A stretch of 64,000 nt of DNA, from the NCBI GenBank assembly GCA_016931955.1, contig JAFGDV010000035.1, forward strand, positions 6,215-70,214, given 5' to 3'. The DNA is from Candidatus Altarchaeota archaeon. Lineage in GTDB: Archaea > Altiarchaeota > Altiarchaeia > IMC4 > QMZM01. The notes under the pieces are model-generated. The model was given only the letters and a program-made list of their open reading frames with translations, was not told the origin of the DNA and did no database searches. The first letter of the stretch is position 1, and every line of letters begins with the position of its first letter. Shown piece after piece: positions 1 through 64,000 of this stretch. Position numbers and translations under genes: made by a program.

Positions 1-108
1 GTGAAGAGTTCAGGGAGGCTTTCGCTGATTTCTTCACCCTTCTTGGAGAGGAGGTTCGTGGGAAGAGGAGCTGATGTGTTTTATCTATCTAATCCAATAT
101 CGTGTAAC

Positions 109-555
109 ATGAAGGTCAAGAACGGGGACACTGTCAGGGTTGAATACACTGTGAAGCTTGAGGATGGCTCCGTCTTTGAGAGGACGCCTGAAGACAGGCC
201 GCTTGAGTTCACAATGGGGGAAAAGAAGGTGGTACTCGGATTTGAGAAAGCAATCCTTGGCATGAAATTGAATGAGAAAAAGTCTTTCACCTTGAAGCCT
301 GCTGAAGGCTTCGGCGAACGAAGGGATTCACTTGTTAAAGAGATCCCGAAAATCCTGGTTCCAAAGGATGTGACTCTTAAAGTCGGCGACGAATTGAAGG
401 TCGAAGTTGCCGGCTCCGTCATACCAGCCAAGGTCCAGGAGATCAACGACAAGGTTGTTTTATTGGACGCCAACCATCCGCTGGCTGGGAAGACCGTAAC
501 ATTCAACGTCAAAGTTATGAGCATAGACAAAAATGAAGGCCAGAAAAGGCGATAA
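109..555 (+). CDS. FKBP-type peptidyl-prolyl isomerase (SlyD-like), first of a tandem pair
   Basis: A 148-residue cytoplasmic FKBP predicted to catalyse proline cis-trans isomerisation and assist protein folding. The N-terminus reads as an FKBP strand with the VKLEDGSVFE stretch, then the G(F/L)E-AILGMK segment. A short insert-in-flap domain follows, and the end carries DANHPLAGKTVTFNV, typical of archaeal short FKBPs and bacterial SlyD. The frame is open from base 1, but the first 36 codons have no family match and the ATG at 109 begins the conserved domain, so I chose that start. Its 3' end overlaps the next FKBP by 23 bases, so the two are co-translated. Confidence 0.88.
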   Translation: MKVKNGDTVRVEYTVKLEDGSVFERTPEDRPLEFTMGEKKVVLGFEKAILGMKLNEKKSFTLKPAEGFGERRDSLVKEIPKILVPKDVTLKVGDELKVEVAGSVIPAKVQEINDKVVLLDANHPLAGKTVTFNVKVMSIDKNEGQKRR

Positions 556-964
556 AGTCCAGATCTCTTTCGTAGGCAGATTCAAAGACGGTGTGGTCTT
601 CGAACGTTCCCTGGAGGATAAGCCATTGGAGTTCGTTGTCGGCTGCGGTGAGGTTCTTGAAGGACTCGATAGGGCTGTTTTAGGCATGAAATTGGACGAG
701 GAGAAAACCATCGAGATCCCGTGTGAGGAAGGCTATGGTCCTAGAAGGGATGACCTCGTTATCGCCATTCCTAAGTCCACTATCTCCAAGGACCTGAATC
801 CCTTTATTGGTGAGGTCTTGGTTATGAAGATGCCCGACGGCGACCGCGTTCCTGCAATGGTCCGGGATGTCAAAGAAGACGCCGTTATCATGGACGCGAA
901 TCCACCGTTTGCTGGCAAAGACCTGGTCTTCGACATCAAGCTGGTGGGCTTAGACAGTCCATGA
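533..964 (+). CDS. FKBP-type peptidyl-prolyl isomerase, second tandem copy
   Basis: A 143-residue FKBP with the same layout as its upstream neighbour: start strand KGDKVQISF, the VLEGLDRAVLGMK segment, an insert-in-flap domain and DANPPFAGKDLVFDIKL near the end. It is clearly diverged from the first copy, so this is an old duplication or two specialised isomerases. The ATG lies inside the last 23 bases of the upstream gene, which implies translational coupling. Predicted role: chaperone and prolyl isomerase in the cytoplasm. Substrates cannot be told from sequence. Confidence 0.88.
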   Translation: MKARKGDKVQISFVGRFKDGVVFERSLEDKPLEFVVGCGEVLEGLDRAVLGMKLDEEKTIEIPCEEGYGPRRDDLVIAIPKSTISKDLNPFIGEVLVMKMPDGDRVPAMVRDVKEDAVIMDANPPFAGKDLVFDIKLVGLDSP

Positions 965-998
965 GACGGGCTTTCTGAACCGGGTTCTGGTGTAAAAA

Positions 999-1499
999 AT
1001 GAATACTTTAGCCGCCATATTGTTGATGGATGCAATAAAGCTGATCGTTTCACTGCCGGCGACGTACCTAACGCTCTGGGAGACAACGAAACTATTGAAG
1101 ATAAGATTCGCCGCTCCTAAGACAACTCTCAAGATTGCTCTGATGCTATCTGGAACAGCCTTCGTTTTGGATCTGGTGAACATATATGTCCTAGTTTACG
1201 CTCAATGGTCGAACCTGGTAAAACTGGTACCCCTACTGGGGTCTCTTATACTGTACTATGCCTTCGCTTTGATTCTGATATGGGCGATGTATAGGGATAC
1301 CAACAAAAAAAGCGTCATGATATGGCTGATATATGCGGCGGTCTACTTTCTGATTGTTAGGGTCTATGCTATGTATGTAACAGGTGTGATGGCATTGGTG
1401 GGGGGGGGATATAATCTAGGGTATCTAATATTCTACCATGAGAGCACTGGTCATGGCTTTGATGCCATTCATCCTAATGTGTGCATGCTTAAGCCATGA
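999..1499 (+). CDS. Four-helix integral membrane protein, unknown family
   Basis: A 166-residue hydrophobic protein with about four membrane segments (roughly residues 5-25, 41-68, 74-99 and 106-133). I do not recognise the family. The frame runs through a nine-G run at 1400-1408. After it the predicted tail overlaps the signal peptide of the following lipoprotein in another frame. A one- or two-base change in the G run would end the protein before that start, which looks more natural, so the last 30 or so residues are doubtful. A GGTG ribosome site lies about ten bases before the ATG. Confidence 0.6.
   Translation: MNTLAAILLMDAIKLIVSLPATYLTLWETTKLLKIRFAAPKTTLKIALMLSGTAFVLDLVNIYVLVYAQWSNLVKLVPLLGSLILYYAFALILIWAMYRDTNKKSVMIWLIYAAVYFLIVRVYAMYVTGVMALVGGGYNLGYLIFYHESTGHGFDAIHPNVCMLKP
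1400..1408 (+). repeat. Nine-G homopolymer inside a membrane protein gene
   Basis: An uninterrupted run of nine G within the 3' part of the preceding membrane-protein gene. One fewer G would give a stop about 19 bases after the run, at 1427. Two fewer would give an even earlier stop. Both come before the ATG of the next gene. It is either a slippage-prone tract or an assembly error. Confidence 0.8.
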
Positions 1500-2220
1500 A
1501 ACCTGTGAAGAGATAGGGGAGCAGGAGATTAGAGACCTGTGTTATTCAAGTCTAGCGTTGGCTGAGTCGGATGAGAGAATCTGCGACAAGATACAGAATA
1601 GCACAACAGCCGATCTATGCTGTCAGACGATAGCCTACATGAAACAAGACTCTATAATATGTGGGAAAATCCAGGACCTAGAAAAAAGGGGGGAATGCTT
1701 GCAGGAGATAAGCGAAGTGATTACGACGACCACGTCTACGACCCTTGTAATTTCTGAAGAAAAAAACGTGTCGGCTTCAACAGACAAAAAAACCTACAGG
1801 GGGAATGTGACCCTGGGAGGAGACCACGTCTACGGCGACACAATAAATCTGGCAATAAAAAACAACCTCGACGAAGGCATATTCTTTGACACAAGCATGA
1901 TAGAGCCCTTCACAAGCATGTACATCGAATGCCTTGCAGAGGGGGGGTGGCAGATCTGCGATGGGCTTCAGGGGGTGGCTGAATATCCTCAAGGCTACAG
2001 CTCGGAGAGGTGGATGCAGACAGCAACAAAACTCAAAGCCGGCGAAGAACACACCTACAGACACGAGATCGCGTCAACCCCTGAGTGGAACCCATACACA
2101 GCGGAAAGATACCGGTTCAGGCTAGAATACACGTTCGGCTTAAAGGGAAGAGGCGACTGGATGAACAGAAGCCTCTTTGAAACCATCTATTCGAATGAGT
2201 TCACGATCGCTGAAAGCTAG
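1438..2220 (+). CDS. Lipoprotein with 26-residue cysteine-periodic module and Thr-rich linker
   Basis: A 260-residue predicted lipoprotein of the outer membrane face. A hydrophobic N-terminus ends in a Cys-Ala-Cys, a plausible lipid site at Cys17. Then come cysteines at 23, 35, 49, 61, 75 and 87, giving alternating spacings of 12 and 14, a repeat of 26 residues with CxxI at the unit starts. A short TTTTSTT linker follows, and then a beta-rich C-terminal domain of about 150 residues that resembles an Ig-like fold (YGDTINLAIKNNLDEGIFFD). The function is unknown. The cysteine module recurs in the lipoprotein at 7023-7619. Confidence 0.72.
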   Translation: MRALVMALMPFILMCACLSHETCEEIGEQEIRDLCYSSLALAESDERICDKIQNSTTADLCCQTIAYMKQDSIICGKIQDLEKRGECLQEISEVITTTTSTTLVISEEKNVSASTDKKTYRGNVTLGGDHVYGDTINLAIKNNLDEGIFFDTSMIEPFTSMYIECLAEGGWQICDGLQGVAEYPQGYSSERWMQTATKLKAGEEHTYRHEIASTPEWNPYTAERYRFRLEYTFGLKGRGDWMNRSLFETIYSNEFTIAES

Positions 2221-2344
2221 ACCTTAAATCCTCCAGATCCTTTGAGTATTTTTCCGATTTCGCCCTATCAATGCTTGGATCAGACTCAATAACCAAGTAG
2301 ATGTATGCAATAACTCCTGCCCCAACGACGGCTTCTATGAACAC
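2201..2344 (-). CDS. Possible 47-residue single-pass membrane microprotein
   Basis: A short reading frame with a GTG start preceded by a G-rich site (GGGGG about eight bases upstream). The predicted product has one hydrophobic segment near the N-terminus (EAVVGAGVIAYIYLVI) and then a charged, probably helical tail (DRAKSEKYSKDLEDLRSSF). This amphipathic layout is typical of genuine membrane microproteins. It ends 20 bases inside the convergent lipoprotein gene. It fills an otherwise empty stretch. No family is recognised, and chance cannot be excluded. Confidence 0.38.
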   Translation of the reverse strand: MFIEAVVGAGVIAYIYLVIESDPSIDRAKSEKYSKDLEDLRSSFQRS

Positions 2345-2499
2345 GGTATAACCCCCATCGCGCCAATGTAATCTATTATGATCTAATCTGTAAAAACCGG
2401 ATTTTAACTACATGTAGAAAATATATTATCTAAGGTGGTGGAAGTGTGTAAGACTTGCGCCTCACGTAATACAAAGAAGAAGGATGAAAAGAGATGGTC

Positions 2500-3015
2500 T
2501 TAGAGGCGTTGCTCTGAGAGCATCAGGTGGTCGGTTTCCACTTCAATAAATGCCTCAAAGATCTGTTTTATCCTTGGATTGGATGATGCGGTCGCGGCCT
2601 TCTTATAGAATTCGATGGCCCTGGTTTCTCTGGCATGAGACTCCTCAAGGTTCTCTCTGTTGCTTGTGTGGCAGGTTTCCTTCCGTTTATCAGTGCTGCT
2701 CAACTTCAGTATCTTCCTCCAGACTGAGGCGTGCTCTGCTTCGACCTTACCTAAAGCCTTAAACAGGAGCTTGCCTTCAGCGTCATCGGTTTTCTCGGCG
2801 GCGCAGAAATAGAAGGCTGAATTACTTAGCTCAACATCCAGGGCATGCTCTAAGATTGCTATATCCCTCTTATCCAAGCTAACGTTGAATTCTGCTTTAG
2901 CATACCTTGCTTCCTTGATGTATCGCCCATGCGCCCCGCAGAAGGGGCAGTTGGCGGGAGGCTCCTCTCCTATGTAGGGGTCACCGCATATCTCACACCT
3001 CCAAAGTTTAACCAT
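2500..3015 (-). CDS. Rubrerythrin with N-terminal rubredoxin-like domain
   Basis: A 171-residue rubrerythrin, expected to reduce hydrogen peroxide in anaerobes. The N-terminus carries the iron-binding rubredoxin-like pair CEIC and CPFC (Cys7, 10, 23 and 26). The ferritin-like four-helix domain follows, with glutamates and ExxH motifs (EAEHASVW and ETDHLML) for the di-iron site. The rubredoxin part precedes the di-iron domain, the reverse of classical rubrerythrin, an order known in several anaerobes. A GAGGTGAG ribosome site lies just before the ATG. The SDR gene lies upstream on the same strand. Confidence 0.85.
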   Translation of the reverse strand: MVKLWRCEICGDPYIGEEPPANCPFCGAHGRYIKEARYAKAEFNVSLDKRDIAILEHALDVELSNSAFYFCAAEKTDDAEGKLLFKALGKVEAEHASVWRKILKLSSTDKRKETCHTSNRENLEESHARETRAIEFYKKAATASSNPRIKQIFEAFIEVETDHLMLSEQRL

Positions 3016-3033
3016 CTCAACTCACCTCACATG

Positions 3034-3729
3034 TTATATCTCCCCTCCGATGTACTCCCAGACGTCGACGTCTTCGCCTGAGTTTTTTCCAAGGGTTTCG
3101 GCAGCAGTCTTGACGATGATCCCAGCAACCTTCCTGGGCTCGACTCCTCTATACTTGGTCATCCTGGTAGCAGTCATTCCCGGGTTTATGGAGTAGACCC
3201 TTATCCCCTGGGGGAGCTCTTCGGCGAGGGCTTGAGTGAAGCCGCGGACTCCGAACTTGGTTCCACAGTACGTTGTAAGCTCATAGAAACCCTGTTTACC
3301 TGCGCTGCTGGCGATATTAATTATAATCCCGTCGCCCTGTTCTAGGAAAATAGGTAAAAAAGAGCGAGTCACCTTGATAAGACCGATCAGGTTCACGTCA
3401 ATCTGTTCCTCTATGTCTTCAATCGACTGCTCAACCAAGGGAGTCCAGCGAATAACCCCTGCGTTGTTTATCAGCACGTCTACCCTGCCGAATTCCTCAA
3501 GAACGTTCTCCCTCAATTCCTCGATGGATGAGTCGTCTCTAACATCCAGATGAAAGAGAACCGCTTTCCCTTTTTTTTTGCATTCAGAGTGTACCTGTTC
3601 TCCTGCGTGTTTCCCTCTGCTATAAGTTATGATAACCTTTGAGCCTTTTCTGGCGAACAACAACGCGGTTTCTCTGCCGATGCCCGAGCTTGAGCCCGTG
3701 ACCAAGACAACTTTGTCTCGTAATTCCAT
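3034..3729 (-). CDS. Short-chain dehydrogenase/reductase
   Basis: A 231-residue classical SDR oxidoreductase with an NAD(P)-binding Rossmann fold. Visible motifs are TGSSSGIG (residues 11-18), NNAG (88-91), the catalytic serine in IASSAG (141-142) and the YxxxK pair Tyr154/Lys158. The substrate cannot be told from sequence; related proteins are often labelled 3-oxoacyl-ACP reductase or general alcohol dehydrogenase. The gene is transcribed leftward with the rubrerythrin 18 bases downstream. It is divergent from the nitroreductase across only 34 bases, so the two promoters must overlap. Confidence 0.88.
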   Translation of the reverse strand: MELRDKVVLVTGSSSGIGRETALLFARKGSKVIITYSRGKHAGEQVHSECKKKGKAVLFHLDVRDDSSIEELRENVLEEFGRVDVLINNAGVIRWTPLVEQSIEDIEEQIDVNLIGLIKVTRSFLPIFLEQGDGIIINIASSAGKQGFYELTTYCGTKFGVRGFTQALAEELPQGIRVYSINPGMTATRMTKYRGVEPRKVAGIIVKTAAETLGKNSGEDVDVWEYIGGEI

Positions 3730-3763
3730 CCTTTATTACTTTACATACGAAAATATATTTAGA

Positions 3764-4273
3764 ATGGATGCAATAAAGGCCATAAAGACTCGGAGAAGCG
3801 TACGCGAGTACTCAGACCAACATGTGGCAGACGAAACCATCAGGGATCTGCTTGAGGCTGCCATGTGCGCGCCCTCTGCGGGCAACGAACAACCCTGGCA
3901 TTTTATCGTCATAAGGGATCAGGGGGTACTGGAGGAAATACCAAGGGTGCATCCATACGCCCTCATGGTAAAGAAGGCATCCGCTGCCTTAGTTGTCTGC
4001 GGCGACACTCGGTTGGAGAAACACAAGGGATTCTGGGTGCAAGACTGTGCTGCGGCGACAGAGAACATACTGTTGGCTGCGAACGCGAAGGGATTGGGGG
4101 CAGTTTGGTTGGGCATCTATCCCCGAAAAGACAGGGTCTTAGGCATGCAGAAGCTGTTGAAGCTGCCCGAGGAGGTAATACCCCTCGCCTTAGTACCCCT
4201 GGGTTATCCTCTAAGCAGGCTTCCGGGCTCGGAAAGATTCAACGAATCAAGGATACATGAAGACCGGTGGTAG
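3764..4273 (+). CDS. Nitroreductase-family FMN oxidoreductase
   Basis: A 169-residue flavoprotein of the nitroreductase family. The start ATG at 3764 gives MDAIKAIKTRRSVREY, the standard family opening with FMN phosphate-binding arginines. The open frame extends 135 bases further upstream into the SDR gene, but that part is non-homologous. The CAPSAGNEQPWHF segment and the GAVWLGIYP segment are also typical. It would use NAD(P)H and FMN, probably as a dimer. The physiological substrate is unknown. Its 3' end overlaps the convergent radical SAM gene by 27 bases. Confidence 0.88.
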   Translation: MDAIKAIKTRRSVREYSDQHVADETIRDLLEAAMCAPSAGNEQPWHFIVIRDQGVLEEIPRVHPYALMVKKASAALVVCGDTRLEKHKGFWVQDCAAATENILLAANAKGLGAVWLGIYPRKDRVLGMQKLLKLPEEVIPLALVPLGYPLSRLPGSERFNESRIHEDRW

Positions 4274-5335
4274 ATTATCTGGGATATGGAAGTTGAATCT
4301 TCCGTTGTTTTTTATCCAGATATTGGGGCAGTGGGTCCACATGTCACATGCAGAGCAGATGGGGTTATAGTCCCACCTACCCTCCAGGTGCATTTCACGA
4401 AGCTTTGCTTTCTGTAGGTGGAAATCCATAAAGGACTTTTCATGGAGGTTACCCAGAAAAAGTTCGTTGTTTTTTCCAGAGGCTAAACCTGCGCCGCAGG
4501 GATATACGTTCCCATCCTTGTCTATGCAGATGGTCGTCCATAGCCTGAGGCAGGGATATCTATCGCCTGTATGCCTTACATGGAAGTCGTCTCTATCTAT
4601 CTTACCCCCCCAGTTTATAACAGACCAAACAGAGATGTTGTCGTTTAGGCCGATAAGTGGTTTCCAGAATTCCTTGAACTCTTTGATTTCTGGTTCAGTC
4701 TTTTTTGTCTCAAGTATCTGGATGTCGACTCCAGGCTTCAAGCCTCTTCCAAGCTTTTTTCTAATAGACAAAAAGTTTTTTATGTTGTTCACCACCAGGT
4801 CATATCTATCTGCGCCAGCCAACCACCTGTAAGTGTTTTTACTGCCTGCGTTTATGCTAAGCAAAAGCCAGTCCGTCCTATCCAGTAATCTGATGAGCAT
4901 CTTGGAGCATTCTTCATCCAGCAGTGTTCCATTGGTGGCAATCTGTATGAGGGAGTGGGGGCATTTGGTTTTCGTGTACTCTATTGCATCAGATAGCCTT
5001 GGATACATCAGGGGCTCGCCAACACCGTAAAGCCGGATTATGGTCCGGCTATCAACGAATCTTGCGATATTGTCGATGATCCCCTTGAAGAAGTCGAAGT
5101 CTATGTCGCCTGCATTGGAGCCTTCGATACCTGTTCGAGGGCACATAAGGCATCTGAGATTGCACCTGTTTGTCAACTCTATCCTCACCACCCGATATAT
5201 GCCAAAAAAATCGCATAATCGCTGTGATTCATACAAGCCCATATACTCCCCGTAGTTGATTAGGGTCTCTAAGAGTTTTATGACTGGTTTTCCCTTACTT
5301 AATATGTTTTTTATCGGACTCTGTTTTTTAGTCAT
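4247..5335 (-). CDS. Radical SAM protein with SPASM-type C-terminal domain
   Basis: A 362-residue radical SAM enzyme. The CxxxCxxC iron-sulfur motif is CNLRCLMC (Cys58, 62, 65), and the SAM-binding glycine-rich strand follows at YGVGEPLMYP. The C-terminal third has more cysteines (CIDKDGNVYPCG and the CSACDMWTHC group), which fit the SPASM auxiliary cluster used in peptide maturation and related chemistry. No precursor peptide gene is visible next to it. The substrate is unknown. The gene stands alone on its strand and converges on the nitroreductase. Confidence 0.86.
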   Translation of the reverse strand: MTKKQSPIKNILSKGKPVIKLLETLINYGEYMGLYESQRLCDFFGIYRVVRIELTNRCNLRCLMCPRTGIEGSNAGDIDFDFFKGIIDNIARFVDSRTIIRLYGVGEPLMYPRLSDAIEYTKTKCPHSLIQIATNGTLLDEECSKMLIRLLDRTDWLLLSINAGSKNTYRWLAGADRYDLVVNNIKNFLSIRKKLGRGLKPGVDIQILETKKTEPEIKEFKEFWKPLIGLNDNISVWSVINWGGKIDRDDFHVRHTGDRYPCLRLWTTICIDKDGNVYPCGAGLASGKNNELFLGNLHEKSFMDFHLQKAKLREMHLEGRWDYNPICSACDMWTHCPNIWIKNNGRFNFHIPDNLPPVFMYP

Positions 5336-5392
5336 TGTGCTACAGTGCCTTTTTGTATGGTAACTAATTGACTTTAATCATCTAATAAATGG

Positions 5393-5400
5393 TTTATATA
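5393..5400 (+). promoter_or_regulatory. TATA box for the aldolase gene
   Basis: TTTATATA in the intergenic region 5336-5580, the best TATA-like element upstream of the aldolase gene. If it is used, transcription would start about 26 bases on and leave a leader of roughly 150 bases. I see no convincing riboswitch fold in the leader. Confidence 0.45.
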
Positions 5401-5580
5401 CCTGTCTTACCCTATCCCTTATTGTGATGGACGCATCGATTCAGGGTAAGGGTTGCAGTGTTGTATGCTTTTTCTTCAGCTTCGGCTATTCCTATTTTCG
5501 CTAGATAGCGTCCGCGATTCCGCCATAAACTGCTTGGTGTGTCTTCTTCCTTTCATATCTCGATCTTTGAGGTGATCTAT

Positions 5581-6381
5581 ATGAGTTACACAGGAAAAGC
5601 CGTTCGACTGGAGCGGATAATGAACAGGGAAACAAAAAGGACAGTGATAGTTCCAATGGACCACGGGATGAGTGTGGGTCCCATCCCGGGTTTAGTGGAC
5701 ATGGGGGAGACCGTTGACTTAGTGGCTGAGGGAGGTGCTAATGCCGTCTTAGGGCACATAGGTCTGCCATTGTTCGGCCACAGAAGACATGGGAAAGACA
5801 TTGGATTGATACTCCACCTATCAGGGAGTACGTCGATCAGCCCGGACCCGAACAATAAGGTGTTGATGACGCCAGTAGAGGATGCGATAAAGATGGGCGC
5901 TGATGCTGTTTCTGTTCACATCAACATAGGGGCTGACACGGATTGTGAGATGCTGCGCAAGCTGGGTATGACGGCCAGCAAGTGCAGGGAATGGGGGATG
6001 CCTCTTCTGGCGATGATGTATCCCCGGGGGAAGAAGATCAATTCAGAGCATTCTGCGGAATATGTGAAGATCGCTGCGAGGGCGGCGGCGGAGATAGGCG
6101 CCGACATAGTGAAGACAAACTATACAGGCGACGTGGACTCCTTCAGGGAGGTGACTAGGGGTTGTCCAGTGCCTGTGGTGGTAGCGGGTGGTCCTAGGAT
6201 GTCGACAACACGTCAGCTGTTGGAGATGATACATGACTCAGTAGAGGGAGGGGGCTCAGGCGTTGCTATAGGTAGAAACGTCTTCCAGGCCAGGAACCCA
6301 ACGGAGATGGTGAAAGCCATAGTAAAGATAGTGCACGAAGGCTGTGAAGTGGATGAGGTGTTGAAGGAATTCAGGTTATGA
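5581..6381 (+). CDS. ADH synthase / class I aldolase family (DhnA-type)
   Basis: A 267-residue TIM-barrel aldolase. The sequence fits 2-amino-3,7-dideoxy-D-threo-hept-6-ulosonate synthase (the MJ0400 family). That enzyme makes the precursor of 3-dehydroquinate in archaea lacking the usual DAHP route to aromatic amino acids. Visible features are [11 protein letters not shown], the conserved [11 protein letters not shown] region and the Schiff-base lysine in VKTNYTGD. Archaeal class I fructose-bisphosphate aldolase is a close alternative. A GAGGTGAT ribosome site directly before 5581 decides that start over the ATG at 5539. The partner dehydroquinate synthase II is not in the window. Confidence 0.82.
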
Positions 6382-6879
6382 AGTAACGACCTTGAAGTCC
6401 TTGAAACTGCCGGTTTCAGTCAAAAACTCTATCTCAGTCTCGAGAAGGGACCGGTGTTTTTCCTCCTCCCCCAGTAGCTCTTTAAAGAATCTTCTGAGAT
6501 CTGGTTTTTCTGCTTTCTCAGCCAGTTCATGGTAGAGCTTGATGCTGTTGTCTTCCACCCTTATGGCTATGTTTAATGCGTCAAGGGCGTCTGATCTTTT
6601 ATCTAAGTTGCCTCCTGGGACGTGTTTTTCAAAGATTCTGTCCGCTTTTTTCATCTTCTTGATCCGGTTCCTGTACTCGCAGTATCCTCTGTTGGATCTC
6701 TTTTTATAGATTTCGACGATCTTGTCGTAGTGTATCAGTTCCTCCCCGGCGAGATAGCGGAAGAACTCTTGGCCCTCCCTGCTTGTTGTATGCTCAGCAC
6801 ATTGCATGTAGAATTCATGGCCCTCTATCTCTAAGTTCAAGGCCTTATCCAAGGCACTATAGAAACCGTTGGAGTTCAT
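6376..6879 (-). CDS. Rubrerythrin-like ferritin-fold di-iron protein
   Basis: A 167-residue ferritin-like protein without a rubredoxin domain. The di-iron ligands are visible as two ExxH-type helices, EELIHYDKI and EEEKHRSLL, plus glutamates in [10 protein letters not shown] and [11 protein letters not shown] likely peroxide or oxygen defence protein. It converges on the aldolase with a six-base overlap. It is not a copy of the rubrerythrin at 2500-3015; the metal-site layout is shared but the remainder differs. Confidence 0.82.
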
Positions 6880-7022
6880 TCATGTCCCTCGTTGGTTAAG
6901 TATTAGTATGCGAGATAAAAAGTCGAAATGCAGTACGATGGAGCCATGGAGAAGCTTAGGGAGCTATCCGATCCCAGAGCGCTTCTTGAGGGATCTGAAG
7001 AGCGAGACGGTCTAGAACAGGC

Positions 7023-7619
7023 TCAGGGTATCATAAACCAGAGTTCGTGTTCCCAGCCGTTTCTTGCGTACTGGCTTTGGGTGTAGTTTCTACCCCCTCT
7101 AGATGCTGTGACGTTGTATGTGTCCCCTGAAGGTACCTCCATTGAATAGAATCCTTCCCCATCCGTTGTGTCTACTGCTTCCTCTTCACCAGTCGTCTGG
7201 GATATTGCATAGACCTTCACGCCTTTAACTGCGAGCCTGGTTGTCTTGTCCATGACGTAGCCGTTGATCACAGCAGACCCTGTTTTTTCCCCTTGTATGT
7301 TTATCAGACAAAGCCCTTGTGCGCTTTTTCTCTCTATGAGCTCGCAGACGCTCTCATTCCTGGATTTTATCCCCAGACTGAGGAGGCAGTTGTCTCTTTC
7401 AATCTGGTCTTCATAGGTCATGCAGTCGTCTGCTGAATCAACATGCAGGTAGGACAAGGTTGTCGTCGTGGTTGTTGAGGTGGTCGTCTTTGTCGTAGTC
7501 GTTGTGGTTGTTGTGGTCGTCGTCGTTATTGATGTTGTTGTTTCTTCCCCCTTTTGTTCAACGCATCCCACCAATGCAATCATTAAGCATACCAGAATCG
7601 TGAGATGTCTTGTGTTCAT
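7023..7619 (-). CDS. Lipoprotein with Thr-rich linker, cysteine-periodic module and carboxypeptidase-regulatory-like domain
   Basis: A 198-residue lipoprotein. The signal ends in a clear lipobox (ALVGC, Cys19). A poly-Thr linker covers residues 28-54. Then Cys66, 78, 92 and 104 are spaced 12, 14 and 12, the same period as in the lipoprotein at 1438-2220. The C-terminal part (VINGYVMDKTTRLAVKGVKV onward) looks like a carboxypeptidase regulatory-like beta sandwich, often a surface-exposed adhesive or structural domain. Its start codon overlaps the stop of the MscS gene by four bases, so the two are one operon. Confidence 0.78.
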   Translation of the reverse strand: MNTRHLTILVCLMIALVGCVEQKGEETTTSITTTTTTTTTTTTKTTTSTTTTTTLSYLHVDSADDCMTYEDQIERDNCLLSLGIKSRNESVCELIERKSAQGLCLINIQGEKTGSAVINGYVMDKTTRLAVKGVKVYAISQTTGEEEAVDTTDGEGFYSMEVPSGDTYNVTASRGGRNYTQSQYARNGWEHELWFMIP

Positions 7620-8497
7620 CTTGGTTTTCCCTCATCGACGTCTTTTTTGAATACGATGGTCCTGTAGGGGAAGGGTATCTCTACCCCCTCCTTGTCGAAT
7701 CTTTCCTTTATGTTCTTGTTGAGGTCGCAGCCCAGTCGGAAGGCTGCTGCCGGATCCGGCGTCCAGACGTAGGCCCTCAGTTTGACTGAGGAGTCACCGA
7801 ATCCGATGACTTTGACTGACACAGGCTCATGGCCTTTGATCTTTTCCTCGGTTGTTCGTTTGTCCAGGAAGTCGGGGTGCTTGATCGCCTCATCTTTCAT
7901 GATATTCATCGCCTTATCTATGTCGGAGTCGTAGCTGATCCCGAATTCCACGAATTTGCAGATCCTCTCGTCTCCGAGCTGGGCGTTCTCTATCACTTCA
8001 TTACCGATTATAGAGTTGGGTATGACAATGCGCTTGTTTTCGAAGGTTTTTATCACCGTATGCCTCAAGTTTATGTCCTCCACGATTCCACTAATGTCCT
8101 CCTTTATCTTTATTCTGTCTCCTACCCTGAAGGGTTGGAATATGGAGATAAAAAGACCGCTGACTACATTAGAGAAGGCCTGTTGGGAGGCGAAACCGAT
8201 GATCACTGCTATGACGCCCGCCCCTGCGAATATGGAGAGGGATAGTGTTCTTAGGTCCTTTATACTATAAATGGCGATGCCTAAACCGACTGTGTAGATT
8301 ACTGCGGATATCAGATGCTTCAGGAAGTTGTATCTGGTGGGGTCAACCTGGAGCAATTCAGACGACTTATTGAATGATCTGTCCAATATTCTCCTAACGA
8401 ACTTTGCGACAATGAATGTGGTTACGACTATGATTGCGGCCAGGGTCAGTTCTCTTAGGTCGAAAGTGGTGTCTGGGAATATGTCAGATAAGTCCAT
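7616..8497 (-). CDS. mscS: MscS-family mechanosensitive ion channel
   Basis: A 293-residue small-conductance mechanosensitive channel that releases solutes under osmotic downshock. Three membrane helices precede the MscS core (GAGVIAVIIGFASQQAFSNVVSG, the pore-lining third helix). A beta domain follows (FRVGDRIKIKEDISGIVEDI), then the C-terminal mixed alpha-beta domain. The open frame extends 38 codons upstream, but that part overlaps the divergent decarboxylase gene and lacks family similarity, so I start at 8497. It is followed by the lipoprotein with a four-base overlap. Confidence 0.9.
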   Translation of the reverse strand: MDLSDIFPDTTFDLRELTLAAIIVVTTFIVAKFVRRILDRSFNKSSELLQVDPTRYNFLKHLISAVIYTVGLGIAIYSIKDLRTLSLSIFAGAGVIAVIIGFASQQAFSNVVSGLFISIFQPFRVGDRIKIKEDISGIVEDINLRHTVIKTFENKRIVIPNSIIGNEVIENAQLGDERICKFVEFGISYDSDIDKAMNIMKDEAIKHPDFLDKRTTEEKIKGHEPVSVKVIGFGDSSVKLRAYVWTPDPAAAFRLGCDLNKNIKERFDKEGVEIPFPYRTIVFKKDVDEGKPR

Positions 8498-8566
8498 ATT
8501 GATTATGATTGAGATTTGGACATAAAATATGGTGGATTTTAAATCCTGAATTGGTAATAATAGGAT
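8498..8566. promoter_or_regulatory. Divergent promoter region, mscS and pyruvoyl arginine decarboxylase
   Basis: A 69-base gap between divergent starts. TTTTAAAT at about 8537-8544 lies some 26 bases before the rightward ATG. The reverse-strand element at about 8521-8529 lies a similar distance before the leftward ATG. Both spacings fit leaderless or near-leaderless archaeal transcripts. Confidence 0.45.
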
Positions 8567-9121
8567 ATGATTCCGAAGAGGGTATTCTTTGTGAAGGGTC
8601 TGGGCGTTCATAAGGATAAGCTCGCATCCTTTGAGTTGGCTCTCCGGGATGCTGGCATAGAGAAATTCAATCTAGTGAATGTTTCCAGCATTCTGCCCCC
8701 AAGGTGCGAGGTCGTTAAGCCAGATGCTGGGTTGAAGCATATGAAGCCTGGCCAGATCGTGTATTGTGTGATGGCGAAGACTGAGACAAATGAGCCGAAC
8801 AGGCTTGTCTCCGCGGCGATAGGATGTGCCGTTCCGAATAATAAAGACATCCATGGTTACCTGTCAGAGCATCACGCCTTCGGCGAGAAGGGTAGTGTTT
8901 CAGGGGAATACGCGGAGGATCTTGCAGCCACCATGCTTGCAACAACCCTCGGAATACCATTCGACCCAAACAAGGCGTGGGATGAGAGGAAGCGGATCTA
9001 TAAAGCAAGCGGTCACATATTCAGGACAACCCATATCTGCCAATCCGCCGAAGGCAACAAAGGCGGATTATGGACGACGGTGATCGCTGCCGCAGTCTTT
9101 GTGGTCGAGGATGGACAATAA
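8567..9121 (+). CDS. pdaD: Pyruvoyl-dependent arginine decarboxylase
   Basis: A 184-residue proenzyme that self-cleaves to make a pyruvoyl cofactor and decarboxylates arginine to agmatine, the first step of archaeal polyamine synthesis. The cleavage site is the Ser40-Ser41 pair in NVSSILPP. The rest of the family signature is present, including the [17 protein letters not shown] segment. Length matches the archaeal family. The next gene, agmatinase, starts within its last bases, so the two consecutive pathway steps are co-translated. Confidence 0.93.
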
Positions 9122-9968
9122 ACCCTGTTTTGGTGGTCTTACTGGGGACTACTCCTCCTATGATAGGTCAAGCATAGTTATCCTACCTGTGCCGTTCGAT
9201 AAAACCTGCAGCTGGCTTCCCGGCGCAGTTAAGGGTCCTGAGGCCATCATCCTGGCATCCCCTAATCTGGAGCTATATGACATAGAGACCGATTCAGAGG
9301 TATACCCTAAGGGGATACACACGTCTGATCCTGTTTTAGCCGAAACCTCTGAGGAGATGATTAATGGAGTCTATGGCAGGGTCAGGTCTCTTTTATGTGA
9401 TGGGAAATTCGTTGTCACGCTTGGCGGGGAACATTCTGTCTCCATCGGCTCTGTGAAAGCATATCAGGAATTCTTTAAGGACCTGTCTGTTCTGCACTTG
9501 GATGCGCATATGGACAGCAGGGACTCCTATGAAGGCGACGAGTACAGTCACGCATGCACCATGGCCAGGATTAGGGAATTCATAGATGTTGTGGTATCAG
9601 TCGGAGTGAGGAGCATGGATTCCTCAGAGCTTTCTCGAGTGGACCAGAACAATATCTTCTACGCGCATGAGATCCATGACAGGAGTGACTGGATCAGGGA
9701 GGTAGTGAATAGGCTCACAGATAACGTATATGTCTCGATAGACCTTGACGTCTTCGACCCCTCAATGATGCCTTCAGCTGGCACACCCGAGCCTGGCGGC
9801 TTGGACTGGTACCAGGTCAATGATCTCGTAAAGGCCGTATCAAAGAAAAGGAATATCGTCGGCTTTGATGTGGTGGAGCTTTCGCCGATTGAAAGTAATA
9901 AGGCGCCTGACTTCTTGGCTGCGAAATTGGTCTACCGCATCCTATCAGAGAGATTCTATAAAGAGTAA
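9111..9968 (+). CDS. speB: Agmatinase (ureohydrolase family)
   Basis: A 285-residue arginase-family enzyme that hydrolyses agmatine to putrescine and urea. The binuclear manganese ligands are visible in [17 protein letters not shown] and [13 protein letters not shown]. The ATG at 9111 lies inside the end of the decarboxylase gene. An in-frame alternative start four codons upstream is possible. Together with the upstream gene it forms an arginine-to-putrescine operon. Its 3' end overlaps the convergent RNase J-like gene by 13 bases. Confidence 0.92.
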
Positions 9969-11311
9969 GTTTTCTCTTTTTCAGCAATCAATACGTTGTC
10001 GTGTATTTTCTTGAATTCCTCGGGGTTTAGGGTGTGGACTGGGATCAATAGATCAGGTTTTATCTTTTTTATTGTATACTCTAGGTCTTTTTTGCTTGCA
10101 TGGCCCGAACAATGAATTTTATGCAGTCTTATCTTGAAGTGGCTGAGCCAGTTAAACAATACTCTTCGCATGTCTTCGTTGTCTTCGCCTTCAAGGAAGT
10201 GCTCGCTTGAGCTGTAGATGTAGTCTGCGTTTTCCGGCTTTATGTAGACTAGCTCCATCAGCTTGTTGAAGTTCGTATACAAAACGTAGTCTTTCTGTTT
10301 TTCCCCTATCTCCTTGTAGGTGATTTTTTTATCCAAAAATTCTCTCTCGTATTTGAGGTAGTCTGTGTCGCAGAATCTGCATGACTTGGAGAGGCGGAAA
10401 TACACCTTGATGTTTTCGTCTTCGCGTGGATCCGGTAGCTCCACTTTTTCGCGGAGGCCGTCTATGATGTATGCAAGCCGTGTGTCTATGACAAGTTCTC
10501 GGCCGTTCCCAATAGCTGCGTCATAGACTGATTTAAAGCGGTCTACGTTGGACATCGCAAAGTTGGCGAAGACCAATCCACGTGAATCCCCTATTATGTC
10601 TTTAATTTTTTTGTAGACTTGTTCTTCGGTGTATTGTTTCTCTGGGTCGGGGGTCATCCGGGTGCCTTCGCAGAGCATGCAGGTTGGACTGGATCTGGCA
10701 GCCTCTCTTATGAACTCCTCAGTGAACTCCTGTTTGGGTCCGTGGCGTCTGAAGTCTCCGGTGAAGACGATGTTCCCGCTTTCGGTGTTTATTATGTAGC
10801 CATATGCTCCCGGGGTGGAGTGTTCTACATGCACTGGCTTGAGGAGCATGTGTTTTATCCCTATCTCATCCCCTGACTTGAAGAGGTTCATGTGGTTGTG
10901 TTCTCCAGTCGTGTTGAATCTGGGATAGAGTATATTGTACAAGTCAAGCATCTTCTTGGTTCCATGGCCCATGTATACGGGTATGTCTTCGTCCAAGAAG
11001 CAGAGGTGTCCTGTGTGGTCGCTGTGGTGGTGCGTGATAAAGATGCTGTCTATGTCTGGTTTCTCATATGGCATGTCCGTGAACTTCAACATCTTCTCTG
11101 AGTAGATTTTTGGGATTCTGGGCATCAGATCAAATTCTAAGTAGCACTCCAGCCCGTTAACGCTCCTTGGCTGCAGATAATCATAGAAGTAGTCGCATCC
11201 GAAGTCGAAGCTCATCCCGAAGTCTAAAAAAACTTTTGCGTTTTTTTCTTGCAGGAGGATCTTGTTGCCGCCTATCTCTCCTGCGCCGCCGTAGAATGTC
11301 AGAGATGCCAC
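9956..11311 (-). CDS. RNase J-like metallo-beta-lactamase/beta-CASP ribonuclease
   Basis: A 451-residue protein with the zinc-dependent metallo-beta-lactamase fold. The opening GGAGEIGGNKILL and the metal motif HHHSDHTGHL are followed by VFTGDFRRHG, a beta-CASP insertion and the late histidine motifs (HCSGHAS and PVHT). This pattern fits archaeal RNase J-type 5'-3' exoribonucleases or related nucleases acting in RNA turnover. A four-cysteine-like patch SCRFC in the beta-CASP part is unusual. The start is GTG. Length is normal for archaeal RNase J. Confidence 0.78.
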   Translation of the reverse strand: MASLTFYGGAGEIGGNKILLQEKNAKVFLDFGMSFDFGCDYFYDYLQPRSVNGLECYLEFDLMPRIPKIYSEKMLKFTDMPYEKPDIDSIFITHHHSDHTGHLCFLDEDIPVYMGHGTKKMLDLYNILYPRFNTTGEHNHMNLFKSGDEIGIKHMLLKPVHVEHSTPGAYGYIINTESGNIVFTGDFRRHGPKQEFTEEFIREAARSSPTCMLCEGTRMTPDPEKQYTEEQVYKKIKDIIGDSRGLVFANFAMSNVDRFKSVYDAAIGNGRELVIDTRLAYIIDGLREKVELPDPREDENIKVYFRLSKSCRFCDTDYLKYEREFLDKKITYKEIGEKQKDYVLYTNFNKLMELVYIKPENADYIYSSSEHFLEGEDNEDMRRVLFNWLSHFKIRLHKIHCSGHASKKDLEYTIKKIKPDLLIPVHTLNPEEFKKIHDNVLIAEKEKTYSL

Positions 11312-11339
11312 GTATACTATTGTGTGTACTGGCTAATAT

Positions 11340-12104
11340 TCACACGCTTTCGCTTTTGTCGAAGAGGTATGTTCCGAGGACGACCATTAGGAGGGAGAAG
11401 CCGATGCAGACAATCAAATCCACCATAAACGGGAATGAGGATGCTCCTATCAAAGATGCTCTGAGGCCGTCCACTCCATAGGTCAGCGGGTCTATGTATG
11501 ATAGGAACTTTATCGCCGAAGGCAGGTTTTCTATTGGAAACAGGGCGCCGGATAGAAAGAATAATGGGAAGATGACGAAGTTCATTATTAGCTGGAATCC
11601 GTGCATGTCCGTCATCTTGGAGGCGGACACTAAACCGAGTCCTATGAACGTAGTCGAGATCAAGACCATGAACAGGAGGGCTCCGAGGAGTGGCATGACG
11701 CCGGTTATCTTGAATCCTAGAAATGTTGAGAGCAGGAGTATCAGGGTGCCTTGTATCATGGTGGTCGTCATCCCCCCAACTATCCGTCCGAGGACTATTG
11801 AAACCCTTTTCACGGGAGCAACCATTATCTCCTTCAGGAATCCGAATTCTCTGTCCCATAAAACCGAGATGCCTGCAAACATCGAGGAGAACAGCATGGT
11901 CATGCCAACTATCCCTGGTACGAGGAATGTTATGTAGTCAACTCCTTCTGGGACCCCGGCAACTGCCGTTTTCGTGAAACCGAATCCGAGGAATACAAGG
12001 AAAAACAAAGGCACCACCAGTGATCCGATGATCCTGGATTTTGACCGGTAAAATCTCTTCAATTCCCTCAGCCAGAGAACATATACTGCGATCCATTCGA
12101 TCAT
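11340..12104 (-). CDS. ABC-2 type transporter permease
   Basis: A 254-residue membrane protein with six predicted helices of the ABC-2 permease type (DrrB/NodJ-like). The FLVPGIVGMTMLFSSMF and LSGALFPIENLPSAI segments are family hallmarks. It would form the membrane channel of an exporter with the ATPase encoded just upstream, whose stop codon overlaps its ATG by four bases. Drugs, lipids or polysaccharides are typical substrates; the real one is unknown. Confidence 0.9.
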   Translation of the reverse strand: MIEWIAVYVLWLRELKRFYRSKSRIIGSLVVPLFFLVFLGFGFTKTAVAGVPEGVDYITFLVPGIVGMTMLFSSMFAGISVLWDREFGFLKEIMVAPVKRVSIVLGRIVGGMTTTMIQGTLILLLSTFLGFKITGVMPLLGALLFMVLISTTFIGLGLVSASKMTDMHGFQLIMNFVIFPLFFLSGALFPIENLPSAIKFLSYIDPLTYGVDGLRASLIGASSFPFMVDLIVCIGFSLLMVVLGTYLFDKSESV

Positions 12105-13126
12105 CCCTGCATCCTCCTCCTCATCATATCCCGGCGGGTCTCGTTTTTGTTGTCTCCGGTTTCCCTTATCCTCTTCCCTGTGAAGTGGAGGAAAACATCC
12201 TCCAGGCTTGGTTTATGCAAATTGACTGAGACGATCTTGTAATCCATGTTTTGGGCTTCACTGATCAACTCAGGTATTCGTTTATCCCCTTTTTCTACTG
12301 TGAGGCAGATGCTGTTTTCTCCTATGCCAAGATGCTGGCATGTTTCGGTGTCGTATTTCTTAAGTGTCTTTATCCAGTCATGTTTTTTTAGGCTCTCCAT
12401 GAAAGAGTCTATGTCTCCTTCGACTTCCAGGGATATTACGTCTCCTCCAAGCAGGTCTTTTAACCTGTCTGGTGTGTCCATTATGACGATCCTCCCATGG
12501 TCGACGATGGCAACCCTGTCGCATAGGTAGTCTGCTTCTTCCATGTAATGGGTCGTCAGGATTATGGTTACATTGTTTTCTTTATTGAGTCTCTGTATGT
12601 ATTCCCAGATGTGCCTCCTGGTTTGTGCATCCAGTCCTAGGGTGGGTTCATCAAGGAATAAAACCTTGGGTCTGTGCATTAATCCCCTGGCTATTTCAAG
12701 GCGTCTCTTCATCCCGCCTGAGTAGTTCTCCACGAGGATGTTTTCTTTATCCCTTAGTTCTACGACTTCAAGGACTTCGTCTATTCTACCTATTCTCTCC
12801 TCCTTGTTCATCCCATACATCATGGCGTGGAATTCCAGGTTCTCTCTTCCCGTAAGCTTCGTGTCAAGTGCGGGTTCTTGGAAGACCATGCCAATCTTCC
12901 TCCTCACAGCATCTCTCTCTTTGTAGATGTCGGCTCCTGCAATGTCTGCTTTTCCCGAGCTTGGTTTGAGCAGCGTTGACAGCATGTTTAAAGTGGTTGT
13001 CTTTCCTGCGCCATTCGGTCCCAACAAACCGAATAGCTCTCCCTCCTCTACTGAGAATGTGATGTGGTCTACTGCCGTGAATCCGTTGAAGGTCTTGGTC
13101 AGGTCCTTGATTGCTATAGTGTCCAT
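12101..13126 (-). CDS. ABC exporter ATPase (DrrA-like)
   Basis: A 341-residue ATP-binding subunit. Walker A is GPNGAGKTT, the signature is YSGGMKRR, Walker B is VLFLDEPTLGLD and the switch histidine is in TTHYMEEADYLCDR. The long C-terminal extension is typical of the daunorubicin-resistance type ATPases. It is the first gene of a leftward two-gene operon with its permease. Its promoter lies in the same region as the divergent membrane-protein/XRE operon, so the palindromic operators there could control both directions. Confidence 0.92.
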   Translation of the reverse strand: MDTIAIKDLTKTFNGFTAVDHITFSVEEGELFGLLGPNGAGKTTTLNMLSTLLKPSSGKADIAGADIYKERDAVRRKIGMVFQEPALDTKLTGRENLEFHAMMYGMNKEERIGRIDEVLEVVELRDKENILVENYSGGMKRRLEIARGLMHRPKVLFLDEPTLGLDAQTRRHIWEYIQRLNKENNVTIILTTHYMEEADYLCDRVAIVDHGRIVIMDTPDRLKDLLGGDVISLEVEGDIDSFMESLKKHDWIKTLKKYDTETCQHLGIGENSICLTVEKGDKRIPELISEAQNMDYKIVSVNLHKPSLEDVFLHFTGKRIRETGDNKNETRRDMMRRRMQG

Positions 13127-13167
13127 TCCAGGTAATATACCAAGTATTGTATCTCAAAAAACCACAG

Positions 13168-13177
13168 CATTTATATA
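13168..13177 (+). promoter_or_regulatory. TATA box of the DUF2178-XRE operon
   Basis: CATTTATATA followed by GG. It would place the start of transcription near 13203, within the cluster of dyads described in the next entry. Transcription of the rightward operon would then have a leader of about 30 bases with a GAGGTG ribosome site. Confidence 0.55.
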
Positions 13178-13182
13178 GGTGG

Positions 13183-13223
13183 ATGTTATATATAACTAAC
13201 ATAATGTTAGAAATAAATAACAT
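13183..13223. promoter_or_regulatory. Symmetric double operator, (ATGTTA-N8-TAACAT) twice
   Basis: Four hexamer half-sites occur in perfect order: ATGTTA at 13183-13188, TAACAT at 13197-13202, ATGTTA at 13204-13209 and TAACAT at 13218-13223. Each pair forms a 20-base dyad with an eight-base spacer, and the dyads are one base apart. The arrangement covers the expected transcription start and reaches to just before the ribosome site of the first membrane-protein gene. It is the expected form of a site bound by two cooperating helix-turn-helix dimers. The XRE protein encoded at the end of this operon is the obvious candidate repressor. Confidence 0.7.
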
Positions 13224-13234
13224 GAGGTGTGTGA

Positions 13235-13633
13235 ATGAAAGAAAAAACAAGACTGATCATTGGCGCAGCAGTGATCGTTGCAGTCGTCGGGACTTTGGCG
13301 CTCTATTCGGTCTCAGATGAGAGCATCGACTTAATGGAACTTGTTGGCATCGTATTAGTGCCTATGTTGCTCGTCTTCGGGGCCTTCTTCTTCCTCTGGC
13401 GTAGGGCTAAGAGCATTAGATCCGGCCTCCCGACGGAGGACGAATACTCTAAGAAGATCAGCTATAAGGCGGGCTACTATTCTTATCTTGTCTCCCTCTA
13501 TGTGGCTTTGGCTGGGATGTTTTTCGAACTCGAAGGCCATGAACTGGGAGCGGCAGTCATAATCATCCCTGCTATGGTATTTATGGGCTCTTATCTCTAC
13601 CTGGAGAGAAGAGGTGATCCCAGTGGACTATAG
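13235..13633 (+). CDS. Four-helix membrane protein, DUF2178-like
   Basis: A 132-residue protein with four predicted helices: near residues 5-24, 29-51, 75-94 and 101-120. A hydrophilic stretch (TEDEYSKKISYKAG) between helices 2 and 3 recalls the charged DER...KA motif of DUF2178 membrane proteins, which are commonly encoded beside small XRE regulators. The function is unknown. A GAGGTG ribosome site precedes the ATG, and the operator dyads lie directly upstream. The following gene overlaps its end. Confidence 0.7.
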   Translation: MKEKTRLIIGAAVIVAVVGTLALYSVSDESIDLMELVGIVLVPMLLVFGAFFFLWRRAKSIRSGLPTEDEYSKKISYKAGYYSYLVSLYVALAGMFFELEGHELGAAVIIIPAMVFMGSYLYLERRGDPSGL

Positions 13634-14009
13634 AAGGTACCGTTTTTATAAGCTATTGTTTGTTATGATGTTGACTGCGTTGACAGCTTTTTTCGTCGTC
13701 GCAGGAAACTACATAATACCCCTTTTGGCATTCGTCGTCGCATGTGGTCTGATCTATGTCCTCAAGGCAAGGGTCGACGAAAGATTATCCGATGAAAGAG
13801 TGGATGGGATCGCTGGCAAAGCCGCTAGATTGACTTTTTCCATCTCGGCGGTAGTTATGGCACTGACTGGTATGGTATTGATTGCTGTGAGAGAAGAATA
13901 CCCTGCTTATCTGTTGACTGGATACGTTCTCTCATACATTGTATGTGGGATGATGCTCATCTATGTGGTCTTTTTCATGTACTATCACAGGAGGGGGGAT
14001 CAGATGTGA
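13623..14009 (+). CDS. Four-helix membrane protein, DUF2178-like, paralogue of its neighbour
   Basis: A 128-residue protein with four predicted helices and the [20 protein letters not shown] stretch between helices 2 and 3, a good match to the DUF2178 pattern. I chose the GTG at 13623 because GAGGTGATC lies just before it. A GTG at 13614 falls inside that site. The gene overlaps the previous one by 11 bases, and its stop overlaps the GTG start of the regulator. It probably pairs with the upstream protein. Confidence 0.7.
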
Positions 14010-14200
14010 AGACTCGGATCAAGGAGCTGCGGGCGAGATATGATCTGACTCAAGAGGACCTGGCGAGGAAGGTTGGTGTGCGTAGAGAAACCATAGTCTT
14101 CTTGGAGAAAGGCAAATACAACCCCTCCCTGAAGCTGGCTCACGACGTCGCCAAAGCGTTGAATACAAGCATAGACGAATTATTCCTGTTCGAGGACTGA
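14006..14200 (+). CDS. Small XRE-family DNA-binding regulator
   Basis: A 64-residue protein that is essentially one helix-turn-helix domain: [20 protein letters not shown], then [20 protein letters not shown]. This is the short archaeal and bacterial XRE type often encoded with DUF2178 membrane proteins. The start is GTG at 14006, preceded by GGAGGGGGG and overlapping the upstream stop by four bases. It likely autoregulates the operon through the dyads upstream of the first gene. A binding test would settle this. Confidence 0.9.
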
Positions 14201-14211
14201 AGGAAGATTTG

Positions 14212-14222
14212 TGTTTTTTTTT
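14212..14222 (+). terminator. T-rich terminator after the XRE gene
   Basis: A run of ten T beginning ten bases after the regulator stop codon, the usual form of an archaeal intrinsic termination signal. Confidence 0.5.
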
Positions 14223-14276
14223 ACAGTGTTTTCCTTATCCTTACGTGAGCTTAATCTTATGAAGGGGGGTGGGATG

Positions 14277-14430
14277 ATGGTCAACTGGAAAATAAAAATC
14301 TGTGCTCTGTTTTTCGGGGCTTATTCTGGCTGATGATCTTGTTGGGAGACTTATCATCGGTTTGGTCTGTTTGCTTGTTAGCATAGGATGGTTTGGTCAA
14401 TATCTTCATCGTACAAACCGCCATACCTAA
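14277..14430 (+). pseudogene. Possible frameshifted two-helix membrane protein remnant
   Basis: In the 315-base gap between the XRE gene and the next gene, one frame starts MVNWKIKICALFFGAYSG and stops at 14333. The overlapping next frame continues with ADDLVGRLIIGLVCLLVSI, then GWFGQYLHR, and stops at 14430. Joined by one frame change near a run of T and G, they would make a protein of about 50 residues with two membrane helices. It could also be two chance frames or a sequencing error. Nothing else is visible in the gap except the T run. Confidence 0.3.
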
Positions 14431-14515
14431 ATTCTTGCAGGCGTTTTTTCTTTTTTACTTTCACAAATATAAACTGTAGGATTTTATTGATCCAATCTAG
14501 TGGGAGGTGTATGAA

Positions 14516-14986
14516 ATGAGCGAAGTAGAATGTTGCCCTAGGTTTGATCCAAGACCATGGGATGGGAAGATGCTTGAATGGAAGGATAAAAAATTCATCA
14601 AAGATCGCGTGTTGACTTTCTTCTTTATGCCGCTTAATTTTGGCGGCGTCATGAAGAGGCTTGATGGGATGGTGAGGAAAGCAGGTGCAAGAATACCTGA
14701 CAATCTGTGCTTGTCTGATCACACTTCTAAGTGGAACATGGACGTCTACCTTGCAGTCGACAAGGAAATCCTGGATGTAGAGAACGTAACCCTGAGTGGG
14801 AGATTCTTGAGCAAAGTCTATGAGGGTTCATTCAAGGATACTGGAAAATGGTGTAAGGACTTTGAAGACTATGCGAAGAGCCAAAACCTTAACATAAAGA
14901 AATGGTACATGTGGTATACTACCTGCCCAAAATGCGCTAAAAAATACAGGAGAAACTATGTGGTAATCATCGGAAGAGTGAGTTAA
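14516..14986 (+). CDS. Conserved hypothetical protein (family often labelled 'hydrolase')
   Basis: A 156-residue soluble protein. I recognise the widespread family by ECCPRFDPRPWDGK at the start, the VYLAV segment and the late YTTCPKCAKKYRRNYVV motif, whose CxxC probably binds a metal or forms a disulfide. Members are often called hydrolases without experimental support. The GGGAGGTG site seven bases before 14516 decides that start over the GTG at 14507. The next gene begins one base after its stop. Confidence 0.75.
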   Translation: MSEVECCPRFDPRPWDGKMLEWKDKKFIKDRVLTFFFMPLNFGGVMKRLDGMVRKAGARIPDNLCLSDHTSKWNMDVYLAVDKEILDVENVTLSGRFLSKVYEGSFKDTGKWCKDFEDYAKSQNLNIKKWYMWYTTCPKCAKKYRRNYVVIIGRVS

Positions 14987-14987
14987 C

Positions 14988-15311
14988 ATGAGTAAAGAGG
15001 TTGATGGATATATTGAAAAACAGGATTCCTCTCAAAAAGAGATCTGCAAGAAACTGAGGAAGATCATCTTAGAGACTTACCCAAGTATCCAAGAAGAAAT
15101 GAAGATGGGCGTGCCCTGGTATGTAGGAAAATTTTATATCGTCGGTTTAAGGGACTCAGTCAACCTTGGTTTTTGTATCCAAGGTCTATCAAAGAAAGAA
15201 ATAGATCACTTTAAAGGCCGGGGCAAATATATGAGGCACCTGAAATTTCGTTCTATGGATGAAATCGATGAAAAAAAGATTATTACATTGTTGAAGTTGA
15301 TCAAGGACTAG
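14988..15311 (+). CDS. DUF1801-family small protein
   Basis: A 107-residue protein matching the DUF1801/YdhG-like family: SSQKEICKKLRKIILETYP at the front, then the PWYVGKFYIVGL and FKGRGKYMRHLKF segments. These proteins have an iron-chaperone-like fold; the function is unknown. It is co-transcribed with the preceding gene. Its last four bases overlap the convergent transporter gene. Confidence 0.78.
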   Translation: MSKEVDGYIEKQDSSQKEICKKLRKIILETYPSIQEEMKMGVPWYVGKFYIVGLRDSVNLGFCIQGLSKKEIDHFKGRGKYMRHLKFRSMDEIDEKKIITLLKLIKD

Positions 15312-15859
15312 AGCAGGAAGAAAGACAATCCCATGAGTATGAAGATTATGCCAGAGATTCTAGAAAGTGCACACCTATCCAGTCTCGTGGAGATGAATCT
15401 GCCTAGGTAGATGGCTGCGATAGAAAGCAGCGCCAATGCGACTACTACGCCTGCTAGGACGAGTTCGGCCCGATACTTAGTCGCGAACAAAGCTGCTGCA
15501 ATCTGCGTCTTGTCGCCCCACTCCGTCATAAAGATTAGAGAGAAACCAGCGATCAGGGGATTCTTCAGCGGTTTGGTGTCGCATTCTCTTCCCTCATTGT
15601 TTCGGAGGATGAGCAGCCCGAAGAGGATGAACACGAAGCCTGAAAAAACCTTGAGTGCGGCTTCGGGTGCAACCTTCGTCACCCATGAGCCTGCGAGGAC
15701 TGCTACGCCGTCGACGACAAAAAAAGCCAGGACCACACCCAATAGAAGCCGCAGGTGTTTGTCGGTCTTAGATGAGAGCAGCAGGATGCAGAGCTGCGTC
15801 TTGTCGCCTAACTCTGCAAGCCCAACAGCGATTAAAGGAATAAGGAAGCTTTCTATCAT
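15308..15859 (-). CDS. GDT1/UPF0016 family cation transporter
   Basis: A 183-residue membrane protein with six helices in two homologous halves, each carrying the ion-binding ExGDKT motif: AELGDKTQ in the first half and TEWGDKTQ in the second. The family (TMEM165 and bacterial MntX-type relatives) exports manganese or calcium. The length is a typical two-repeat form. A hairpin with oligo-A and oligo-T arms separates it from the cysteine-rich lipoprotein gene on the same strand. Confidence 0.9.
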   Translation of the reverse strand: MIESFLIPLIAVGLAELGDKTQLCILLLSSKTDKHLRLLLGVVLAFFVVDGVAVLAGSWVTKVAPEAALKVFSGFVFILFGLLILRNNEGRECDTKPLKNPLIAGFSLIFMTEWGDKTQIAAALFATKYRAELVLAGVVVALALLSIAAIYLGRFISTRLDRCALSRISGIIFILMGLSFFLL

Positions 15860-15884
15860 CTAAAGTATAAAAGTTTCAAAAAAG

Positions 15885-15907
15885 AAAAAAAAGGCAGGCT
15901 TTTTTTT
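15885..15907 (-). terminator. A/T-arm hairpin terminator
   Basis: AAAAAAAAG pairs with CTTTTTTTT around the five-base loop GCAGG. Read leftward it gives a stem followed by T-rich sequence just past the stop of the cysteine-rich lipoprotein gene. Confidence 0.55.
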
Positions 15908-17052
15908 TATGCTGCCCACTGGCATTTTTTGTCTACGCATCTGCAGCTTAGGCTGTAGTCTTCTGAATTGTAGCAATCTCTGTATTCACATGTAGTGATT
16001 ATGGGATCCTCGTTCTTGCTTTGGCAGACTTGTCCAGAACAGCCTCCAGTAACGCAGTCGCTCTCATCCTTGCAGGAGCCATACGTTGAAGTGCCGCAGA
16101 ATTCTTTGAGTATGCGGTAGGGTGATGGGCAGATTACGGTGCATCTGCCGTCTATGCACTTCGACGTGTAAGGGCAATGCGATAGCATGAGGTATCTCCC
16201 CGGAGTAACGCAGTCGCTGTCCTGGTTACATGGGTTCCTCGTGAATTCAGCGACTTCATACTCTTCCTCCCCGGGAGGTACGCATTCACTGCCGTTGCTG
16301 CTATAGAATCTCCATTCCTCGCATACTCTGCCGTCTGGGAGAACACAGTAACCTGCCTGCCCTTCAGGTGTTTCCACCATCCTAAGTTCTCCACCCTGTT
16401 TTTCGCAGTAGACCGAGGCCGGATTCGCGATTCCAATCTCAGCATCTTCGCCTTCGGGCGGCAGCAACCCAGTGCATCTCCAGTTTATCTCAGCCGTTTT
16501 CGCTTCAATGTCGACGATGCATGCTGGATTACATCCCTGCTGTTCTATGTCGAGGTCGATCCACCATGTTCCAGTATTCGAATTGCAGAATGCAGTGTCC
16601 TTCAGTCGGTCGCCGCATTCGCTCTCTACTGCAATCTGCTTAGCCTCGGATAGACTCATGCTTTCACCCGTTGCTGTCATACAAACCTCTTCGGTGAATG
16701 TTCTGCCATCAGGTGTTTTGCACTGTCGTGGGTAGCTTTCCATTACTGGATAGCCTGCATTAACGCAATCCTCAAAGCTATTCACTACCGGCACACAGGA
16801 GTTGCCGTCAAAGCATTCGTCTTCGCCGCAGTCACAAATCTTAACCACATGGCTGTTGTCCGGGGAACAACCGCATGCCCCGACCAGGCAGAGGTTCGGG
16901 AAATCATTGACTGACTTACAGCACATTCTTCTCGTAATCTCCCCCCCCGAGTCGATGCAAGATTTCTCCAAGGCATCAGGTACCTGTCGTATGCATCCAC
17001 TGACTAAGACGATCCCCAATACTGCTAAAACAATAAGATCTGATTTTTCCAT
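15907..17052 (-). CDS. Cysteine-rich lipoprotein with DUF333 and eight-cysteine-cluster domains
   Basis: A 381-residue secreted lipoprotein with over 35 cysteines. The lipobox is LVSGC (Cys20). Residues about 207-258 match DUF333 (GIANPASVYCEKQGGEL), once called a putative hemolysin domain. Residues about 327-378 match the eight-cysteine-cluster domain seen in secreted archaeal and bacterial proteins. The rest has many CxC and CxxxxxC pairs, so it is probably held by disulfides and anchored outside the cell. The function is unknown. Confidence 0.82.
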   Translation of the reverse strand: MEKSDLIVLAVLGIVLVSGCIRQVPDALEKSCIDSGGEITRRMCCKSVNDFPNLCLVGACGCSPDNSHVVKICDCGEDECFDGNSCVPVVNSFEDCVNAGYPVMESYPRQCKTPDGRTFTEEVCMTATGESMSLSEAKQIAVESECGDRLKDTAFCNSNTGTWWIDLDIEQQGCNPACIVDIEAKTAEINWRCTGLLPPEGEDAEIGIANPASVYCEKQGGELRMVETPEGQAGYCVLPDGRVCEEWRFYSSNGSECVPPGEEEYEVAEFTRNPCNQDSDCVTPGRYLMLSHCPYTSKCIDGRCTVICPSPYRILKEFCGTSTYGSCKDESDCVTGGCSGQVCQSKNEDPIITTCEYRDCYNSEDYSLSCRCVDKKCQWAA

Positions 17053-17139
17053 CTTTATCTTTCACCCTCTTTTTTTTTGTTATATCATTTTTTGGGGGTA
17101 CATAAAAAGCCAAGCGATTTTGTTCGGCGTAGACCGAAA

Positions 17140-17664
17140 CTACATTTTTTTCTGTATGAGTGAAGCGAGTAAGTCGAGAAAAAACCTGCTTATCCTCCTA
17201 AGAGGTTCTGATCTCCTTATTAGCTGGGCTGGGTATGGGCTTATCTGGTAGTAGACTCTCGTGAAGACGACGCCGAATGGATGTCTTAGGAGGAATTCGT
17301 CTCTGAACTTGTAGAATACTGTGAGTTTTTGATATGATTCTGTACCGTATGTTGCAGTTACTATGAAACAGTCCGAGGTAAGAGAGCAGCTGTCGCCTTT
17401 TCTCGACCTTCTTGGTCTGGATCTGATTAACTCGACCTCGGGCGGATTTGATTCTTCTTTCTTCGGAGCGCTTTTTGGGGTTAATTCAGCCTTCGGTGTT
17501 TTTCCTTCAGCCTTCAGGGTGCGGTCTCTGTCCACAAAATACTCGATGAAGTCTACTCGCTGGCAGTTGGGGCATATCAGTGTTCTCTCCTTCACCAGCC
17601 GCATGTCTATGTGCCATTCGGTTCCGCACGCAGGGCATGAAGCTGTCTTCTTTGTCCCAGTCAT
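17140..17664 (-). CDS. Zinc-ribbon protein with CFI-box C-terminal domain
   Basis: A 174-residue protein. A zinc ribbon at the N-terminus uses CPAC and CPNC (Cys10, 13, 31, 34). A charged Lys/Pro/Glu-rich linker follows. The C-terminus begins DCFIVTATYGTES at residue 98 and continues RDEFLLRHPFGVVFTRVYY, the CFI-box-CTERM pattern known mostly from bacteria. That domain is thought to be a sorting or processing signal, but its role is not established. It is divergent from pop5. Confidence 0.78.
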   Translation of the reverse strand: MTGTKKTASCPACGTEWHIDMRLVKERTLICPNCQRVDFIEYFVDRDRTLKAEGKTPKAELTPKSAPKKEESNPPEVELIRSRPRRSRKGDSCSLTSDCFIVTATYGTESYQKLTVFYKFRDEFLLRHPFGVVFTRVYYQISPYPAQLIRRSEPLRRISRFFLDLLASLIQKKM

Positions 17665-17704
17665 TCTTATTAATTCTTATTCATTTCTCCTTAATATCTA
17701 TAAG

Positions 17705-18052
17705 ATGCCTAAACAGATTCTGTCTTCTATGCGGGAGAGGAACAGGTATATCGCGTTTGAGTTGATAAGTGATTCGGCTTTGAGTAGAAGTGATATCGTC
17801 AAGGCTGTATGGGGTTCAGTCTTAAGGTTCTTGGGCGAACTCGGTGCCAGCAAGACGAGTTTGTGGGTCATGGACTGGGATGAGAAACACAACAGGGGAA
17901 TATTGAAGGTAAACCATAAATCACTGGAAGAAGTAAGGGCAGCGCTTGCATTGATGAAGGAGGTCAACGGACAACGGGTTACCCCCCACATCCTTGGAGT
18001 CTCAGGAACCGTCAAAAAAACACGAGAAAAATACTTGGAAGAAAAACCTTGA
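17705..18052 (+). CDS. rnp2: Ribonuclease P protein component 2 (Pop5)
   Basis: A 115-residue subunit of archaeal RNase P, which removes tRNA 5' leaders. The RERNRYIAFELISD opening and the ALSRSDIVKAVWGSVLRFLGELG segment are the family signature. The open frame reaches far upstream, but the ATG at 17705 starts the conserved domain and the rest overlaps the divergent zinc-ribbon gene. The stop codon lies within the first base pairs of a hairpin array that leads to a tRNA gene on the other strand. Confidence 0.9.
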   Translation: MPKQILSSMRERNRYIAFELISDSALSRSDIVKAVWGSVLRFLGELGASKTSLWVMDWDEKHNRGILKVNHKSLEEVRAALALMKEVNGQRVTPHILGVSGTVKKTREKYLEEKP

Positions 18053-18170
18053 ATCTGCCTTCGGCAGATTCCTTTTTCTTTCGCTGAGCGAGACCTTCGG
18101 TCTCGACTCAGACAAGACCATAGGTCTTGCTGATAGCACTTTTCTTTTTTTTCTAAAAAGAAAAGGGCTA
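18051..18170. repeat. Array of four stem-loops after pop5
   Basis: Four perfect or near-perfect hairpins follow in 120 bases. At 18051-18071 nine base pairs close a TTC loop. At 18084-18111 the stem has 12 base pairs with one bulged A and a TTC loop. At 18113-18129 seven base pairs close an ATA loop. At 18134-18170 an 11-pair A/T-G/C stem with flanking TAGC/GCTA closes a TTTCT loop. The first overlaps the pop5 stop codon and is followed by CTTTTTCTTT, so it may terminate that gene. The purpose of the remainder is unclear. Confidence 0.75.
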
Positions 18171-18178
18171 TGGGGTGA

Positions 18179-18253
18179 TGGGCCCGCGGAGGTTTGAACT
18201 CCGGACTTCTCGATTATCAGTCGAGCGCTCTAACCAGGCTGAGCCACGGGCCC
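18179..18253 (-). tRNA. tRNA-Ile (anticodon GAU)
   Basis: A complete cloverleaf on the reverse strand: acceptor GGGCCCG pairs with CGGGCCC, the D stem is GCTC/GAGC, the anticodon stem CTCGA/TCGAG holds the loop CTGATAA, and the T stem CGGAG/CTCCG holds TTCAAAC. The anticodon GAT lies at 18216-18218. The discriminator base is A at 18179. No CCA is encoded and there is no intron. Confidence 0.95.
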
Positions 18254-18291
18254 AGGGGGACTGTTATCTGCCTGTAGCCCTTCTTTTGGGA

Positions 18292-18324
18292 TGCAATACT
18301 TTTCTTTCTAAGAAAAGGGTTGCA
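18292..18324 (-). repeat. AT-rich hairpin, member of a dispersed family
   Basis: Read leftward: TGCAA, CC, CTTTTCTT, loop AGA, AAGAAAAG, TA, TTGCA. The arms pair perfectly apart from the two-base mismatch. A close relative with the same AGA loop lies at 25170-25196, and a looser one at 18134-18170. The hairpin joins directly to the tRNA-like fragment at 18320-18345. Confidence 0.7.
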
Positions 18325-18345
18325 ACCTAGCTGAGCTACGGGCCC
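18320..18345 (-). pseudogene. tRNA 5'-end fragment resembling tRNA-Ile
   Basis: On the reverse strand the sequence GGGCCCGTAGCTCAGCTAGG is followed by TT, a standard tRNA acceptor 5' strand and D arm. It closely resembles the 5' end of the intact tRNA-Ile 70 bases downstream. The second half of the D stem and everything after is replaced by an AT-rich hairpin. It therefore cannot form a tRNA and looks like a truncated copy. The flanking bases 18254-18291 and 18346-18382 show nothing else. Confidence 0.6.
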
Positions 18346-18382
18346 TCTGGGAGTTAAGATTATTCGATTGCTGCCATAAAAA

Positions 18383-20404
18383 TTAGGTTTTTTTCTTGCT
18401 CGGGCATTCTGGGTTGACGCAGATGGTCCAAGGTTTTTTGCCTGATACGATTATTGTTGAGTATCCGCAGACTTTGCATTTTTCTGAGATCTTTAGGTCT
18501 CGTTTTGGCAGGGATATGGTGTACTTGCATTTTGGGTAGTTGTCGCAGCCTATGAAGTATCCTCCGAACTTTGATTTCCGCAATACGAGGTAGCCGTCGC
18601 ATTTGAGGCATTTGCCGAGTGATTCTTTTTTCTCTCTCACATTAGTTGATTTGAGGGAGCTTGCAAGCTTTTGGCCGATTTTTTCCTCGTTTTGGTTGAA
18701 GTTCTCCGATATTTTTTTTATCACCTCTCGGCCTTCTTCTATGACTTTCTCTGGCTCTATTTTTCCTGCTTCTATCTGTTCCATCTCTTTCTCGAATTTT
18801 CTGGTCAGTTTCTCGCTGAGGACCTCTGAGCAGAATTTGTTGAGTGTGTCCACTACGTTTAAGCCGAGTGGTGTTACCTCTATTGATTTGCCGTCGAGGT
18901 ATCCCCTCTTGTAGAGTGTGTCCAGTATCTGCGACCTTGTTGCCTTGGTCCCCAGGTTTTTTTTCTCCATTTCTCTGATGATGGAGGATGGCGTGTATCT
19001 CTTCGGTGGCTGGGTTTCCTTCTCATAGAGGTTTATCTCTTCCACATTCAGTAACTCGCTTTTCCTTAGCTCTGGTAGCTCGTTTTCTTCGAATTTAGCG
19101 TATCTTCCGTAGAGCTTATGCCATCCTTTCTCTACTGTCCTAGTGCCCTTGGCTATGAATATTTCACCGTTGTTGTCTAATTCTACTGTCACGGTTTCCC
19201 TTACAGCGGGTTCGCCGAATACTGCTAGGAATCTTCTTACGACGAGGTCGTAGATTTTTTTCTGTTCTGTGCTCAAGCCTTTGGGGACTTCGCCTGTGGG
19301 GTGGATTGCTGGATGTGCGGGGTCCTTCTTTTTTCCGTTTTTTGGTTTCAGCGCCTTCTCTGAGAGTAGTTCGTTGATGGATTCGGTGTACTCATTAATG
19401 ACGCGTAGTTTTTCCATGATCTCTCTGTAGTTTATCTCTTTTGGCAGTTGCTGGCTTGAAGTTCTCGGATAGCTGATGTATGCGTTCGTGTAAAGTTCCT
19501 GTGCTATGTCTAGTGTGTTCTTTGGCAGTATGTTGAGGTGCTTGTATGCTTCGGTCTGCAGCGTGGTCAGGTCGAAGGGTGGTGGCACTGGTTGTTCGTA
19601 CTTTTTTTTCTGGATTTTTGAGACGATTGCGGTGTCACCGCATTTTTGTTTCACTGCGACGGCTTTGTCTTTGTCCCAGAACTTGCCTTCGATGTGCAGT
19701 GCTTTGATCTGTGTTTTGTTTTTGATTGCAGTTAACTCCAGCTCCCAGTATGTTTCTGGCTTGAATTCCTTTATCTGTTGTTCTCTCGTTGCCAGGATCT
19801 TGAGGGTTGGGCCTTGGACTCGGCCTATGCTTAGCGTCGTATAGCCTCGAGCCCTTCTTATTGCGAGCGTCAGTGCGCGGGATAGGTTTATTCCCCAGAA
19901 CCAGTCCAAGACGTGTCTCGTTAATCCGGCATCTGCCATGCCTCTGCTAGTGGGCTCAAGGTTCTTGTAGGCGTTGATGATTGATTCTCTGGTGAGGGTT
20001 GAGAACTTCATGCGTTTCACGTTTTCCTTGAAGGGGTCTATGTTGCACGCGTATTTTATGACGTTGAAGCCTATGACCTCTCCTTCAACGTCGTAGTCGC
20101 ATGCGTTTATGTAGGATTCGCATTTCTTTGCGAGGGACTTTATATTGTCTAGGTAGTCTTTGGTGAAAGCCGAGCTTCTGTTCGCTTTATAGCTTGGAAC
20201 CCATTCTATGTCGAATACTGGATACTTCCAGAAGCCGCCGTTTTTCTCCATGAGGGTGTATATGTGGCCTACTGCGGGCGCTATCAGAATGTCGTCTACG
20301 CTATAGTAGCGGACCTTTCCCTTGCTGTGCTTTTCCGCCCTACCAATGCTGTTCGCGATTCTTTCTGCAACGTTGGGTTTTTCTGTTACGATCAGTGTCG
20401 TCAT
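18383..20404 (-). CDS. topA: DNA topoisomerase I, archaeal type IA
   Basis: A 673-residue enzyme that relaxes negatively supercoiled DNA. The Toprim domain opens with TLIVTEKPNVAERIA and has the DYDVEGE acidic motif. The catalytic tyrosine is Tyr312 in AYISYPRTSS. The C-terminal region carries two zinc-binding modules (CLKCDGYLV...CDNYPKC and CKVCGYS...CVNPECPS). The length is normal for the archaeal enzyme. It is the last gene of a leftward operon behind SepCysS, nine bases apart. Confidence 0.95.
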   Translation of the reverse strand: MTTLIVTEKPNVAERIANSIGRAEKHSKGKVRYYSVDDILIAPAVGHIYTLMEKNGGFWKYPVFDIEWVPSYKANRSSAFTKDYLDNIKSLAKKCESYINACDYDVEGEVIGFNVIKYACNIDPFKENVKRMKFSTLTRESIINAYKNLEPTSRGMADAGLTRHVLDWFWGINLSRALTLAIRRARGYTTLSIGRVQGPTLKILATREQQIKEFKPETYWELELTAIKNKTQIKALHIEGKFWDKDKAVAVKQKCGDTAIVSKIQKKKYEQPVPPPFDLTTLQTEAYKHLNILPKNTLDIAQELYTNAYISYPRTSSQQLPKEINYREIMEKLRVINEYTESINELLSEKALKPKNGKKKDPAHPAIHPTGEVPKGLSTEQKKIYDLVVRRFLAVFGEPAVRETVTVELDNNGEIFIAKGTRTVEKGWHKLYGRYAKFEENELPELRKSELLNVEEINLYEKETQPPKRYTPSSIIREMEKKNLGTKATRSQILDTLYKRGYLDGKSIEVTPLGLNVVDTLNKFCSEVLSEKLTRKFEKEMEQIEAGKIEPEKVIEEGREVIKKISENFNQNEEKIGQKLASSLKSTNVREKKESLGKCLKCDGYLVLRKSKFGGYFIGCDNYPKCKYTISLPKRDLKISEKCKVCGYSTIIVSGKKPWTICVNPECPSKKKT

Positions 20405-20413
20405 CTTTTTTTT

Positions 20414-21778
20414 CTATTTTACTGTTATTCCGTGTTTTTCTGCGATGTCTTTGAATGCTTCTGTTAGGTATTTTATTTGTTCCCATGTGAGGCCGTAGGT
20501 GCTTAGTTTAAGCTGTTTTGTGGCTCCAGGAAAGATGCCGGTTATTTTTCTCTTATCTAGTTCGTCGTAGAGGAAGAAGCCCTTCTTTTTGTGGGTCTGA
20601 GCTACTTTGTCGAAGGAGTTCGTACAGTCGACTTTAGTGAATGTGTGTCTTCTAGGTAACTCTGATATGATGGAGTTGCCTTCTATGTTGAGGAATTCCT
20701 TGATGAAGTATTCGATTTTTTTCAGTTCCTGATCCCAGTGTTTCACCCTCTCCTTGACTCTGGGGAAGGATGCCATCATCGCTATGAGGGGGGCGCCCAT
20801 GACTGTGCAGCCTAGGAGGTAGACCTCCTTTATGCCAAAACTTCTGCCTGAGATGTCTCCCCTGTTTGAGGTTGTCTTGAAGATCTTTTCTGCGTATTCT
20901 CTCGTGGTGGCTAGGACTCCGGTTGGTGCGGGGGAGGCCATGCTTTTGTGTCCTGAGCCTATGATGAAGTCTGCACCTATCTCTTTTCCATCGACGGGCA
21001 TTACTCCGACGGTGTACGCTCCGTTGTAGAGGAAGGGGATGTCGTATTCGTGTGCCACATCAGCTATTTCCTTGACTTTGTGTTCGTTTCCGTATGTGTA
21101 GTCTATGTGGGGTATTGCTATTAGTTTCGGCAGCTTTCCTGTATCCCTTTTCACTTCCTCGATTTTTTTCTGGGTATTTTCTGCGGTTATGATGTTGTTC
21201 TCGTCTAAGGAGATCTCCTTCCATTCAGCGCCGGCGGACTCGATTGCTAGGGCGAGGCTGTAGTGTCCGACTTCTGCTATGAGCGCTGTATCTCCTTTGT
21301 CGAGTAATGCATTCGCTACTATCTGGAAGCCGCTGCGTGCGCCTTTGACGACCCTCACAGCATCCATGTTCAGGAAGTCAGCCAGTTCCGAATAGAATTC
21401 CTGGACTGGGGGCCTCTTTATATAGTCGAGGCGGAAGGGCTTGAGGCAGTGATCGCACACGGAATAGCCGTCGCCGTAGGCGATCAAAGCCTTCCTCGCT
21501 TCGGGGGTGAGTCTTCCGCCGGCCTGTATCGGGTTCAGGTTTATGTGGTCTTCTTCTCTGAGCCTGAGTTCGATCCTGTCTGCTAGGTACTTTATCTCTG
21601 AGCCGCTTTTATTGTATTCTATCTCCTCTAATGTTTTCTTCACCCTCTGTAGGATGTCGTGGAATCTCTTACTTTGTTCGTTGTTTAATTCATGTGTTGG
21701 AGATGTTTCTCTGAGGATTTCACGCAGGTCCTCTAATGCAAACAGTGCCTCATATGTTTTCTGTGATCTGACATCCAT
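20414..21778 (-). CDS. pscS: Sep-tRNA:Cys-tRNA synthase with SepCysE-like N-terminal extension
   Basis: A 454-residue PLP enzyme that converts O-phosphoseryl-tRNA(Cys) to Cys-tRNA(Cys) with a sulfur donor. The core begins near residue 78 (INLNPIQAGGRLTPEARKAL) and includes GDGYSVCDHC, the PLP lysine in GSGHKSMASP and GIFPGATKQLKLSTYG. About 75 helical residues precede the core. They look like the truncated SepCysE homologues known to be fused to some SepCysS proteins. SepRS is not in the window. The start overlaps the cysteine desulfurase gene by 29 bases, which may couple sulfur supply to this enzyme. Confidence 0.9.
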   Translation of the reverse strand: MDVRSQKTYEALFALEDLREILRETSPTHELNNEQSKRFHDILQRVKKTLEEIEYNKSGSEIKYLADRIELRLREEDHINLNPIQAGGRLTPEARKALIAYGDGYSVCDHCLKPFRLDYIKRPPVQEFYSELADFLNMDAVRVVKGARSGFQIVANALLDKGDTALIAEVGHYSLALAIESAGAEWKEISLDENNIITAENTQKKIEEVKRDTGKLPKLIAIPHIDYTYGNEHKVKEIADVAHEYDIPFLYNGAYTVGVMPVDGKEIGADFIIGSGHKSMASPAPTGVLATTREYAEKIFKTTSNRGDISGRSFGIKEVYLLGCTVMGAPLIAMMASFPRVKERVKHWDQELKKIEYFIKEFLNIEGNSIISELPRRHTFTKVDCTNSFDKVAQTHKKKGFFLYDELDKRKITGIFPGATKQLKLSTYGLTWEQIKYLTEAFKDIAEKHGITVK

Positions 21779-22895
21779 TTTTCGTTAAGTATTGTATTTT
21801 TTCTATAACATATTCTATGTCTTCTTCATTATTAATTCTTCCAAGTGTGAGTCTAAGAGACTTGCAGGCTTCTTCTGCCGTTAAACCGATGGCGGATAGG
21901 ACGTGTGATGCCCCGGTTGAGTGGGCGGAACACGCTGATGCGGCGGAGGCATATATGTTTTTTCTACTTAGCTCTGATACGAGGTCTATTTGCTTCATAT
22001 TTGGGAACGTGAAGTGTGCGTTGTTTTGAAGCCTCTTCTTAGGATGACCATTAAGTCGGCAGCAGTCTACTTCGAGAACGCCTTTGATTAGTCGGTCCCT
22101 GAGCCTAGTCAACCTTTCTGAGTCTTCACTCATCTTTTTCACTGAAAGCTCAAGTGCGTGGGAGAAGCCGACAATGCCTGGAATGTTCTCAGTACCTGAT
22201 CTAAGGTTTTTTTCATGCCCTCCCCCATGGATCAGCGGTTCAAGCCTCGCACCCTCCCTAACATATAATGCTCCGACACCCTTCGGCCCATATAGCTTAT
22301 GGGAAGAAATTGAGAGAAGGTCGACATTCATCTTTTTCATGTTCAGGGGGAGCTTTCCAGCAGTCTGCACTGCGTCAGTGTGGAATATTATGCCCTTATC
22401 TGCTGCGATCTCGCCGATTTCCTCTATTGGTTGTATGGTTCCAATCTCGTTGTTTGCATGCATAACCGAGATGAGGAATGTATCCTTGGTTATCGACTTC
22501 TCCACTTCTGTGATATCCACTAAGCCGTATCTGTCTACAGGGAGATAGGTGACCTTAAAGCCTTTCTCTTCCAGAAACCTGCATGGGTTCAGGACAGCCT
22601 TGTGTTCTATACGATCTGTTATGATGTGTCTCTTCTTGTTTCCATAGGCGGTTCCCTTTATCGCCAGGTTGTCTGATTCCGTCCCGCCTGAAGTGAATAC
22701 TATCTCATCCGGGTTTGAGTTAATTGCGGCGGATGCTCTGATGCGTGATTCATCCAATGCTCTTCTAGCATCTACTCCAAAGGAATGCATGCTGGAGGCA
22801 TTCCCGAATTTTTCTGAGAAATAGGGAAGCATTGCCTCCAAGACGAATGGGTCAACAGGCGTAGTTGACGCATGATCCATGTAGACTCGCTTCAT
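21750..22895 (-). CDS. nifS: Cysteine desulfurase (NifS/IscS type)
   Basis: A 381-residue PLP enzyme that takes sulfur from cysteine as a protein persulfide. Visible features are YMDHASTTPVDPFV at the start, the PLP-binding lysine in SSHKLYGPKGVGAL and the catalytic cysteine loop SACSAHSTGASHVL. It feeds sulfur to Fe-S clusters and tRNA thiolation. Here it sits between SepCysS and a LarE-like PP-loop protein, with coding overlaps on both sides. No IscU is adjacent. Confidence 0.93.
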   Translation of the reverse strand: MKRVYMDHASTTPVDPFVLEAMLPYFSEKFGNASSMHSFGVDARRALDESRIRASAAINSNPDEIVFTSGGTESDNLAIKGTAYGNKKRHIITDRIEHKAVLNPCRFLEEKGFKVTYLPVDRYGLVDITEVEKSITKDTFLISVMHANNEIGTIQPIEEIGEIAADKGIIFHTDAVQTAGKLPLNMKKMNVDLLSISSHKLYGPKGVGALYVREGARLEPLIHGGGHEKNLRSGTENIPGIVGFSHALELSVKKMSEDSERLTRLRDRLIKGVLEVDCCRLNGHPKKRLQNNAHFTFPNMKQIDLVSELSRKNIYASAASACSAHSTGASHVLSAIGLTAEEACKSLRLTLGRINNEEDIEYVIEKIQYLTKNGCQITENI

Positions 22896-23617
22896 TCGAT
22901 ACCCTCCAAGTCCAATGTGATATCCTGGTATCCCAAATCCTTGAATCTCTGGATTAGTCTCCTGGACTTTAGGATGGTGTCGAAGTCGTCTCTTTGAACC
23001 TGTATCCTTGCGAGGGGGAAGTGGTCTCTGACCCTGACTTTCCCTACGCCGAGAGACCTGATGAAGTCTTCTGCGCGATCTATCCTGTTAAGTCTCTCCA
23101 TTGTTATCTCCTCGCCGTGAGGAATCCTAGTTGCTAGACACGTCTCCGAAGGCTGAGAAGCCACTTTCTTGTCTATTCTCGACATCAAAGCCCTGGTCTC
23201 TCTTTTACCTAAGCCGAGCTCTGCAAGGGGCGAAACTACCCCTCCCATAAGGTTTGCTTTAAGCCCAGGTCTGTCCTCTCCAAGGTCGTCTGCATTCGTT
23301 CCGTCGAGGATTACCTCATAGCATAAGGATTTTATCTTAGAGCATATCATCCCCTTACAAAGGTAGCACCTGTCTGGGGGGTTACTCTTAGCCTCTCTCA
23401 GGATCTCCATGTTCAGGATCTTCAGGTTTATGCAGTATTTTTCAGCGAATTTTTGTGCCTTTTCTGCCATATACCCTGGTGTGAGCTCTGATCTCACCAG
23501 CACGGCGTCAGCGAAGTCTCTGGCATAGAATGCTATGATAGAGCTGTCGACTCCTCCAGAATAGGCGACAGCCGTTTTTTTGTTTTTGAATCTTTCAAGG
23601 TATTTCTCCAGTTCCAT
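22892..23617 (-). CDS. larE: LarE-like PP-loop ATP-dependent sulfur transferase
   Basis: A 241-residue ATP pyrophosphatase. The PP-loop is AYSGGVDSS (about residues 18-26). Two cysteines in RCYLCK and one in SETCLATRIPHG correspond to conserved positions of LarE-family sulfur transferases, some of which carry an Fe-S cluster and others sacrifice a cysteine. LarE proper makes the nickel-pincer cofactor of lactate racemase; LarB and LarC are not visible, so the substrate may differ. The gene overlaps the desulfurase by four bases and follows nadA by two. Confidence 0.8.
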   Translation of the reverse strand: MELEKYLERFKNKKTAVAYSGGVDSSIIAFYARDFADAVLVRSELTPGYMAEKAQKFAEKYCINLKILNMEILREAKSNPPDRCYLCKGMICSKIKSLCYEVILDGTNADDLGEDRPGLKANLMGGVVSPLAELGLGKRETRALMSRIDKKVASQPSETCLATRIPHGEEITMERLNRIDRAEDFIRSLGVGKVRVRDHFPLARIQVQRDDFDTILKSRRLIQRFKDLGYQDITLDLEGIE

Positions 23618-23619
23618 CT

Positions 23620-24522
23620 CTACCCTATCTCAAGCATCCTGTCGAGGGCTTGTTTTGCCTTAACCCTAACATCCTCTGGAACCTCCACCATGTACTCCAT
23701 CTCCCTGAGTGAATGGAGGACTTTTTTGAGGGTTATTATCTTCATGTCCGAGCATAGTGACTCCTCTGAGGCGGCGTAGAAGCTTTTTGTTGGATTCTCT
23801 TTCCTGAGCCGGTGGAGTATTCCTGGGTCTGTGCCGATGATAAATTCTCTGGTGTCTGTTTTCTTTACGTGTGTGCACATGCCTTCGGTTGACAGGACCT
23901 CATCGGCGAGGTCTATCACCTCCGGCATGCACTCTGGATGTACGATGACCTCTGATCTGGGGTGAAGCCTCTTCTGTCTCAGCACGTCCCCTGGTTTGAT
24001 GCCTGCATGCGTTGGACAGCATCCCTCCCAGACGATAAGTTCTCTCCCAGTTTTTCTGGATATGTAATCCGCAAGATACATGTCTGGGACGAAGATGATC
24101 TCGTCTTCCTCCAAGGATTCGACGACCTCGACTGCGTTGGATGAGGTGCAGCATATGTCTGACTCAGCTTTGACTGCTGCACTAGTATTCACGTAGCAGA
24201 CAACAACTGCTTTAGGATGTTTTTTCTTCAGCTCTCTGAGCCTTTCTGCTGTTAGTGTGTCAGCCATCGGGCACCCAGCATCCAAGTCAGGCAACAGCAC
24301 CTTCTTGTCTGGGGAGAGGATTGCAGCGGTCTCGGCCATAAAGTGCACTCCGCATAATACTATGACGTCCGCATCCGTCTTCGCAGCGGTCCGGCTCAGC
24401 GCTAGAGAGTCTCCGAGGTAGTCTGCTATGTCCTGTATCTCCGGGAGCTGGTAGTTGTGTGCCAGTATTATCGCGTTTCGTTCAGCCTTCAGTCTCCTTA
24501 CCTCATCCACTATGTCAGCCAT
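23620..24522 (-). CDS. nadA: Quinolinate synthase A
   Basis: A 300-residue [4Fe-4S] enzyme that condenses iminoaspartate with dihydroxyacetone phosphate to quinolinate in NAD synthesis. Motifs include AIILAHNYQLPEIQDIADYLG at the front, CGVHFMAETAAIL, CYVNTSAAVKA, HPECMPEV and the late cluster cysteine in SEESLCSDM. The open frame extends 50 codons upstream, but these overlap the divergent promoter and kinase gene and lack similarity, so the start is ATG 24522. It heads the leftward operon that continues into the sulfur genes. Confidence 0.93.
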   Translation of the reverse strand: MADIVDEVRRLKAERNAIILAHNYQLPEIQDIADYLGDSLALSRTAAKTDADVIVLCGVHFMAETAAILSPDKKVLLPDLDAGCPMADTLTAERLRELKKKHPKAVVVCYVNTSAAVKAESDICCTSSNAVEVVESLEEDEIIFVPDMYLADYISRKTGRELIVWEGCCPTHAGIKPGDVLRQKRLHPRSEVIVHPECMPEVIDLADEVLSTEGMCTHVKKTDTREFIIGTDPGILHRLRKENPTKSFYAASEESLCSDMKIITLKKVLHSLREMEYMVEVPEDVRVKAKQALDRMLEIG

Positions 24523-24572
24523 TTTGTTTAGTATGTCACTATTATTGAATCCTATAATTAAATGTTCTCTGC

Positions 24573-24580
24573 TTTTATAT
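24573..24580 (+). promoter_or_regulatory. TATA box for the P-loop kinase gene
   Basis: TTTTATAT, centred about 25 bases before the ATG at 24602, which suggests a leaderless transcript. It lies in the 79-base gap shared with the divergent nadA promoter. Confidence 0.55.
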
Positions 24581-24601
24581 GCGATAAGACTAAGACTTAA
24601 T

Positions 24602-25153
24602 ATGAAACTCGTCGTCGGGTTGTCTGGGAAAATGGGGTCAGGGAAGACCGTTGTCAGCAGATATCTGCACAAGAAGTATGGGGCTGAGCAGATGCGTTTT
24701 TCTCAGATTCTTATGGATATCCTGGAAAGGCTTCATATCCCCTCTGAGCGGGAGGCTTTGCAGAAACTGGGGCACGCCCTCCGATCCTTAGTCGGAGAAG
24801 ACGTAATAGTCAACGCCTTCAGGGCGGACCTGGAAGCCGAAAAGTCCCGCATCATCGTCGTCGACGGAGTACGTTACCCTAACGAGGTCGATATGTTGCG
24901 CAGCTTTGGAAATAACGTTCTACTCTATATTGACGCCCCAGCAGAGGTCCGCTATCGCCGTTGTGTTGAAAGGAACGAAAAGGGTGAGGGGAGAGTGTCC
25001 TTCGAGAAATTCCTGGAAGCAGAGAACAGGGAAACAGAGAGATACCTCAACGAAATTGCTGAACTATCTGACTATGTTGTAGACAACACCGGTTCAGTCG
25101 AGGAACTACAGCAGAAGGTCGACAAAATATTCAGAGAAAAAATCCATCGATGA
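24602..25153 (+). CDS. P-loop nucleotide kinase, dephospho-CoA kinase-like
   Basis: A 183-residue kinase. The Walker A loop is GLSGKMGSGKT (residues 6-16). The VVDGVRYPNEVDMLR segment and DAPAEVRYRRCVER segment match the dephospho-CoA kinase/deoxynucleotide kinase group. Archaea mostly use an unrelated GTP-dependent dephospho-CoA kinase, so a nucleotide-kinase or regulatory role is as likely. The upstream open frame is discarded because it overlaps nadA. A 17-base repeat overlaps its stop codon. Confidence 0.78.
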   Translation: MKLVVGLSGKMGSGKTVVSRYLHKKYGAEQMRFSQILMDILERLHIPSEREALQKLGHALRSLVGEDVIVNAFRADLEAEKSRIIVVDGVRYPNEVDMLRSFGNNVLLYIDAPAEVRYRRCVERNEKGEGRVSFEKFLEAENRETERYLNEIAELSDYVVDNTGSVEELQQKVDKIFREKIHR

Positions 25154-25248
25154 TAGTTCATCAGCTGCTCAACCCTTTCTTAGAAAGAAAGCGTTGGCGG
25201 AAAGAAAAAAAAGAGTGCGATTCTACATTTAGATGATAGTTCATCAGC
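25149..25248. repeat. 17-base direct repeat flanking a hairpin
   Basis: GATGATAGTTCATCAGC occurs exactly at 25149-25165 and 25232-25248. Each copy can fold as GATGA/TCATC around a short loop. The first copy contains the stop codon of the kinase gene. Between the copies lies the AGA-loop hairpin at 25170-25196 and an A-rich stretch. The element fills the gap before the convergent prefoldin gene. Confidence 0.75.
25170..25196 (+). repeat. AT-rich hairpin, same family as 18292-18324
   Basis: CAAC, C, CTTTCTT, loop AGA, AAGAAAG, C, GTTG. The stem is perfect apart from one C-C mismatch. It shares the CAACC flank, the pyrimidine arm and the AGA loop with the hairpin beside tRNA-Ile. A terminator for the kinase gene is the simplest reading. 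Confidence 0.65.
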
Positions 25249-25303
25249 AGCTACCCTTTTCATCCCGAGTCAGCCTGGGTTGGTGTCATCATCTGAACGT
25301 TCG

Positions 25304-25657
25304 TTAACCTGCTGTTACTCTGCCGGCTTGCAGCTCTGTCTGGATTTCAGCACTCAGTTCCTTGAGTTTCTCTGTCAGCTTTTTCTCCTGTTTTTCCAGC
25401 ATCTGTACTCTAGTGGTTATCACTTCCTTGTCGTCTTTAAGCTTCTTCTCGGTTGTTTCCTTGTCTGTTTCTATGAATAACGGTCCAATAGCTTCATAGA
25501 TCTTCTGTTTGTCGACTTTTTCGAGTGCCGTTATTGCGTTTTCGTTGTCTGCGTTCTGTAGGATCATCTGTTGTTTCTGCAGTACCACCGCCTGCAGTTG
25601 GTTTTGCAGTCCTTGAAACTGGTTTATCTTGTCCTGAACCTGTTTTGGTATCTCCAT
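25304..25657 (-). CDS. pfdB: Prefoldin beta subunit
   Basis: A 117-residue subunit of the archaeal prefoldin hexamer, which hands unfolded proteins to the thermosome. Long coiled-coil helices at both ends (KINQFQGLQNQLQAVVLQKQ and ETTEKKLKDDKEVITTRVQM) surround the YEAIGPLFI beta hairpin. The ATG at 25657 follows the pcc1 stop directly with GAGGG upstream. An ATG four codons earlier is possible. It closes the order L37Ae, rpoP, pcc1, pfdB, which is common in archaea. The alpha partner lies at 62438-62881. Confidence 0.93.
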   Translation of the reverse strand: MEIPKQVQDKINQFQGLQNQLQAVVLQKQQMILQNADNENAITALEKVDKQKIYEAIGPLFIETDKETTEKKLKDDKEVITTRVQMLEKQEKKLTEKLKELSAEIQTELQAGRVTAG

Positions 25658-25658
25658 C

Positions 25659-25895
25659 TTAGCCCTCATCTATCAGTTTTAAGCACATGTCTGCCCATCG
25701 GAGGTAGGTGTTCATAGAGGCTCGAAGCGCCGAGAGATCGTCTGCTTCTATATCCAAAAGCAAAGAGTCTTCCTTGTTCTCTATTGATATCTTTGATCTA
25801 CGCAGCGACTCGCTTTGTGTCTCCATCTCAAGGGCTCGGCGGCACAAATCTGCCTTCTTTGATGGTACACTTATCTCCACTCCTAGTGTGTTCAT
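25659..25895 (-). CDS. pcc1: KEOPS complex subunit Pcc1
   Basis: A 78-residue dimerisation subunit of the KEOPS complex, which makes the t6A modification on ANN-decoding tRNAs. The KISIENKEDSLLLDIEADDLSALRASMNTYLRWADMC region is the family signature. I chose the ATG at 25895, which overlaps the rpoP stop as ATGA. The longer frame would run through rpoP. Its position between rpoP and pfdB supports the call. Confidence 0.88.
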   Translation of the reverse strand: MNTLGVEISVPSKKADLCRRALEMETQSESLRRSKISIENKEDSLLLDIEADDLSALRASMNTYLRWADMCLKLIDEG

Positions 25896-26041
25896 CTCGC
25901 AAGCACTGTTTTGGATATTGGAGGCCTCTTCTTGACCCATATGTTGGATCTCTTCTCTTTGCATTTAGTGCACTTTAGCCTGTGTTTTATCAAGTAGTCG
26001 TATTCTACTTCAGCACCGCATTCGATGCATACGTATGTCAT
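25892..26041 (-). CDS. rpoP: RNA polymerase subunit P (RpoP/Rpb12)
   Basis: A 49-residue zinc-binding polymerase subunit. The CIEC and CTKC pairs hold zinc, with the KHRLKCTKCKEKRSN segment typical of the family. The ATG at 26041 begins MTYVCIECG; the longer frame extends into L37Ae. It sits in the conserved L37Ae-rpoP-pcc1-pfdB cluster. Confidence 0.92.
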   Translation of the reverse strand: MTYVCIECGAEVEYDYLIKHRLKCTKCKEKRSNIWVKKRPPISKTVLAR

Positions 26042-26042
26042 C

Positions 26043-26264
26043 TTATCCCCTCTTTGTTGTGGTATATGCGCCACTTGTGAATTTAATGCCGCATGAACTG
26101 CATTCCCAGATGCCGAAGGCTGTCCTCTTCACTCTTTTGCCGCAGTCAGGGCATTTGTTTTCCCTCTCCAAGTCTTCGACTTTTTTGATCTCGTCCCTGA
26201 GTTTACGGCCTATCCGTGGACCATATCTCCCCAGGCTTCCAACCTTCCGCGTGTGGCTGTACAT
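26043..26264 (-). CDS. rpl37ae: Ribosomal protein L37Ae
   Basis: A 73-residue large-subunit ribosomal protein. Signatures are TRKVGSLGRYGPRIGRKLR and the zinc-finger pairs CPDC and CSSC. It is first in the leftward operon with rpoP, pcc1 and pfdB. A TATA-like ATAAATATAG element (read on the reverse strand) at 26287-26296 is spaced for a nearly leaderless transcript. Confidence 0.95.
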   Translation of the reverse strand: MYSHTRKVGSLGRYGPRIGRKLRDEIKKVEDLERENKCPDCGKRVKRTAFGIWECSSCGIKFTSGAYTTTKRG

Positions 26265-26286
26265 ATTACCTTAATTGATTTTAGGA

Positions 26287-26296
26287 ATAAATATAG
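26287..26296 (-). promoter_or_regulatory. TATA box of the L37Ae-rpoP-pcc1-pfdB operon
   Basis: On the reverse strand CTATATTTAT lies 23-32 bases before the L37Ae start codon, the distance expected for a short or absent leader. Confidence 0.5.
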
Positions 26297-26301
26297 GGAG
26301 A

Positions 26302-27039
26302 TTAGCACACCTTCTTCCCTTCCTTCAGGTCCATAGCCTTCAGGAGTTCTGTGCTTCCAACAGCCGGCAGACAGATGACATAGTTCGCGCCTGCGCGCTT
26401 CATCTTGCTGCTGGATCCCTTCTCGTTCGCCCTTACGTAGATCTCTATGTCTGGATTCAACTCTTTCGCTGTGAGTATGGTGTACACTGCGTCGGGGTCT
26501 GAGTCTAATGCAATGACTATGGACTTAGCGTCCTTTATCCCCGCAGCCTCCAGCGTCTGTGGATTGGTTGAGTCGCCGTGGACTCCGACGAATTCTTTCC
26601 TGATTATCTCGTTGAATTTTTCTTCGTCTTTGTCGATTACCACAACCCCCTTGGTTCCAAGCCCTTCAGCGATGAGTGTTCCCACGTCACCGTAGCCGCA
26701 TAATATCACATGGTTTTTCATCTTCCTTAACCTCTCTCTTATCCTCCTAAAGCGTAGGATGTCAAGTAGACTCACTTCAACGAGACTGCTTACAAGAGCG
26801 CTTACCAAGTAGAATAGGAGTATCAGTCCCGTGAGGATGAGGAATATGGTGAATATCTTTGACTCTGGGGTTGAAGGCTTTATGTCGCCGTAGCCGACAC
26901 TGCTCACGGTTACGATGGTGAAGTATAGGGCGTCAACAAGGTTTAGACCCTCCAACTGCGTGTAGCCTATCGTCCCTACGACCACGACCAAGAAGATCAA
27001 GATTACTGCGTAGAAGAGATTCTTTGTTTTGGTCCTCAT
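26302..27039 (-). CDS. Two-helix potassium channel with TrkA-N regulatory domain
   Basis: A 245-residue potassium channel of the MthK/Kch type. Two membrane helices flank a pore helix and selectivity filter TVSSVGYGD (about residues 44-52). The cytoplasmic RCK/TrkA-N Rossmann domain starts at NHVILCGYGDVGTLIAEGL. The usual C-terminal TrkA-C domain is missing, so regulation may rely on the N lobe alone. The gene follows aspS by five bases and probably shares its transcript. Confidence 0.9.
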   Translation of the reverse strand: MRTKTKNLFYAVILIFLVVVVGTIGYTQLEGLNLVDALYFTIVTVSSVGYGDIKPSTPESKIFTIFLILTGLILLFYLVSALVSSLVEVSLLDILRFRRIRERLRKMKNHVILCGYGDVGTLIAEGLGTKGVVVIDKDEEKFNEIIRKEFVGVHGDSTNPQTLEAAGIKDAKSIVIALDSDPDAVYTILTAKELNPDIEIYVRANEKGSSSKMKRAGANYVICLPAVGSTELLKAMDLKEGKKVC

Positions 27040-27044
27040 CTTTC

Positions 27045-28346
27045 TTATGGTGTTAGCCGGTGCCTGTCTCTTGGAAACAACACGACCTCCCTTATCGGTA
27101 GATCAAGGAGCTGCATCATGACCCTGTCCAGGCCCAAGCCGAAGCCCCCATGTGGGGGCATGCCGTATTTGAACGCCTGCAGGTAGAACCCGAAGTTTTC
27201 AGGGTTCAGACCAGCGTGTTTTATCCTATCCTCCAATAGCTTGGGGTCGTGGATCCTCTGGCTGCCGGAGGCTACTTCAACCCCTTTGTATCCGAGGTCG
27301 AATGATCTTGAATATTTTCTGTCCTCACACGGCATGGTATAGAAGGGCTTGCTCTCCAGTGGAAAATGGGTTATGAAGTAGAGTTGCTTACCATACTCTC
27401 TTTCCATCACCTCCCCCAGCAGCTTCTCCGATTCTGTGTCGAGGTCTTCGCCCCAGGGGATGTTTTTCCCGTTTTCTTTCAAGAGCTTGAGTGCTTTGTC
27501 GTATGTTATCCCCTCAATCTTTCCCGGAACATTGATCTTTTTCCCAAGCCTCTCCAACTCGGCATCTGATTCCGAAGCCTTTTTTACCATAGACATCACT
27601 AGGCCTTCAAGGAGTTCCATGACGTCTTCTTCATCTTCTATAAAGGCCATCTCGCAGTCGAATGCTGTCACCTCGTTTAGGTGCCTCCGTGTGTCGTGTT
27701 CTTCCGCCCTGAAATAGGTGGTCAGCTCGCAGACCCTGTCTAGTCCAGTGGACATCATCATCTGTTTGTAGAGCTGCGGTGACTGAGCCAGAAAGGCTTC
27801 CCGGTCGAAATATGATATGGGGAAGAGCTCAGTACCCCCCTCTGATGCACTGGCTATGATCTTTGGTGTGTTTATCTCTACAAAGCCTTTTTCTCTCAGA
27901 AAACCCCGGCCGGCGTTCACGACCTCTCCCCTTAGAGTGAATATGGCCGCGACTTCGGGTTTCCTCAGATCCATGAACCGGTTGTTCAGCCGAGTATCCA
28001 TGTCTGCGTCGACCTTCTGGGTGACGTCCAATGGTAGGGGTGAATCAGCCTTGCTTATCAGTTCTATACTATCCGGCTTCAATTCCACCCCTCGAGGGGC
28101 TTTCTCGTTTTTCACGATAAGGCCTTCAACCTTTATCACTGATTCCTTGCTCAATTGGTCTATTGCGGAAAGAACCTCTTCGCATGTGTCTCCCTTTTTA
28201 GCAGTTACCTGGATGAAGCCCTCCCTGTCTCTGAGGACCAGAAACTTCAGCTTACCCATGTCCCTTATCTCATGGACCCAGCCAGCAAGAACTACTTTTT
28301 TCCCATCCAGTCTGCCTGTTATATCCCCCGAGTAGTGAGAACGCAT
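27045..28346 (-). CDS. aspS: Aspartyl-tRNA synthetase, archaeal type
   Basis: A 433-residue class II synthetase. An OB-fold tRNA-binding domain is followed by class II motifs (FRAEEHDTRRHLNEVTAFD as motif 2, GFGLGLDRVMMQLL as motif 3). GWVHEIRD in the anticodon domain has His where discriminating archaeal enzymes have Trp. This is a feature linked to non-discriminating AspRS that also charges tRNA-Asn, and it would then need an amidotransferase not seen here. The ATG at 28346 is preceded by GAGTGAT overlapping the KH gene stop. Confidence 0.95.
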   Translation of the reverse strand: MRSHYSGDITGRLDGKKVVLAGWVHEIRDMGKLKFLVLRDREGFIQVTAKKGDTCEEVLSAIDQLSKESVIKVEGLIVKNEKAPRGVELKPDSIELISKADSPLPLDVTQKVDADMDTRLNNRFMDLRKPEVAAIFTLRGEVVNAGRGFLREKGFVEINTPKIIASASEGGTELFPISYFDREAFLAQSPQLYKQMMMSTGLDRVCELTTYFRAEEHDTRRHLNEVTAFDCEMAFIEDEEDVMELLEGLVMSMVKKASESDAELERLGKKINVPGKIEGITYDKALKLLKENGKNIPWGEDLDTESEKLLGEVMEREYGKQLYFITHFPLESKPFYTMPCEDRKYSRSFDLGYKGVEVASGSQRIHDPKLLEDRIKHAGLNPENFGFYLQAFKYGMPPHGGFGLGLDRVMMQLLDLPIREVVLFPRDRHRLTP

Positions 28347-28351
28347 TTTAA

Positions 28352-28840
28352 TCACTCAAAGGAGATCTCTACTTTGTCGTTGGTGAGTGATGCTATCAGT
28401 TTCTCTATCTCTTTGAGGCTCATCCGAAGTTTTTTCTTGTCTTTCTTGTTTATCCTCACGCGTTGGAGGGTTGTGCCGTCTGGTTTGTATACTGTGTTTA
28501 TTGAGAGGATCCTTGCAGGGGCGACGAAGTCGTATATTGTCTCCTCTAAGTCGCCTGTGCTTATCACTCTCACCTGCTTTCCAAGGTCCTTTGACAGCTT
28601 CCTTATGTTATCCCCGCTTTTGCCGATGATCTTTCCGATGTTGTCCTTCTTTGTCAGGATTATTATGAACTTTTTCGTGTCTATTGCGCGATCGAATCCT
28701 ATCTCGCTCTTACCGAGGTTGTAGAGTATCTTAGACAGTTCCACATCCAGCTCTGATATCTTTCCCTCCTTAAGCCTTTCCTCGCATACGTTGCATAGTA
28801 CCCCCGTTTTCGCGCAGATTGCACATATTGGCAGAGTCAT
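28352..28840 (-). CDS. KH-domain RNA-binding protein, NusA-like
   Basis: A 162-residue protein. CAIC and CNVC at the N-terminus form a zinc-binding site. A KH domain follows with the GKIIGKSGDNIRKLSKDLG loop, then a second degenerate half. It resembles archaeal NusA-like or predicted RNA-binding KH proteins of translation and transcription operons. Its stop lies six bases before the aspS start, and the aspS ribosome site overlaps it, so it is in one operon with aspS. Confidence 0.78.
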   Translation of the reverse strand: MTLPICAICAKTGVLCNVCEERLKEGKISELDVELSKILYNLGKSEIGFDRAIDTKKFIIILTKKDNIGKIIGKSGDNIRKLSKDLGKQVRVISTGDLEETIYDFVAPARILSINTVYKPDGTTLQRVRINKKDKKKLRMSLKEIEKLIASLTNDKVEISFE

Positions 28841-28899
28841 TTCTATCCCTATCTAAGAGAACTAATAATTTTACGTATTAAAATGAAATAAGTAAAAGA

Positions 28900-29187
28900 T
28901 TAAGCCTTAGAAAGAGTTATCTCGATCGCGGAAACCTTCACGAGACCTTCTTCTCCTTCGATTTCTTCTGTGCTAATCTTTATGTCCTTCGTGTTCAGAT
29001 TCTGAACAAATCGCTGTCGTACAACCTCTGCCGCGTCCACAGCCCTACTGATTGCCTTACCGCGTGCTTTTATTATCACTTCCTCTTCGCCGTTGTTGAA
29101 TTGCGTAACAACCGCTAGGACGTAACTCATTACACCCTTCTTGCCTATAAAGACAACGTTGTCGTCTCTTCCCACCATCTGTACCAC
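28900..29187 (-). CDS. albA: DNA/RNA-binding protein Alba
   Basis: A 95-residue chromatin and RNA-binding protein. [20 protein letters not shown] carries the conserved lysines that contact nucleic acid; [20 protein letters not shown] is the second signature. Length is normal. The gene follows a ferredoxin gene by one base. Confidence 0.93.
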
Positions 29188-29188
29188 C

Positions 29189-29374
29189 TCACTCGGTTAT
29201 CTTTATTATGCCTACTGGACAGGTACTCTCGCAAGCCCTGCAGAGGACGCATGTGTCTGTGTTTCCAACGATCTTTGCTTTTCCGTCGACTATCTTGAAT
29301 AACGAAACAGGGCAGGCATTTACGCACGCCCCACACCCGATACACCCCTCAATCTCGACCTCTATCTTTACCAT
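29189..29374 (-). CDS. Two-cluster [4Fe-4S] ferredoxin
   Basis: A 61-residue electron carrier with two CxxCxxCxxxC motifs: [12 protein letters not shown] and [12 protein letters not shown]. It is the small archaeal and clostridial type that shuttles low-potential electrons. Placement directly before albA is unusual. The genes share a transcript by spacing but no obvious function. Confidence 0.94.
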
Positions 29375-29420
29375 GTTTTATCTCCTCCAGTATATCGAGG
29401 TACGTTCATAGATTTATGTT

Positions 29421-30020
29421 TCAGTATTTAAATAAGCGGGGCTTTACGTCCTCTCTTGTCCTTATCTCATCCCCTACCAGCGGAACAAAGAGGTGGTATT
29501 TGCTTTCTCCCTTCAGTTCCTTGATTATCTTCTCCGCTATGACCTTTGCTGGTTCTGGTATGTTCTTCACCCTGTCGTGCATGTCCTTGAAGTCCTTGAA
29601 GGGTTCCCTCTGTCTTTCGTTGAGTATATCGTCTCTGTGTCTTTTGCCTATCCTGGGAAGTATCTCCAGTTTGTGCAGCCTCGTGCTTAGTGTGCCCGCT
29701 GTGTTATAGAACTCTACAAACCTTTCCTCCTGGTCTTTTACGATATCCACAAGTATGATAGCCAGCTCAGTCTTCGCAGTCGGGGTGAGCCAGTCATACT
29801 TTATCCTCCTCTCTATGTGGTCTACCTTGTCTCTGGCCTCTTCTCCGATATACGCTCTTTCACCTGATTCAAGCGTGACATTATCTCGTGGGGATATTTC
29901 AAGTAGTGAAAAGAATTTCTCGCCTATTGCTTGGGCGATTGGTTTCCTCTTATGAGGGGGGACCTCTGATTTACCCCTTGGTAAGAAGTCAAGTATCCTA
30001 ACGTAATCGTCTTTCTTCAT
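29421..30020 (-). CDS. DUF655 family protein
   Basis: A 199-residue protein of the archaeal DUF655 family. It has an OB-like N-terminal domain (DYVRILDFLPRGKSEVPPHK) and a helix-hairpin-helix part (LHKLEILPRIGKRHRDDIL), which suggests nucleic-acid binding. The family is usually encoded with L21e and Rpb4, as here, and is thought to act on RNA or the ribosome. The ATG at 30020 is preceded by GGGGGTGG; the GTG at 30029 lies within that site. Confidence 0.88.
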   Translation of the reverse strand: MKKDDYVRILDFLPRGKSEVPPHKRKPIAQAIGEKFFSLLEISPRDNVTLESGERAYIGEEARDKVDHIERRIKYDWLTPTAKTELAIILVDIVKDQEERFVEFYNTAGTLSTRLHKLEILPRIGKRHRDDILNERQREPFKDFKDMHDRVKNIPEPAKVIAEKIIKELKGESKYHLFVPLVGDEIRTREDVKPRLFKY

Positions 30021-30041
30021 AGAGTCCACCCCCTTTAATAG

Positions 30042-30386
30042 TCAACGGTATTGGGCTATTAGACCAAGTATCTTATCAATATCCTCTTTACCGTACCTGA
30101 ATCTGTCTTTCGCAAATATTGCGCGAACATCATCCACTTCCTCAGGCAATAGGTCACAGATTTTCACGATCTGTTCGTCTGTGAGGTTCAGACCTAGTTC
30201 AACCAACCTTTTCTTTAACCCTTCAACATCCTTTAGGCCGAGTTTAGCATACCTTCTCGAATGCTCTAGTGCACGTTTTTGTTCGTAGAGCAGTTCTTTT
30301 TTATCCTTCACGTACTTTTTTTCTTTTTCTTCCAGGATCTCCTTGACCTCTGCAAGTGTAACATTCTTTTCCTCTATGATCTTCAT
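30042..30386 (-). CDS. rpoF: RNA polymerase subunit F (Rpb4)
   Basis: A 114-residue stalk subunit of archaeal RNA polymerase. The AEVKEILEEKEK opening and the HRPC-type C-terminal domain (LTDEQIVKICDLLPEEVDDVRAIF) are visible. Its partner Rpb7 is not in the window. Neighbours L21e and DUF655 form the conserved archaeal cluster; the usual ksgA is absent here. Confidence 0.92.
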   Translation of the reverse strand: MKIIEEKNVTLAEVKEILEEKEKKYVKDKKELLYEQKRALEHSRRYAKLGLKDVEGLKKRLVELGLNLTDEQIVKICDLLPEEVDDVRAIFAKDRFRYGKEDIDKILGLIAQYR

Positions 30387-30467
30387 TCTGTTCCTCTCTA
30401 TCTGTTAAAGCGTGATGTTAGGTTAAATATTGGTTTTTGCCTTTAAATCAGAATTTTATAGTAGAAT

Positions 30468-30755
30468 TCAGGATCTAAGGGCGTTCAAATGCTCTGGTGC
30501 TACGATGACGTCCTTCTTCTTGTCGCCGTCCTTGATCTCGATGTAGTAGCATCTGCCTTGTCTGCCTACGACCTTCCCGCTTATGCCGTTGAATTTTGGG
30601 TAGGGTATGGCCTGATAGCTTGGATCTATTGATATGGAAACAACGTCTCCTTCCTTGAACTTCTGCAGGTACTTGCTTATCTTCGTCTTCCCCCTATCTC
30701 TTGGAGCTACCCTTTGGTTCCTGGTTCTTCGCCTGTAACCTTGTGAGCCTTTCAT
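30468..30755 (-). CDS. rpl21e: Ribosomal protein L21e
   Basis: A 95-residue large-subunit protein. GSQGYRRRTRNQRV at the front, VVSISIDPSYQ and HLNALR are family signatures. It heads the leftward L21e-rpoF-DUF655 group. It lies 33 bases from the end of ileS on the same strand. Confidence 0.94.
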   Translation of the reverse strand: MKGSQGYRRRTRNQRVAPRDRGKTKISKYLQKFKEGDVVSISIDPSYQAIPYPKFNGISGKVVGRQGRCYYIEIKDGDKKKDVIVAPEHLNALRS

Positions 30756-30788
30756 TTTTAAATATATGGTATTTCATCTAAAAAAACT

Positions 30789-33700
30789 CTATCTTTTTAT
30801 GTGGATAGTAACGTCGTTGTCTTCTATCTCCCAGCTCTTGCTGAAGCCTTCCGCCGTGCCTAAGCGGATCCTGCTCCTCGTCTCCTGTTCGATGGTTTTT
30901 TTGTTTTCTGTGATATGCCCCGAAAACTCCTTGCTGCATTCTATCGCAACTTCGATGTTCTCCATCTCCTCCAGGTTCAGCTCCTTCCTCATCTCCTGGA
31001 CCCTCCTGATGACTTCCCGTGCCATAGCCTCGGAGATCAACCGCTTGTCCAGTTTCGAGTCTATGTAAACCATCCCCCCTAAAAATTCCTCTGCTATGAC
31101 GTCTTCTGGAAGGGAGCTCTTAAATAGTAGGTCCTCTCCGGTTAAAACGAAATCACCGACTTTGTATTCTCCATGCTTTTCTAGCGCATCCTTCACCTTA
31201 GAGGCGTCCTTTTTTTCCAGCAAAGCTTCGATCTTCCTTATGTCGCCTTTGACCTTTGGCCCCAGCACTGAGTAGTTGACCTTCATGGTTACTTCCATCT
31301 CCAGCTCCTCCTCTTTGAGTTCTTTGGCGTTGCACGCCTTAAGGATGAGGCTACTGACTCTACCCAGATGTATTCCCTCCTTTGGTGCCACAATGACCCT
31401 TGGAATCGGCCACCTGAGTTTTATCTTCGCCTTCTGTCTTGCGGCGGCGACGCAATCCGTTATCTGCTGAGCCATGAGCATCTCTGATTCCAGTTCCTTG
31501 TCGATGAGTTTTTCCTCTACCTTGGGCCAATCCAGGAGGTGGACGCTCCTCTTGTCTGTAAGCTCCCTGTACAGGAATTCCGAGAAATGCGGGGCTACGG
31601 GGGCCATGACCAATGTGAGGTCGTTAAGTACCCTATGTAAGGTGTGGTGTACTGCATTCTTCCGTGGGTCGTCTTTCTCTATCCATACACGATCCCTTAC
31701 CAGCTTTATGTACCATCGGCTCATATCCAGCGAGAAGTCGTGGATCAGCCTGCACACGTCGTTGAGCCTCAGCTGCTCCATGGATTCAGTTACCTCTTTT
31801 AGGACTGAGTTAAACCTTGAAAGCAGCCACTTATCCTCACTTTCAAGCACTATCCTGTACTCCTTATCCGGGTTAAAGCCATCCAACTCCATATAGGTTT
31901 TCGCGAAGGAGTGTGAATTCCATAGAATGCTGAAGAACCTGTTTATCGTTTCCACTCCATCCCAGTTGAATCTTAGATCCTCCCACAATACTGCAGCCCA
32001 CAGCATATAAAACCTTAAGACGTCTGCTCCATACTTGCTTATCACATCATCTGGGTCGACTACATTCCCTAGAGACTTGGACATCTTCCTGCCTTCGGAG
32101 TCGAGCGTGAACCCATGATAGAGGACCTTCTTGTAGGGTATGCTGTCGAATGCTATGACGCCTGACACTAGGAGAGAGTAGAACCAGCCCCTCGTCTGAT
32201 CTGATCCTTCGGTGATGAAGTCTGCTGGAAATAATTCCTCGAACAGGTCCTTCCTTGAGGGATAGTGCAGGTTAGCCCATGACGCCGATCCGGAATCCAG
32301 CCAAACGTCCATGACGTCTTTAACCCTTACCATCTCCTTCCCGCACTCGCACTTTAGTTTGACCTTGTCTATGGAGGGCCTGTGCAGGTCTAATGTTTCC
32401 TTGTCGATTTCCTTGGTTGATCTCTTTGAGAGTTCGTCCACTGACCCGATGACCTCTATCCTGCCGCATTGGCAGCGCCATACAGGCAGCGGTGTGTTCC
32501 AGTACCTCTGGCGTGATATGCACCAGTCTCGGGCATTCGTCAACCAGTTCTCGAAACGTCCTGAGCCGATCCATTCCGGGATCCACTCGATTTCCTTGTT
32601 TTTATCCAGCAGCTTTTCTTTTATCTTCGAGACTGCGAGGAACCACTGAATCGTGCTCCTCATTATCAGTGGAGTCTTGCATCTCCAGCAGTGTGGGTAG
32701 GAGTGGGTTATCTTCTCCTCTCTGAGGAGTCTTCCCCTACTCTGTAAATCCTTGATTATGATCTGGTTGCCGTCTCTGATATACACTCCCCTATATGGCT
32801 CCACAGTGAACCGTCCGCCGTCGTCTACTGGGGAGAGCAGTGTGAGTCCAGCCCGTGCGCCGATTTCGAAGTCTTCCTCCCCGTGTCCCGGAGCCATGTG
32901 CACGCAGCCTGTTCCTTCCTCCAGGTTGACGTGTTCTGAGGACGTGACAATCTTTCTCTTAACGCCCTGCTGCAGTGGGATCTCCAGTATTGGCTCATAT
33001 TCTAGGCCTTCAAGATCCGATCCCTTGAATTCCTCAAGGATCCAGTGTTTTTTCTTTAACATGTGCAGGCGTTCCTTTGCGAGTATCAGGACTTCCTCAT
33101 CTACCATCACGCGAACGTAGTCGAAGTCCGGGTGCACCGCTATTCCGGTGTTGGCAGGCAGGGTCCAGGGCGTCGTCGTCCAGATCAGCACGTATTCGTC
33201 TTTGTCTTTTAGTTTCGCTTTAACGTATATTGAGTTGTCCGTAACATCCCTGTACTCATCCCTCACCTCGTATCCTGACATTGCTGTCTCACATCTAGGA
33301 CACCAGTGTATTACCTGCTCTGCCTCGTATAGGAGGCCTTTCTCGTGGGCCTTCTTTATCCCGTACCAGACCCCCTCCATGTATTCCCTGTCCAGGGTGA
33401 GGTAGGGGTCTTCCCAGTCCAACCAGGCTCCTAACCTCCTCAGCTGCTCTGTCATCTTGTTCATGTTCTGGAGCGCGAACTTCTTGCATTCCCTGACGAA
33501 GTTTTCTATCCCGTATTCTTCTATCTCCTTCTTGCTTCTGCTCCCCAGCACGGTTTCCTCCACCTTCACCTCTATCGGCAGTCCGTGGGTGTCCCATCCC
33601 GCCCTCCTGAGTATGTCGTAGCCTTGCATTGTCTTGAATCTAAGGTAGGTGTCCTTTATGGCGTGATTCCATGCATGCCCTATGTGGGCCTTCCCTGAGG

Positions 33701-33836
33701 TGAACGGCGGCCCCTGCAGGAAATAGAACCTCTTGTTGCCTCTCCTGGATTCCACAACTTCCCTGTAGATCCCGTTCTTGTTCCAGTACTCCTGGATTCC
33801 TTCCTCGATCTTCGGCAGATTAAGCCTCTTAGTCAT
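30789..33836 (-). CDS. ileS: Isoleucyl-tRNA synthetase
   Basis: A 1015-residue class I synthetase. The HIGH motif is in GKAHIGHAWNH and the KMSKS motif in RKMSKSLGN. The CP1 editing domain lies between them (around TTTPWTLPAN). A zinc-binding pair at CRCGRIEV-type and CECGKEM positions is visible mid-sequence. It is close to the eukaryotic/archaeal subtype by length. It is divergent from rfcS. Confidence 0.97.
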   Translation of the reverse strand: MTKRLNLPKIEEGIQEYWNKNGIYREVVESRRGNKRFYFLQGPPFTSGKAHIGHAWNHAIKDTYLRFKTMQGYDILRRAGWDTHGLPIEVKVEETVLGSRSKKEIEEYGIENFVRECKKFALQNMNKMTEQLRRLGAWLDWEDPYLTLDREYMEGVWYGIKKAHEKGLLYEAEQVIHWCPRCETAMSGYEVRDEYRDVTDNSIYVKAKLKDKDEYVLIWTTTPWTLPANTGIAVHPDFDYVRVMVDEEVLILAKERLHMLKKKHWILEEFKGSDLEGLEYEPILEIPLQQGVKRKIVTSSEHVNLEEGTGCVHMAPGHGEEDFEIGARAGLTLLSPVDDGGRFTVEPYRGVYIRDGNQIIIKDLQSRGRLLREEKITHSYPHCWRCKTPLIMRSTIQWFLAVSKIKEKLLDKNKEIEWIPEWIGSGRFENWLTNARDWCISRQRYWNTPLPVWRCQCGRIEVIGSVDELSKRSTKEIDKETLDLHRPSIDKVKLKCECGKEMVRVKDVMDVWLDSGSASWANLHYPSRKDLFEELFPADFITEGSDQTRGWFYSLLVSGVIAFDSIPYKKVLYHGFTLDSEGRKMSKSLGNVVDPDDVISKYGADVLRFYMLWAAVLWEDLRFNWDGVETINRFFSILWNSHSFAKTYMELDGFNPDKEYRIVLESEDKWLLSRFNSVLKEVTESMEQLRLNDVCRLIHDFSLDMSRWYIKLVRDRVWIEKDDPRKNAVHHTLHRVLNDLTLVMAPVAPHFSEFLYRELTDKRSVHLLDWPKVEEKLIDKELESEMLMAQQITDCVAAARQKAKIKLRWPIPRVIVAPKEGIHLGRVSSLILKACNAKELKEEELEMEVTMKVNYSVLGPKVKGDIRKIEALLEKKDASKVKDALEKHGEYKVGDFVLTGEDLLFKSSLPEDVIAEEFLGGMVYIDSKLDKRLISEAMAREVIRRVQEMRKELNLEEMENIEVAIECSKEFSGHITENKKTIEQETRSRIRLGTAEGFSKSWEIEDNDVTIHIKR

Positions 33837-33882
33837 CTTGAAAACACTAATAACTTAGCCTTTCATTATTAAATCCTGCGGC

Positions 33883-33894
33883 ACAATATATTGT
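33883..33894. promoter_or_regulatory. Palindrome before rfcS
   Basis: ACAATATATTGT, a perfect 12-base palindrome three bases before the rfcS ATG. It could be an operator or a chance result of AT-rich sequence. The TATA-like ATTATTAAAT is about 15 bases upstream of it. Confidence 0.3.
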
Positions 33895-33897
33895 AGG

Positions 33898-34839
33898 ATG
33901 GAACTTCCTTGGACTGAAAAATACCGCCCCAAGAAGCTTGACGACATCGTCGGGCAGGACGCCATCGTTGACCGGTTGAAGGCTTATGTGAAGGAGAAAT
34001 CTCTTCCCCATCTGCTCTTCGCGGGTCCTGCTGGCTGCGGTAAGACTACTGCGGCTTTATGTATCACGAACGAGTTTTTCGGGGATGTTGCTGGAAACCT
34101 CTTGGAGTTGAACGCCTCAGATGAACGCGGGATTGACGTAGTCCGCGGCAAGATCAAGGATTTCGCGAGGACTAGGCCCATTACAGGCAGCTTCAAGATC
34201 ATCTTCTTGGACGAGGCCGACGCTCTCACGTCTGATGCGCAGAATGCCATGAGGCGGACGATGGAGAACTACACTCAAACCTGTAGGTTCATACTAAGCT
34301 GCAATTATTCCTCTAAGATCATCGAACCATTACAGTCTCGTTGTTCGTTGTTCCGGTTCAAGAGGGTGCCTAAGGACGCCATCAAGAAGAGGCTGGAAGC
34401 TATCCTGGATGCCGAGAAAATGAAATACACGGACGACGGAATAGATGCCATACTCTACGTTTCTGAAGGCGACATACGGCATGCCATCAACCTGTTGCAG
34501 TCTGCCGCAGCCCTCGGCAAGGTCGACGAAGACAGCGTCTACTCTATTGCTTCAAGGGCCAGGCCTGAAGACATCAAGACCTTGCTTGGGTTGGCGTTGC
34601 AGGGTAAGTTCCTTGACGCGAGGAATCTCTTGGATAGGATGCTGATGGTGTATGGCATGTCCGGTGAAGACATACTCTTACAGATGAATCGCGAAGCCAT
34701 GAACCTTGACGCCGAAGACGAGGTAAAGATGGGGGTCATAGACTTGGTCGGGGAGGCTAACTTCGCCCTCGTTGAAGGAGCCAATGAGAGAATACAACTC
34801 GAAGCATTGCTGGCAAGGATCATGAGACCGAAGAAGTAG
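33898..34839 (+). CDS. rfcS: Replication factor C small subunit
   Basis: A 313-residue clamp-loader ATPase that opens the PCNA ring. Walker A is GPAGCGKTT, Walker B is IIFLDEAD, and the arginine finger is in the SRC motif LQSRCSLFR. No intein. The length is typical. The 3' end overlaps the convergent nine-repeat membrane gene by 20 bases. The large subunit is not next to it. Confidence 0.96.
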   Translation: MELPWTEKYRPKKLDDIVGQDAIVDRLKAYVKEKSLPHLLFAGPAGCGKTTAALCITNEFFGDVAGNLLELNASDERGIDVVRGKIKDFARTRPITGSFKIIFLDEADALTSDAQNAMRRTMENYTQTCRFILSCNYSSKIIEPLQSRCSLFRFKRVPKDAIKKRLEAILDAEKMKYTDDGIDAILYVSEGDIRHAINLLQSAAALGKVDEDSVYSIASRARPEDIKTLLGLALQGKFLDARNLLDRMLMVYGMSGEDILLQMNREAMNLDAEDEVKMGVIDLVGEANFALVEGANERIQLEALLARIMRPKK

Positions 34840-37123
34840 CCATTTTTTTGCTTAACCGGTCCCCCAAGTAGATTAATGCCCCTCCTGGTATGAGATAACA
34901 GAAGGTTTCTATTAGCCAGTTCAGGTTCCCAGTATCCTGATATAGGAAGTTGTTGAGTCCGAATATGAAGGTCATAAGGGTTCCTATGATCAAGATGAAG
35001 CCGATAACGTATGCTGCCGTCGTTGTAACTGATTTCTTTTTTCCTTCGCGTTTTCTTATGCCGTCCACTACGAAGGTGAGTGCTGCAGCTGGCGCAATAA
35101 ACAGGAATAATTCAACAATCCAGAGAAGGTCTATCTCTTCATATGGTTTAAGGCTTGTGTGCACCCCCTGCACGTAGGTGATCAGCGACAGAAGCAGTAG
35201 TATGTAGATCACGGGAGTCAGGGCTAGTGGTAGGACAGATTTCTTCTGTTCCCCTATGACTGTCCTTTCGACTAAAAACAGGAATGCTACAGCAGGAACT
35301 AGGAAGAAGAAGGTCTCCAGCGTCCAGGTAAGGTCTGCATCATCCCATGGATAGAATAGTGTGCTGTGGGCGCCGAATGCATACACTAAAAGGGTTGAAA
35401 ACGCCAGAATAGAATACATCGGGGCGACGACATAGGGGGTAATGGATTTGCTCCATGATTTCTGGATTCTACCACAGTAGTAGAGGAAGACCGCTGCCGG
35501 TGCGACAAAAAGCACTACCTCGATCAGCCACATTATATCTGTTTCCCTCCAGGTGTCGTAGAGTGAGATGTGCACCCCAGAGAGGTAGACGAACACCGCA
35601 ACAAGCAGCAGTATGAATGATAATGGGATGAGCATGTACTGCCAAAGCTTTCTTCCAGATATGCGCTCATCTAGGTAGAGGAGTGACAGAAGGGGTATCC
35701 CGAATAATAGCACCTCAAGCGTCCATTTGAGGTCCGTTTTATCTGAATGGTAGAAGAACGTGCTATGCACTCCGATAAGGTAGGTTAACAGAGTGGCTAT
35801 CAGGAGGATCGCTGCAATAGGTTTCAGAAAATGGTGGATTACTGGCGCAGTAAAGCCCTCTTTTCCAGCTATCCTCTTGGCGGCTAAAAATAGAACGGCT
35901 GAAGGCAGCGCGTAGAGGAATACCTCCACCAGCCATGAAAGACTGATGTCGTCTAATAGTTCGTACATGGACATGTGGACTCCGAATACGTATGAGAACA
36001 CTGCAGCGATAGAGAGCAGAAACGACACTGGTGTCAGGATCTTGGGAAGCACTGGTTTTCTCGCTTCATTGACTCTTATCCTATCCAGCTTGATGAGCAT
36101 GAGGGCACATGGTATTCCCAAAAAAACGGACTCCCAAAACCATCTGAAGTCAGGTTCCCCCCCCAGAATGAAGAATGTGTTGTTCACGCCTGAGATATAA
36201 ACTATGAGAAAAGCTATCGATAATACAAGCGCTGAAGGCAGCAGTGCTCTGGGCATGCTCGACTTTTTTATCCCTTCAATCTCCTTTATCTTGTCTGCTT
36301 TCATGAGGAGGAGGATTGCAGGCAAACCAAAAACAAGGGACTCTATTATCCATGCCATATTCTGCCTATAATTGGTATAGTCTGAGGAATAGATCATGTT
36401 ATGCAGCCCGAATATGTAGACTATGAGAGTTACCAGGATAAGGACATAGGCGATGGGCTTCATGATTATTGGATATATGGATGTGCTTAAATCTTCTCGC
36501 CTTCTTAGTCTTTCAGTTAAGACTATGAGGGCGTAACCCAGGGAACTGAATATGACGGTTTCGATAATCCAACCATACTGTTGAGTGAATGAGGGTCTAA
36601 ACCAGACGTTACCGCCTGTATAGGTTAGCAGGTCATTGAATCCGAAGATGAATATGAAAAGGGCGAATACTGTGAAGATTGTGCCTGAGATAACAATCGT
36701 CAGCATCCTTATTGACTTCAAACTTTTCTGGATCTTGACCCAGACGTAGAGCAGCATCACTATACCCATGAGGTTAACGAAAAATCCGAAGTCGCCGAAG
36801 TCGAACGCCCTGTATATGTGGTATTCTCTCCCCAATAGAATCTCTGTGGGTCCGCCGCCTTTAGCTTGTAGGTATTCATCGTATTCTGGAGCCCGACCTG
36901 CGCTGAAGACTCCCATCTGCCACGTAGAGAGTCCAAAGATAAGAAAGATGGCTGCGAAGAGGACGATGATTGACAGTAAACCTGTTGTGATATCTGGTCT
37001 GCTTTCAGGTTCCTTTTCACCCAACTTTTCTCCTTCGGAAAACCGCCACGGACTCTTACCGCATTTATTGCACACGATGTCGTCTTTTTCAACGGGGGAG
37101 CCGCAGTTTACGCAGTAAGGCAT
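34820..37123 (-). CDS. Zinc-ribbon membrane protein with nine tandem two-helix repeats
   Basis: A 767-residue protein of no family I know. A zinc ribbon opens it (Cys4, 7, 18, 21: YCVNCG and VCNKCG). Two early helices (about 48-66 and 112-130) precede nine repeats of about 68 residues. Each repeat is a helix ending in G-hydrophobic-(H/N), a short loop, W-x-x-E and a second helix. The motif glycines are at 161, 239, 312, 381, 451, 516, 584, 653 and 722. The W-x-x-E pairs begin at 185, 258, 328, 397, 467, 532, 600, 668 and 736. About 20 helices in all. Function unknown; polar residues placed at helix ends could line a pore or bind a cofactor or ion. Confidence 0.82.
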   Translation of the reverse strand: MPYCVNCGSPVEKDDIVCNKCGKSPWRFSEGEKLGEKEPESRPDITTGLLSIIVLFAAIFLIFGLSTWQMGVFSAGRAPEYDEYLQAKGGGPTEILLGREYHIYRAFDFGDFGFFVNLMGIVMLLYVWVKIQKSLKSIRMLTIVISGTIFTVFALFIFIFGFNDLLTYTGGNVWFRPSFTQQYGWIIETVIFSSLGYALIVLTERLRRREDLSTSIYPIIMKPIAYVLILVTLIVYIFGLHNMIYSSDYTNYRQNMAWIIESLVFGLPAILLLMKADKIKEIEGIKKSSMPRALLPSALVLSIAFLIVYISGVNNTFFILGGEPDFRWFWESVFLGIPCALMLIKLDRIRVNEARKPVLPKILTPVSFLLSIAAVFSYVFGVHMSMYELLDDISLSWLVEVFLYALPSAVLFLAAKRIAGKEGFTAPVIHHFLKPIAAILLIATLLTYLIGVHSTFFYHSDKTDLKWTLEVLLFGIPLLSLLYLDERISGRKLWQYMLIPLSFILLLVAVFVYLSGVHISLYDTWRETDIMWLIEVVLFVAPAAVFLYYCGRIQKSWSKSITPYVVAPMYSILAFSTLLVYAFGAHSTLFYPWDDADLTWTLETFFFLVPAVAFLFLVERTVIGEQKKSVLPLALTPVIYILLLLSLITYVQGVHTSLKPYEEIDLLWIVELFLFIAPAAALTFVVDGIRKREGKKKSVTTTAAYVIGFILIIGTLMTFIFGLNNFLYQDTGNLNWLIETFCYLIPGGALIYLGDRLSKKMATSSVS

Positions 37124-37156
37124 TTTTTATATAATTTAACATGGCATTATAAAATA

Positions 37157-37196
37157 TTTTCGATTTTGTTCGGCGAATACCTTACAAAATCGAAAA
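37157..37196. repeat. 13-base inverted repeat before the phosphohexomutase gene
   Basis: TTTTCGATTTTGT at 37157-37169 pairs with ACAAAATCGAAAA at 37184-37196 around a 14-base spacer. It lies between divergent genes and could be an operator or terminator for upstream transcription. The 15 bases CGATTTTGTTCGGCG recur at 17115-17129. Confidence 0.5.
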
Positions 37197-37235
37197 AATG
37201 CGTTTTTTAATCATCGGCTCTAGATATTAATTGTC

Positions 37236-38537
37236 ATGGTTAGGCTTTTCGGCACTTCTGGGATTAGAAGGCTTGCGGAGGAGTTAACCGACGACTTCGT
37301 GAATAAGCTTGGATTCTCTCTAGCATCCTACTCCAAGGATCAATGGATCGCGGTCGGCAGAGACACTCGTCCATCATCTGAGAGGCTTTCTCAGGTTTTT
37401 ATCTCTGCGTTGACCAAAGCCGGGAAGGATGTAATCGACTTGGGAGTCGCTGCCACCCCCACTGTGGCGATGGCTTCAGAGGAGTATGGCACAGGTGTTG
37501 TCGTCACAGCCTCCCATAATCCCCCGGAATACAATGGATTCAAGTTCTGGGCTCATGGGAGGGCCTATTCGCCCTTACAGGAGAGGGAGGTTGAGGAAAT
37601 CTTTCATTCAGGAAAATTCGTCGATTCACAGAAGACAGGTTCGGTGGAGGGAAGAGACTATGTGGAGAAGCACATCAAGAGGATCATGGATAAAGTAGGC
37701 AGAATAGATAAACCGGTGCGCGTCCTGCTGGACTGCGCCAACGGTGCCGGGGCGTACATCACTCCCCAGCTGCTGAAAGAGATGGGCTGCCACGTCATCT
37801 CCATAAATACTAAAACAGAGGGGAGATTCGCTCACGGCTTGGAGCCTACGGCGGAGAACCTGAAGGAGACCTGTGAGTTTGTCTTGAAAAATAAGGCAGA
37901 CATAGGGATAGTGCATGACGGCGACGCCGACCGTTCAGCCGCCATTGGCAGAGACGGTAGACTGGTCGACTGGGACTCTTTTCTGGCTGTTCTGGCATAC
38001 GGCAACGAAAAAGTGGTAACTACTGTAGACGCGTCCATGTGCATCGAGGAAGTCTGTGAAACAGTGATTCGCACACCCATAGGCGATGTTGCCGTAGCCG
38101 ATGCAATATGCAGAGAGCATGCGGACTTCGGAGGGGAGCCTTCCGGTTCGATTATATTCCCAGAAGTGCACTTGTTTCCTGATGGCCCTCTTACCGCAGC
38201 AAAGATTGTGAAATTGGTTTCAGAGAACCGGTTCTATAAAGTCCTCAGTCAGCTTAGGAGATATCCCGTTGAAAGGGTGAAGATCTTCTATGGGAGGGAC
38301 TCTGATCCCCTGGAGTTGATGCTGACGATTAAGTTGAGGATCAGGGAAGACTTCAAAGAGGAGATCAGGGAAATAGACGAGATAGATGGTATCCGTGTTG
38401 GCGTGGATGATGGATGGTTTCTTGTCAGGCCCTCTGGAACGGAGCCCTGCATTAGGATAACCTCTGAGGCGAAGACAGAGGAGCTACTCTTTGACTTGGT
38501 TGAGAGGTGCAGGAAGTGTGTTGAAGAAGTCATCTAG
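37236..38537 (+). CDS. glmM: Phosphohexomutase (phosphoglucosamine/phosphomannomutase family)
   Basis: A 433-residue alpha-D-phosphohexomutase. FGTSGIRR at the start, the phosphoserine loop TASHNPPEYNG, the magnesium loop DGDADR, the sugar loop GGEPSG and the phosphate loop RPSGTEPCIRI are all present. Archaeal members interconvert glucosamine, mannose or glucose phosphates, and the substrate cannot be fixed here. The archease gene converges on it with a four-base overlap. Confidence 0.9.
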   Translation: MVRLFGTSGIRRLAEELTDDFVNKLGFSLASYSKDQWIAVGRDTRPSSERLSQVFISALTKAGKDVIDLGVAATPTVAMASEEYGTGVVVTASHNPPEYNGFKFWAHGRAYSPLQEREVEEIFHSGKFVDSQKTGSVEGRDYVEKHIKRIMDKVGRIDKPVRVLLDCANGAGAYITPQLLKEMGCHVISINTKTEGRFAHGLEPTAENLKETCEFVLKNKADIGIVHDGDADRSAAIGRDGRLVDWDSFLAVLAYGNEKVVTTVDASMCIEEVCETVIRTPIGDVAVADAICREHADFGGEPSGSIIFPEVHLFPDGPLTAAKIVKLVSENRFYKVLSQLRRYPVERVKIFYGRDSDPLELMLTIKLRIREDFKEEIREIDEIDGIRVGVDDGWFLVRPSGTEPCIRITSEAKTEELLFDLVERCRKCVEEVI

Positions 38538-38965
38538 ATGTCACATAGTACCTCAGCAATCCATGCATTGTTTTCTTTCCCTACTCGCATTTCGTGGTAG
38601 GTGACTGCCTTTATCTCGGCTTTTATCGCGTGTTTTTCTTTACTGTACTCCTCCCCTGTGAGTTGTGCCTTCAGCGTGTATTCCCTGTTTTCTGTTATCG
38701 ACACTCGCATGTTCTTGAATAGAAGCCCTTTGGTCTCGAAGAGGAACAGTATCTCTGACAGGAAGTCGTGTAGGAGCGTATCAAGTGTCTCAGCCTTAAG
38801 TGCAATGTTCCGTTTGATGTCTTCATCTATTGATTCTAGGCTGACGATTGAAGAAACCATGGCCTTTGCGGCGTTCTGGAAGCATTCATCAAGGCTTCCG
38901 CCGTATGCCCTGAACCTAAGGTCTGCAGTATGTTCTAAGTACTCGAAATCCTTGGCGGGCTTCAT
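38534..38965 (-). CDS. Archease
   Basis: A 143-residue cofactor that speeds GTP-dependent RNA ligation by RtcB in tRNA splicing. The EYLEHTADLRFRAYG start and the LLHDFLSEILFLFETKG segment are the family signature, with metal-binding acidic residues near the ends. The ATG at 38965 begins the conserved domain; the longer frame runs through the S27e gene. RtcB is not in the window. It is the last gene of the L44e-S27e operon. Confidence 0.9.
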   Translation of the reverse strand: MKPAKDFEYLEHTADLRFRAYGGSLDECFQNAAKAMVSSIVSLESIDEDIKRNIALKAETLDTLLHDFLSEILFLFETKGLLFKNMRVSITENREYTLKAQLTGEEYSKEKHAIKAEIKAVTYHEMRVGKENNAWIAEVLCDI

Positions 38966-38976
38966 CTTAGGAGAAG

Positions 38977-39162
38977 CTATATGTCTTTGTCCATGACGTC
39001 GACGACCTTGGTTTTTATGGCTGCTTTGCCGCCATGTGGTTCGACGAGTATTTTCTCGCAGACCAGGCACTTGACCTTTGTTGCCGCGTGGTCGTATATT
39101 ATCTGCTCGTTTCCGCAGTCGTCGCATTTAATCCTCAAGAACCTACTCTTTGTTTCATCCAT
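38977..39162 (-). CDS. rps27e: Ribosomal protein S27e
   Basis: A 61-residue small-subunit protein with a zinc finger (CDDC and CLVC). [20 protein letters not shown] is the standard archaeal start. It is directly after L44e and before archease. eIF2-alpha, the usual third partner, is replaced by archease here. Confidence 0.94.
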
Positions 39163-39163
39163 C

Positions 39164-39445
39164 CTATTTTATCTCCGCCTTCTTTTTTGTCCTGGAGGCG
39201 TAGGGTTTCTGGTGTTTTTTGCTGCATTTTTTGCAGGTTAGTATGATGACAGGTCTCTTTCCAACCTTGTAGACGTCCTTCTTCGGGGTCCTGGGGGAGC
39301 CTTTGTAGCCTTTCTTCACTTCCTCGTATTTTCGGGTTCCTCTTCGCATGCTGCTTGCTTTGCCCTTTCTCTCAAGCTTCACATCATGTTCGGTGTGCGC
39401 CTTACAGTGAGGACAGTACGTCTTCATAACGTTGGGTAACTTCAT
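39164..39445 (-). CDS. rpl44e: Ribosomal protein L44e
   Basis: A 93-residue large-subunit protein. [15 protein letters not shown] and [17 protein letters not shown] form the zinc site and signatures. The basic tail ends in KKKAEIK. First of the leftward operon with S27e and archease. Confidence 0.95.
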
Positions 39446-39504
39446 TTTCTCTCGGTTGCGATAATATACTTCTATTTTATGAATAAAAGCTGCATATCTT
39501 TAAC

Positions 39505-40005
39505 ATGGTAGTGGGGCAACCAGATATCTTTGTTGGCTTAATAGGTGTCCTTTTTATCATCTTATTTGCTTACTTTTCCTCTCTTATCTTCTTTTTTCCC
39601 ATTGCTTTTGTTGTAGTCAGCATACTCAAAAGGATATTTGCGGGTAGAAAAGATTTTTACCCTTACATCTTTGCCGGAATCGAATTGGTTTGCGGATTTT
39701 TCAGTTACCTTGGTCTTGGGCACATATTCTTGGGCAGGCGGAGGAGGGGGATCATGTTATTGATTGGCTTATTTCTCTTTCAAACTGTTGTTCCCGTTTT
39801 TTATCTCTACACCCATTATGATCAGTTGATGTATGGGGTTAGCAAAGTTGTAGATGTGATAAATCCAATACGCATCATAGTTGCATTTTTGAGTGCTTGG
39901 TGGGTGTACAATACAGCCAAGATAAAGGGACCTCGTTCAGTTTATGGGTTGGAGAAGCCTAAGAAAGGAGATGAGATCCCTGACTTGGGGATTATAAGGT
40001 ATTAG
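39505..40005 (+). CDS. TM2-like membrane protein
   Basis: A 166-residue protein with about five hydrophobic segments. The core SYLGLGHIFLGRRRRGIMLL resembles the TM2-domain hairpin GxGxFYLG with a basic turn. The family function is unknown. The end (EKPKKGDEIPDLG) is soluble. It converges on RNase Z with a four-base overlap. Confidence 0.6.
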   Translation: MVVGQPDIFVGLIGVLFIILFAYFSSLIFFFPIAFVVVSILKRIFAGRKDFYPYIFAGIELVCGFFSYLGLGHIFLGRRRRGIMLLIGLFLFQTVVPVFYLYTHYDQLMYGVSKVVDVINPIRIIVAFLSAWWVYNTAKIKGPRSVYGLEKPKKGDEIPDLGIIRY

Positions 40006-40910
40006 TTGTGTTTTCCCACCGTGATCCTCATGAGGTCTTCTGCGACGTATGTTTCTGGGAATACTTCTCTGGCTTCGGCTTCCAGCTTCTTCGGGTCAGT
40101 ATACCGTTGACTGATGTGCGTCAGAAAGAGCTTTTTCACGTTGGCTTTCTTTGCGACTTCTGCGGCTTGTACTGTGGTTGAATGCCCTGCTTTTTCTATG
40201 TTCTCCAAGTCCTTGTGGGAGAAGGTTCCGTCGTGTATTAGTATGTCTGCGTCCTCAGCAAGTTTGATGACGCTTTCGCAGACTCGTGTGTCTCCGGTGT
40301 AGATTACTTTTCTCCCGGGGATGGGCTTACTCAGCACCTGATCAGGCTCTATGGTCTTGCCTTCGACCTCTATTGAATAGCCCTTCTGCAGTCTTGAAAA
40401 AAGTCTGCCCTCCGGCACCCCTAAGGCGAGGGCCTTCTTCTTTAGGAATTTCCTCTTAGGTTTCTCCTCGAAGCAGTAGGCAAGGCTGTTTCTGGTATGT
40501 TCGGTTCTCGCGCAGGTTATCATGTAACGCTCTCCTTCCTTCACCAAGCCGGGCTGTATTTCGTGGACTTCAACCGACATGGAGTCCATCTGAAATGAGC
40601 CCATTGAGAGCATGTGGTCTATCGTCTCCTTGAGCCCTTCTGGTCCGTGAATCTCCAGAGGCTTTGTCCTCTCCAGGAAGTCCATGCTTTGGATTAATCC
40701 GCCAAGGCCGAGGAAGTGGTCTGCGTGCAAGTGCGTGATGAACACGTTGTCTATCCGCATGAAATTTATTCCCGCGAAACGCATCTGCCTCTGTGTTCCC
40801 TCCCCGCAGTCGAAGAGGAAATTTTCTTCTAAATACTCCAAGAAGACGCTGGATAGGTTCCTCTCCTTTGTGGGGACGCAGCCGGATGTTCCCAGAAACA
40901 CGATCTCCAT
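40002..40910 (-). CDS. rnz: Ribonuclease Z
   Basis: A 302-residue zinc-dependent endonuclease that trims tRNA 3' trailers. The metal site is THLHADHFLGLGGLIQS, with later GDTR and the HSTTVQAAEVAKKANVKKLFLTHIS region. Length is normal for the short archaeal form. With Pop5 in the window, both ends of tRNA processing are represented. Confidence 0.95.
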   Translation of the reverse strand: MEIVFLGTSGCVPTKERNLSSVFLEYLEENFLFDCGEGTQRQMRFAGINFMRIDNVFITHLHADHFLGLGGLIQSMDFLERTKPLEIHGPEGLKETIDHMLSMGSFQMDSMSVEVHEIQPGLVKEGERYMITCARTEHTRNSLAYCFEEKPKRKFLKKKALALGVPEGRLFSRLQKGYSIEVEGKTIEPDQVLSKPIPGRKVIYTGDTRVCESVIKLAEDADILIHDGTFSHKDLENIEKAGHSTTVQAAEVAKKANVKKLFLTHISQRYTDPKKLEAEAREVFPETYVAEDLMRITVGKHN

Positions 40911-40928
40911 AGATTAACTTAGGATTTG

Positions 40929-41240
40929 TTAATCTTTAAATCCGTAGACTTCCCCCATCTTTTTTGCATACATGGCTATTCCAGAGATTATCAAAAATAG
41001 ACCTGCTATGAAGGAACCTATCGTCATCATGGTGAATGACTCGTTTGGTAGCTTGATCCATCCGACTCCGATGCTGAAGACCCATATTGAGAGCAGGAGA
41101 CCCCAGAGGGTTATCCCTAGCAGGTACTTGATGAGTTCTCGTAGCATGCCCTTGGTAAGTTTTCTCATGCTTTGATGGATCCAGACCACAGAGATGAAGC
41201 ACATCCCGATGGTCAGATACATTAGTATATGGAATATCAT
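40929..41240 (-). CDS. Three- to four-helix membrane protein, unknown
   Basis: A 103-residue membrane protein with about three to four helices. I do not recognise the family. Its start overlaps the stop of the upstream RecA-like gene by four bases, so it very likely works with that protein. Downstream is RNase Z after 18 bases. Confidence 0.65.
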   Translation of the reverse strand: MIFHILMYLTIGMCFISVVWIHQSMRKLTKGMLRELIKYLLGITLWGLLLSIWVFSIGVGWIKLPNESFTMMTIGSFIAGLFLIISGIAMYAKKMGEVYGFKD

Positions 41241-41809
41241 TTTTTTGCCTCTTTTATGGTTATTATCCTGTCGCAGAATTGTGTTATCTCATCGAGGAAA
41301 TGCGGATCGTTTTCTTTCTCCAGGGACATGAAGATCCCTGTCAGATTCCAGAGTCTCATCTTTGCGGTGAAAAAGTGACTGAATCTTGCAAGGCTTCCGG
41401 CGGAGTTGTAAAACAGCAGCGTTGAGAGTGAGTCCATGAACAGGAATTTTTCGTTTTTGGGCATCGAAGCAACCCATTCATCCACCGATAGTGCGATATC
41501 TGTCAGATCTGCGGGGGATATGAATAAGCATCTTTCAGCCCTTTTCGGCACGCCGATGACGGGAAGGGTCACGCAGTCTACAAAAAAGAGCTTATCTATG
41601 TTTATGCCATGGTCTTGGAGTAACCTGCTGAGTGGTTCGTATGGCCGGTTTACTGTGATATAGATGCCTGGCAGATTTAGGGTATTGCATAGGTATTCTA
41701 AAGTCTGTAGATTAGTGTTTAAGTAGTCTCCAGCGTTGACCGTTATCAGGGTTATGTCGTTTTTATGTAGGGCTTTCAGGTCTTCCAGCAGCTTATCTCC
41801 GTCTATCAT
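41237..41809 (-). CDS. Degenerate RecA/KaiC-like protein without Walker A
   Basis: A 190-residue protein with a RecA-like layout: an early strand (ITLITVNAGDYL) where Walker A would lie but with no GxxxxGK, and a Walker-B-like strand KFLFMDSLSTLLFYN. The C-terminal half (ARFSHFFTAKMRLWNLTGIF) resembles archaeal membrane-linked KaiC relatives that have lost ATP binding. It is translationally coupled to a small membrane protein. A signalling or surface-appendage role is possible but unproved. Confidence 0.6.
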   Translation of the reverse strand: MIDGDKLLEDLKALHKNDITLITVNAGDYLNTNLQTLEYLCNTLNLPGIYITVNRPYEPLSRLLQDHGINIDKLFFVDCVTLPVIGVPKRAERCLFISPADLTDIALSVDEWVASMPKNEKFLFMDSLSTLLFYNSAGSLARFSHFFTAKMRLWNLTGIFMSLEKENDPHFLDEITQFCDRIITIKEAKK

Positions 41810-41876
41810 TCTAAAAGTTATTACATCATCTGGGTATATAATCTTTTGAACTGAAAAGAATTTAATGGTGTGGCCC

Positions 41877-41886
41877 TATATATAAT
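41877..41886 (+). promoter_or_regulatory. TATA-like element before the HAD gene
   Basis: TATATATAAT in the 89-base gap between divergent genes. It lies only about 15 bases before the ATG, too close for standard start-site placement, so a second element at 41835-41842 may be the true one. Confidence 0.3.
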
Positions 41887-41898
41887 AGGTCGCAGGGA

Positions 41899-42906
41899 AT
41901 GGAATCTACAAGGATCATCTTATGGGACATCGACGGAGTGCTTATCTATGTCGGCGAATCCTACAGGCAGACGATAATCAACACAGTGCAGCATTATTTC
42001 TCCGAGTTCATAGGTCTGAGGCTCCCAGATAAGCTGATGACGTGGAAGGACACTCAAGGCTTTAAGTTTGCGGGGGGCTTTAATGATGACTGGGAGCTCA
42101 CCTATGCGGCGGTCTTATGCTATCTCTCAGAGTTGGTGTGCAGGGTTGATGTCTCAAAGCTGGCCGTAGATAGACCGCAAGACTTGGATGGGATGCTCAG
42201 CGTTTTGAAGAACCTTGGTTCCGTGTGCGGTGATTGTTCACTAAGCCTTGACTTGAAGCCTATCCTGAAGAAACTGAAGGAATATGGTGGTGGCTTGTCT
42301 GCTTTAGATAAAGCCTTGCCGGAGTTCTTCGGAGATTATGTTGGGAAAGCAAGGGATTTCTGGTTTCCCGAGTTGGTGAAGAGGCTTTTTGAGGAAGTCT
42401 ATCTTGGAGAGGAATTGTTCCGTGAAAAATATGGTGTGGGTCGGAGGTTTGCTGTGGGTGAGGGCCGCATCCTAAAGGAGACGTCGCTTGTGGATATTGA
42501 GACCCTTCTTGAGTTTCGGAAGAACTACTATTTTGGGATCGTTACTGGGAGGGAGCGTTTTGAGGCGGAGTTCAGTCTAAGGCAGCACTTACTTCACCGT
42601 GTTTTCCCTCCGGAATTGATTGTTGCAAGGGAGGACATCGAGGAGAGGAAGCCCTCTCCGCAGCCTCTCATAGAATGCAGTGAACTCGTTCGAAAAAAGT
42701 ATGCTTTATCTAAGAATACGGGTGTGATCTATGTGGGGGATTCCCTTGACGACCTGGCTGCTGCGAGGAACGCCGGCTTCTATTTTATAGCAGTAGTCGG
42801 CGGAATAAAGGACTTGAAGGAGAGGAATAACCTCCGGAGGGAAATGCATGAAAGAATATGCGACCTCATCGTAGATGATGTTCAGGAGTTGTTCCTTTAT
42901 CTTTGA
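41899..42906 (+). CDS. HAD-superfamily phosphatase (IGPD-proximal-like)
   Basis: A 335-residue HAD hydrolase. The nucleophile motif is WDIDGVLIYVGESYRQ, the late motif VIYVGDSLDDLAAARNAG, and a large insert separates them. The opening resembles the HAD subfamily found next to or fused with histidine-synthesis IGPD. It converges on hisD with a ten-base overlap. A histidinol-phosphate phosphatase role is plausible by context only; other sugar phosphates cannot be excluded. Confidence 0.72.
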   Translation: MESTRIILWDIDGVLIYVGESYRQTIINTVQHYFSEFIGLRLPDKLMTWKDTQGFKFAGGFNDDWELTYAAVLCYLSELVCRVDVSKLAVDRPQDLDGMLSVLKNLGSVCGDCSLSLDLKPILKKLKEYGGGLSALDKALPEFFGDYVGKARDFWFPELVKRLFEEVYLGEELFREKYGVGRRFAVGEGRILKETSLVDIETLLEFRKNYYFGIVTGRERFEAEFSLRQHLLHRVFPPELIVAREDIEERKPSPQPLIECSELVRKKYALSKNTGVIYVGDSLDDLAAARNAGFYFIAVVGGIKDLKERNNLRREMHERICDLIVDDVQELFLYL

Positions 42907-44174
42907 AACCGTTTCTCGACCGACTTCCTGTGGGCGTCGAAGCCTTCTGCGTCCGCGATTTTTTCTATCGTGTTTTTCAACCTGGAAAGTCCGTCCTTTG
43001 TGATCCTCTGCACGCTCGACGTCTTCAGGAAGTCTCTGACACTCAACTGTGAGGAGAACCTTGCTGTTCCTCCAGTAGGCAATACGTGGTTTCCTCCTGA
43101 GGCGTAGTCCCCCGCAGCAACTGGTGCGTATTCTCCTAGGAATATGGCTCCAGCATTTTTTATCTTTCCCACAATCCTTTCAGGATCCTCTGTCATGATC
43201 TCCAGATGTTCGGGAGCGTATCTGTTGGCGAACTCTATTGATTCTTGGAGGTTTTTGGTCAGAATTATCGCTGCATTTTTGAGGCTCTGTTCTGCAGTTT
43301 CTCTTGTCTTCAATCCTTTGATCTGCTCTGAGATCTCTTTTTCCACTCTCTCCCGCAGTTTCCCTGAATTTGTCACCAATATGCATTGTGCTTTTGGGTC
43401 GTGTTCTGCCTGAGCTAACAGGTCAGAGGCTATCAGCGTTGGGTCTGCGGTTTCATCTGCCAGGATCAGCACCTCTGAGGGGCCGGCTGGCATGTCGATA
43501 TCTACTTTTCCGTAGGCGAGCATTTTTGCAGCCATCACGTAGACGTTGCCGGGGCCTACAATCTTGTTCACTCTCGGGATCGATTCTGTTCCGTACGCCA
43601 ACGCCGCTATCGCCTGCGCTCCTCCTATGCGGTAGATCTCTTCTACGCCGCAGATGTCAGCCGCCACGAGTATTGAATCAGGGATCGGCGGCGGTGATGT
43701 GATCACTACCCTTTCAACGCCAGCAGCCCTTGCCGGGGTGCATGTCATAAGCACCGTTGAGGGATAAGGTGCCCTCCCCCCTGGAACATAGCAGCCGACT
43801 GCTTCAATTGCCGTTATTTTTTCCCCGACTTTGATTCCGTTCTGTACTTCGATGCTCCAGTCTTCTTTGATTTTTTTCTTTTGTTCGCAGTGGAACTTGG
43901 TTATGTTCCGGTGAGCGTGGACTAGGGCCTCTGTAAGTGAGGGATTGATGTTGGAATATGCCTTCTTTATCGCTTCTCTACCGACTTTGATGTTTTCTTT
44001 CGTGAGCTTGAAGTCATCAAACCTCTGAGTGTATTCAAATAGCGCCGAGTCGCCCCTTTTCCTAACGTTCCTCATTATCTCTGCCACGGAAGACATTGCT
44101 TTGTCGAGTTCCAAGCCCTCCCGCAGCAGCATTTCATTGATTTTCTCCGTATCTGAATACTCTATTGTCTTCAT
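42897..44174 (-). CDS. hisD: Histidinol dehydrogenase
   Basis: A 425-residue NAD and zinc enzyme for the last two steps of histidine synthesis. YVPGGRAPYPSTVLMTCTPARA, the GPGNVYVMAAK segment, DMPAGPSEVLILAD and QAEHDPKAQ are family signatures, with zinc ligands in the C-terminal half (ASGGNHVLPTGG). It stands apart from other his genes except the convergent HAD phosphatase. Confidence 0.96.
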   Translation of the reverse strand: MKTIEYSDTEKINEMLLREGLELDKAMSSVAEIMRNVRKRGDSALFEYTQRFDDFKLTKENIKVGREAIKKAYSNINPSLTEALVHAHRNITKFHCEQKKKIKEDWSIEVQNGIKVGEKITAIEAVGCYVPGGRAPYPSTVLMTCTPARAAGVERVVITSPPPIPDSILVAADICGVEEIYRIGGAQAIAALAYGTESIPRVNKIVGPGNVYVMAAKMLAYGKVDIDMPAGPSEVLILADETADPTLIASDLLAQAEHDPKAQCILVTNSGKLRERVEKEISEQIKGLKTRETAEQSLKNAAIILTKNLQESIEFANRYAPEHLEIMTEDPERIVGKIKNAGAIFLGEYAPVAAGDYASGGNHVLPTGGTARFSSQLSVRDFLKTSSVQRITKDGLSRLKNTIEKIADAEGFDAHRKSVEKRFQR

Positions 44175-44212
44175 CTCTAGCTATTTATTGAAATCCACTG
44201 TAAAAAAGTCTT

Positions 44213-45046
44213 TCAGAGGCCGGCTGAAAAAAATATTAGACCTATTAGTAGACCAAATGCTGCGTTGAATAGTTTAACATTTATGGTGTCTTTGAGGGAG
44301 CATGATAGTAGCGGCAGTAGGCCGTGTCCGTCCTGTACTAGGGTGTTTGTCAGGAAGACTGAGAGGGGGATTGTTCCGTTAACGAAAAGGGTGAGGAATA
44401 TCAGGTGTGGGCCTGATTCGGGTATTATCCCTACTATAGCCGCTAGGATCAGAACGAAGAGCATGTTCGGGGGCAGGATTCCTTCTAAGTCGAAGTTCTC
44501 GGTGAGCAGGTCGACTGCTAGTAGGGTGAGTAATATCCAGAGAGCTAGCTTGGGTATGTGTTTTAATATTATGTGTTTGAATATGTGTTCTTTGAGGAAG
44601 TGCCGGTTCATCCTGCTTTCGTCAGCGTGGACTTCTATCACACATGTAGTGGATCGCTTCAAGCCCAGTTTTTTCGCGGTCCACTCCGCTAGGAAGCCTC
44701 CGAGTATTCCAAAGACGAAACACAGGAAGAATATCTTAAGTGTTGTTTCTAAGGGAAGCATTGTGAGCATTATGAATGCTTCGTCTCCTGCGGTTGAGAG
44801 CATCACTGCTGTGAGTGCGCCGAAGCCCACGAGTCCGTGGGTGTACAGTGATACGATGAAGAAGGCGTCTATGCATCCGGGGATCATCCCCAGCAGGGAG
44901 GATCCTATTATCTGGTTCTTTATATTTGATGTCAACAATCCTCTGATCTTTTCTTTGTAGTTTACTTGGATCCATTCTACTAGGATCATCATCACCGTTA
45001 CTAAGAAGATTATCTTTGATGTCTCAAGTAGGATTTCTTGGATCAT
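44213..45046 (-). CDS. Putative manganese/arsenic-type transporter (ArsP_2/DUF2899-like)
   Basis: A 277-residue protein with about eight or more membrane helices in two similar halves. GMIPGCIDAFFIVSLYTHG in the first half and GIIPESGPHLIFLTLFVNG in the second look like paired re-entrant motifs. It matches the family annotated as putative manganese transporter or ArsP_2. A histidine-rich loop (HADESRMNRHFLKEHIFKHI) lies between halves. It is divergent from a NikR-like regulator over a palindrome, so its substrate is probably a divalent metal under that regulator's control. Confidence 0.7.
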   Translation of the reverse strand: MIQEILLETSKIIFLVTVMMILVEWIQVNYKEKIRGLLTSNIKNQIIGSSLLGMIPGCIDAFFIVSLYTHGLVGFGALTAVMLSTAGDEAFIMLTMLPLETTLKIFFLCFVFGILGGFLAEWTAKKLGLKRSTTCVIEVHADESRMNRHFLKEHIFKHIILKHIPKLALWILLTLLAVDLLTENFDLEGILPPNMLFVLILAAIVGIIPESGPHLIFLTLFVNGTIPLSVFLTNTLVQDGHGLLPLLSCSLKDTINVKLFNAAFGLLIGLIFFSAGL

Positions 45047-45066
45047 TTTATCTCAGTATAAACTTG

Positions 45067-45101
45067 AAGTTATTAATATTTAAGCCAAAAGTTAATAACT
45101 T
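45067..45101. promoter_or_regulatory. Palindromic operator between the transporter and nikR
   Basis: AAGTTATTAA at 45067-45076 pairs with TTAATAACTT at 45092-45101 around 15 bases. NikR proteins bind dyads with long spacers, so this is the likely operator. AGTATAA (45055-45061) and TTATACT (45102-45108) flank it and are TATA-like for the two directions. Binding by the regulator would block both. Confidence 0.6.
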
Positions 45102-45135
45102 TTATACTCTTGTTTATAAATATCTTATTAAGAGG

Positions 45136-45519
45136 ATGCCAATAGTCAGCTTCTCACTCAACGAAAAACTAATTGAAGAAATCGATGAACTGCAGAGGGG
45201 GCTGGGCTTCTCCGGCAGATCGGAGACCATCCGCGCAGGTATTCGACTGCTTATCGCTGACAGCAGGGAGAAGGAGGAACTCAAGGGAAAGATAAACGCT
45301 GTCTTGATGTTGATGCATCCTAAAGAAGAGGATTCAGTCGTTTCAGAGATAAAGCACGAGTTTGAGGACGTTATGGCGACGCAGTTGCACAATCATCTGA
45401 GAGAGAATAAGTGCTTGGATGTTTTTATACTTGAGGGCAGCGCGTCGAGGATAAAGGAGATGGCCGACCTCTTCAGGGCGAGCGGTAGGATGGATTACGT
45501 TAAATTGATTGTGGCGTGA
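45136..45519 (+). CDS. nikR: NikR-like ribbon-helix-helix metal regulator
   Basis: A 127-residue regulator with an N-terminal ribbon-helix-helix (VSFSLNEKLIEEIDELQ) and a C-terminal ACT-like metal domain. His74, His85, His87 and Cys93 match the four high-affinity nickel ligands of E. coli NikR with a constant offset of two. The ATG at 45136 starts the DNA-binding strand; the longer frame overlaps the transporter. It probably represses the divergent transporter, and perhaps itself, when metal is high. Confidence 0.9.
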   Translation: MPIVSFSLNEKLIEEIDELQRGLGFSGRSETIRAGIRLLIADSREKEELKGKINAVLMLMHPKEEDSVVSEIKHEFEDVMATQLHNHLRENKCLDVFILEGSASRIKEMADLFRASGRMDYVKLIVA

Positions 45520-45552
45520 TATTTCTATGTTGTTTTCTTATATCCTATTAGG

Positions 45553-46149
45553 ATGAGGTCTTATCTATTATTTTTCGTGTTTTTGTATGCGTTGGTTTCT
45601 GTCTCCGCCACTTCTGTGGATGTTTCAGTGGATGGTGGAAACTTCACTGTTGGCGATATGGTATATTTTCACCTTTATGTGTATCCGTCGGAGCCGGTGG
45701 GTGGGCAGTTCATGTTATCTTATGAGGTTGAACCTAATCGTTTCATACAGAAGGTGTTGTTTTTCTCTAAGCCGTCTCCTTCTCAGTGCGTTGAATGTGC
45801 GGGTCAGCTGCCTCTTACGGAGGAGAAAAATAGCACCTACTCCTATAAGGTTTCCTCTGCGGGAAATTATTGGGCTGAGGCGAACTTTGGCGGGGTAAGG
45901 GACAGTTTTTATTTCACGGTATTTGAGGAAACGACTACTACAACTACTACTTCGACCTCGACCACCACGTCAACTTCTACGTCGACTACTACGTCGACTA
46001 CTTCGACTACAGCTACTTCGATAACGACATCTACTGAGCCTGAAATAGAGCCTCAAGACAACACCCTGTTGTTTCTTGCTCTTGGAGCATTCTTGTTTCT
46101 CGCAGTAGTCATGGCTGCTGTATTTACCTATCTGTGGAAGACTAGATAA
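45553..46149 (+). CDS. Membrane-anchored surface protein with Thr/Ser-rich stalk
   Basis: A 198-residue protein with a signal peptide (residues 1-19), a beta-rich domain of about 110 residues, a Thr/Ser stalk of some 40 residues and a C-terminal helix (LLFLALGAFLFLAVVMAAVF) ending in Lys/Arg. The layout is that of a small type I surface protein. The stalk is likely glycosylated. It lies 105 bases before the giant subtilase and may be functionally related. Confidence 0.75.
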   Translation: MRSYLLFFVFLYALVSVSATSVDVSVDGGNFTVGDMVYFHLYVYPSEPVGGQFMLSYEVEPNRFIQKVLFFSKPSPSQCVECAGQLPLTEEKNSTYSYKVSSAGNYWAEANFGGVRDSFYFTVFEETTTTTTTSTSTTTSTSTSTTTSTTSTTATSITTSTEPEIEPQDNTLLFLALGAFLFLAVVMAAVFTYLWKTR

Positions 46150-46254
46150 TGTCTTACAAAATTTATCTGAATAAGTATTTTTTTGTTTTTTATTTAATGA
46201 AAGCTAAATAATAAGGCATATTGTTTTAATTAATCCTTGGAGGTCTCCGCTAAG

Positions 46255-49200
46255 ATGAAAAAAATAATCTGCATATGCCTGTTTGTTTTTATTTTCGCTA
46301 CATTTGTTTCAGCCAACGTCGACGTTTATGGGGGATTCAGTGGGGAAATAGATGATGAGAACGAGTTTGATGGTTACATAATCCAGTTCAAGGAGGATCC
46401 CGTCCTAGTGAAAAAGACGATGTTGGAGAAGAATTTTTTGGTTTCTGGGTTGCAGTCTCAGGCTGTTGGTTCTCAGATTGCAGCTGATGTGGCGTTACAC
46501 AGGACTAAGGTCGATAAGGAGCACAAGGATGCTTTGAAGGATATTGAGAAGATTCTCTCCAAGAAACCCACGAAGTTGGGCGAATACCAGAATGTGTTCA
46601 ACGGCGTCGCCTTAGATATCTCAGACGAAGAAGCGGAGAAGATAAAAAAGTCGCCGTACGTTAAAGGTGTTTACCCTAATTATGTGATGCATCTGCTTTT
46701 GGAGGATTCCATTCCTTTGTTGAATGTTGATGATGTTTGGGGTCTCACTGACGGACAAGGCAGGACGGTTACTGGAAAAGGGGTTAGTGTTGCAGTTATT
46801 GATACGGGTGTGGATTATACTCACCCTGATTTGGGTGGGTGTACTACGGCACAGTTTACTTCAGGTAATTGTTTGAAGTTTTTGGGTGGCTATGATTTTG
46901 TCAATGATGATAATGATCCGATGGATCCTGATGGTCATGGTACTGCTGTTGCTGGTATTATTGCAGCCAATGGCGCGGTTAAAGGTGTCGCACCAGACGC
47001 TAAGCTGTATGCATTCGGGTGTTATACTCCTCCTTTTGGTGGTCTGAGTATCTCATGTATAATATCCTCTATTGATAGGTCGGTTGACCCAAACCAGGAC
47101 GGCGACTTAAGTGATCATGTTGATGTGATAAGTATGTCTATTGGTGGGGGTGCTAAAAATTCAGCTCTTTCAGATGCAATTTCAAATGCTGTTGATTCTG
47201 GGGTTGTGGTGGTTATTGCTGCAGGGAATTCTGGGCCTTCTGGTGATGTGTATAGGTCTATTTGGGATAAGTCTGGTGATTCTTATTCTATTGAGTTTCC
47301 TGGAAGCATGGAGAAGCCGATTACTGTTGGTGCTAGCACTGAAGATGGTATGGGTATTGAGGGTTTTAGTTCGAGGGGTCCTGTGGATATGGGATCATGG
47401 ATTTTGATTAAGCCTGATGTGTTGGCTCCTGGAAAACATATTCATACAACTGGTTTAGATGGGGGATATACTTCCTTTAGTGGGACTTCTGGCGCTACTC
47501 CTTTTGTTTCTGGGGTTGCTGCTTTGTTGTTGCAGAAATACCCTGATCTGTCGCCTGCTGATGTGAAGAAGATGCTTCAGTTGGGGGTGGTTCCCTTAGG
47601 TTTTGATATTGCTAAGCAGGGCCATGGCAGGGTTGACGCATACAAGTCGATTAATACTGGAATTCAGCCGGGCATAACCTTACATGGTTATGTTATGAAA
47701 GATAACGTCAATGGTGATGGTTTAATTAATCCCGGAGAAACACTTCAACTATCTACTATATTGAGTTCTTGGGGTCCTTCAAGTAATGTGATCGCGAAAC
47801 TGAAAACAAGCGACTCTTGTGTGAGCTTCGGCAAAGACACACATAACTTTGGGTCCGTAGGATCCTACTCTTTTGTGAATAATTCCGCTAATCCCTTCGT
47901 TTTCACAGTCGACTCATCCTGCAGTATCGGTAAAGTCATCTATTTTACAGTTGACGTGACTGCTGGCTCTGATAGTTACTCTTATCTGCTTGGTTTGCCA
48001 GTATATTCTCTCACATTAGTTGCTGATTCTACGGTTCTAAGTCCTGTAATTGCTGATCTGGATGGCGATGGCGACATGGAGATAATTGGAGGAACAACCG
48101 GTGGGTCTCTCTATGTGTGGCATCATACGGGGAATATTGTGGGCGGTTGGCCGAAGAAGTTTAGCGGTTCTTTTGGTGTTTATGCTTCTGCTGGTGACAT
48201 TATAGGGGATACTAAATTGGAGATAGTCGCCGGGAAAATATATTCTGGGTCTCCTGCTAAATCGAAGTTTTATGCTTATGACTTATATGGTTCTCCCCTA
48301 TGGGAAAAGACTGTGGATGGATATATTGAAAAGTTTCCCATGGTAGGGGACGTAGATGGTGACGGAGAAAATGAGGTTGTTGTGTCTGCTCGTTCGCCTG
48401 AAAAAATTTATATTTGGCGCGGCGACGGCACCTTACTCAAAAGCTTGGATGGCAGATCATACGCAATAGGTGATTTGGATAATGATGGTGATCTGGAGAT
48501 ACTGACTTATAATGGGGGCTTAATAAGTGCTCTCCACCATGATGGGAGTGTGGTTAACGGCTGGCCTCAGGCCGCTTCAGGCTATGTTGTGTTAGGTGAT
48601 GTTAATTCCGACGGTTATCTGGAGGTAATCTTAGGTGGATCTGAGTTCCGGGTATATTCTCGTAATGGTTCTCTGCTGTCAAGTTGGATGGCTCCGGAAG
48701 TCACAAATCCTCCTGTTTTAGGTGATCTTGACGGAGACGGCGATTTGGAGATTATTGCATCATCTACTTATAACAATAAATATGTTTATGCTTGGCATCA
48801 TACTGGGGAGTCTGTTAGTAATTGGCCGGTTAGTAACTTCTATGTTAGAAAAGTTTCTTTGCCTGTTGTAGGTGATCTGAATAACCAGAATAATCCGGAG
48901 GTTTTAGTGGGGAATACTTTTGATGATACTTCCCCTACTAGTCCCCGTTATAAGAGGGGTGGTTTGCTTGCATGGGATGGAAGCGGTACTCTGTTAAGTG
49001 AATTCGACCCTCTTAAATATCGTTACGTAACTAACTATGAGATGCATACGTATATGTCTCCCGCCATTGGTGACTTGGATAATGATGGTAGAATGGATGT
49101 TGTCGCCAGCACTGAGACAAATGTTGTCTACGTCATAGAGCTTAACAGTTCTTTTGATGAAAGCAAGATGGAGTGGCCGATGTATGGGCATGATCCGCAG

Positions 49201-51741
49201 CATACTAACACATATCCTCTTCCGGGTTGTCCTTCTGGTACTTTTTTTAGATATCGGGATTGTGGTATGTATTCTGGTTGTGTTAGTGATGTGTCTGATG
49301 ATGCTTGTTGTAGTGGTTCGGATGATTGTGTCTTTGACGGCGTTTGTTACATCAATGGTTCCACTGCCGACGTGAACGGTGATGGTGTCTCTAATGCTTT
49401 CTGTTATGGTTCAGGCTATGGTAGATGGTATGGTTGCAGCTGGGGTGAGTCCTCCTGTGAGCAATGGTGCGGCTATCATTGGGTTGTCGGCGGGGAATCC
49501 TCTGCTTTCGGAGACTACTCCAGTGGAACAGACACATCCTGTTGCGGAGACCAACCCGGTGAGCATTATGTGACCAATGGTCTAGGTGCTCCGAAGTGTT
49601 GTTCTATCAGCCATGATTACGTTGACGCATCAGGTAACTGCATCAATGAGCCTTCTTGTTGGGTCTGCGCCGTCCAGAACCTGAATTGTCCAAGCTCCGT
49701 TAGTCCGTCCGCTCAATTCAACATATCCTATGAATTCTATGGCACAGGTGGTCCAATCTGCAGCTACCCCTACGAGGTTAGGACTGTTGAGCGTAATGGT
49801 GTGCAGTTGTGGTGTGATTATTTGAGTGATTTTGGGCAGTGTCAGTGGCATTCGGAGTCGAAGACTTTGACTGCGCCCTCAACTTCTGGAACGTATACGT
49901 ATACTATCAAATGTTATAGTGGGGGTAGTATGTCGTCTGGTTTCTGCGGTCTTGTGGCGGAGCCGGAGGCATCTAAGTCGTGTAATGTTGTTGTTGGGAC
50001 GACTACTACTACGTCAACGACGACCTCTACTTCGACGACTACTTCGACCACTTCGACTACGTCGACGACGGTTCCTTTTGGTTTGGGTGAGGCGGTTGAT
50101 AATACTGTGCTTTCTTGGGGTTCTGGTGGTTCTAGTGGTTGGTTTGGTCAGGGGTCTGTTTATTTTTTTGGTGGTGATGCTGCTCAGAGTGGTGTGATTA
50201 CTCATAGTCAGGATTCTTGGATTCAGGCGATTGTTGTGGGTCCGGGGACTTTGCAGTTTTACTGGAAGGTCTACTCGGAAACGAACTATGATTGGCTTGA
50301 ATTCTATGTTGATGGTGTGCGGCAGACGCGTATTAGTGGGAATGTTAATTGGCAGCAGTTGGGTTATAATATTTCGTCGGGTTCGCATTCGGTGAAGTGG
50401 CGTTATGTGAAGGATGTGAGTGTGAATAGTGGTTTGGATTGTGGTTGGCTTGATAAGGTGGAGTTCATTACTTCGGCGCCAACGACTACTACTACGTCAA
50501 CGACGACCTCTACTTCGACGACTACTTCGACCACGTCTACTACGTCGACTACTTTGTCTGGTTATTGTTCTTCTGCTAGTCAGTATTATACTTGGGAGTA
50601 TATCAGTAAGGTTTCTCTTAACTCTGGAAGTATGTCTTCTTCCGGTAGTAAATATTCTGATTACACCAGTTCTGTTTTCACCACCTTGTCTAAGGGGGGC
50701 GTCTATACCTTGTCTGTGGATGGTAAGACCTCTGGCAGCTATACTGAGTTTGTGAGGGCTTGGTTTGATTTCAATCATGATGGTGATTTTTCCGATGCAG
50801 GGGAAGAGGTTGACTTGGGTTCTTATGCGTTCAGTGGTACTCATACGTTCAGTAAGTCTTTCACTGTTCCGAGTGGGGCTTCTGTTGGCTCAACGAGGAT
50901 GAGGGTTTCTCTGAAGTATGCCAGTGCTCCTACAGCATGCGGCTCCTTCACCTATGGCGAAGTAGAAGACTACACTGTGCAGATAACTGGTTCTGGAACA
51001 ACGACTACTTCAACCTCCACAACCACAACGACTACTTCGACTTCTACGACGATCCAGCAGTGTTATGATTCGGATGGCATAAATTACTATACATTGGGTT
51101 ATAGGGAGTCTCCGAAGGGCTCTAATAGGGTATGGGATCACTGCAACTCTGTTAACCCAACATATCTTTATGAGATGAAGTGTGTTGGGGACACTCCTGC
51201 ATATGATTATGTAGCGTGTGCCTATGGTTGTGAGGGAGGGGTCTGTAGGACTTCGGCGACTACTACGACCACCACGTCGACCACGTCTACTACGTCGACT
51301 ACTTTGTCTGCTTATTGTTCTTCTGGTAGTAGTTATTTTAGTTATGAGTATGTTGGTAAGGTTTCTCTTGGTTCGGGTAGTAAGTCTTCTTCGAGTAGTA
51401 GTTATTCTGATTTTTCTGGTAGTGTTTTGACTTCTTTGGTTAGGAGTCAGAGTTATACTTTGTTTGTGGATGGTAAGACTTCTGGCAGCTATAGGGAGTA
51501 TGTGAGGGCTTGGTTTGATTTCAACCATGATGGTGATTTTTCCGATGCAGGGGAAGAGGTTGATCTGGGTTATTATACGTTCTCTGGTACTCATACGTTC
51601 AGTAAGTCTTTCACTGTTCCTTCGTCTGCTATTTTGGGTAGTACTCGTATGAGGGTGTCTCTGAAGTATTCCAGTGCTCCTACAGCGTGCGGTACTTTTA
51701 CTTATGGCGAAGTGGAAGACTACACAGTGAACATAAGTTAG
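46255..51741 (+). CDS. Giant secreted subtilisin-like protease with FG-GAP, Thr-rich and GEVED modules
   Basis: An 1828-residue S8 protease. A signal peptide and an I9-type propeptide precede the catalytic domain: Asp183 (VIDTGVDYTHPDLG), His228 (DGHGTAVAG), Asn325 (AAGNSGP) and Ser412 (SGTSGATPF). A seven-fold FG-GAP/VCBS series follows (IADLDGDGDMEI, VGDVDGDGENEV and so on), probably a calcium-binding propeller. Then a cysteine-rich region, a carbohydrate-binding-like domain and two GEVED domains are joined by Thr-rich linkers. The GGAGGT site ten bases before 46255 decides the start. No C-terminal anchor is visible. Probably digests extracellular protein or processes the surface layer. Confidence 0.9.
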   Translation: MKKIICICLFVFIFATFVSANVDVYGGFSGEIDDENEFDGYIIQFKEDPVLVKKTMLEKNFLVSGLQSQAVGSQIAADVALHRTKVDKEHKDALKDIEKILSKKPTKLGEYQNVFNGVALDISDEEAEKIKKSPYVKGVYPNYVMHLLLEDSIPLLNVDDVWGLTDGQGRTVTGKGVSVAVIDTGVDYTHPDLGGCTTAQFTSGNCLKFLGGYDFVNDDNDPMDPDGHGTAVAGIIAANGAVKGVAPDAKLYAFGCYTPPFGGLSISCIISSIDRSVDPNQDGDLSDHVDVISMSIGGGAKNSALSDAISNAVDSGVVVVIAAGNSGPSGDVYRSIWDKSGDSYSIEFPGSMEKPITVGASTEDGMGIEGFSSRGPVDMGSWILIKPDVLAPGKHIHTTGLDGGYTSFSGTSGATPFVSGVAALLLQKYPDLSPADVKKMLQLGVVPLGFDIAKQGHGRVDAYKSINTGIQPGITLHGYVMKDNVNGDGLINPGETLQLSTILSSWGPSSNVIAKLKTSDSCVSFGKDTHNFGSVGSYSFVNNSANPFVFTVDSSCSIGKVIYFTVDVTAGSDSYSYLLGLPVYSLTLVADSTVLSPVIADLDGDGDMEIIGGTTGGSLYVWHHTGNIVGGWPKKFSGSFGVYASAGDIIGDTKLEIVAGKIYSGSPAKSKFYAYDLYGSPLWEKTVDGYIEKFPMVGDVDGDGENEVVVSARSPEKIYIWRGDGTLLKSLDGRSYAIGDLDNDGDLEILTYNGGLISALHHDGSVVNGWPQAASGYVVLGDVNSDGYLEVILGGSEFRVYSRNGSLLSSWMAPEVTNPPVLGDLDGDGDLEIIASSTYNNKYVYAWHHTGESVSNWPVSNFYVRKVSLPVVGDLNNQNNPEVLVGNTFDDTSPTSPRYKRGGLLAWDGSGTLLSEFDPLKYRYVTNYEMHTYMSPAIGDLDNDGRMDVVASTETNVVYVIELNSSFDESKMEWPMYGHDPQHTNTYPLPGCPSGTFFRYRDCGMYSGCVSDVSDDACCSGSDDCVFDGVCYINGSTADVNGDGVSNAFCYGSGYGRWYGCSWGESSCEQWCGYHWVVGGESSAFGDYSSGTDTSCCGDQPGEHYVTNGLGAPKCCSISHDYVDASGNCINEPSCWVCAVQNLNCPSSVSPSAQFNISYEFYGTGGPICSYPYEVRTVERNGVQLWCDYLSDFGQCQWHSESKTLTAPSTSGTYTYTIKCYSGGSMSSGFCGLVAEPEASKSCNVVVGTTTTTSTTTSTSTTTSTTSTTSTTVPFGLGEAVDNTVLSWGSGGSSGWFGQGSVYFFGGDAAQSGVITHSQDSWIQAIVVGPGTLQFYWKVYSETNYDWLEFYVDGVRQTRISGNVNWQQLGYNISSGSHSVKWRYVKDVSVNSGLDCGWLDKVEFITSAPTTTTTSTTTSTSTTTSTTSTTSTTLSGYCSSASQYYTWEYISKVSLNSGSMSSSGSKYSDYTSSVFTTLSKGGVYTLSVDGKTSGSYTEFVRAWFDFNHDGDFSDAGEEVDLGSYAFSGTHTFSKSFTVPSGASVGSTRMRVSLKYASAPTACGSFTYGEVEDYTVQITGSGTTTTSTSTTTTTTSTSTTIQQCYDSDGINYYTLGYRESPKGSNRVWDHCNSVNPTYLYEMKCVGDTPAYDYVACAYGCEGGVCRTSATTTTTTSTTSTTSTTLSAYCSSGSSYFSYEYVGKVSLGSGSKSSSSSSYSDFSGSVLTSLVRSQSYTLFVDGKTSGSYREYVRAWFDFNHDGDFSDAGEEVDLGYYTFSGTHTFSKSFTVPSSAILGSTRMRVSLKYSSAPTACGTFTYGEVEDYTVNIS
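49999..50051 (+). repeat. 53-base exact repeat in Thr-rich linker, copy 1
   Basis: This stretch coding for a Thr/Ser linker recurs without a mismatch at 50482-50534. Exact identity of DNA over 53 bases in a low-complexity linker points to recent duplication or gene conversion. Confidence 0.9.
50482..50534 (+). repeat. 53-base exact repeat in Thr-rich linker, copy 2
   Basis: Exact second copy of the linker segment at 49999-50051. A 34-base piece just after it also recurs near 51280 before the second GEVED domain. Confidence 0.9.
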
Positions 51742-52511
51742 ATACTACTACAAATCAGCTTCAGCAGTTTATCATGTAGTCTTCCGTTGGATGCTAGGAT
51801 ATCAGTTGAGTCTATTGTGAATTCTTTTCCTTCCAGATCGGTGACTTTGCCGCCGGCTTCTCTGATGAGGACTGTGCCGGCTGCGACATCCCATGAGTTC
51901 ATCTTTATCATGAGAAAACATTCTGTTCGGCCGCAGGCAACATAAGCCATCTCCAAGGCGCCTGCGCCGATCTGCCTCACCTTAGGATTCAATAGCTTCC
52001 AGGTTCGCCAGACATTGCTCATTTTTTCAACGGATTCTCTGTCTGAGGCGTGGCAGAAGGTCAGGACAGACTCTTCGATTTTTTCTTTGTTTGAAACCTT
52101 AATTCGTTCATCATTCATGTAAGCGCCTCTGCCTTTTTCGGCGTAGAACATCTCATCCTGGGAGGGGTAGTAGACTACGCCCATTATAGGTTCAGATTTT
52201 CTGGTTAAAGCGATGGAGACATCAAAGAACGGATTCTGCACGCTGTAATTTGTGGTCCCATCTAAGGGATCGATGACCCACATATAATCCGAGGAGGTTC
52301 TCGTGAGGCCGGATTCCTCGCCTAGGATGGAGTAATCCGGGAAATCCTTTTTTAGGATGGCTATTATTCTCTCCTCGGATTCGACGTCTGCTTCGGTAAC
52401 GATCGTCTTATCCTTCTTATACTTGAGAGAGACTTTGCCGTATTTTTCCAGTTGGATTCTCCCAGCCTCCCTTGCAGCCTTGATCGCAGCCTCAAGTTCC
52501 TTTGACTTCAT
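51738..52511 (-). CDS. Inositol monophosphatase-family sugar phosphatase
   Basis: A 257-residue magnesium-dependent phosphatase. The metal-binding motifs are ILGEESG, DPLDGTTNY and SWDVAAGTVLIREAGG. Archaeal members cleave inositol phosphate, fructose 1,6-bisphosphate or both. I start at ATG 52511, whose first base is the last base of the DUF2267 stop (TGATG). It ends the repair-linked operon and overlaps the convergent subtilase by four bases. Confidence 0.9.
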   Translation of the reverse strand: MKSKELEAAIKAAREAGRIQLEKYGKVSLKYKKDKTIVTEADVESEERIIAILKKDFPDYSILGEESGLTRTSSDYMWVIDPLDGTTNYSVQNPFFDVSIALTRKSEPIMGVVYYPSQDEMFYAEKGRGAYMNDERIKVSNKEKIEESVLTFCHASDRESVEKMSNVWRTWKLLNPKVRQIGAGALEMAYVACGRTECFLMIKMNSWDVAAGTVLIREAGGKVTDLEGKEFTIDSTDILASNGRLHDKLLKLICSSI

Positions 52512-52900
52512 CAGGCTTCCCCCCACATCTGCTTCAGGTCGGCGGGTAATTGAGCTTCCACATCTTTTATTTCGCCCTCAGAGACCTGGGACTTGATTGC
52601 GTAGAATACTGCCTTAACAGCTTTTTTTGCCTTCTCCCGGTCGTCAAAGCCGAGTTCCTGCATCACCTTATCTATAAACTCTTCCCTGCTCAGTTTCACC
52701 ACGTCAACGTCTTTGACTCTGACCCTCTCCCACAGCATCTTCAACTCCTTAGGGAGTTGAGAAGCAAGGTCTCCGCCTTCCTTGATCGTCAGCCTCGCGG
52801 AGAGCAGATGGAATACTAAGGCTATGAGCTTCTCCGTCTTGGCTAAGCTGTCCAATCCGGAATAATCTTGAACCCTTCCAGCGAATTCCCTCATTTTCAT
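52511..52900 (-). CDS. DUF2267 protein
   Basis: A 129-residue helical protein of the DUF2267 family. The LVFHLLSARLTIKEGGDLASQL and LPADLKQMW segments are the repeated signature of the family, whose function is unknown. The ATG at 52900 is preceded by GGAGG; the TTG at 52906 is less likely. It lies two bases after the phosphoesterase and is fused by stop-start overlap to the next gene. Confidence 0.82.
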   Translation of the reverse strand: MKMREFAGRVQDYSGLDSLAKTEKLIALVFHLLSARLTIKEGGDLASQLPKELKMLWERVRVKDVDVVKLSREEFIDKVMQELGFDDREKAKKAVKAVFYAIKSQVSEGEIKDVEAQLPADLKQMWGEA

Positions 52901-52902
52901 AT

Positions 52903-53370
52903 TCAACCTCCTTTAAGTTTAAAGAACAGCCAATTGTTTTCTCCCGGATACCTGGCGGTGGGCTTCAGTTTTATTAGCGCGTATTTGCCCGTTAATTTTT
53001 TGCCGTGTATGTTTGCGACAATCTTTTCGTTGCTTCTTTCCTCTAAGCCAAAGGTTCCGGTATCCCATACCTCCACCTTGCCCGCTCCATACTGTCCCTC
53101 TGGGATAATGCCCTCGAATTCTGCGTACTCTATGGGGTGATCTTCGGTCATCACAGCAAGCCTCTTGGTTTTCTCGTCTTTTGGTGGTTCCTTGGGCAGA
53201 GCCCAGCTCTTAAGGACTCCATCAAATTCCAGTCTAAGATCATAGTGGAGGTGAGTGGCTTTGTGTTTTTGTATGACGTAGATCCTCTTCTCGCCTGATT
53301 CCTTCACAGCAGCATCCGGTTCCGGGGTCTTCCTGAAGTCCCTCTTTTTTTTGTATTCCTCGAGTGGCAT
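52903..53370 (-). CDS. Stand-alone DNA ligase D-type 3'-phosphoesterase
   Basis: A 155-residue protein equal to the phosphoesterase (PE) domain of bacterial LigD. It repairs 3'-phosphate or ribonucleotide-blocked DNA ends using manganese. The metal-binding signature is HKATHLHYDLRLE, followed by MTEDHPIEYAEFEG and IPEGQYGAGKVEVWD. Archaeal stand-alone forms are known. It is followed by DUF2267 and preceded by endonuclease III, so a base-excision repair role is likely. Confidence 0.9.
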   Translation of the reverse strand: MPLEEYKKKRDFRKTPEPDAAVKESGEKRIYVIQKHKATHLHYDLRLEFDGVLKSWALPKEPPKDEKTKRLAVMTEDHPIEYAEFEGIIPEGQYGAGKVEVWDTGTFGLEERSNEKIVANIHGKKLTGKYALIKLKPTARYPGENNWLFFKLKGG

Positions 53371-53374
53371 CTTC

Positions 53375-54013
53375 TTAGCTGAATTTGCCAGCAGAGGGGC
53401 ATAGTCTGTTTAATCCGCACCTGCCACAGTCTGGCTTCCTTGCCTTACAGGTTTCTCTGCCGTGCATGATCAATAAGCTGGAGAAATCGATCCAGTTTTC
53501 TTTCGGAACAACCTTCATCAGATCCTGTTCGATCTTCTTCGGATCCTTCTTATCCGAAAGACCCAGGCGGGGCGCAACCCGGCTGACGTGTGTGTCCACT
53601 GCAATACCCTCTGCGATGCCGAATCCATGACTTAATACGATGTTGGCGGTCTTCCTCGCCACCCCCGGCAGCGTGATCAGTTTATCCATGCTGTTTGGCA
53701 CCTTCGAACCGAACCTGTCGACGAGCATCTTGCAGCAGTTTCGGATGTTCTTTGCCTTGTTTTTGTAGAAGCCAGTCGACTTAATATATTGCTCAAGTTC
53801 CTTTAAGTCGGAGTTAGCGTAGTCCTCCGCTGTCTTGTATCTCCTAAATAAGTCCTTTGTGACTATGTTCACCCGCTTGTCGGTGCATTGGGCGGACAGT
53901 ATGGTAGCTATCAACAGTTCAAGTGGGTTATGGTGACCCAAGGCAGTTGTTGTTTTAGGATATTTTTCCCTTAGAACCCCTATGATCTCCAGGACCTTTT
54001 CTCGTTCATCCAT
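53375..54013 (-). CDS. nth: Endonuclease III
   Basis: A 212-residue DNA glycosylase and AP lyase for oxidised pyrimidines. The helix-hairpin-helix is LPGVARKTANIVLSHGFG, the catalytic Asp is in VDTHVSRVAPRLG and the Fe-S cluster uses C-x6-C-x2-C-x5-C at the end. The AP lyase reaction leaves blocked 3' ends, which suits the adjacent phosphoesterase. The start overlaps the end of the zinc-ribbon gene by one base. Confidence 0.95.
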   Translation of the reverse strand: MDEREKVLEIIGVLREKYPKTTTALGHHNPLELLIATILSAQCTDKRVNIVTKDLFRRYKTAEDYANSDLKELEQYIKSTGFYKNKAKNIRNCCKMLVDRFGSKVPNSMDKLITLPGVARKTANIVLSHGFGIAEGIAVDTHVSRVAPRLGLSDKKDPKKIEQDLMKVVPKENWIDFSSLLIMHGRETCKARKPDCGRCGLNRLCPSAGKFS

Positions 54014-54417
54014 TATTTCTTTTTCGTTACGTGTTTGATTGCCGTGAGATCCTTTGGCATCTTCAGCTCATAATGGCGTGCGACTGGGATAACTCTAATG
54101 ATGTGTTCTTCACTGCACTTTGGGCAGACTACCTTGTGTTCGATTATGGGGATGGTTGCTTCGTGCTCGAATTCGTGTACGCATTTTCCGCACCTGAACA
54201 CGAATTTCCTGTAGAAGAGCTTAGGCTCTCTCTCCCCTGTAAGATGCTCTGGTTCCTTGTGTGTAAGCCCATGCTCCGTGTGCTGTAGGTCCTCTTCGAC
54301 GAGGGTGGACCGACCCAGCTGCTTTACTAAAACACCCCCTTTTTTTGCAATTCGTTTATTCCCCAATGTAGCCTTAGCAGTTGTTTTCTTCCCGGATGTT
54401 GTGCTTTTTTTTGCCAT
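54013..54417 (-). CDS. Zinc-ribbon protein with basic N-terminal tail
   Basis: A 134-residue protein. The first 35 residues are rich in Lys, Thr and Ser, an unstructured nucleic-acid-binding type of tail. The core FRCGKCVHEFEHEATI and VVCPKCSEEHIIRV form a zinc ribbon. No family is recognised. As first gene of the operon with nth and the phosphoesterase it may guide repair proteins to DNA, but that is inference. Confidence 0.6.
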   Translation of the reverse strand: MAKKSTTSGKKTTAKATLGNKRIAKKGGVLVKQLGRSTLVEEDLQHTEHGLTHKEPEHLTGEREPKLFYRKFVFRCGKCVHEFEHEATIPIIEHKVVCPKCSEEHIIRVIPVARHYELKMPKDLTAIKHVTKKK

Positions 54418-54445
54418 TTGACATCTAGATAATTATGAGAGGGCG

Positions 54446-54455
54446 AATATATAAA
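54446..54455 (+). promoter_or_regulatory. TATA box for AMP phosphorylase
   Basis: AATATATAAA centred about 31 bases before the ATG, giving a leader of only a few bases. Confidence 0.5.
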
Positions 54456-54481
54456 GCCATAACAAAAATAACATAACTAAG

Positions 54482-55984
54482 ATGAAACTGAGGGCGCGAC
54501 TTTATCCCATCGAAAGCGGCAGGCCTGTTGTGGTCTTAAACGAGGAAGACGCCAAGGACCTTGGGGTATATGTCACAGGAAGGGTCAGGATATCTCATGA
54601 GGAGAGGAGCATCAACGCTATTGTTGATACTACGACGTCTTTTGTCAAGGAGGGGGAGATTGCGGTATTTGAGGAGGTGAGGGGGATATTGGACGTATGC
54701 GAGGACTGTGAGTTAACGGTGGCTGAGACGACAAGATTGCATTCGGTTGAGTTCATCAAGAAGAAGATGGATGGATACACATTGAATGAGCATGAGATCC
54801 ATACCATAATACAGGACGTAGTGGATAACAATCTGAGCAACATAGAGTTGACGGCTTTCGTTGCTGCTGGATACGTTAAAGGCTATACCATGGATGAGAT
54901 TGTTGCGTTGACTAAGGCGATGGTGGATACTGGTCAGACCATAGACTTCGGCGACGACATAGTGGACAAACACTCCGTTGGCGGAGTAGCAGGTAACCGG
55001 ACGACTATGTTGGTTGTGCCCATAGCAGCATCGGCTGGATTGATAATCCCGAAGACGAGTTCTAGGGCGATAACATCCCCTTCTGGGACGGCAGACACCA
55101 TGGAGGTTCTTGCTCAGGTCGAGTTCGACATAGATGGTCTGAAGGAGATAGTCAACAAAACAAATGGCTGCATTGTCTGGGGTGGCGCAGTCAACCTAGC
55201 GCCTGCAGATGATCGCATAATCCGCGTAGAGTATCCATTATCCATTGATGCCGAAGGTCATATGCTTGCAAGCGTCATGGCCAAGAAGAGGTCTGTTGGC
55301 TCGGACTACATAATAATAGATATCCCAGTTGGTAGGGGCACTAAGGTTGTCAGCACTGAGAGAGCCAGCGACATCGCTCACAAATTCATTGAATTGGGGA
55401 AGAGGCTGGGTGTTGCAGTGGAGTGTCTTATAACGGATGGAAGCTCTCCGATAGGTTCGGGGATTGGTCCTGCATTGGAGGCGAAGGATGTTTTATACGC
55501 ATTAGACAATCAGGGACCTATTGACTTGATAGATAAGTCGCTTGACCTTAGTGGGATACTATTGGAGCTGTCAGGTAAGGTGGTTCAGGGCAAGGGCAGA
55601 GAAGTTGCCGAAAAAATCCTGCGGTCTGGGAAGGCCAAGGAGAAGATGAAAGAAATAATAGAGGCTCAGGGAGGAAACCCTGAAGTGAAGCCTGAAGACA
55701 TTGAGATAGCAAAGAAGAAGATGACTATCATATCTGAGCATAAGGGCCGAGTGAGATACATAGACAATAAATTGATTTCCGCCATCGCGAGGGCGGCGGG
55801 GGCGCCGAGGGTGAAGTCAGCTGGGTTGTATCTCCACACCAGCATAGGGGATAAAATAGACGTCGGCGATCCCCTTTTCACGATATATTCTACATCCAAG
55901 GGTAGGTTGAAGGAGGCAAGCGATCTCGCATATAAGCTGGCTCCCATAAGGGTTGGGAGCATAATATCTGATGTGATAAGATAG
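54482..55984 (+). CDS. deoA: AMP phosphorylase
   Basis: A 500-residue archaeal thymidine-phosphorylase-family enzyme that splits AMP to adenine and ribose 1,5-bisphosphate. It feeds the nucleotide-salvage route to type III RuBisCO. DKHSVGGVAGNRTTMLVVPI, KTSSRAITSPSGTADTMEVL and the substrate serine region SSPIGSGIGPALEAKD are present. The extra N-terminal domain is characteristic of the archaeal form. The partner isomerase and RuBisCO are not in the window. Confidence 0.93.
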   Translation: MKLRARLYPIESGRPVVVLNEEDAKDLGVYVTGRVRISHEERSINAIVDTTTSFVKEGEIAVFEEVRGILDVCEDCELTVAETTRLHSVEFIKKKMDGYTLNEHEIHTIIQDVVDNNLSNIELTAFVAAGYVKGYTMDEIVALTKAMVDTGQTIDFGDDIVDKHSVGGVAGNRTTMLVVPIAASAGLIIPKTSSRAITSPSGTADTMEVLAQVEFDIDGLKEIVNKTNGCIVWGGAVNLAPADDRIIRVEYPLSIDAEGHMLASVMAKKRSVGSDYIIIDIPVGRGTKVVSTERASDIAHKFIELGKRLGVAVECLITDGSSPIGSGIGPALEAKDVLYALDNQGPIDLIDKSLDLSGILLELSGKVVQGKGREVAEKILRSGKAKEKMKEIIEAQGGNPEVKPEDIEIAKKKMTIISEHKGRVRYIDNKLISAIARAAGAPRVKSAGLYLHTSIGDKIDVGDPLFTIYSTSKGRLKEASDLAYKLAPIRVGSIISDVIR

Positions 55985-55985
55985 T

Positions 55986-56474
55986 CTAGGCTTCCTCTAC
56001 GTTGCCCCAGATCCACCCAGAACTGAGGTATTCCTCTCCGCTTCGGCTGTCAGTGTACTCTATAGAAACGAAGATGTTGTAGTGTCCGCCAGCAGCAATC
56101 TGAGGGAATCCTGCAGTAGCAGGTGAAGTCCATACCTTGGTCTCACCCGCTGCGAAGATGGCGCCTCCAGTAATATGGCTTTCTGGGGATGTGTCGGGAC
56201 ATGTTACGCCTTCAACGGTTGCGTTGATCTGTATGATGGTCACGTTCCCGCCGACTTTGTTGCTTATGGGGATCCTTAGCACTCCGTTGTCGGTGTATGA
56301 GAAGTCTTCGTAGGGTATGATTCCCCAGAAACCGGAGGATCCTGGCCTCACCTGGCCGGCTGGGTTGAAGACGCCCATCTGCCATAATAGGAGGGCGATG
56401 ACGGTTATAATTAGTATAGCCCAGCCATATGTCAGCAAAAACTCTAGCGCGACCTGGCCTCTACTGTCTTTCAT
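55986..56474 (-). CDS. Type IV pilin-like protein with class III signal peptide
   Basis: A 162-residue pilin. The short basic start MKDSRG is followed by QVALEFLLTYGWAILIITVI, the Q-x-x-x-E-F-L pattern cleaved by EppA-type class III signal peptidase before Gln7. After cleavage the hydrophobic helix assembles the fibre. The rest is a beta-rich globular domain. It would form adhesion pili. No pilus-assembly ATPase is adjacent. Confidence 0.85.
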   Translation of the reverse strand: MKDSRGQVALEFLLTYGWAILIITVIALLLWQMGVFNPAGQVRPGSSGFWGIIPYEDFSYTDNGVLRIPISNKVGGNVTIIQINATVEGVTCPDTSPESHITGGAIFAAGETKVWTSPATAGFPQIAAGGHYNIFVSIEYTDSRSGEEYLSSGWIWGNVEEA

Positions 56475-56498
56475 CGTGTTAATATATTCCCTATTGGT

Positions 56499-57011
56499 TT
56501 ATATATTCTTTACTGCAGTTGAGACTATCTCTGCTATGGACTCAACGTTGAATCTGTTTGAATCTATTACTAGGTCGTAGATGCTCATGTCGTCGATGTT
56601 TATCCCATAGACCTCCATGTAACGTTTTCTTTCACTGTTTTCCCTATCTATCAGATCCTTTTTCGCGTCTTCTTTTGTCTTTTTGTCTCTCTCAGCTATC
56701 CTATCTATTCTGATGTCTATGGGTGCTTTAAGCCATATCTTGAGATCTGCGTTGAGGAAGTGTCCTGAGAGCCGTCCATCGACGACGCAGTTCCCTTTAA
56801 CTTTCTCCTTCTGCTGTCTGTCTATTTCGAGGTCGATTTCGGAGTCTGATTCAGCGTACTTTGAGAACTCCTCGACTGACATCTTCGTTTTTTCTGCCAT
56901 ATCCCTCATTATCATCCCCGCAGAGATGTGTTTCAGTTTGAACTTCTTCGCCAGTTCTCTCGCAAGCGTAGTCTTGCCTGAGCCTATTGTTCCGCCGATT
57001 GTTATGATCAT
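56499..57011 (-). CDS. cmk: Cytidylate kinase, archaeal type
   Basis: A 170-residue kinase that phosphorylates CMP and dCMP. The P-loop is GGTIGSGKTTLA, and VDGRLSGHF with the charged LID (RDKKTKEDAKKDLIDREN) match the short archaeal form. It overlaps the upstream aminotransferase by four bases. The pilin gene follows after 24 bases. Confidence 0.92.
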   Translation of the reverse strand: MIITIGGTIGSGKTTLARELAKKFKLKHISAGMIMRDMAEKTKMSVEEFSKYAESDSEIDLEIDRQQKEKVKGNCVVDGRLSGHFLNADLKIWLKAPIDIRIDRIAERDKKTKEDAKKDLIDRENSERKRYMEVYGINIDDMSIYDLVIDSNRFNVESIAEIVSTAVKNI

Positions 57012-58168
57012 TTGAGTCTCCTGATTCTTTCCAGTGCTTCTTCAAGCCTTTCTTTTTTCTGCGTTAAGGCGCATCTGACGTATCCTTCGCCGTATTTTCC
57101 GAAGCCGACTCCGGGAGTCATCACCACCCCAGTTTTGTCTAACAGGTCGGAGGCGAATTTTATTGATGACTTGTAGGTTGAGGGTATCCTGAACCAGAGA
57201 TAGAATGTGGCTGTTGGTTTGTTGATCTCCCACCCAAGGTCTCGCAGTCCTTGAACCATCAGGTCCCTGCGTTCCTCTAAGACCTTCATGTTTTCTCTGA
57301 TACTGTCTTGTGGGCCTTCTAAGGCCTCAACGGCGGCTAACTGCACTGCTTGGAAGGCTCCGGAGTCAACGTTTTCTTTGACCTTTCCCAGTCCAGCCAG
57401 GATTTCGGCGTTACCCACTGCGAAGCCTATCCTCCAGCCGGTCATGTTGTAGGTCTTCGACAGTGAGTGGAATTCGATTCCAACCTCTCTCGAGTTCTTT
57501 GCTTCCAGAAAGCTTCTAGTCTTGTAGTCGCCATAGGTCATCTCCGTGTAGGGTGCGTCGTGGAGTACTATCAGATCATTATCCTGCGCGAAGTCCACAG
57601 CCTCCTTGAAGAATTCAAGCTCTGCTGTTGCCGCCGTTGGATTATTCGGGTAGTTTATAAACAAAAGCCTTGATTTTTTTGCCGTTTCTTTGTCTATGCT
57701 CTTAAGGTCTGGCTTGAAATCGTTTTTCTCTAGGAGGGGTATGTCGACTGGGATGCCGTCTGATAGTATTGTTCCAATTCGGTAGACTGGATAAGCCGGA
57801 TTTGGCACCAATGCTGTGTCTCCGGGGTCTAGGAAAGCTAACGGTGTATGTGCTATGCCCTCCTTTGAGCCGATAAGTGTTATGACCTCTGATTCGGGGT
57901 TTAAGGAAACGCCAAACCTGTTCTTGCACCATCCTGCGGCGGCTTTTCTGAAGGACAGCATCCCTGAATAGGATGGGTATCTATGGTTTTGTGGGTCTTC
58001 CGCCGCTTCCTGTAGTTTATTTACTATGTTTTTCGGCGTTGGTATGTCGGGGTCTCCTATGCCAAGGCTTATTACATCAACTCCCGTCTTCTTTTTTCTC
58101 TCGACCTCCCTATCGATCTCAGCAAACAGGTAGGGTGGGATCTTATCTATCCTTGATGCGTACCTCAT
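57008..58168 (-). CDS. dapL: LL-diaminopimelate aminotransferase
   Basis: A 386-residue PLP aminotransferase that makes LL-diaminopimelate directly from tetrahydrodipicolinate for lysine synthesis. The GIGDPDIPTP, HRYPSYSGMLSFRKA and FHSLSKTYNMTGWRIGFAVGN (PLP lysine) segments are typical of DapL. An alanine or aspartate aminotransferase of the same class is the alternative. Its end overlaps the CMP kinase and its start overlaps the SerB gene, so it is operonic. Confidence 0.85.
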   Translation of the reverse strand: MRYASRIDKIPPYLFAEIDREVERKKKTGVDVISLGIGDPDIPTPKNIVNKLQEAAEDPQNHRYPSYSGMLSFRKAAAGWCKNRFGVSLNPESEVITLIGSKEGIAHTPLAFLDPGDTALVPNPAYPVYRIGTILSDGIPVDIPLLEKNDFKPDLKSIDKETAKKSRLLFINYPNNPTAATAELEFFKEAVDFAQDNDLIVLHDAPYTEMTYGDYKTRSFLEAKNSREVGIEFHSLSKTYNMTGWRIGFAVGNAEILAGLGKVKENVDSGAFQAVQLAAVEALEGPQDSIRENMKVLEERRDLMVQGLRDLGWEINKPTATFYLWFRIPSTYKSSIKFASDLLDKTGVVMTPGVGFGKYGEGYVRCALTQKKERLEEALERIRRLK

Positions 58169-58800
58169 TTTCCGTTAAGGTAAGGTAGTATCCTCCTCAA
58201 GTCTTTTTCATACACTATTTTGTCTGCGAACTTTATTATTTCTGTGTCTTTTGGGTTGAAGGCTATGGAGAAGCCCGCAGCCTGGAACATGGGTATGTCG
58301 TTTGAGTAGTCGCCTACGGCTGCGCAGTCCTCTGCAGTGAGTCCATATCTTTCAGCGATTTCTTCAAGTATCTTGCCTTTGCCTTGGAAGTCCACTATCT
58401 GATTGACCCCGCAGACCCTCCCATCCTTTACTTTAAGCTTGTTCGCGACTGCGTGATCCATCTTGAATTGCTCTTTTATCCTATCAGCTAATATCTGCAG
58501 GCCGCCGCTTATTATCACGAGTTTGTAGTTTTTTTTAAGCTGCGAGAGTGTGTCATTGATGCCATTCATCAGTTTTATGTCATATAGTGCGTCTCTTATT
58601 TTTTCGATTTCCACGCCATCCCAGAGTTTGACGTCTTTTCTCGCCCACTCGTCGAAGGTTATCTTCCCTGAATAGTATTCCTTCGCGTGTTCTCTTGAGC
58701 TTTCTAGTGTGCCTAATGCCTTGTGCACCTCCCACCAGCTGCCTTGTCCATCTACGAGAACGCCGTCGAGGTCGAATGCGATCAGTTTTATTTTTCTCAT
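58165..58800 (-). CDS. serB: Phosphoserine phosphatase-like HAD hydrolase
   Basis: A 211-residue HAD phosphatase with FDLDGVLVDGQGSWWEVH (nucleophile), ISGGLQILADRI and VGDYSNDIPMFQAAG. The SerB-type cap is present. It probably hydrolyses phosphoserine to serine. The organism also uses phosphoserine for Cys-tRNA via SepCysS, so this would be a branch point. The exact substrate is not proven. It overlaps dapL by four bases. Confidence 0.75.
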   Translation of the reverse strand: MRKIKLIAFDLDGVLVDGQGSWWEVHKALGTLESSREHAKEYYSGKITFDEWARKDVKLWDGVEIEKIRDALYDIKLMNGINDTLSQLKKNYKLVIISGGLQILADRIKEQFKMDHAVANKLKVKDGRVCGVNQIVDFQGKGKILEEIAERYGLTAEDCAAVGDYSNDIPMFQAAGFSIAFNPKDTEIIKFADKIVYEKDLRRILPYLNGK

Positions 58801-58802
58801 AC

Positions 58803-59528
58803 CTAACCGTACATAGGTGAGTACTCGCTTATCTGCTTTGTGTCATCTATGCCCTTCTTCATCTGTTCGGAGATATTCTGGAACATCTTTTCGACTTCTT
58901 CGCCCTTCTCTATGAGTTTTTTGGTGTTGATCTTCAAATCCAACAAACCATTCAGTATCTCCAGCATCGACGCAGATCCTAGGGGGTCTGGGGTGTAGTG
59001 GGTCTCCGCCATTAGGCTGGTGACTGGGATGTTGTTGTCCACGCAGAAGAGGAGGAGGTCGGATGATATTCCTGTGAGCATTCCCTCATCCATGTATTCT
59101 ACTTTAAGGTTCTTCAGTTTTTTCTTTACCTTCTCGTCAGTCGTTATGCTGAAGATCTCGTGTTCTTTCTCTGTTGACTTCCCTGAGATCCCCGCCAGGA
59201 GTATCACCTCCTGTGGTTTTATCTTGAGGAACCATTTGTTTATGGCCTGCGTGAACTCGCCTACGTATTGGAAGGGTACGTTTACCTCTGAGAATATGAG
59301 GATCATCTTGTCTTTCTTGTAGATTCTTATGGGGTACATTGGAACATGGGTGTGGACTACGGCGATGCTCTGCACTTTGTCGGATTTTATGCTGCCGATG
59401 ACCTCCATGCCCAGTTCATCTATCATGTATTTTGCAGCAATCGTCGAAACAAAGCCCTTGCTTGGGAATGCCTCGATAACTATTGGATCCTTGGGTAGTT
59501 CCTTCCTGGTTTTTATCTCTGTGGCCAT
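58803..59528 (-). CDS. Proteasome assembly chaperone, PAC2 family
   Basis: A 241-residue protein of the PAC2 family, which helps assemble the 20S proteasome. PIVIEAFPSKGFVSTIAAKY, the VNVPFQYVGEFTQAINKWF region and MAETHYTPDPLGSASMLEIL segment are typical. No proteasome gene is in the window. It heads the leftward group with serB two bases downstream. Confidence 0.86.
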   Translation of the reverse strand: MATEIKTRKELPKDPIVIEAFPSKGFVSTIAAKYMIDELGMEVIGSIKSDKVQSIAVVHTHVPMYPIRIYKKDKMILIFSEVNVPFQYVGEFTQAINKWFLKIKPQEVILLAGISGKSTEKEHEIFSITTDEKVKKKLKNLKVEYMDEGMLTGISSDLLLFCVDNNIPVTSLMAETHYTPDPLGSASMLEILNGLLDLKINTKKLIEKGEEVEKMFQNISEQMKKGIDDTKQISEYSPMYG

Positions 59529-59602
59529 TTTAATCGGATTGTATTTTAAAGATATCGTATTGGGGGGTTAAATATATTATCCTTAATGTTATAATTCTTA
59601 CT

Positions 59603-61453
59603 ATGCGTGTTCTGTTGCTTCACTCAGACTACCTGCGGTTTGAGGCTAAGAAGAAGGCTATAAAGGATGCTGAAGCGATAGAGAAACAGGATGGCGGAGC
59701 AGATAATGTCCTCGTGGTCTTCATAGCTGCAGAGAAACCTGACGAGTCAAACCCCGAATCTGTGGCAGAACAGCTCGTTGATGACGTGAAGGAAACAGCC
59801 AAGAAGGTTGGTGCGGAGTCAATAGCATTATATCCCTACGCTCATCTATCCAGTGACCTCAGCAGCCCGGCCGTCGCCAGGAAGATCCTGGATATGGCTT
59901 ACGAGAAACTGGTTGACGATTTCAAGACCATCAAAGCCCCCTTCGGTTGGTATAAGAGCTTTGAGTTGAGGTGTAAGGGCCATCCATTGTCTGAGCTGTC
60001 TCGGACGATCCTGCCCGCAGGCGCTGAGAAAAGAGTATCTGCTGCATTGGAGAAGGAGGGGAAGTTGAAGTCTTCTTGGTATGTTCTCGATGTGAATGGC
60101 ATTCTGACGCCTGTAGCAGACTTCGATTTCAAGGGACATGAAAGCCTTAGGAAGTTCTCAGAGTATGAGATGTCCAAGTCTAGGGCGGTTAAGGAGGAGC
60201 CGCCGCATGTTAGGTTGATGCGATCTCATGAGTTGGTGGACTACGAGCCTGGCTCGGATCAGGGGAACCTCAGATGGTATCCAAAAGGCTATCTAATAAA
60301 GAGCCTCTTGGAGGAGCACGTATCCAACATGGTCTCCTCTTATGGGGGTATGCGGGTCGAGACCCCTATAATGTACGCCTACGACCACCCACAGCTTTCG
60401 AAGTACCTTAACAGGTTCCCTGCGAGGCAGTATGTCCTGGAATCTGGGGGCAGGGAGTTCTTCTTAAGGTTTGCAGCCTGCTTCGGCCAATATCTGATGA
60501 AGCATGATATGACCATATCCTATAAGAATCTGCCGCTCAAGCTTTATGAGCTTTCTCACTACAGCTTCAGGTATGAGCAGAGCGGCGAACTCGTCGGCTT
60601 AAGGAGGCTTCGTGCCTTTACCATGCCGGACATGCACACCCTCGTTGAGGGCATTGATGAAGCAAAGAATGAATTCCTGGAGCAGTATCGTCTGTCTTTG
60701 AAGTGGATGGCTGATCTTGGCTTGGACTTTGAGGTCGGTATCAGATTCGTCCGCGAATTCTATGAAGAGAACAGGGAATTTGCTCATGAGTTGGTTAAAA
60801 TAATTAAGAAGCCGGTGTTGGTCGAGATATGGGATGAGCGTCCCTTCTATTTTGTGATGAAGTTTGAATTCAACTTCGTTGATTCCTTGGATAAGGCGTC
60901 AGCCCTCTCGACCGTTCAAATAGATATCGAGAACACTGAGAGGTTTGACATAACCTACATCGACGAGGATGGGTGCGAGAAATATCCCCTGATGTTGCAT
61001 GCCAGCATCTCTGGGAGTATCGACCGCAACCTCTATGCCTTATTGGAGCAGGCTTACATAAAACAGGTGGCTGGTGATAAACCAATGCTTCCATTGTGGC
61101 TTTCCCCCACTCAGGTGAGAATCCTTCCCCTCTCAGATGAATTCCTCCCATTGGCTGAGGACGTGTCCAAGCGGATCGAGGATTCTGGGATCAGGGTTGA
61201 CGTCGATGATAGGAGCATCAGCGTGGGCAAGAAGATTCGGGAGGCTGAGATGGAGTGGATTCCAAGGATCGTCGTCGTCGGCGGAAAGGAGAAGTCCTCT
61301 GGTGTGTTCTCTGTCAGGGTCCGGGAATCAGGCGAACAGGTGGAGATGTCATTAGATAGACTCATAGGCGAGGTCAAAGAGAAGATAGAGGTTTTTCCTT
61401 TCAGGCCCCTCCCTCTCCCAAAGATGCTCTCTAAGAGGCCGAGGTTTGTTTAG
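59603..61453 (+). CDS. thrS: Threonyl-tRNA synthetase with archaeal editing domain
   Basis: A 616-residue class II synthetase. The first 140 or so residues are the archaeal DTD-like editing domain that removes Ser from tRNA-Thr. The catalytic core has motif 2 near ELSHYSFRYEQSGELVGLRRLRAFTMPDMHT, and the anticodon-binding domain follows. The next gene starts one base after its stop. Confidence 0.95.
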   Translation: MRVLLLHSDYLRFEAKKKAIKDAEAIEKQDGGADNVLVVFIAAEKPDESNPESVAEQLVDDVKETAKKVGAESIALYPYAHLSSDLSSPAVARKILDMAYEKLVDDFKTIKAPFGWYKSFELRCKGHPLSELSRTILPAGAEKRVSAALEKEGKLKSSWYVLDVNGILTPVADFDFKGHESLRKFSEYEMSKSRAVKEEPPHVRLMRSHELVDYEPGSDQGNLRWYPKGYLIKSLLEEHVSNMVSSYGGMRVETPIMYAYDHPQLSKYLNRFPARQYVLESGGREFFLRFAACFGQYLMKHDMTISYKNLPLKLYELSHYSFRYEQSGELVGLRRLRAFTMPDMHTLVEGIDEAKNEFLEQYRLSLKWMADLGLDFEVGIRFVREFYEENREFAHELVKIIKKPVLVEIWDERPFYFVMKFEFNFVDSLDKASALSTVQIDIENTERFDITYIDEDGCEKYPLMLHASISGSIDRNLYALLEQAYIKQVAGDKPMLPLWLSPTQVRILPLSDEFLPLAEDVSKRIEDSGIRVDVDDRSISVGKKIREAEMEWIPRIVVVGGKEKSSGVFSVRVRESGEQVEMSLDRLIGEVKEKIEVFPFRPLPLPKMLSKRPRFV

Positions 61454-61454
61454 G

Positions 61455-61742
61455 ATGGGTGAATTGACTGATCTGGTGGACAGGCTTCAAGGGGATGAGC
61501 GGATTATATCAGTTAGATTTAATTCCACCTTCTTGGAGGACGTCGGTAATACATTGGGGAGTAGGGGTTTCGATGAGGCTCGTCTTTTTATCTGGCAGCA
61601 TAGGGATAGGGCTGATTTGGTGGGGCAGGTTCCTTCACTGCTTGTGGTCTTAGACGAGATGGAGAAGGTCTCTGGTATAAAGAAGGACCGGGCTTTGGCG
61701 AAGTACATACTAAAGAATAAACTGAATCTGATCTTGGATTAA
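61455..61742 (+). CDS. Small conserved-looking protein after thrS, unknown
   Basis: A 95-residue mostly helical protein with no family I recognise. It begins MGELTDLVDRLQGDERIISV one base after the thrS stop, so it is probably translated by coupling. Charged helices and an acidic/basic mix suggest a soluble protein. It lies between thrS and rpiA in one rightward run of genes. Confidence 0.6.
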   Translation: MGELTDLVDRLQGDERIISVRFNSTFLEDVGNTLGSRGFDEARLFIWQHRDRADLVGQVPSLLVVLDEMEKVSGIKKDRALAKYILKNKLNLILD

Positions 61743-61773
61743 TGTCTGGGAAATGATTATCTAAGTGATTGGC

Positions 61774-62451
61774 ATGAGTAGACCGGATGTGGAGAAGTCT
61801 AAGAAGGCTGCGGCAGAGAAGGCAGTCGAGTACGTAGTAGATGGCATGATTGTCGGCCTTGGCTCTGGTTCGACTGCTGAGTACTTCATCAGTAAACTTG
61901 CTGAAAAAAAGCTCAACATTGTAGGGATTCCCACATCGAAGAGGACTGAAGGGCTTGCGAGAAGGCTGGGGATAAGGCTGGCATCCGTTGAAGAAGCCAG
62001 AGAACTGGATGTGGACGTGGACGGCGCAGATGAAGTGGACCCAGAATTCAACCTCCTAAAAGGGGGTGGGGGCGCCCATACCATGGAGAAGAGGGTGGCG
62101 GAGAAGGCGAAAAAGTTTATCGTGGTAGTCGACTACCGGAAAATGGTTGAAAGGCTTGGGTTTTTCCCCGTCGCAGTAGAGGTCGAGGAATCAAGGAAGG
62201 AGGCTGTTATAAAGAAACTGGCTTACCTTGGCGGGATACCTCAGATAAGGGATGGATTCATAACGGATGGCGGTAATATAATAATAGATGTGAGATTCAA
62301 TATAGTGGATCCTCGGGGTTTGGAGGATAAACTGAATTCCATCCAAGGGGTTATAGAGAATGGCATCTTCTCCAAGAGGAAGGCCGATGTTGTTATCGTA
62401 GGCGAAGGAGATAAGGTTAAGGTGATTAAAAGAGAAAATGGAAGAAAATAA
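61774..62451 (+). CDS. rpiA: Ribose-5-phosphate isomerase A
   Basis: A 225-residue isomerase that interconverts ribose 5-phosphate and ribulose 5-phosphate. VGLGSGSTAEYFISKL, DVDGADEVDPEFNLLKGGGG and YRKMVERLG are signature motifs. The ATG at 61774 is preceded by AAGTGATT; the GTG at 61765 lies within that site. The end overlaps pfdA by 14 bases. Confidence 0.95.
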   Translation: MSRPDVEKSKKAAAEKAVEYVVDGMIVGLGSGSTAEYFISKLAEKKLNIVGIPTSKRTEGLARRLGIRLASVEEARELDVDVDGADEVDPEFNLLKGGGGAHTMEKRVAEKAKKFIVVVDYRKMVERLGFFPVAVEVEESRKEAVIKKLAYLGGIPQIRDGFITDGGNIIIDVRFNIVDPRGLEDKLNSIQGVIENGIFSKRKADVVIVGEGDKVKVIKRENGRK

Positions 62452-62881
62452 GCAAAAAAAGGCTAAAGAGCAGAAGGGACTGCAGAGGCTTCTTATGGAG
62501 ATGGAAGCCTACCGCAGACAGGCCGAGGAACTTGCAAGACAGATGCAGTTGGTAGAGTCTAGGATTATTGAAATAGAGTCCACGATGGTTTCCTTAGAGT
62601 CTTTGGGGGGGAGGAAGATCGGCTCAGAAATTATGGTCCCTATTGGATCAGACTGTTTCATACGGGCTGAACTGAAAGACAACGAGAACGTCATTGTTGG
62701 GATAGGTGCTAGCGTATCCATCGAGGAAACCCTCCCTAAGGCGAAAGAGATCCTTAAGTCACGGGAAGAGAAGATGGACGAGGCTTTATCGAAGCTGCAG
62801 AAGGCCCTCACTGAGGTAAACAAAAAACTCGTCGAGCTGGAATCAGCATACAATGAAATGATCAAAGAGATGAGGGCATAG
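62438..62881 (+). CDS. pfdA: Prefoldin alpha subunit
   Basis: A 147-residue subunit of the prefoldin hexamer with long coiled-coil arms at both ends and the central hairpin region EIMVPIGSDCFIRAELKDNE. It starts inside rpiA and is followed at one base by ftsY. The pfdA-ftsY neighbourhood is common in archaea. Its beta partner is at 25304-25657. Confidence 0.93.
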   Translation: MEENKQKKAKEQKGLQRLLMEMEAYRRQAEELARQMQLVESRIIEIESTMVSLESLGGRKIGSEIMVPIGSDCFIRAELKDNENVIVGIGASVSIEETLPKAKEILKSREEKMDEALSKLQKALTEVNKKLVELESAYNEMIKEMRA

Positions 62882-62882
62882 G

Positions 62883-63845
62883 ATGTTCCAGTCGCTTAAG
62901 AAGAAGCTCAACGTCTTCATAGGCAGAACGGAAGAGAAGGTGGAGAAGAGGGCTGAACTGTCGACTGAGACAAAGGTGAGAGGTATTCTAAGACCAAAGA
63001 TAAGGCTCTCTGAGGAGGATCTGGAAAACATCCTCTATGACCTGCAGCTTGACCTGATACAGAGCGACGTTGCAGTAGAAACAACTGACGCTATCCTGGA
63101 GAAGCTCAGAAGCGTTTTAAGCGGCAGGGAGATCGACAAAAAAAGGGTTCATGAGTCCATCGAAGAATCTCTTCGCAGGGTTCTGAGGGAGGTGCTCACA
63201 CCCGATAAGGAAATAGATGTCATAGACTTCGTAAAGAATTCCTCTAAACCCGTGGTCCTGCTTTTTGTTGGAGTCAACGGCTCTGGGAAGACCACTACGG
63301 TAATGAAAGTAGCCAACCTATTGAAGAAGAACGGATTCTCTGTTGTCTTGGCGGCGGGGGATACCTTCCGTGCTGGTGGGATTGAGCAGTTGGCGACACA
63401 TGGTGAGAACCTTGGAATACGGACTATCTCGCACCAGAGGGCGGCGGATTCGGCAGCTGTGGTCTATGATGCTATAGAGCATGCTAAGGCGAGGAAGATA
63501 GATGTTGTTTTAGCAGACACCGCTGGGAGGATGCAGACGAAAACAAACCTGATGGATGAGATGAGGAAGATATGTCGGGTGAATAAACCAGACCTTAGGA
63601 TCTTTGTGGGTGATGCTCTGACTGGAAATGACGCAGTCGAACAAGCCAGGGCATTCAACAGAGAAATCGGCATTGACGGAAGCATTCTGACGAAGATGGA
63701 TGCTGACGTGAAAGGCGGTTCTGCCTTGGCGATAACCTATGAGACTAAGAAACCCATATTGTTTGTGGGTGTGGGTCAGGGTATTGATGATCTTAAACGG
63801 TTTGACGTAGACTGGTTTATTGGGGAAATCCTGGAAGCGTCATGA
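62883..63845 (+). CDS. ftsY: Signal recognition particle receptor FtsY
   Basis: A 320-residue SRP GTPase that docks ribosomes to the membrane. The G domain has GVNGSGKTT (G1), DTAGRMQTKTNL (G3) and TKMD (G4), with DADVKGGSALAITYETKKPI near the end. A charged N domain precedes it. The length is the short archaeal form. It ends in the window but with complete C-terminus and stop. Confidence 0.96.
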   Translation: MFQSLKKKLNVFIGRTEEKVEKRAELSTETKVRGILRPKIRLSEEDLENILYDLQLDLIQSDVAVETTDAILEKLRSVLSGREIDKKRVHESIEESLRRVLREVLTPDKEIDVIDFVKNSSKPVVLLFVGVNGSGKTTTVMKVANLLKKNGFSVVLAAGDTFRAGGIEQLATHGENLGIRTISHQRAADSAAVVYDAIEHAKARKIDVVLADTAGRMQTKTNLMDEMRKICRVNKPDLRIFVGDALTGNDAVEQARAFNREIGIDGSILTKMDADVKGGSALAITYETKKPILFVGVGQGIDDLKRFDVDWFIGEILEAS

Positions 63846-63876
63846 TTTCTTCATGACTACTGATTTTGTGAGAATA

Positions 63877-63905
63877 AACCATCCGCTTTTTTAGGGCGGA
63901 TGGTT
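63877..63905 (+). terminator. Stem-loop after ftsY
   Basis: AACCATCCGC pairs with GCGGATGGTT around TTTTTTAGG. It could end the ftsY transcript or belong to a structured RNA. Confidence 0.5.
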
Positions 63906-63950
63906 GGGGGGGTGTGGTTGGCTGAATTACCACGGATGATGTGATTTGGA

Positions 63951-63972
63951 CCGCTCACATTTCTGTGAGCGG
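63951..63972. repeat. Perfect nine-pair hairpin near window end
   Basis: CCGCTCACA and TGTGAGCGG close a TTTC loop. The surrounding sequence is G/T-rich. It runs off the window soon after, so its transcript and role are not visible. Confidence 0.6.
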
Positions 63973-64000
63973 TGGGGGTGGTTGGTGAGTTATTTGGGGT

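Follow-up and report, generated by a model that had tools for sequence, protein, structure and literature searches.

What could an archaeal membrane protein be doing that is built of one short helix pair nine times over? The question is raised by a gene standing alone, between a convergent and a divergent neighbour, in the window, i.e. the whole stretch of 64,000 nucleotides analysed here (Table 1). Its product begins with a zinc ribbon, continues with a two-helix N-terminal module and ends with nine two-helix repeats, and helix prediction returns 20 helices, namely TM1, TM2 and two for each repeat. At its 3' end, the gene overlaps convergently with the 3' end of rfcS over 20 bases (34820-34839). 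As argued in the following, the features of this repeat protein speak for a membrane scaffold sooner than for a channel.

Table 1. Features of the repeat-protein gene, its convergent neighbour and a pilin-like gene, with positions in the window.
Feature	Position	Strand	Remark
rfcS (replication factor C small subunit)	33898-34839	+	Convergent neighbour of the repeat-protein gene
Repeat-protein CDS, 767 aa	34820-37123	-	ATG start; 20 predicted transmembrane helices
Zinc ribbon, residues 1-26 (C4-x2-C7-x10-C18-x2-C21)	37046-37123	-	Pfam PF13248; predicted cytosolic
TM1, residues 45-67	36923-36991	-	Helix in model; 19-residue hydrophobic core
Conserved outer loop, residues 68-108, WQxGVF...GGPxxIxLGxxYHxYxxFDFGDF	36800-36922	-	41% invariant in four proteins
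WQMGVF motif, W68-F73, outer end of TM1	36905-36922	-	Common to class-III-signal pilins
TM2, residues 109-132	36728-36799	-	Helix prediction, hydrophobic core
Repeat 1, residues 133-208, GFN...WIIE	36500-36727	-	Divergent capping repeat, longer outer loop
Repeat 2, residues 209-281, GLH...WIIE	36281-36499	-	Among the best conserved between lineages
Repeat 3, residues 282-350, GVN...WFWE	36074-36280	-	Marks, leave-one-out profile
Repeat 4, residues 351-420, GVH...WLVE	35864-36073	-	Marks, leave-one-out profile
Repeat 5, residues 421-485, GVH...WTLE	35669-35863	-	Marks, leave-one-out profile
Repeat 6, residues 486-553, GVH...WLIE	35465-35668	-	Marks, leave-one-out profile
Repeat 7, residues 554-622, GAH...WTLE	35258-35464	-	Marks, leave-one-out profile, structure model
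Repeat 8, residues 623-691, GVH...WIVE	35051-35257	-	Marks, leave-one-out profile, structure model
Repeat 9, residues 692-761, GLN...WLIE	34841-35050	-	C-terminal cap; marks, leave-one-out profile, structure model
Class-III-signal (type IV) pilin-like gene, MKDSRGQVALEFLLTYGWAILIITVIALLLWQMGVFNP...	55986-56474	-	Carries the WQMGVF helix-end motif

It is statistically certain that the repeats of the 767-residue protein are beyond chance. As described in an earlier note on this DNA, all nine carry the same two marks, G-hydrophobic-(H or N) and then W-x-x-E, the glycine being found at residues 161, 239, 312, 381, 451, 516, 584, 653 and 722, i.e. at successive spacings of 78, 73, 69, 70, 65, 68, 69 and 69 residues; the regular recurrence claimed there holds, but the almost fixed period of about 68 is better given as a range of 65-78. 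Ordered pairs of G-x-(H/N) and WxxE numbered nine, whereas 10,000 local shuffles gave 0.06 on average and never more than 2. When each repeat was left out in turn and scored with the profile of the remaining eight, it exceeded the best of 2,000 composition-matched block shuffles in every case, with 51.8-70.6 bits for repeats 2 to 9 (shuffles at most 32) and 22.0 bits for the divergent repeat 1 (best shuffle 14.3). Over the window's protein and its three orthologues, which together hold 34 repeats aligned as 33 units (unit 5 of one orthologue spans two repeats), the Gly is found in 33/33 and the Trp and the Glu in 32/33 each, one orthologue repeat having lost the Glu and another the Trp. The third mark is His in 23 units, Asn in 8 and Asp in 2; considered by position, repeats 1 and 9 have Asn or Asp there, and repeat 3 has either Asn or His.

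The zinc ribbon recognized in the earlier note is likewise well founded, the four Cys (C4, C7, C18 and C21) being invariant across the four proteins and the sequence MPYCVNCGSPVEKDDIVCNKCGKSPW, i.e. CxxC-x10-CxxC, matching Pfam PF13248 with an E-value of 1.3e-5; its score was 24.9 bits against a cut-off of 27 in the Pfam search and 30.2 bits, over the cut-off, in the genome scan. A non-repeat helix pair (residues 45-132) with its conserved outer loop, which follows the ribbon and precedes repeat 1, had been overlooked. This pair was considered as a tenth, degenerate repeat and rejected as such, since its score with the profile of all 34 repeats was about 0-1 bits, a level also reached by roughly half of the shuffles. 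Inter-repeat linkers hold 3-6 Lys/Arg each against 0-2 per outer loop, from which, according to the positive-inside rule, we infer an orientation where the zinc ribbon and the linkers would be cytosolic and the GxH and WxxE marks would lie at the outer face.

Homologues with other repeat numbers, the search for which had been suggested in the earlier note, do exist. Three orthologues of 693, 776 and 696 aa, with 8, 9 and 8 repeats, were found in the genomes G002, G003 and G009, respectively, all belonging to the same GTDB family as the window's genome and assigned to Candidatus Altiarchaeales or Altiarchaeota; the copy number in the four proteins is then 9, 9, 8 and 8. The nine other genomes searched in this family, most of them 60-88% complete, gave no full-length match, and one contig scan relied on N-terminal peptide patterns, by which repeat-only relatives could be missed there. 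Across the four proteins, invariant positions amount to 41-46% in the zinc ribbon, the outer loop 68-108, TM2 and repeats 1 and 2, to 18-22% in repeats 3 to 6 and to 29% in repeats 8 and 9, the conserved head of the protein comprising the N-terminal module and repeats 1 and 2. In a tree of the 34 repeats, repeats 1, 2 and the last one group with their own orthologues, and the inner repeats do not correspond one to one between the two lineages, this tree being made from short sequences, without node-support values. Taken together, conservation and tree make the array look like two capping ends with a middle that turns over, and such turnover is typical of solenoid-like scaffolds. To judge from substitution rates, the repeat protein is under purifying selection (dN 0.17 and dS 1.29 between two congeneric orthologues, i.e. 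a dN/dS of about 0.13), which, along with the modelling of the repeats as equivalent hairpins (see below), agrees with selection on a repeated structural unit as initially put forward.

As for inheritance, the gene order at the orthologue locus L009 is hisD, HAD hydrolase, RNase Z, repeat-protein gene and PAC2, and in the window hisD, HAD hydrolase and RNase Z are found in the same order a few genes off; with this neighbourhood kept, the repeat-protein gene has probably been inherited vertically. In G002, the orthologue has RNase Z as its upstream neighbour; in G009, the genes directly upstream of it (L010, 61-1139) encode a V4R-domain-like protein and a KaiC-like ATPase. Both orthologues are directly followed by a PAC2-family gene on the other strand, these family names being assigned by reading the sequences.

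Structure prediction of the full-length protein by AlphaFold, with four sequences, was unreliable (pLDDT 50.6, pTM 0.34) and left out of the fold search; for this reason, three-repeat windows were aligned and modelled instead, using ten non-overlapping windows aligned in register. The model of repeats 7 to 9 (pLDDT 86.2, pTM 0.80) comprises six helices of 26-30 residues and, for the protein taken alone, this check proposed in the earlier note presents the three repeats as equivalent antiparallel hairpins, an equivalence partly built in as the repeats were aligned in register. Following the numbering of the model, Gly31 and His33 precede the end of the first helix by about one turn and Glu50 follows the start of the second by about as much, positions that would place them at about the same depth in the membrane. 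Comparison of the three-repeat model with the PDB by Foldseek brought no confident match, the best being ZnT1 (E 0.056, TM-score 0.29), by which a new fold is neither shown nor excluded; the best Z-score in VIA was 8.4, within the range common for helical bundles, and BFVD contained no match. Throughout the nine pairs, the cores of the repeat helices bear no conserved charged or strongly polar residue besides the outer-edge Glu and, considering all 20 helix cores of the window's protein, the only Asp or His is D485, at the inner end of one core.

The statement that no family has such a layout held for the libraries searched, i.e. Pfam, NCBIfam, PHROGs, PADLOC and the PDB, where no credible relative was found, nor in about 800 further genomes; phages, plasmids and viral contigs gave no match, and no description of the family was found in the literature. 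The profile-database search of the protein and of a single repeat, also advised at the outset, was run on Pfam and gave no significant match to any transporter family. With a single consensus repeat, the best Pfam match was FixS (E 0.017 over 28 residues); the matches to FixS and TMEM254 seen with the tripled consensus, with E-values down to 1e-6, were discarded as an artefact because the consensus copies are identical. HdeD/DUF308 and SPW are two-helix repeat families, and neither was among the Pfam matches listed, at E-values up to 1-5, for 24 single repeats, 10 triple repeats and the consensus, though a distant kinship could escape such lists. A holin in PHROGs (E 0.0035 over 32 residues) was dismissed as a generic hydrophobic match. 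Up to 394 archaeal genomes were searched with profiles of the whole protein, of one repeat and of three, and the repeat matches outside the family (E 4e-4 to 0.01, one per genome) were not taken as relatives. A Chloroflexota candidate (L077, E 1.2e-5) was rejected as well, the GxH and WxxE marks being absent, the score falling to about 23 bits after a 10-bit correction for composition bias and the single-repeat profile giving at most 5 bits to any part; a search of 400 further genomes around it, run without positive control, found nothing. Within the libraries searched, the repeat protein is new to curated families, solved structures and papers. In kind, it belongs with the tandem-repeat polytopic membrane proteins, its zinc-ribbon tip being a common one; in the array itself, the length, the regularity and the variation in repeat number are all out of the ordinary.

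Regarding function, the reading we prefer, if tentatively and with rather less than even confidence, is that of a lineage-specific integral membrane scaffold, i.e. a side-by-side array of equivalent transmembrane hairpins forming a membrane-embedded alpha/alpha repeat. The Glu opening each second helix would bond with the His/Asn/Asp and the Trp close to where the first helix ends, in the same or the next hairpin, and these bonds would lock the hairpins side by side; the array would set the size of the scaffold, and partners may be recruited by the zinc ribbon on the inner side and by the conserved loop on the outer side, no transport or enzymatic step being proposed. The His/Asn/Asp site accepts varied hydrogen-bonding residues where Gly, Trp and Glu are near invariant, which reads as packing; besides, the equivalence of repeats in the three-repeat model, the copy number of 8 or 9 and the purifying selection count for a scaffold. 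The apolar cores, the replaceable His and the poorly conserved inner repeats, which lack one-to-one counterparts between lineages, suit a modular scaffold more than they do a channel or carrier with many sites. Against a scaffold, it must be counted that the only conserved neighbourhood (hisD/HAD/RNase Z) is housekeeping and that a near-invariant acidic residue per repeat is also expected of a cation-binding array. Such an array, which we hold to be unlikely if still worth considering, would use the outer-face Glu, His/Asn/Asp and Trp as one site per repeat, the 8-9 sites storing, sensing or buffering a divalent metal, a polar lipid headgroup or a sugar, with the zinc ribbon as inner signalling tip. 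The near invariance of Glu and Trp and the presence of His, Asn or Asp in 33/33 aligned units at the same membrane edge, as well as the similar depth of Gly/His and Glu in the three-repeat model, are in keeping with it; however, that repeats 1, 3 and 9 have Asn where others have His, with Asp occurring as well, is unusual for a fixed ligand and argues against a fixed metal or haem ligand in particular, the losses of Glu and Trp mentioned above also count against it, and no known binding family was matched. The view of the conserved polar edge residues as part of a multi-site carrier or a binding array, expressed in the earlier note, suffers from these same replacements in three repeats, together with the varying copy number and the inner repeats being the least conserved. 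The channel or carrier also proposed there, which would have its pore between the hairpins, appears distinctly unlikely: some 20 transmembrane helices in 767 aa would suit it and ZnT/CDF proteins are among the top Foldseek rows, but at the weak values given above, and the residues of the CDF metal site are absent, no transporter family was significantly matched and the existence of both eight and nine copies is hard to square with a fixed pore. It is weakened further by the apolar helix cores, as is the pigment- or ion-binding array of the same proposal, and by the low conservation of the inner array.

A possible connection with pili was noticed post hoc, through a weak match of the N-terminal module. 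Where TM1 ends on the outer side, all four proteins have an invariant motif, WQxG(V/L)F (W68-F73). A scan of the four genomes for the DNA pattern of this motif gave 20 occurrences, and 2 when the pattern was reversed as a control. Of the 20, 14 belong to long reading frames and come immediately behind a hydrophobic segment, 10 of them in class-III-signal pilin-like proteins and 4 in the repeat protein, one per genome copy; the remaining 6 sit in short frames due to chance. In other words, following a membrane helix, the motif is found in these genomes only in the repeat protein and in class-III-signal pilins. Comparison of the profiles of pilins and repeat protein aligned 16 columns (P 4e-5), and the pilin profile run on the repeat protein gave 6.9 bits (E about 0.3 for 1000 sequences). 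The resemblance could mean that both are recognized through the same element, that a helix end was borrowed or that the sequences converged at the membrane edge. Were the protein associated with type IV pili, its TM1 would copy the pilin helix end and thereby meet the same assembly or holding machinery, or compete with pilins. The invariance of the motif, its excess over the control and its distribution between pilin-like and repeat proteins count for this association, which we nonetheless regard as very doubtful, given that the shared stretch covers only about 10 residues, that the score of the pilin profile is low, that a resemblance picked out after the fact may be due to membrane-edge convergence, and that the repeat protein has neither a class III signal peptide nor a pilin head nor an adjacent pilus gene. 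Apart from the pilin-like gene of Table 1, more pilin genes are present elsewhere in the window's genome. An unrelated exported protein of 498 aa in G009 (L084, frame from about 1165) contains FWQMGTFGGAPG, close to the pilin/TM1 motif and not located at a pilin-type helix end.

Carried to its full extent, the scaffold preferred here would be a true transmembrane alpha-solenoid, that is an open-ended stack of identical hairpins held by an outer-edge ladder of Glu-(His/Asn/Asp)-Trp, whose copy number varies between lineages without loss of function and whose pilin-like helix end ties it to surface filaments, all of which together is a distinctly improbable conjunction. Most large membrane proteins consist of one or two inverted repeats; it is rare for a single short hairpin to be extended into an array with freely varying copy number, and such an array would be a natural counterpart of the soluble alpha-solenoids. 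If confirmed, it would offer a clean system for how transmembrane hairpins duplicate and stay compatible, as well as a modular scaffold for membrane protein design, and the pilin link, if real, would tie an archaeal protein family of unassigned role to surface filaments.

Among known systems, the multi-pass proteins with Zn_ribbon_3 (PF13248) likewise carry a short N-terminal CxxC-x10-CxxC ribbon on a polytopic membrane protein, as exemplified in the same genomes by unrelated proteins of 328 aa with six helices and 345 aa with four; those inspected lack the repeat, and their membrane part has no detectable sequence relation to the repeat protein. The same type of N-terminal ribbon was met on unrelated multi-pass membrane proteins at L022, L035 and L038, in genomes of the same family, and its presence on several unrelated membrane proteins points to a module shuffled in these genomes. 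The CDF/ZnT zinc transporters, which provide the top Foldseek row, are six-helix bundles similar in size to the three-repeat model, matched with E 0.056, TM-score 0.29 and rmsd 10.8 (VIA Z below 7 over only about 60-70 residues); their intramembrane Asp/His metal site is absent from the repeat protein and Pfam gave no match to CDF/ZnT. As for the archaeal type IV pilins with class III signal encoded in these genomes, WQxG(V/L)F also closes their transmembrane helix at its outer end, whereas the repeat protein has 20 helices instead of one and possesses neither the class III signal peptide, (K/R)GQxxxE(Y/F), nor the pilin head. The alpha/alpha toroids and solenoids (designed 6xr2, tcTRP9), found among the Foldseek and VIA rows, are likewise stacks of helix hairpins of one unit; they are soluble and designed, whereas the hairpins of the repeat protein are transmembrane, and with a TM-score of about 0.3 and a Z-score of 6-7 the likeness is one of arrangement rather than a demonstrated shared fold.
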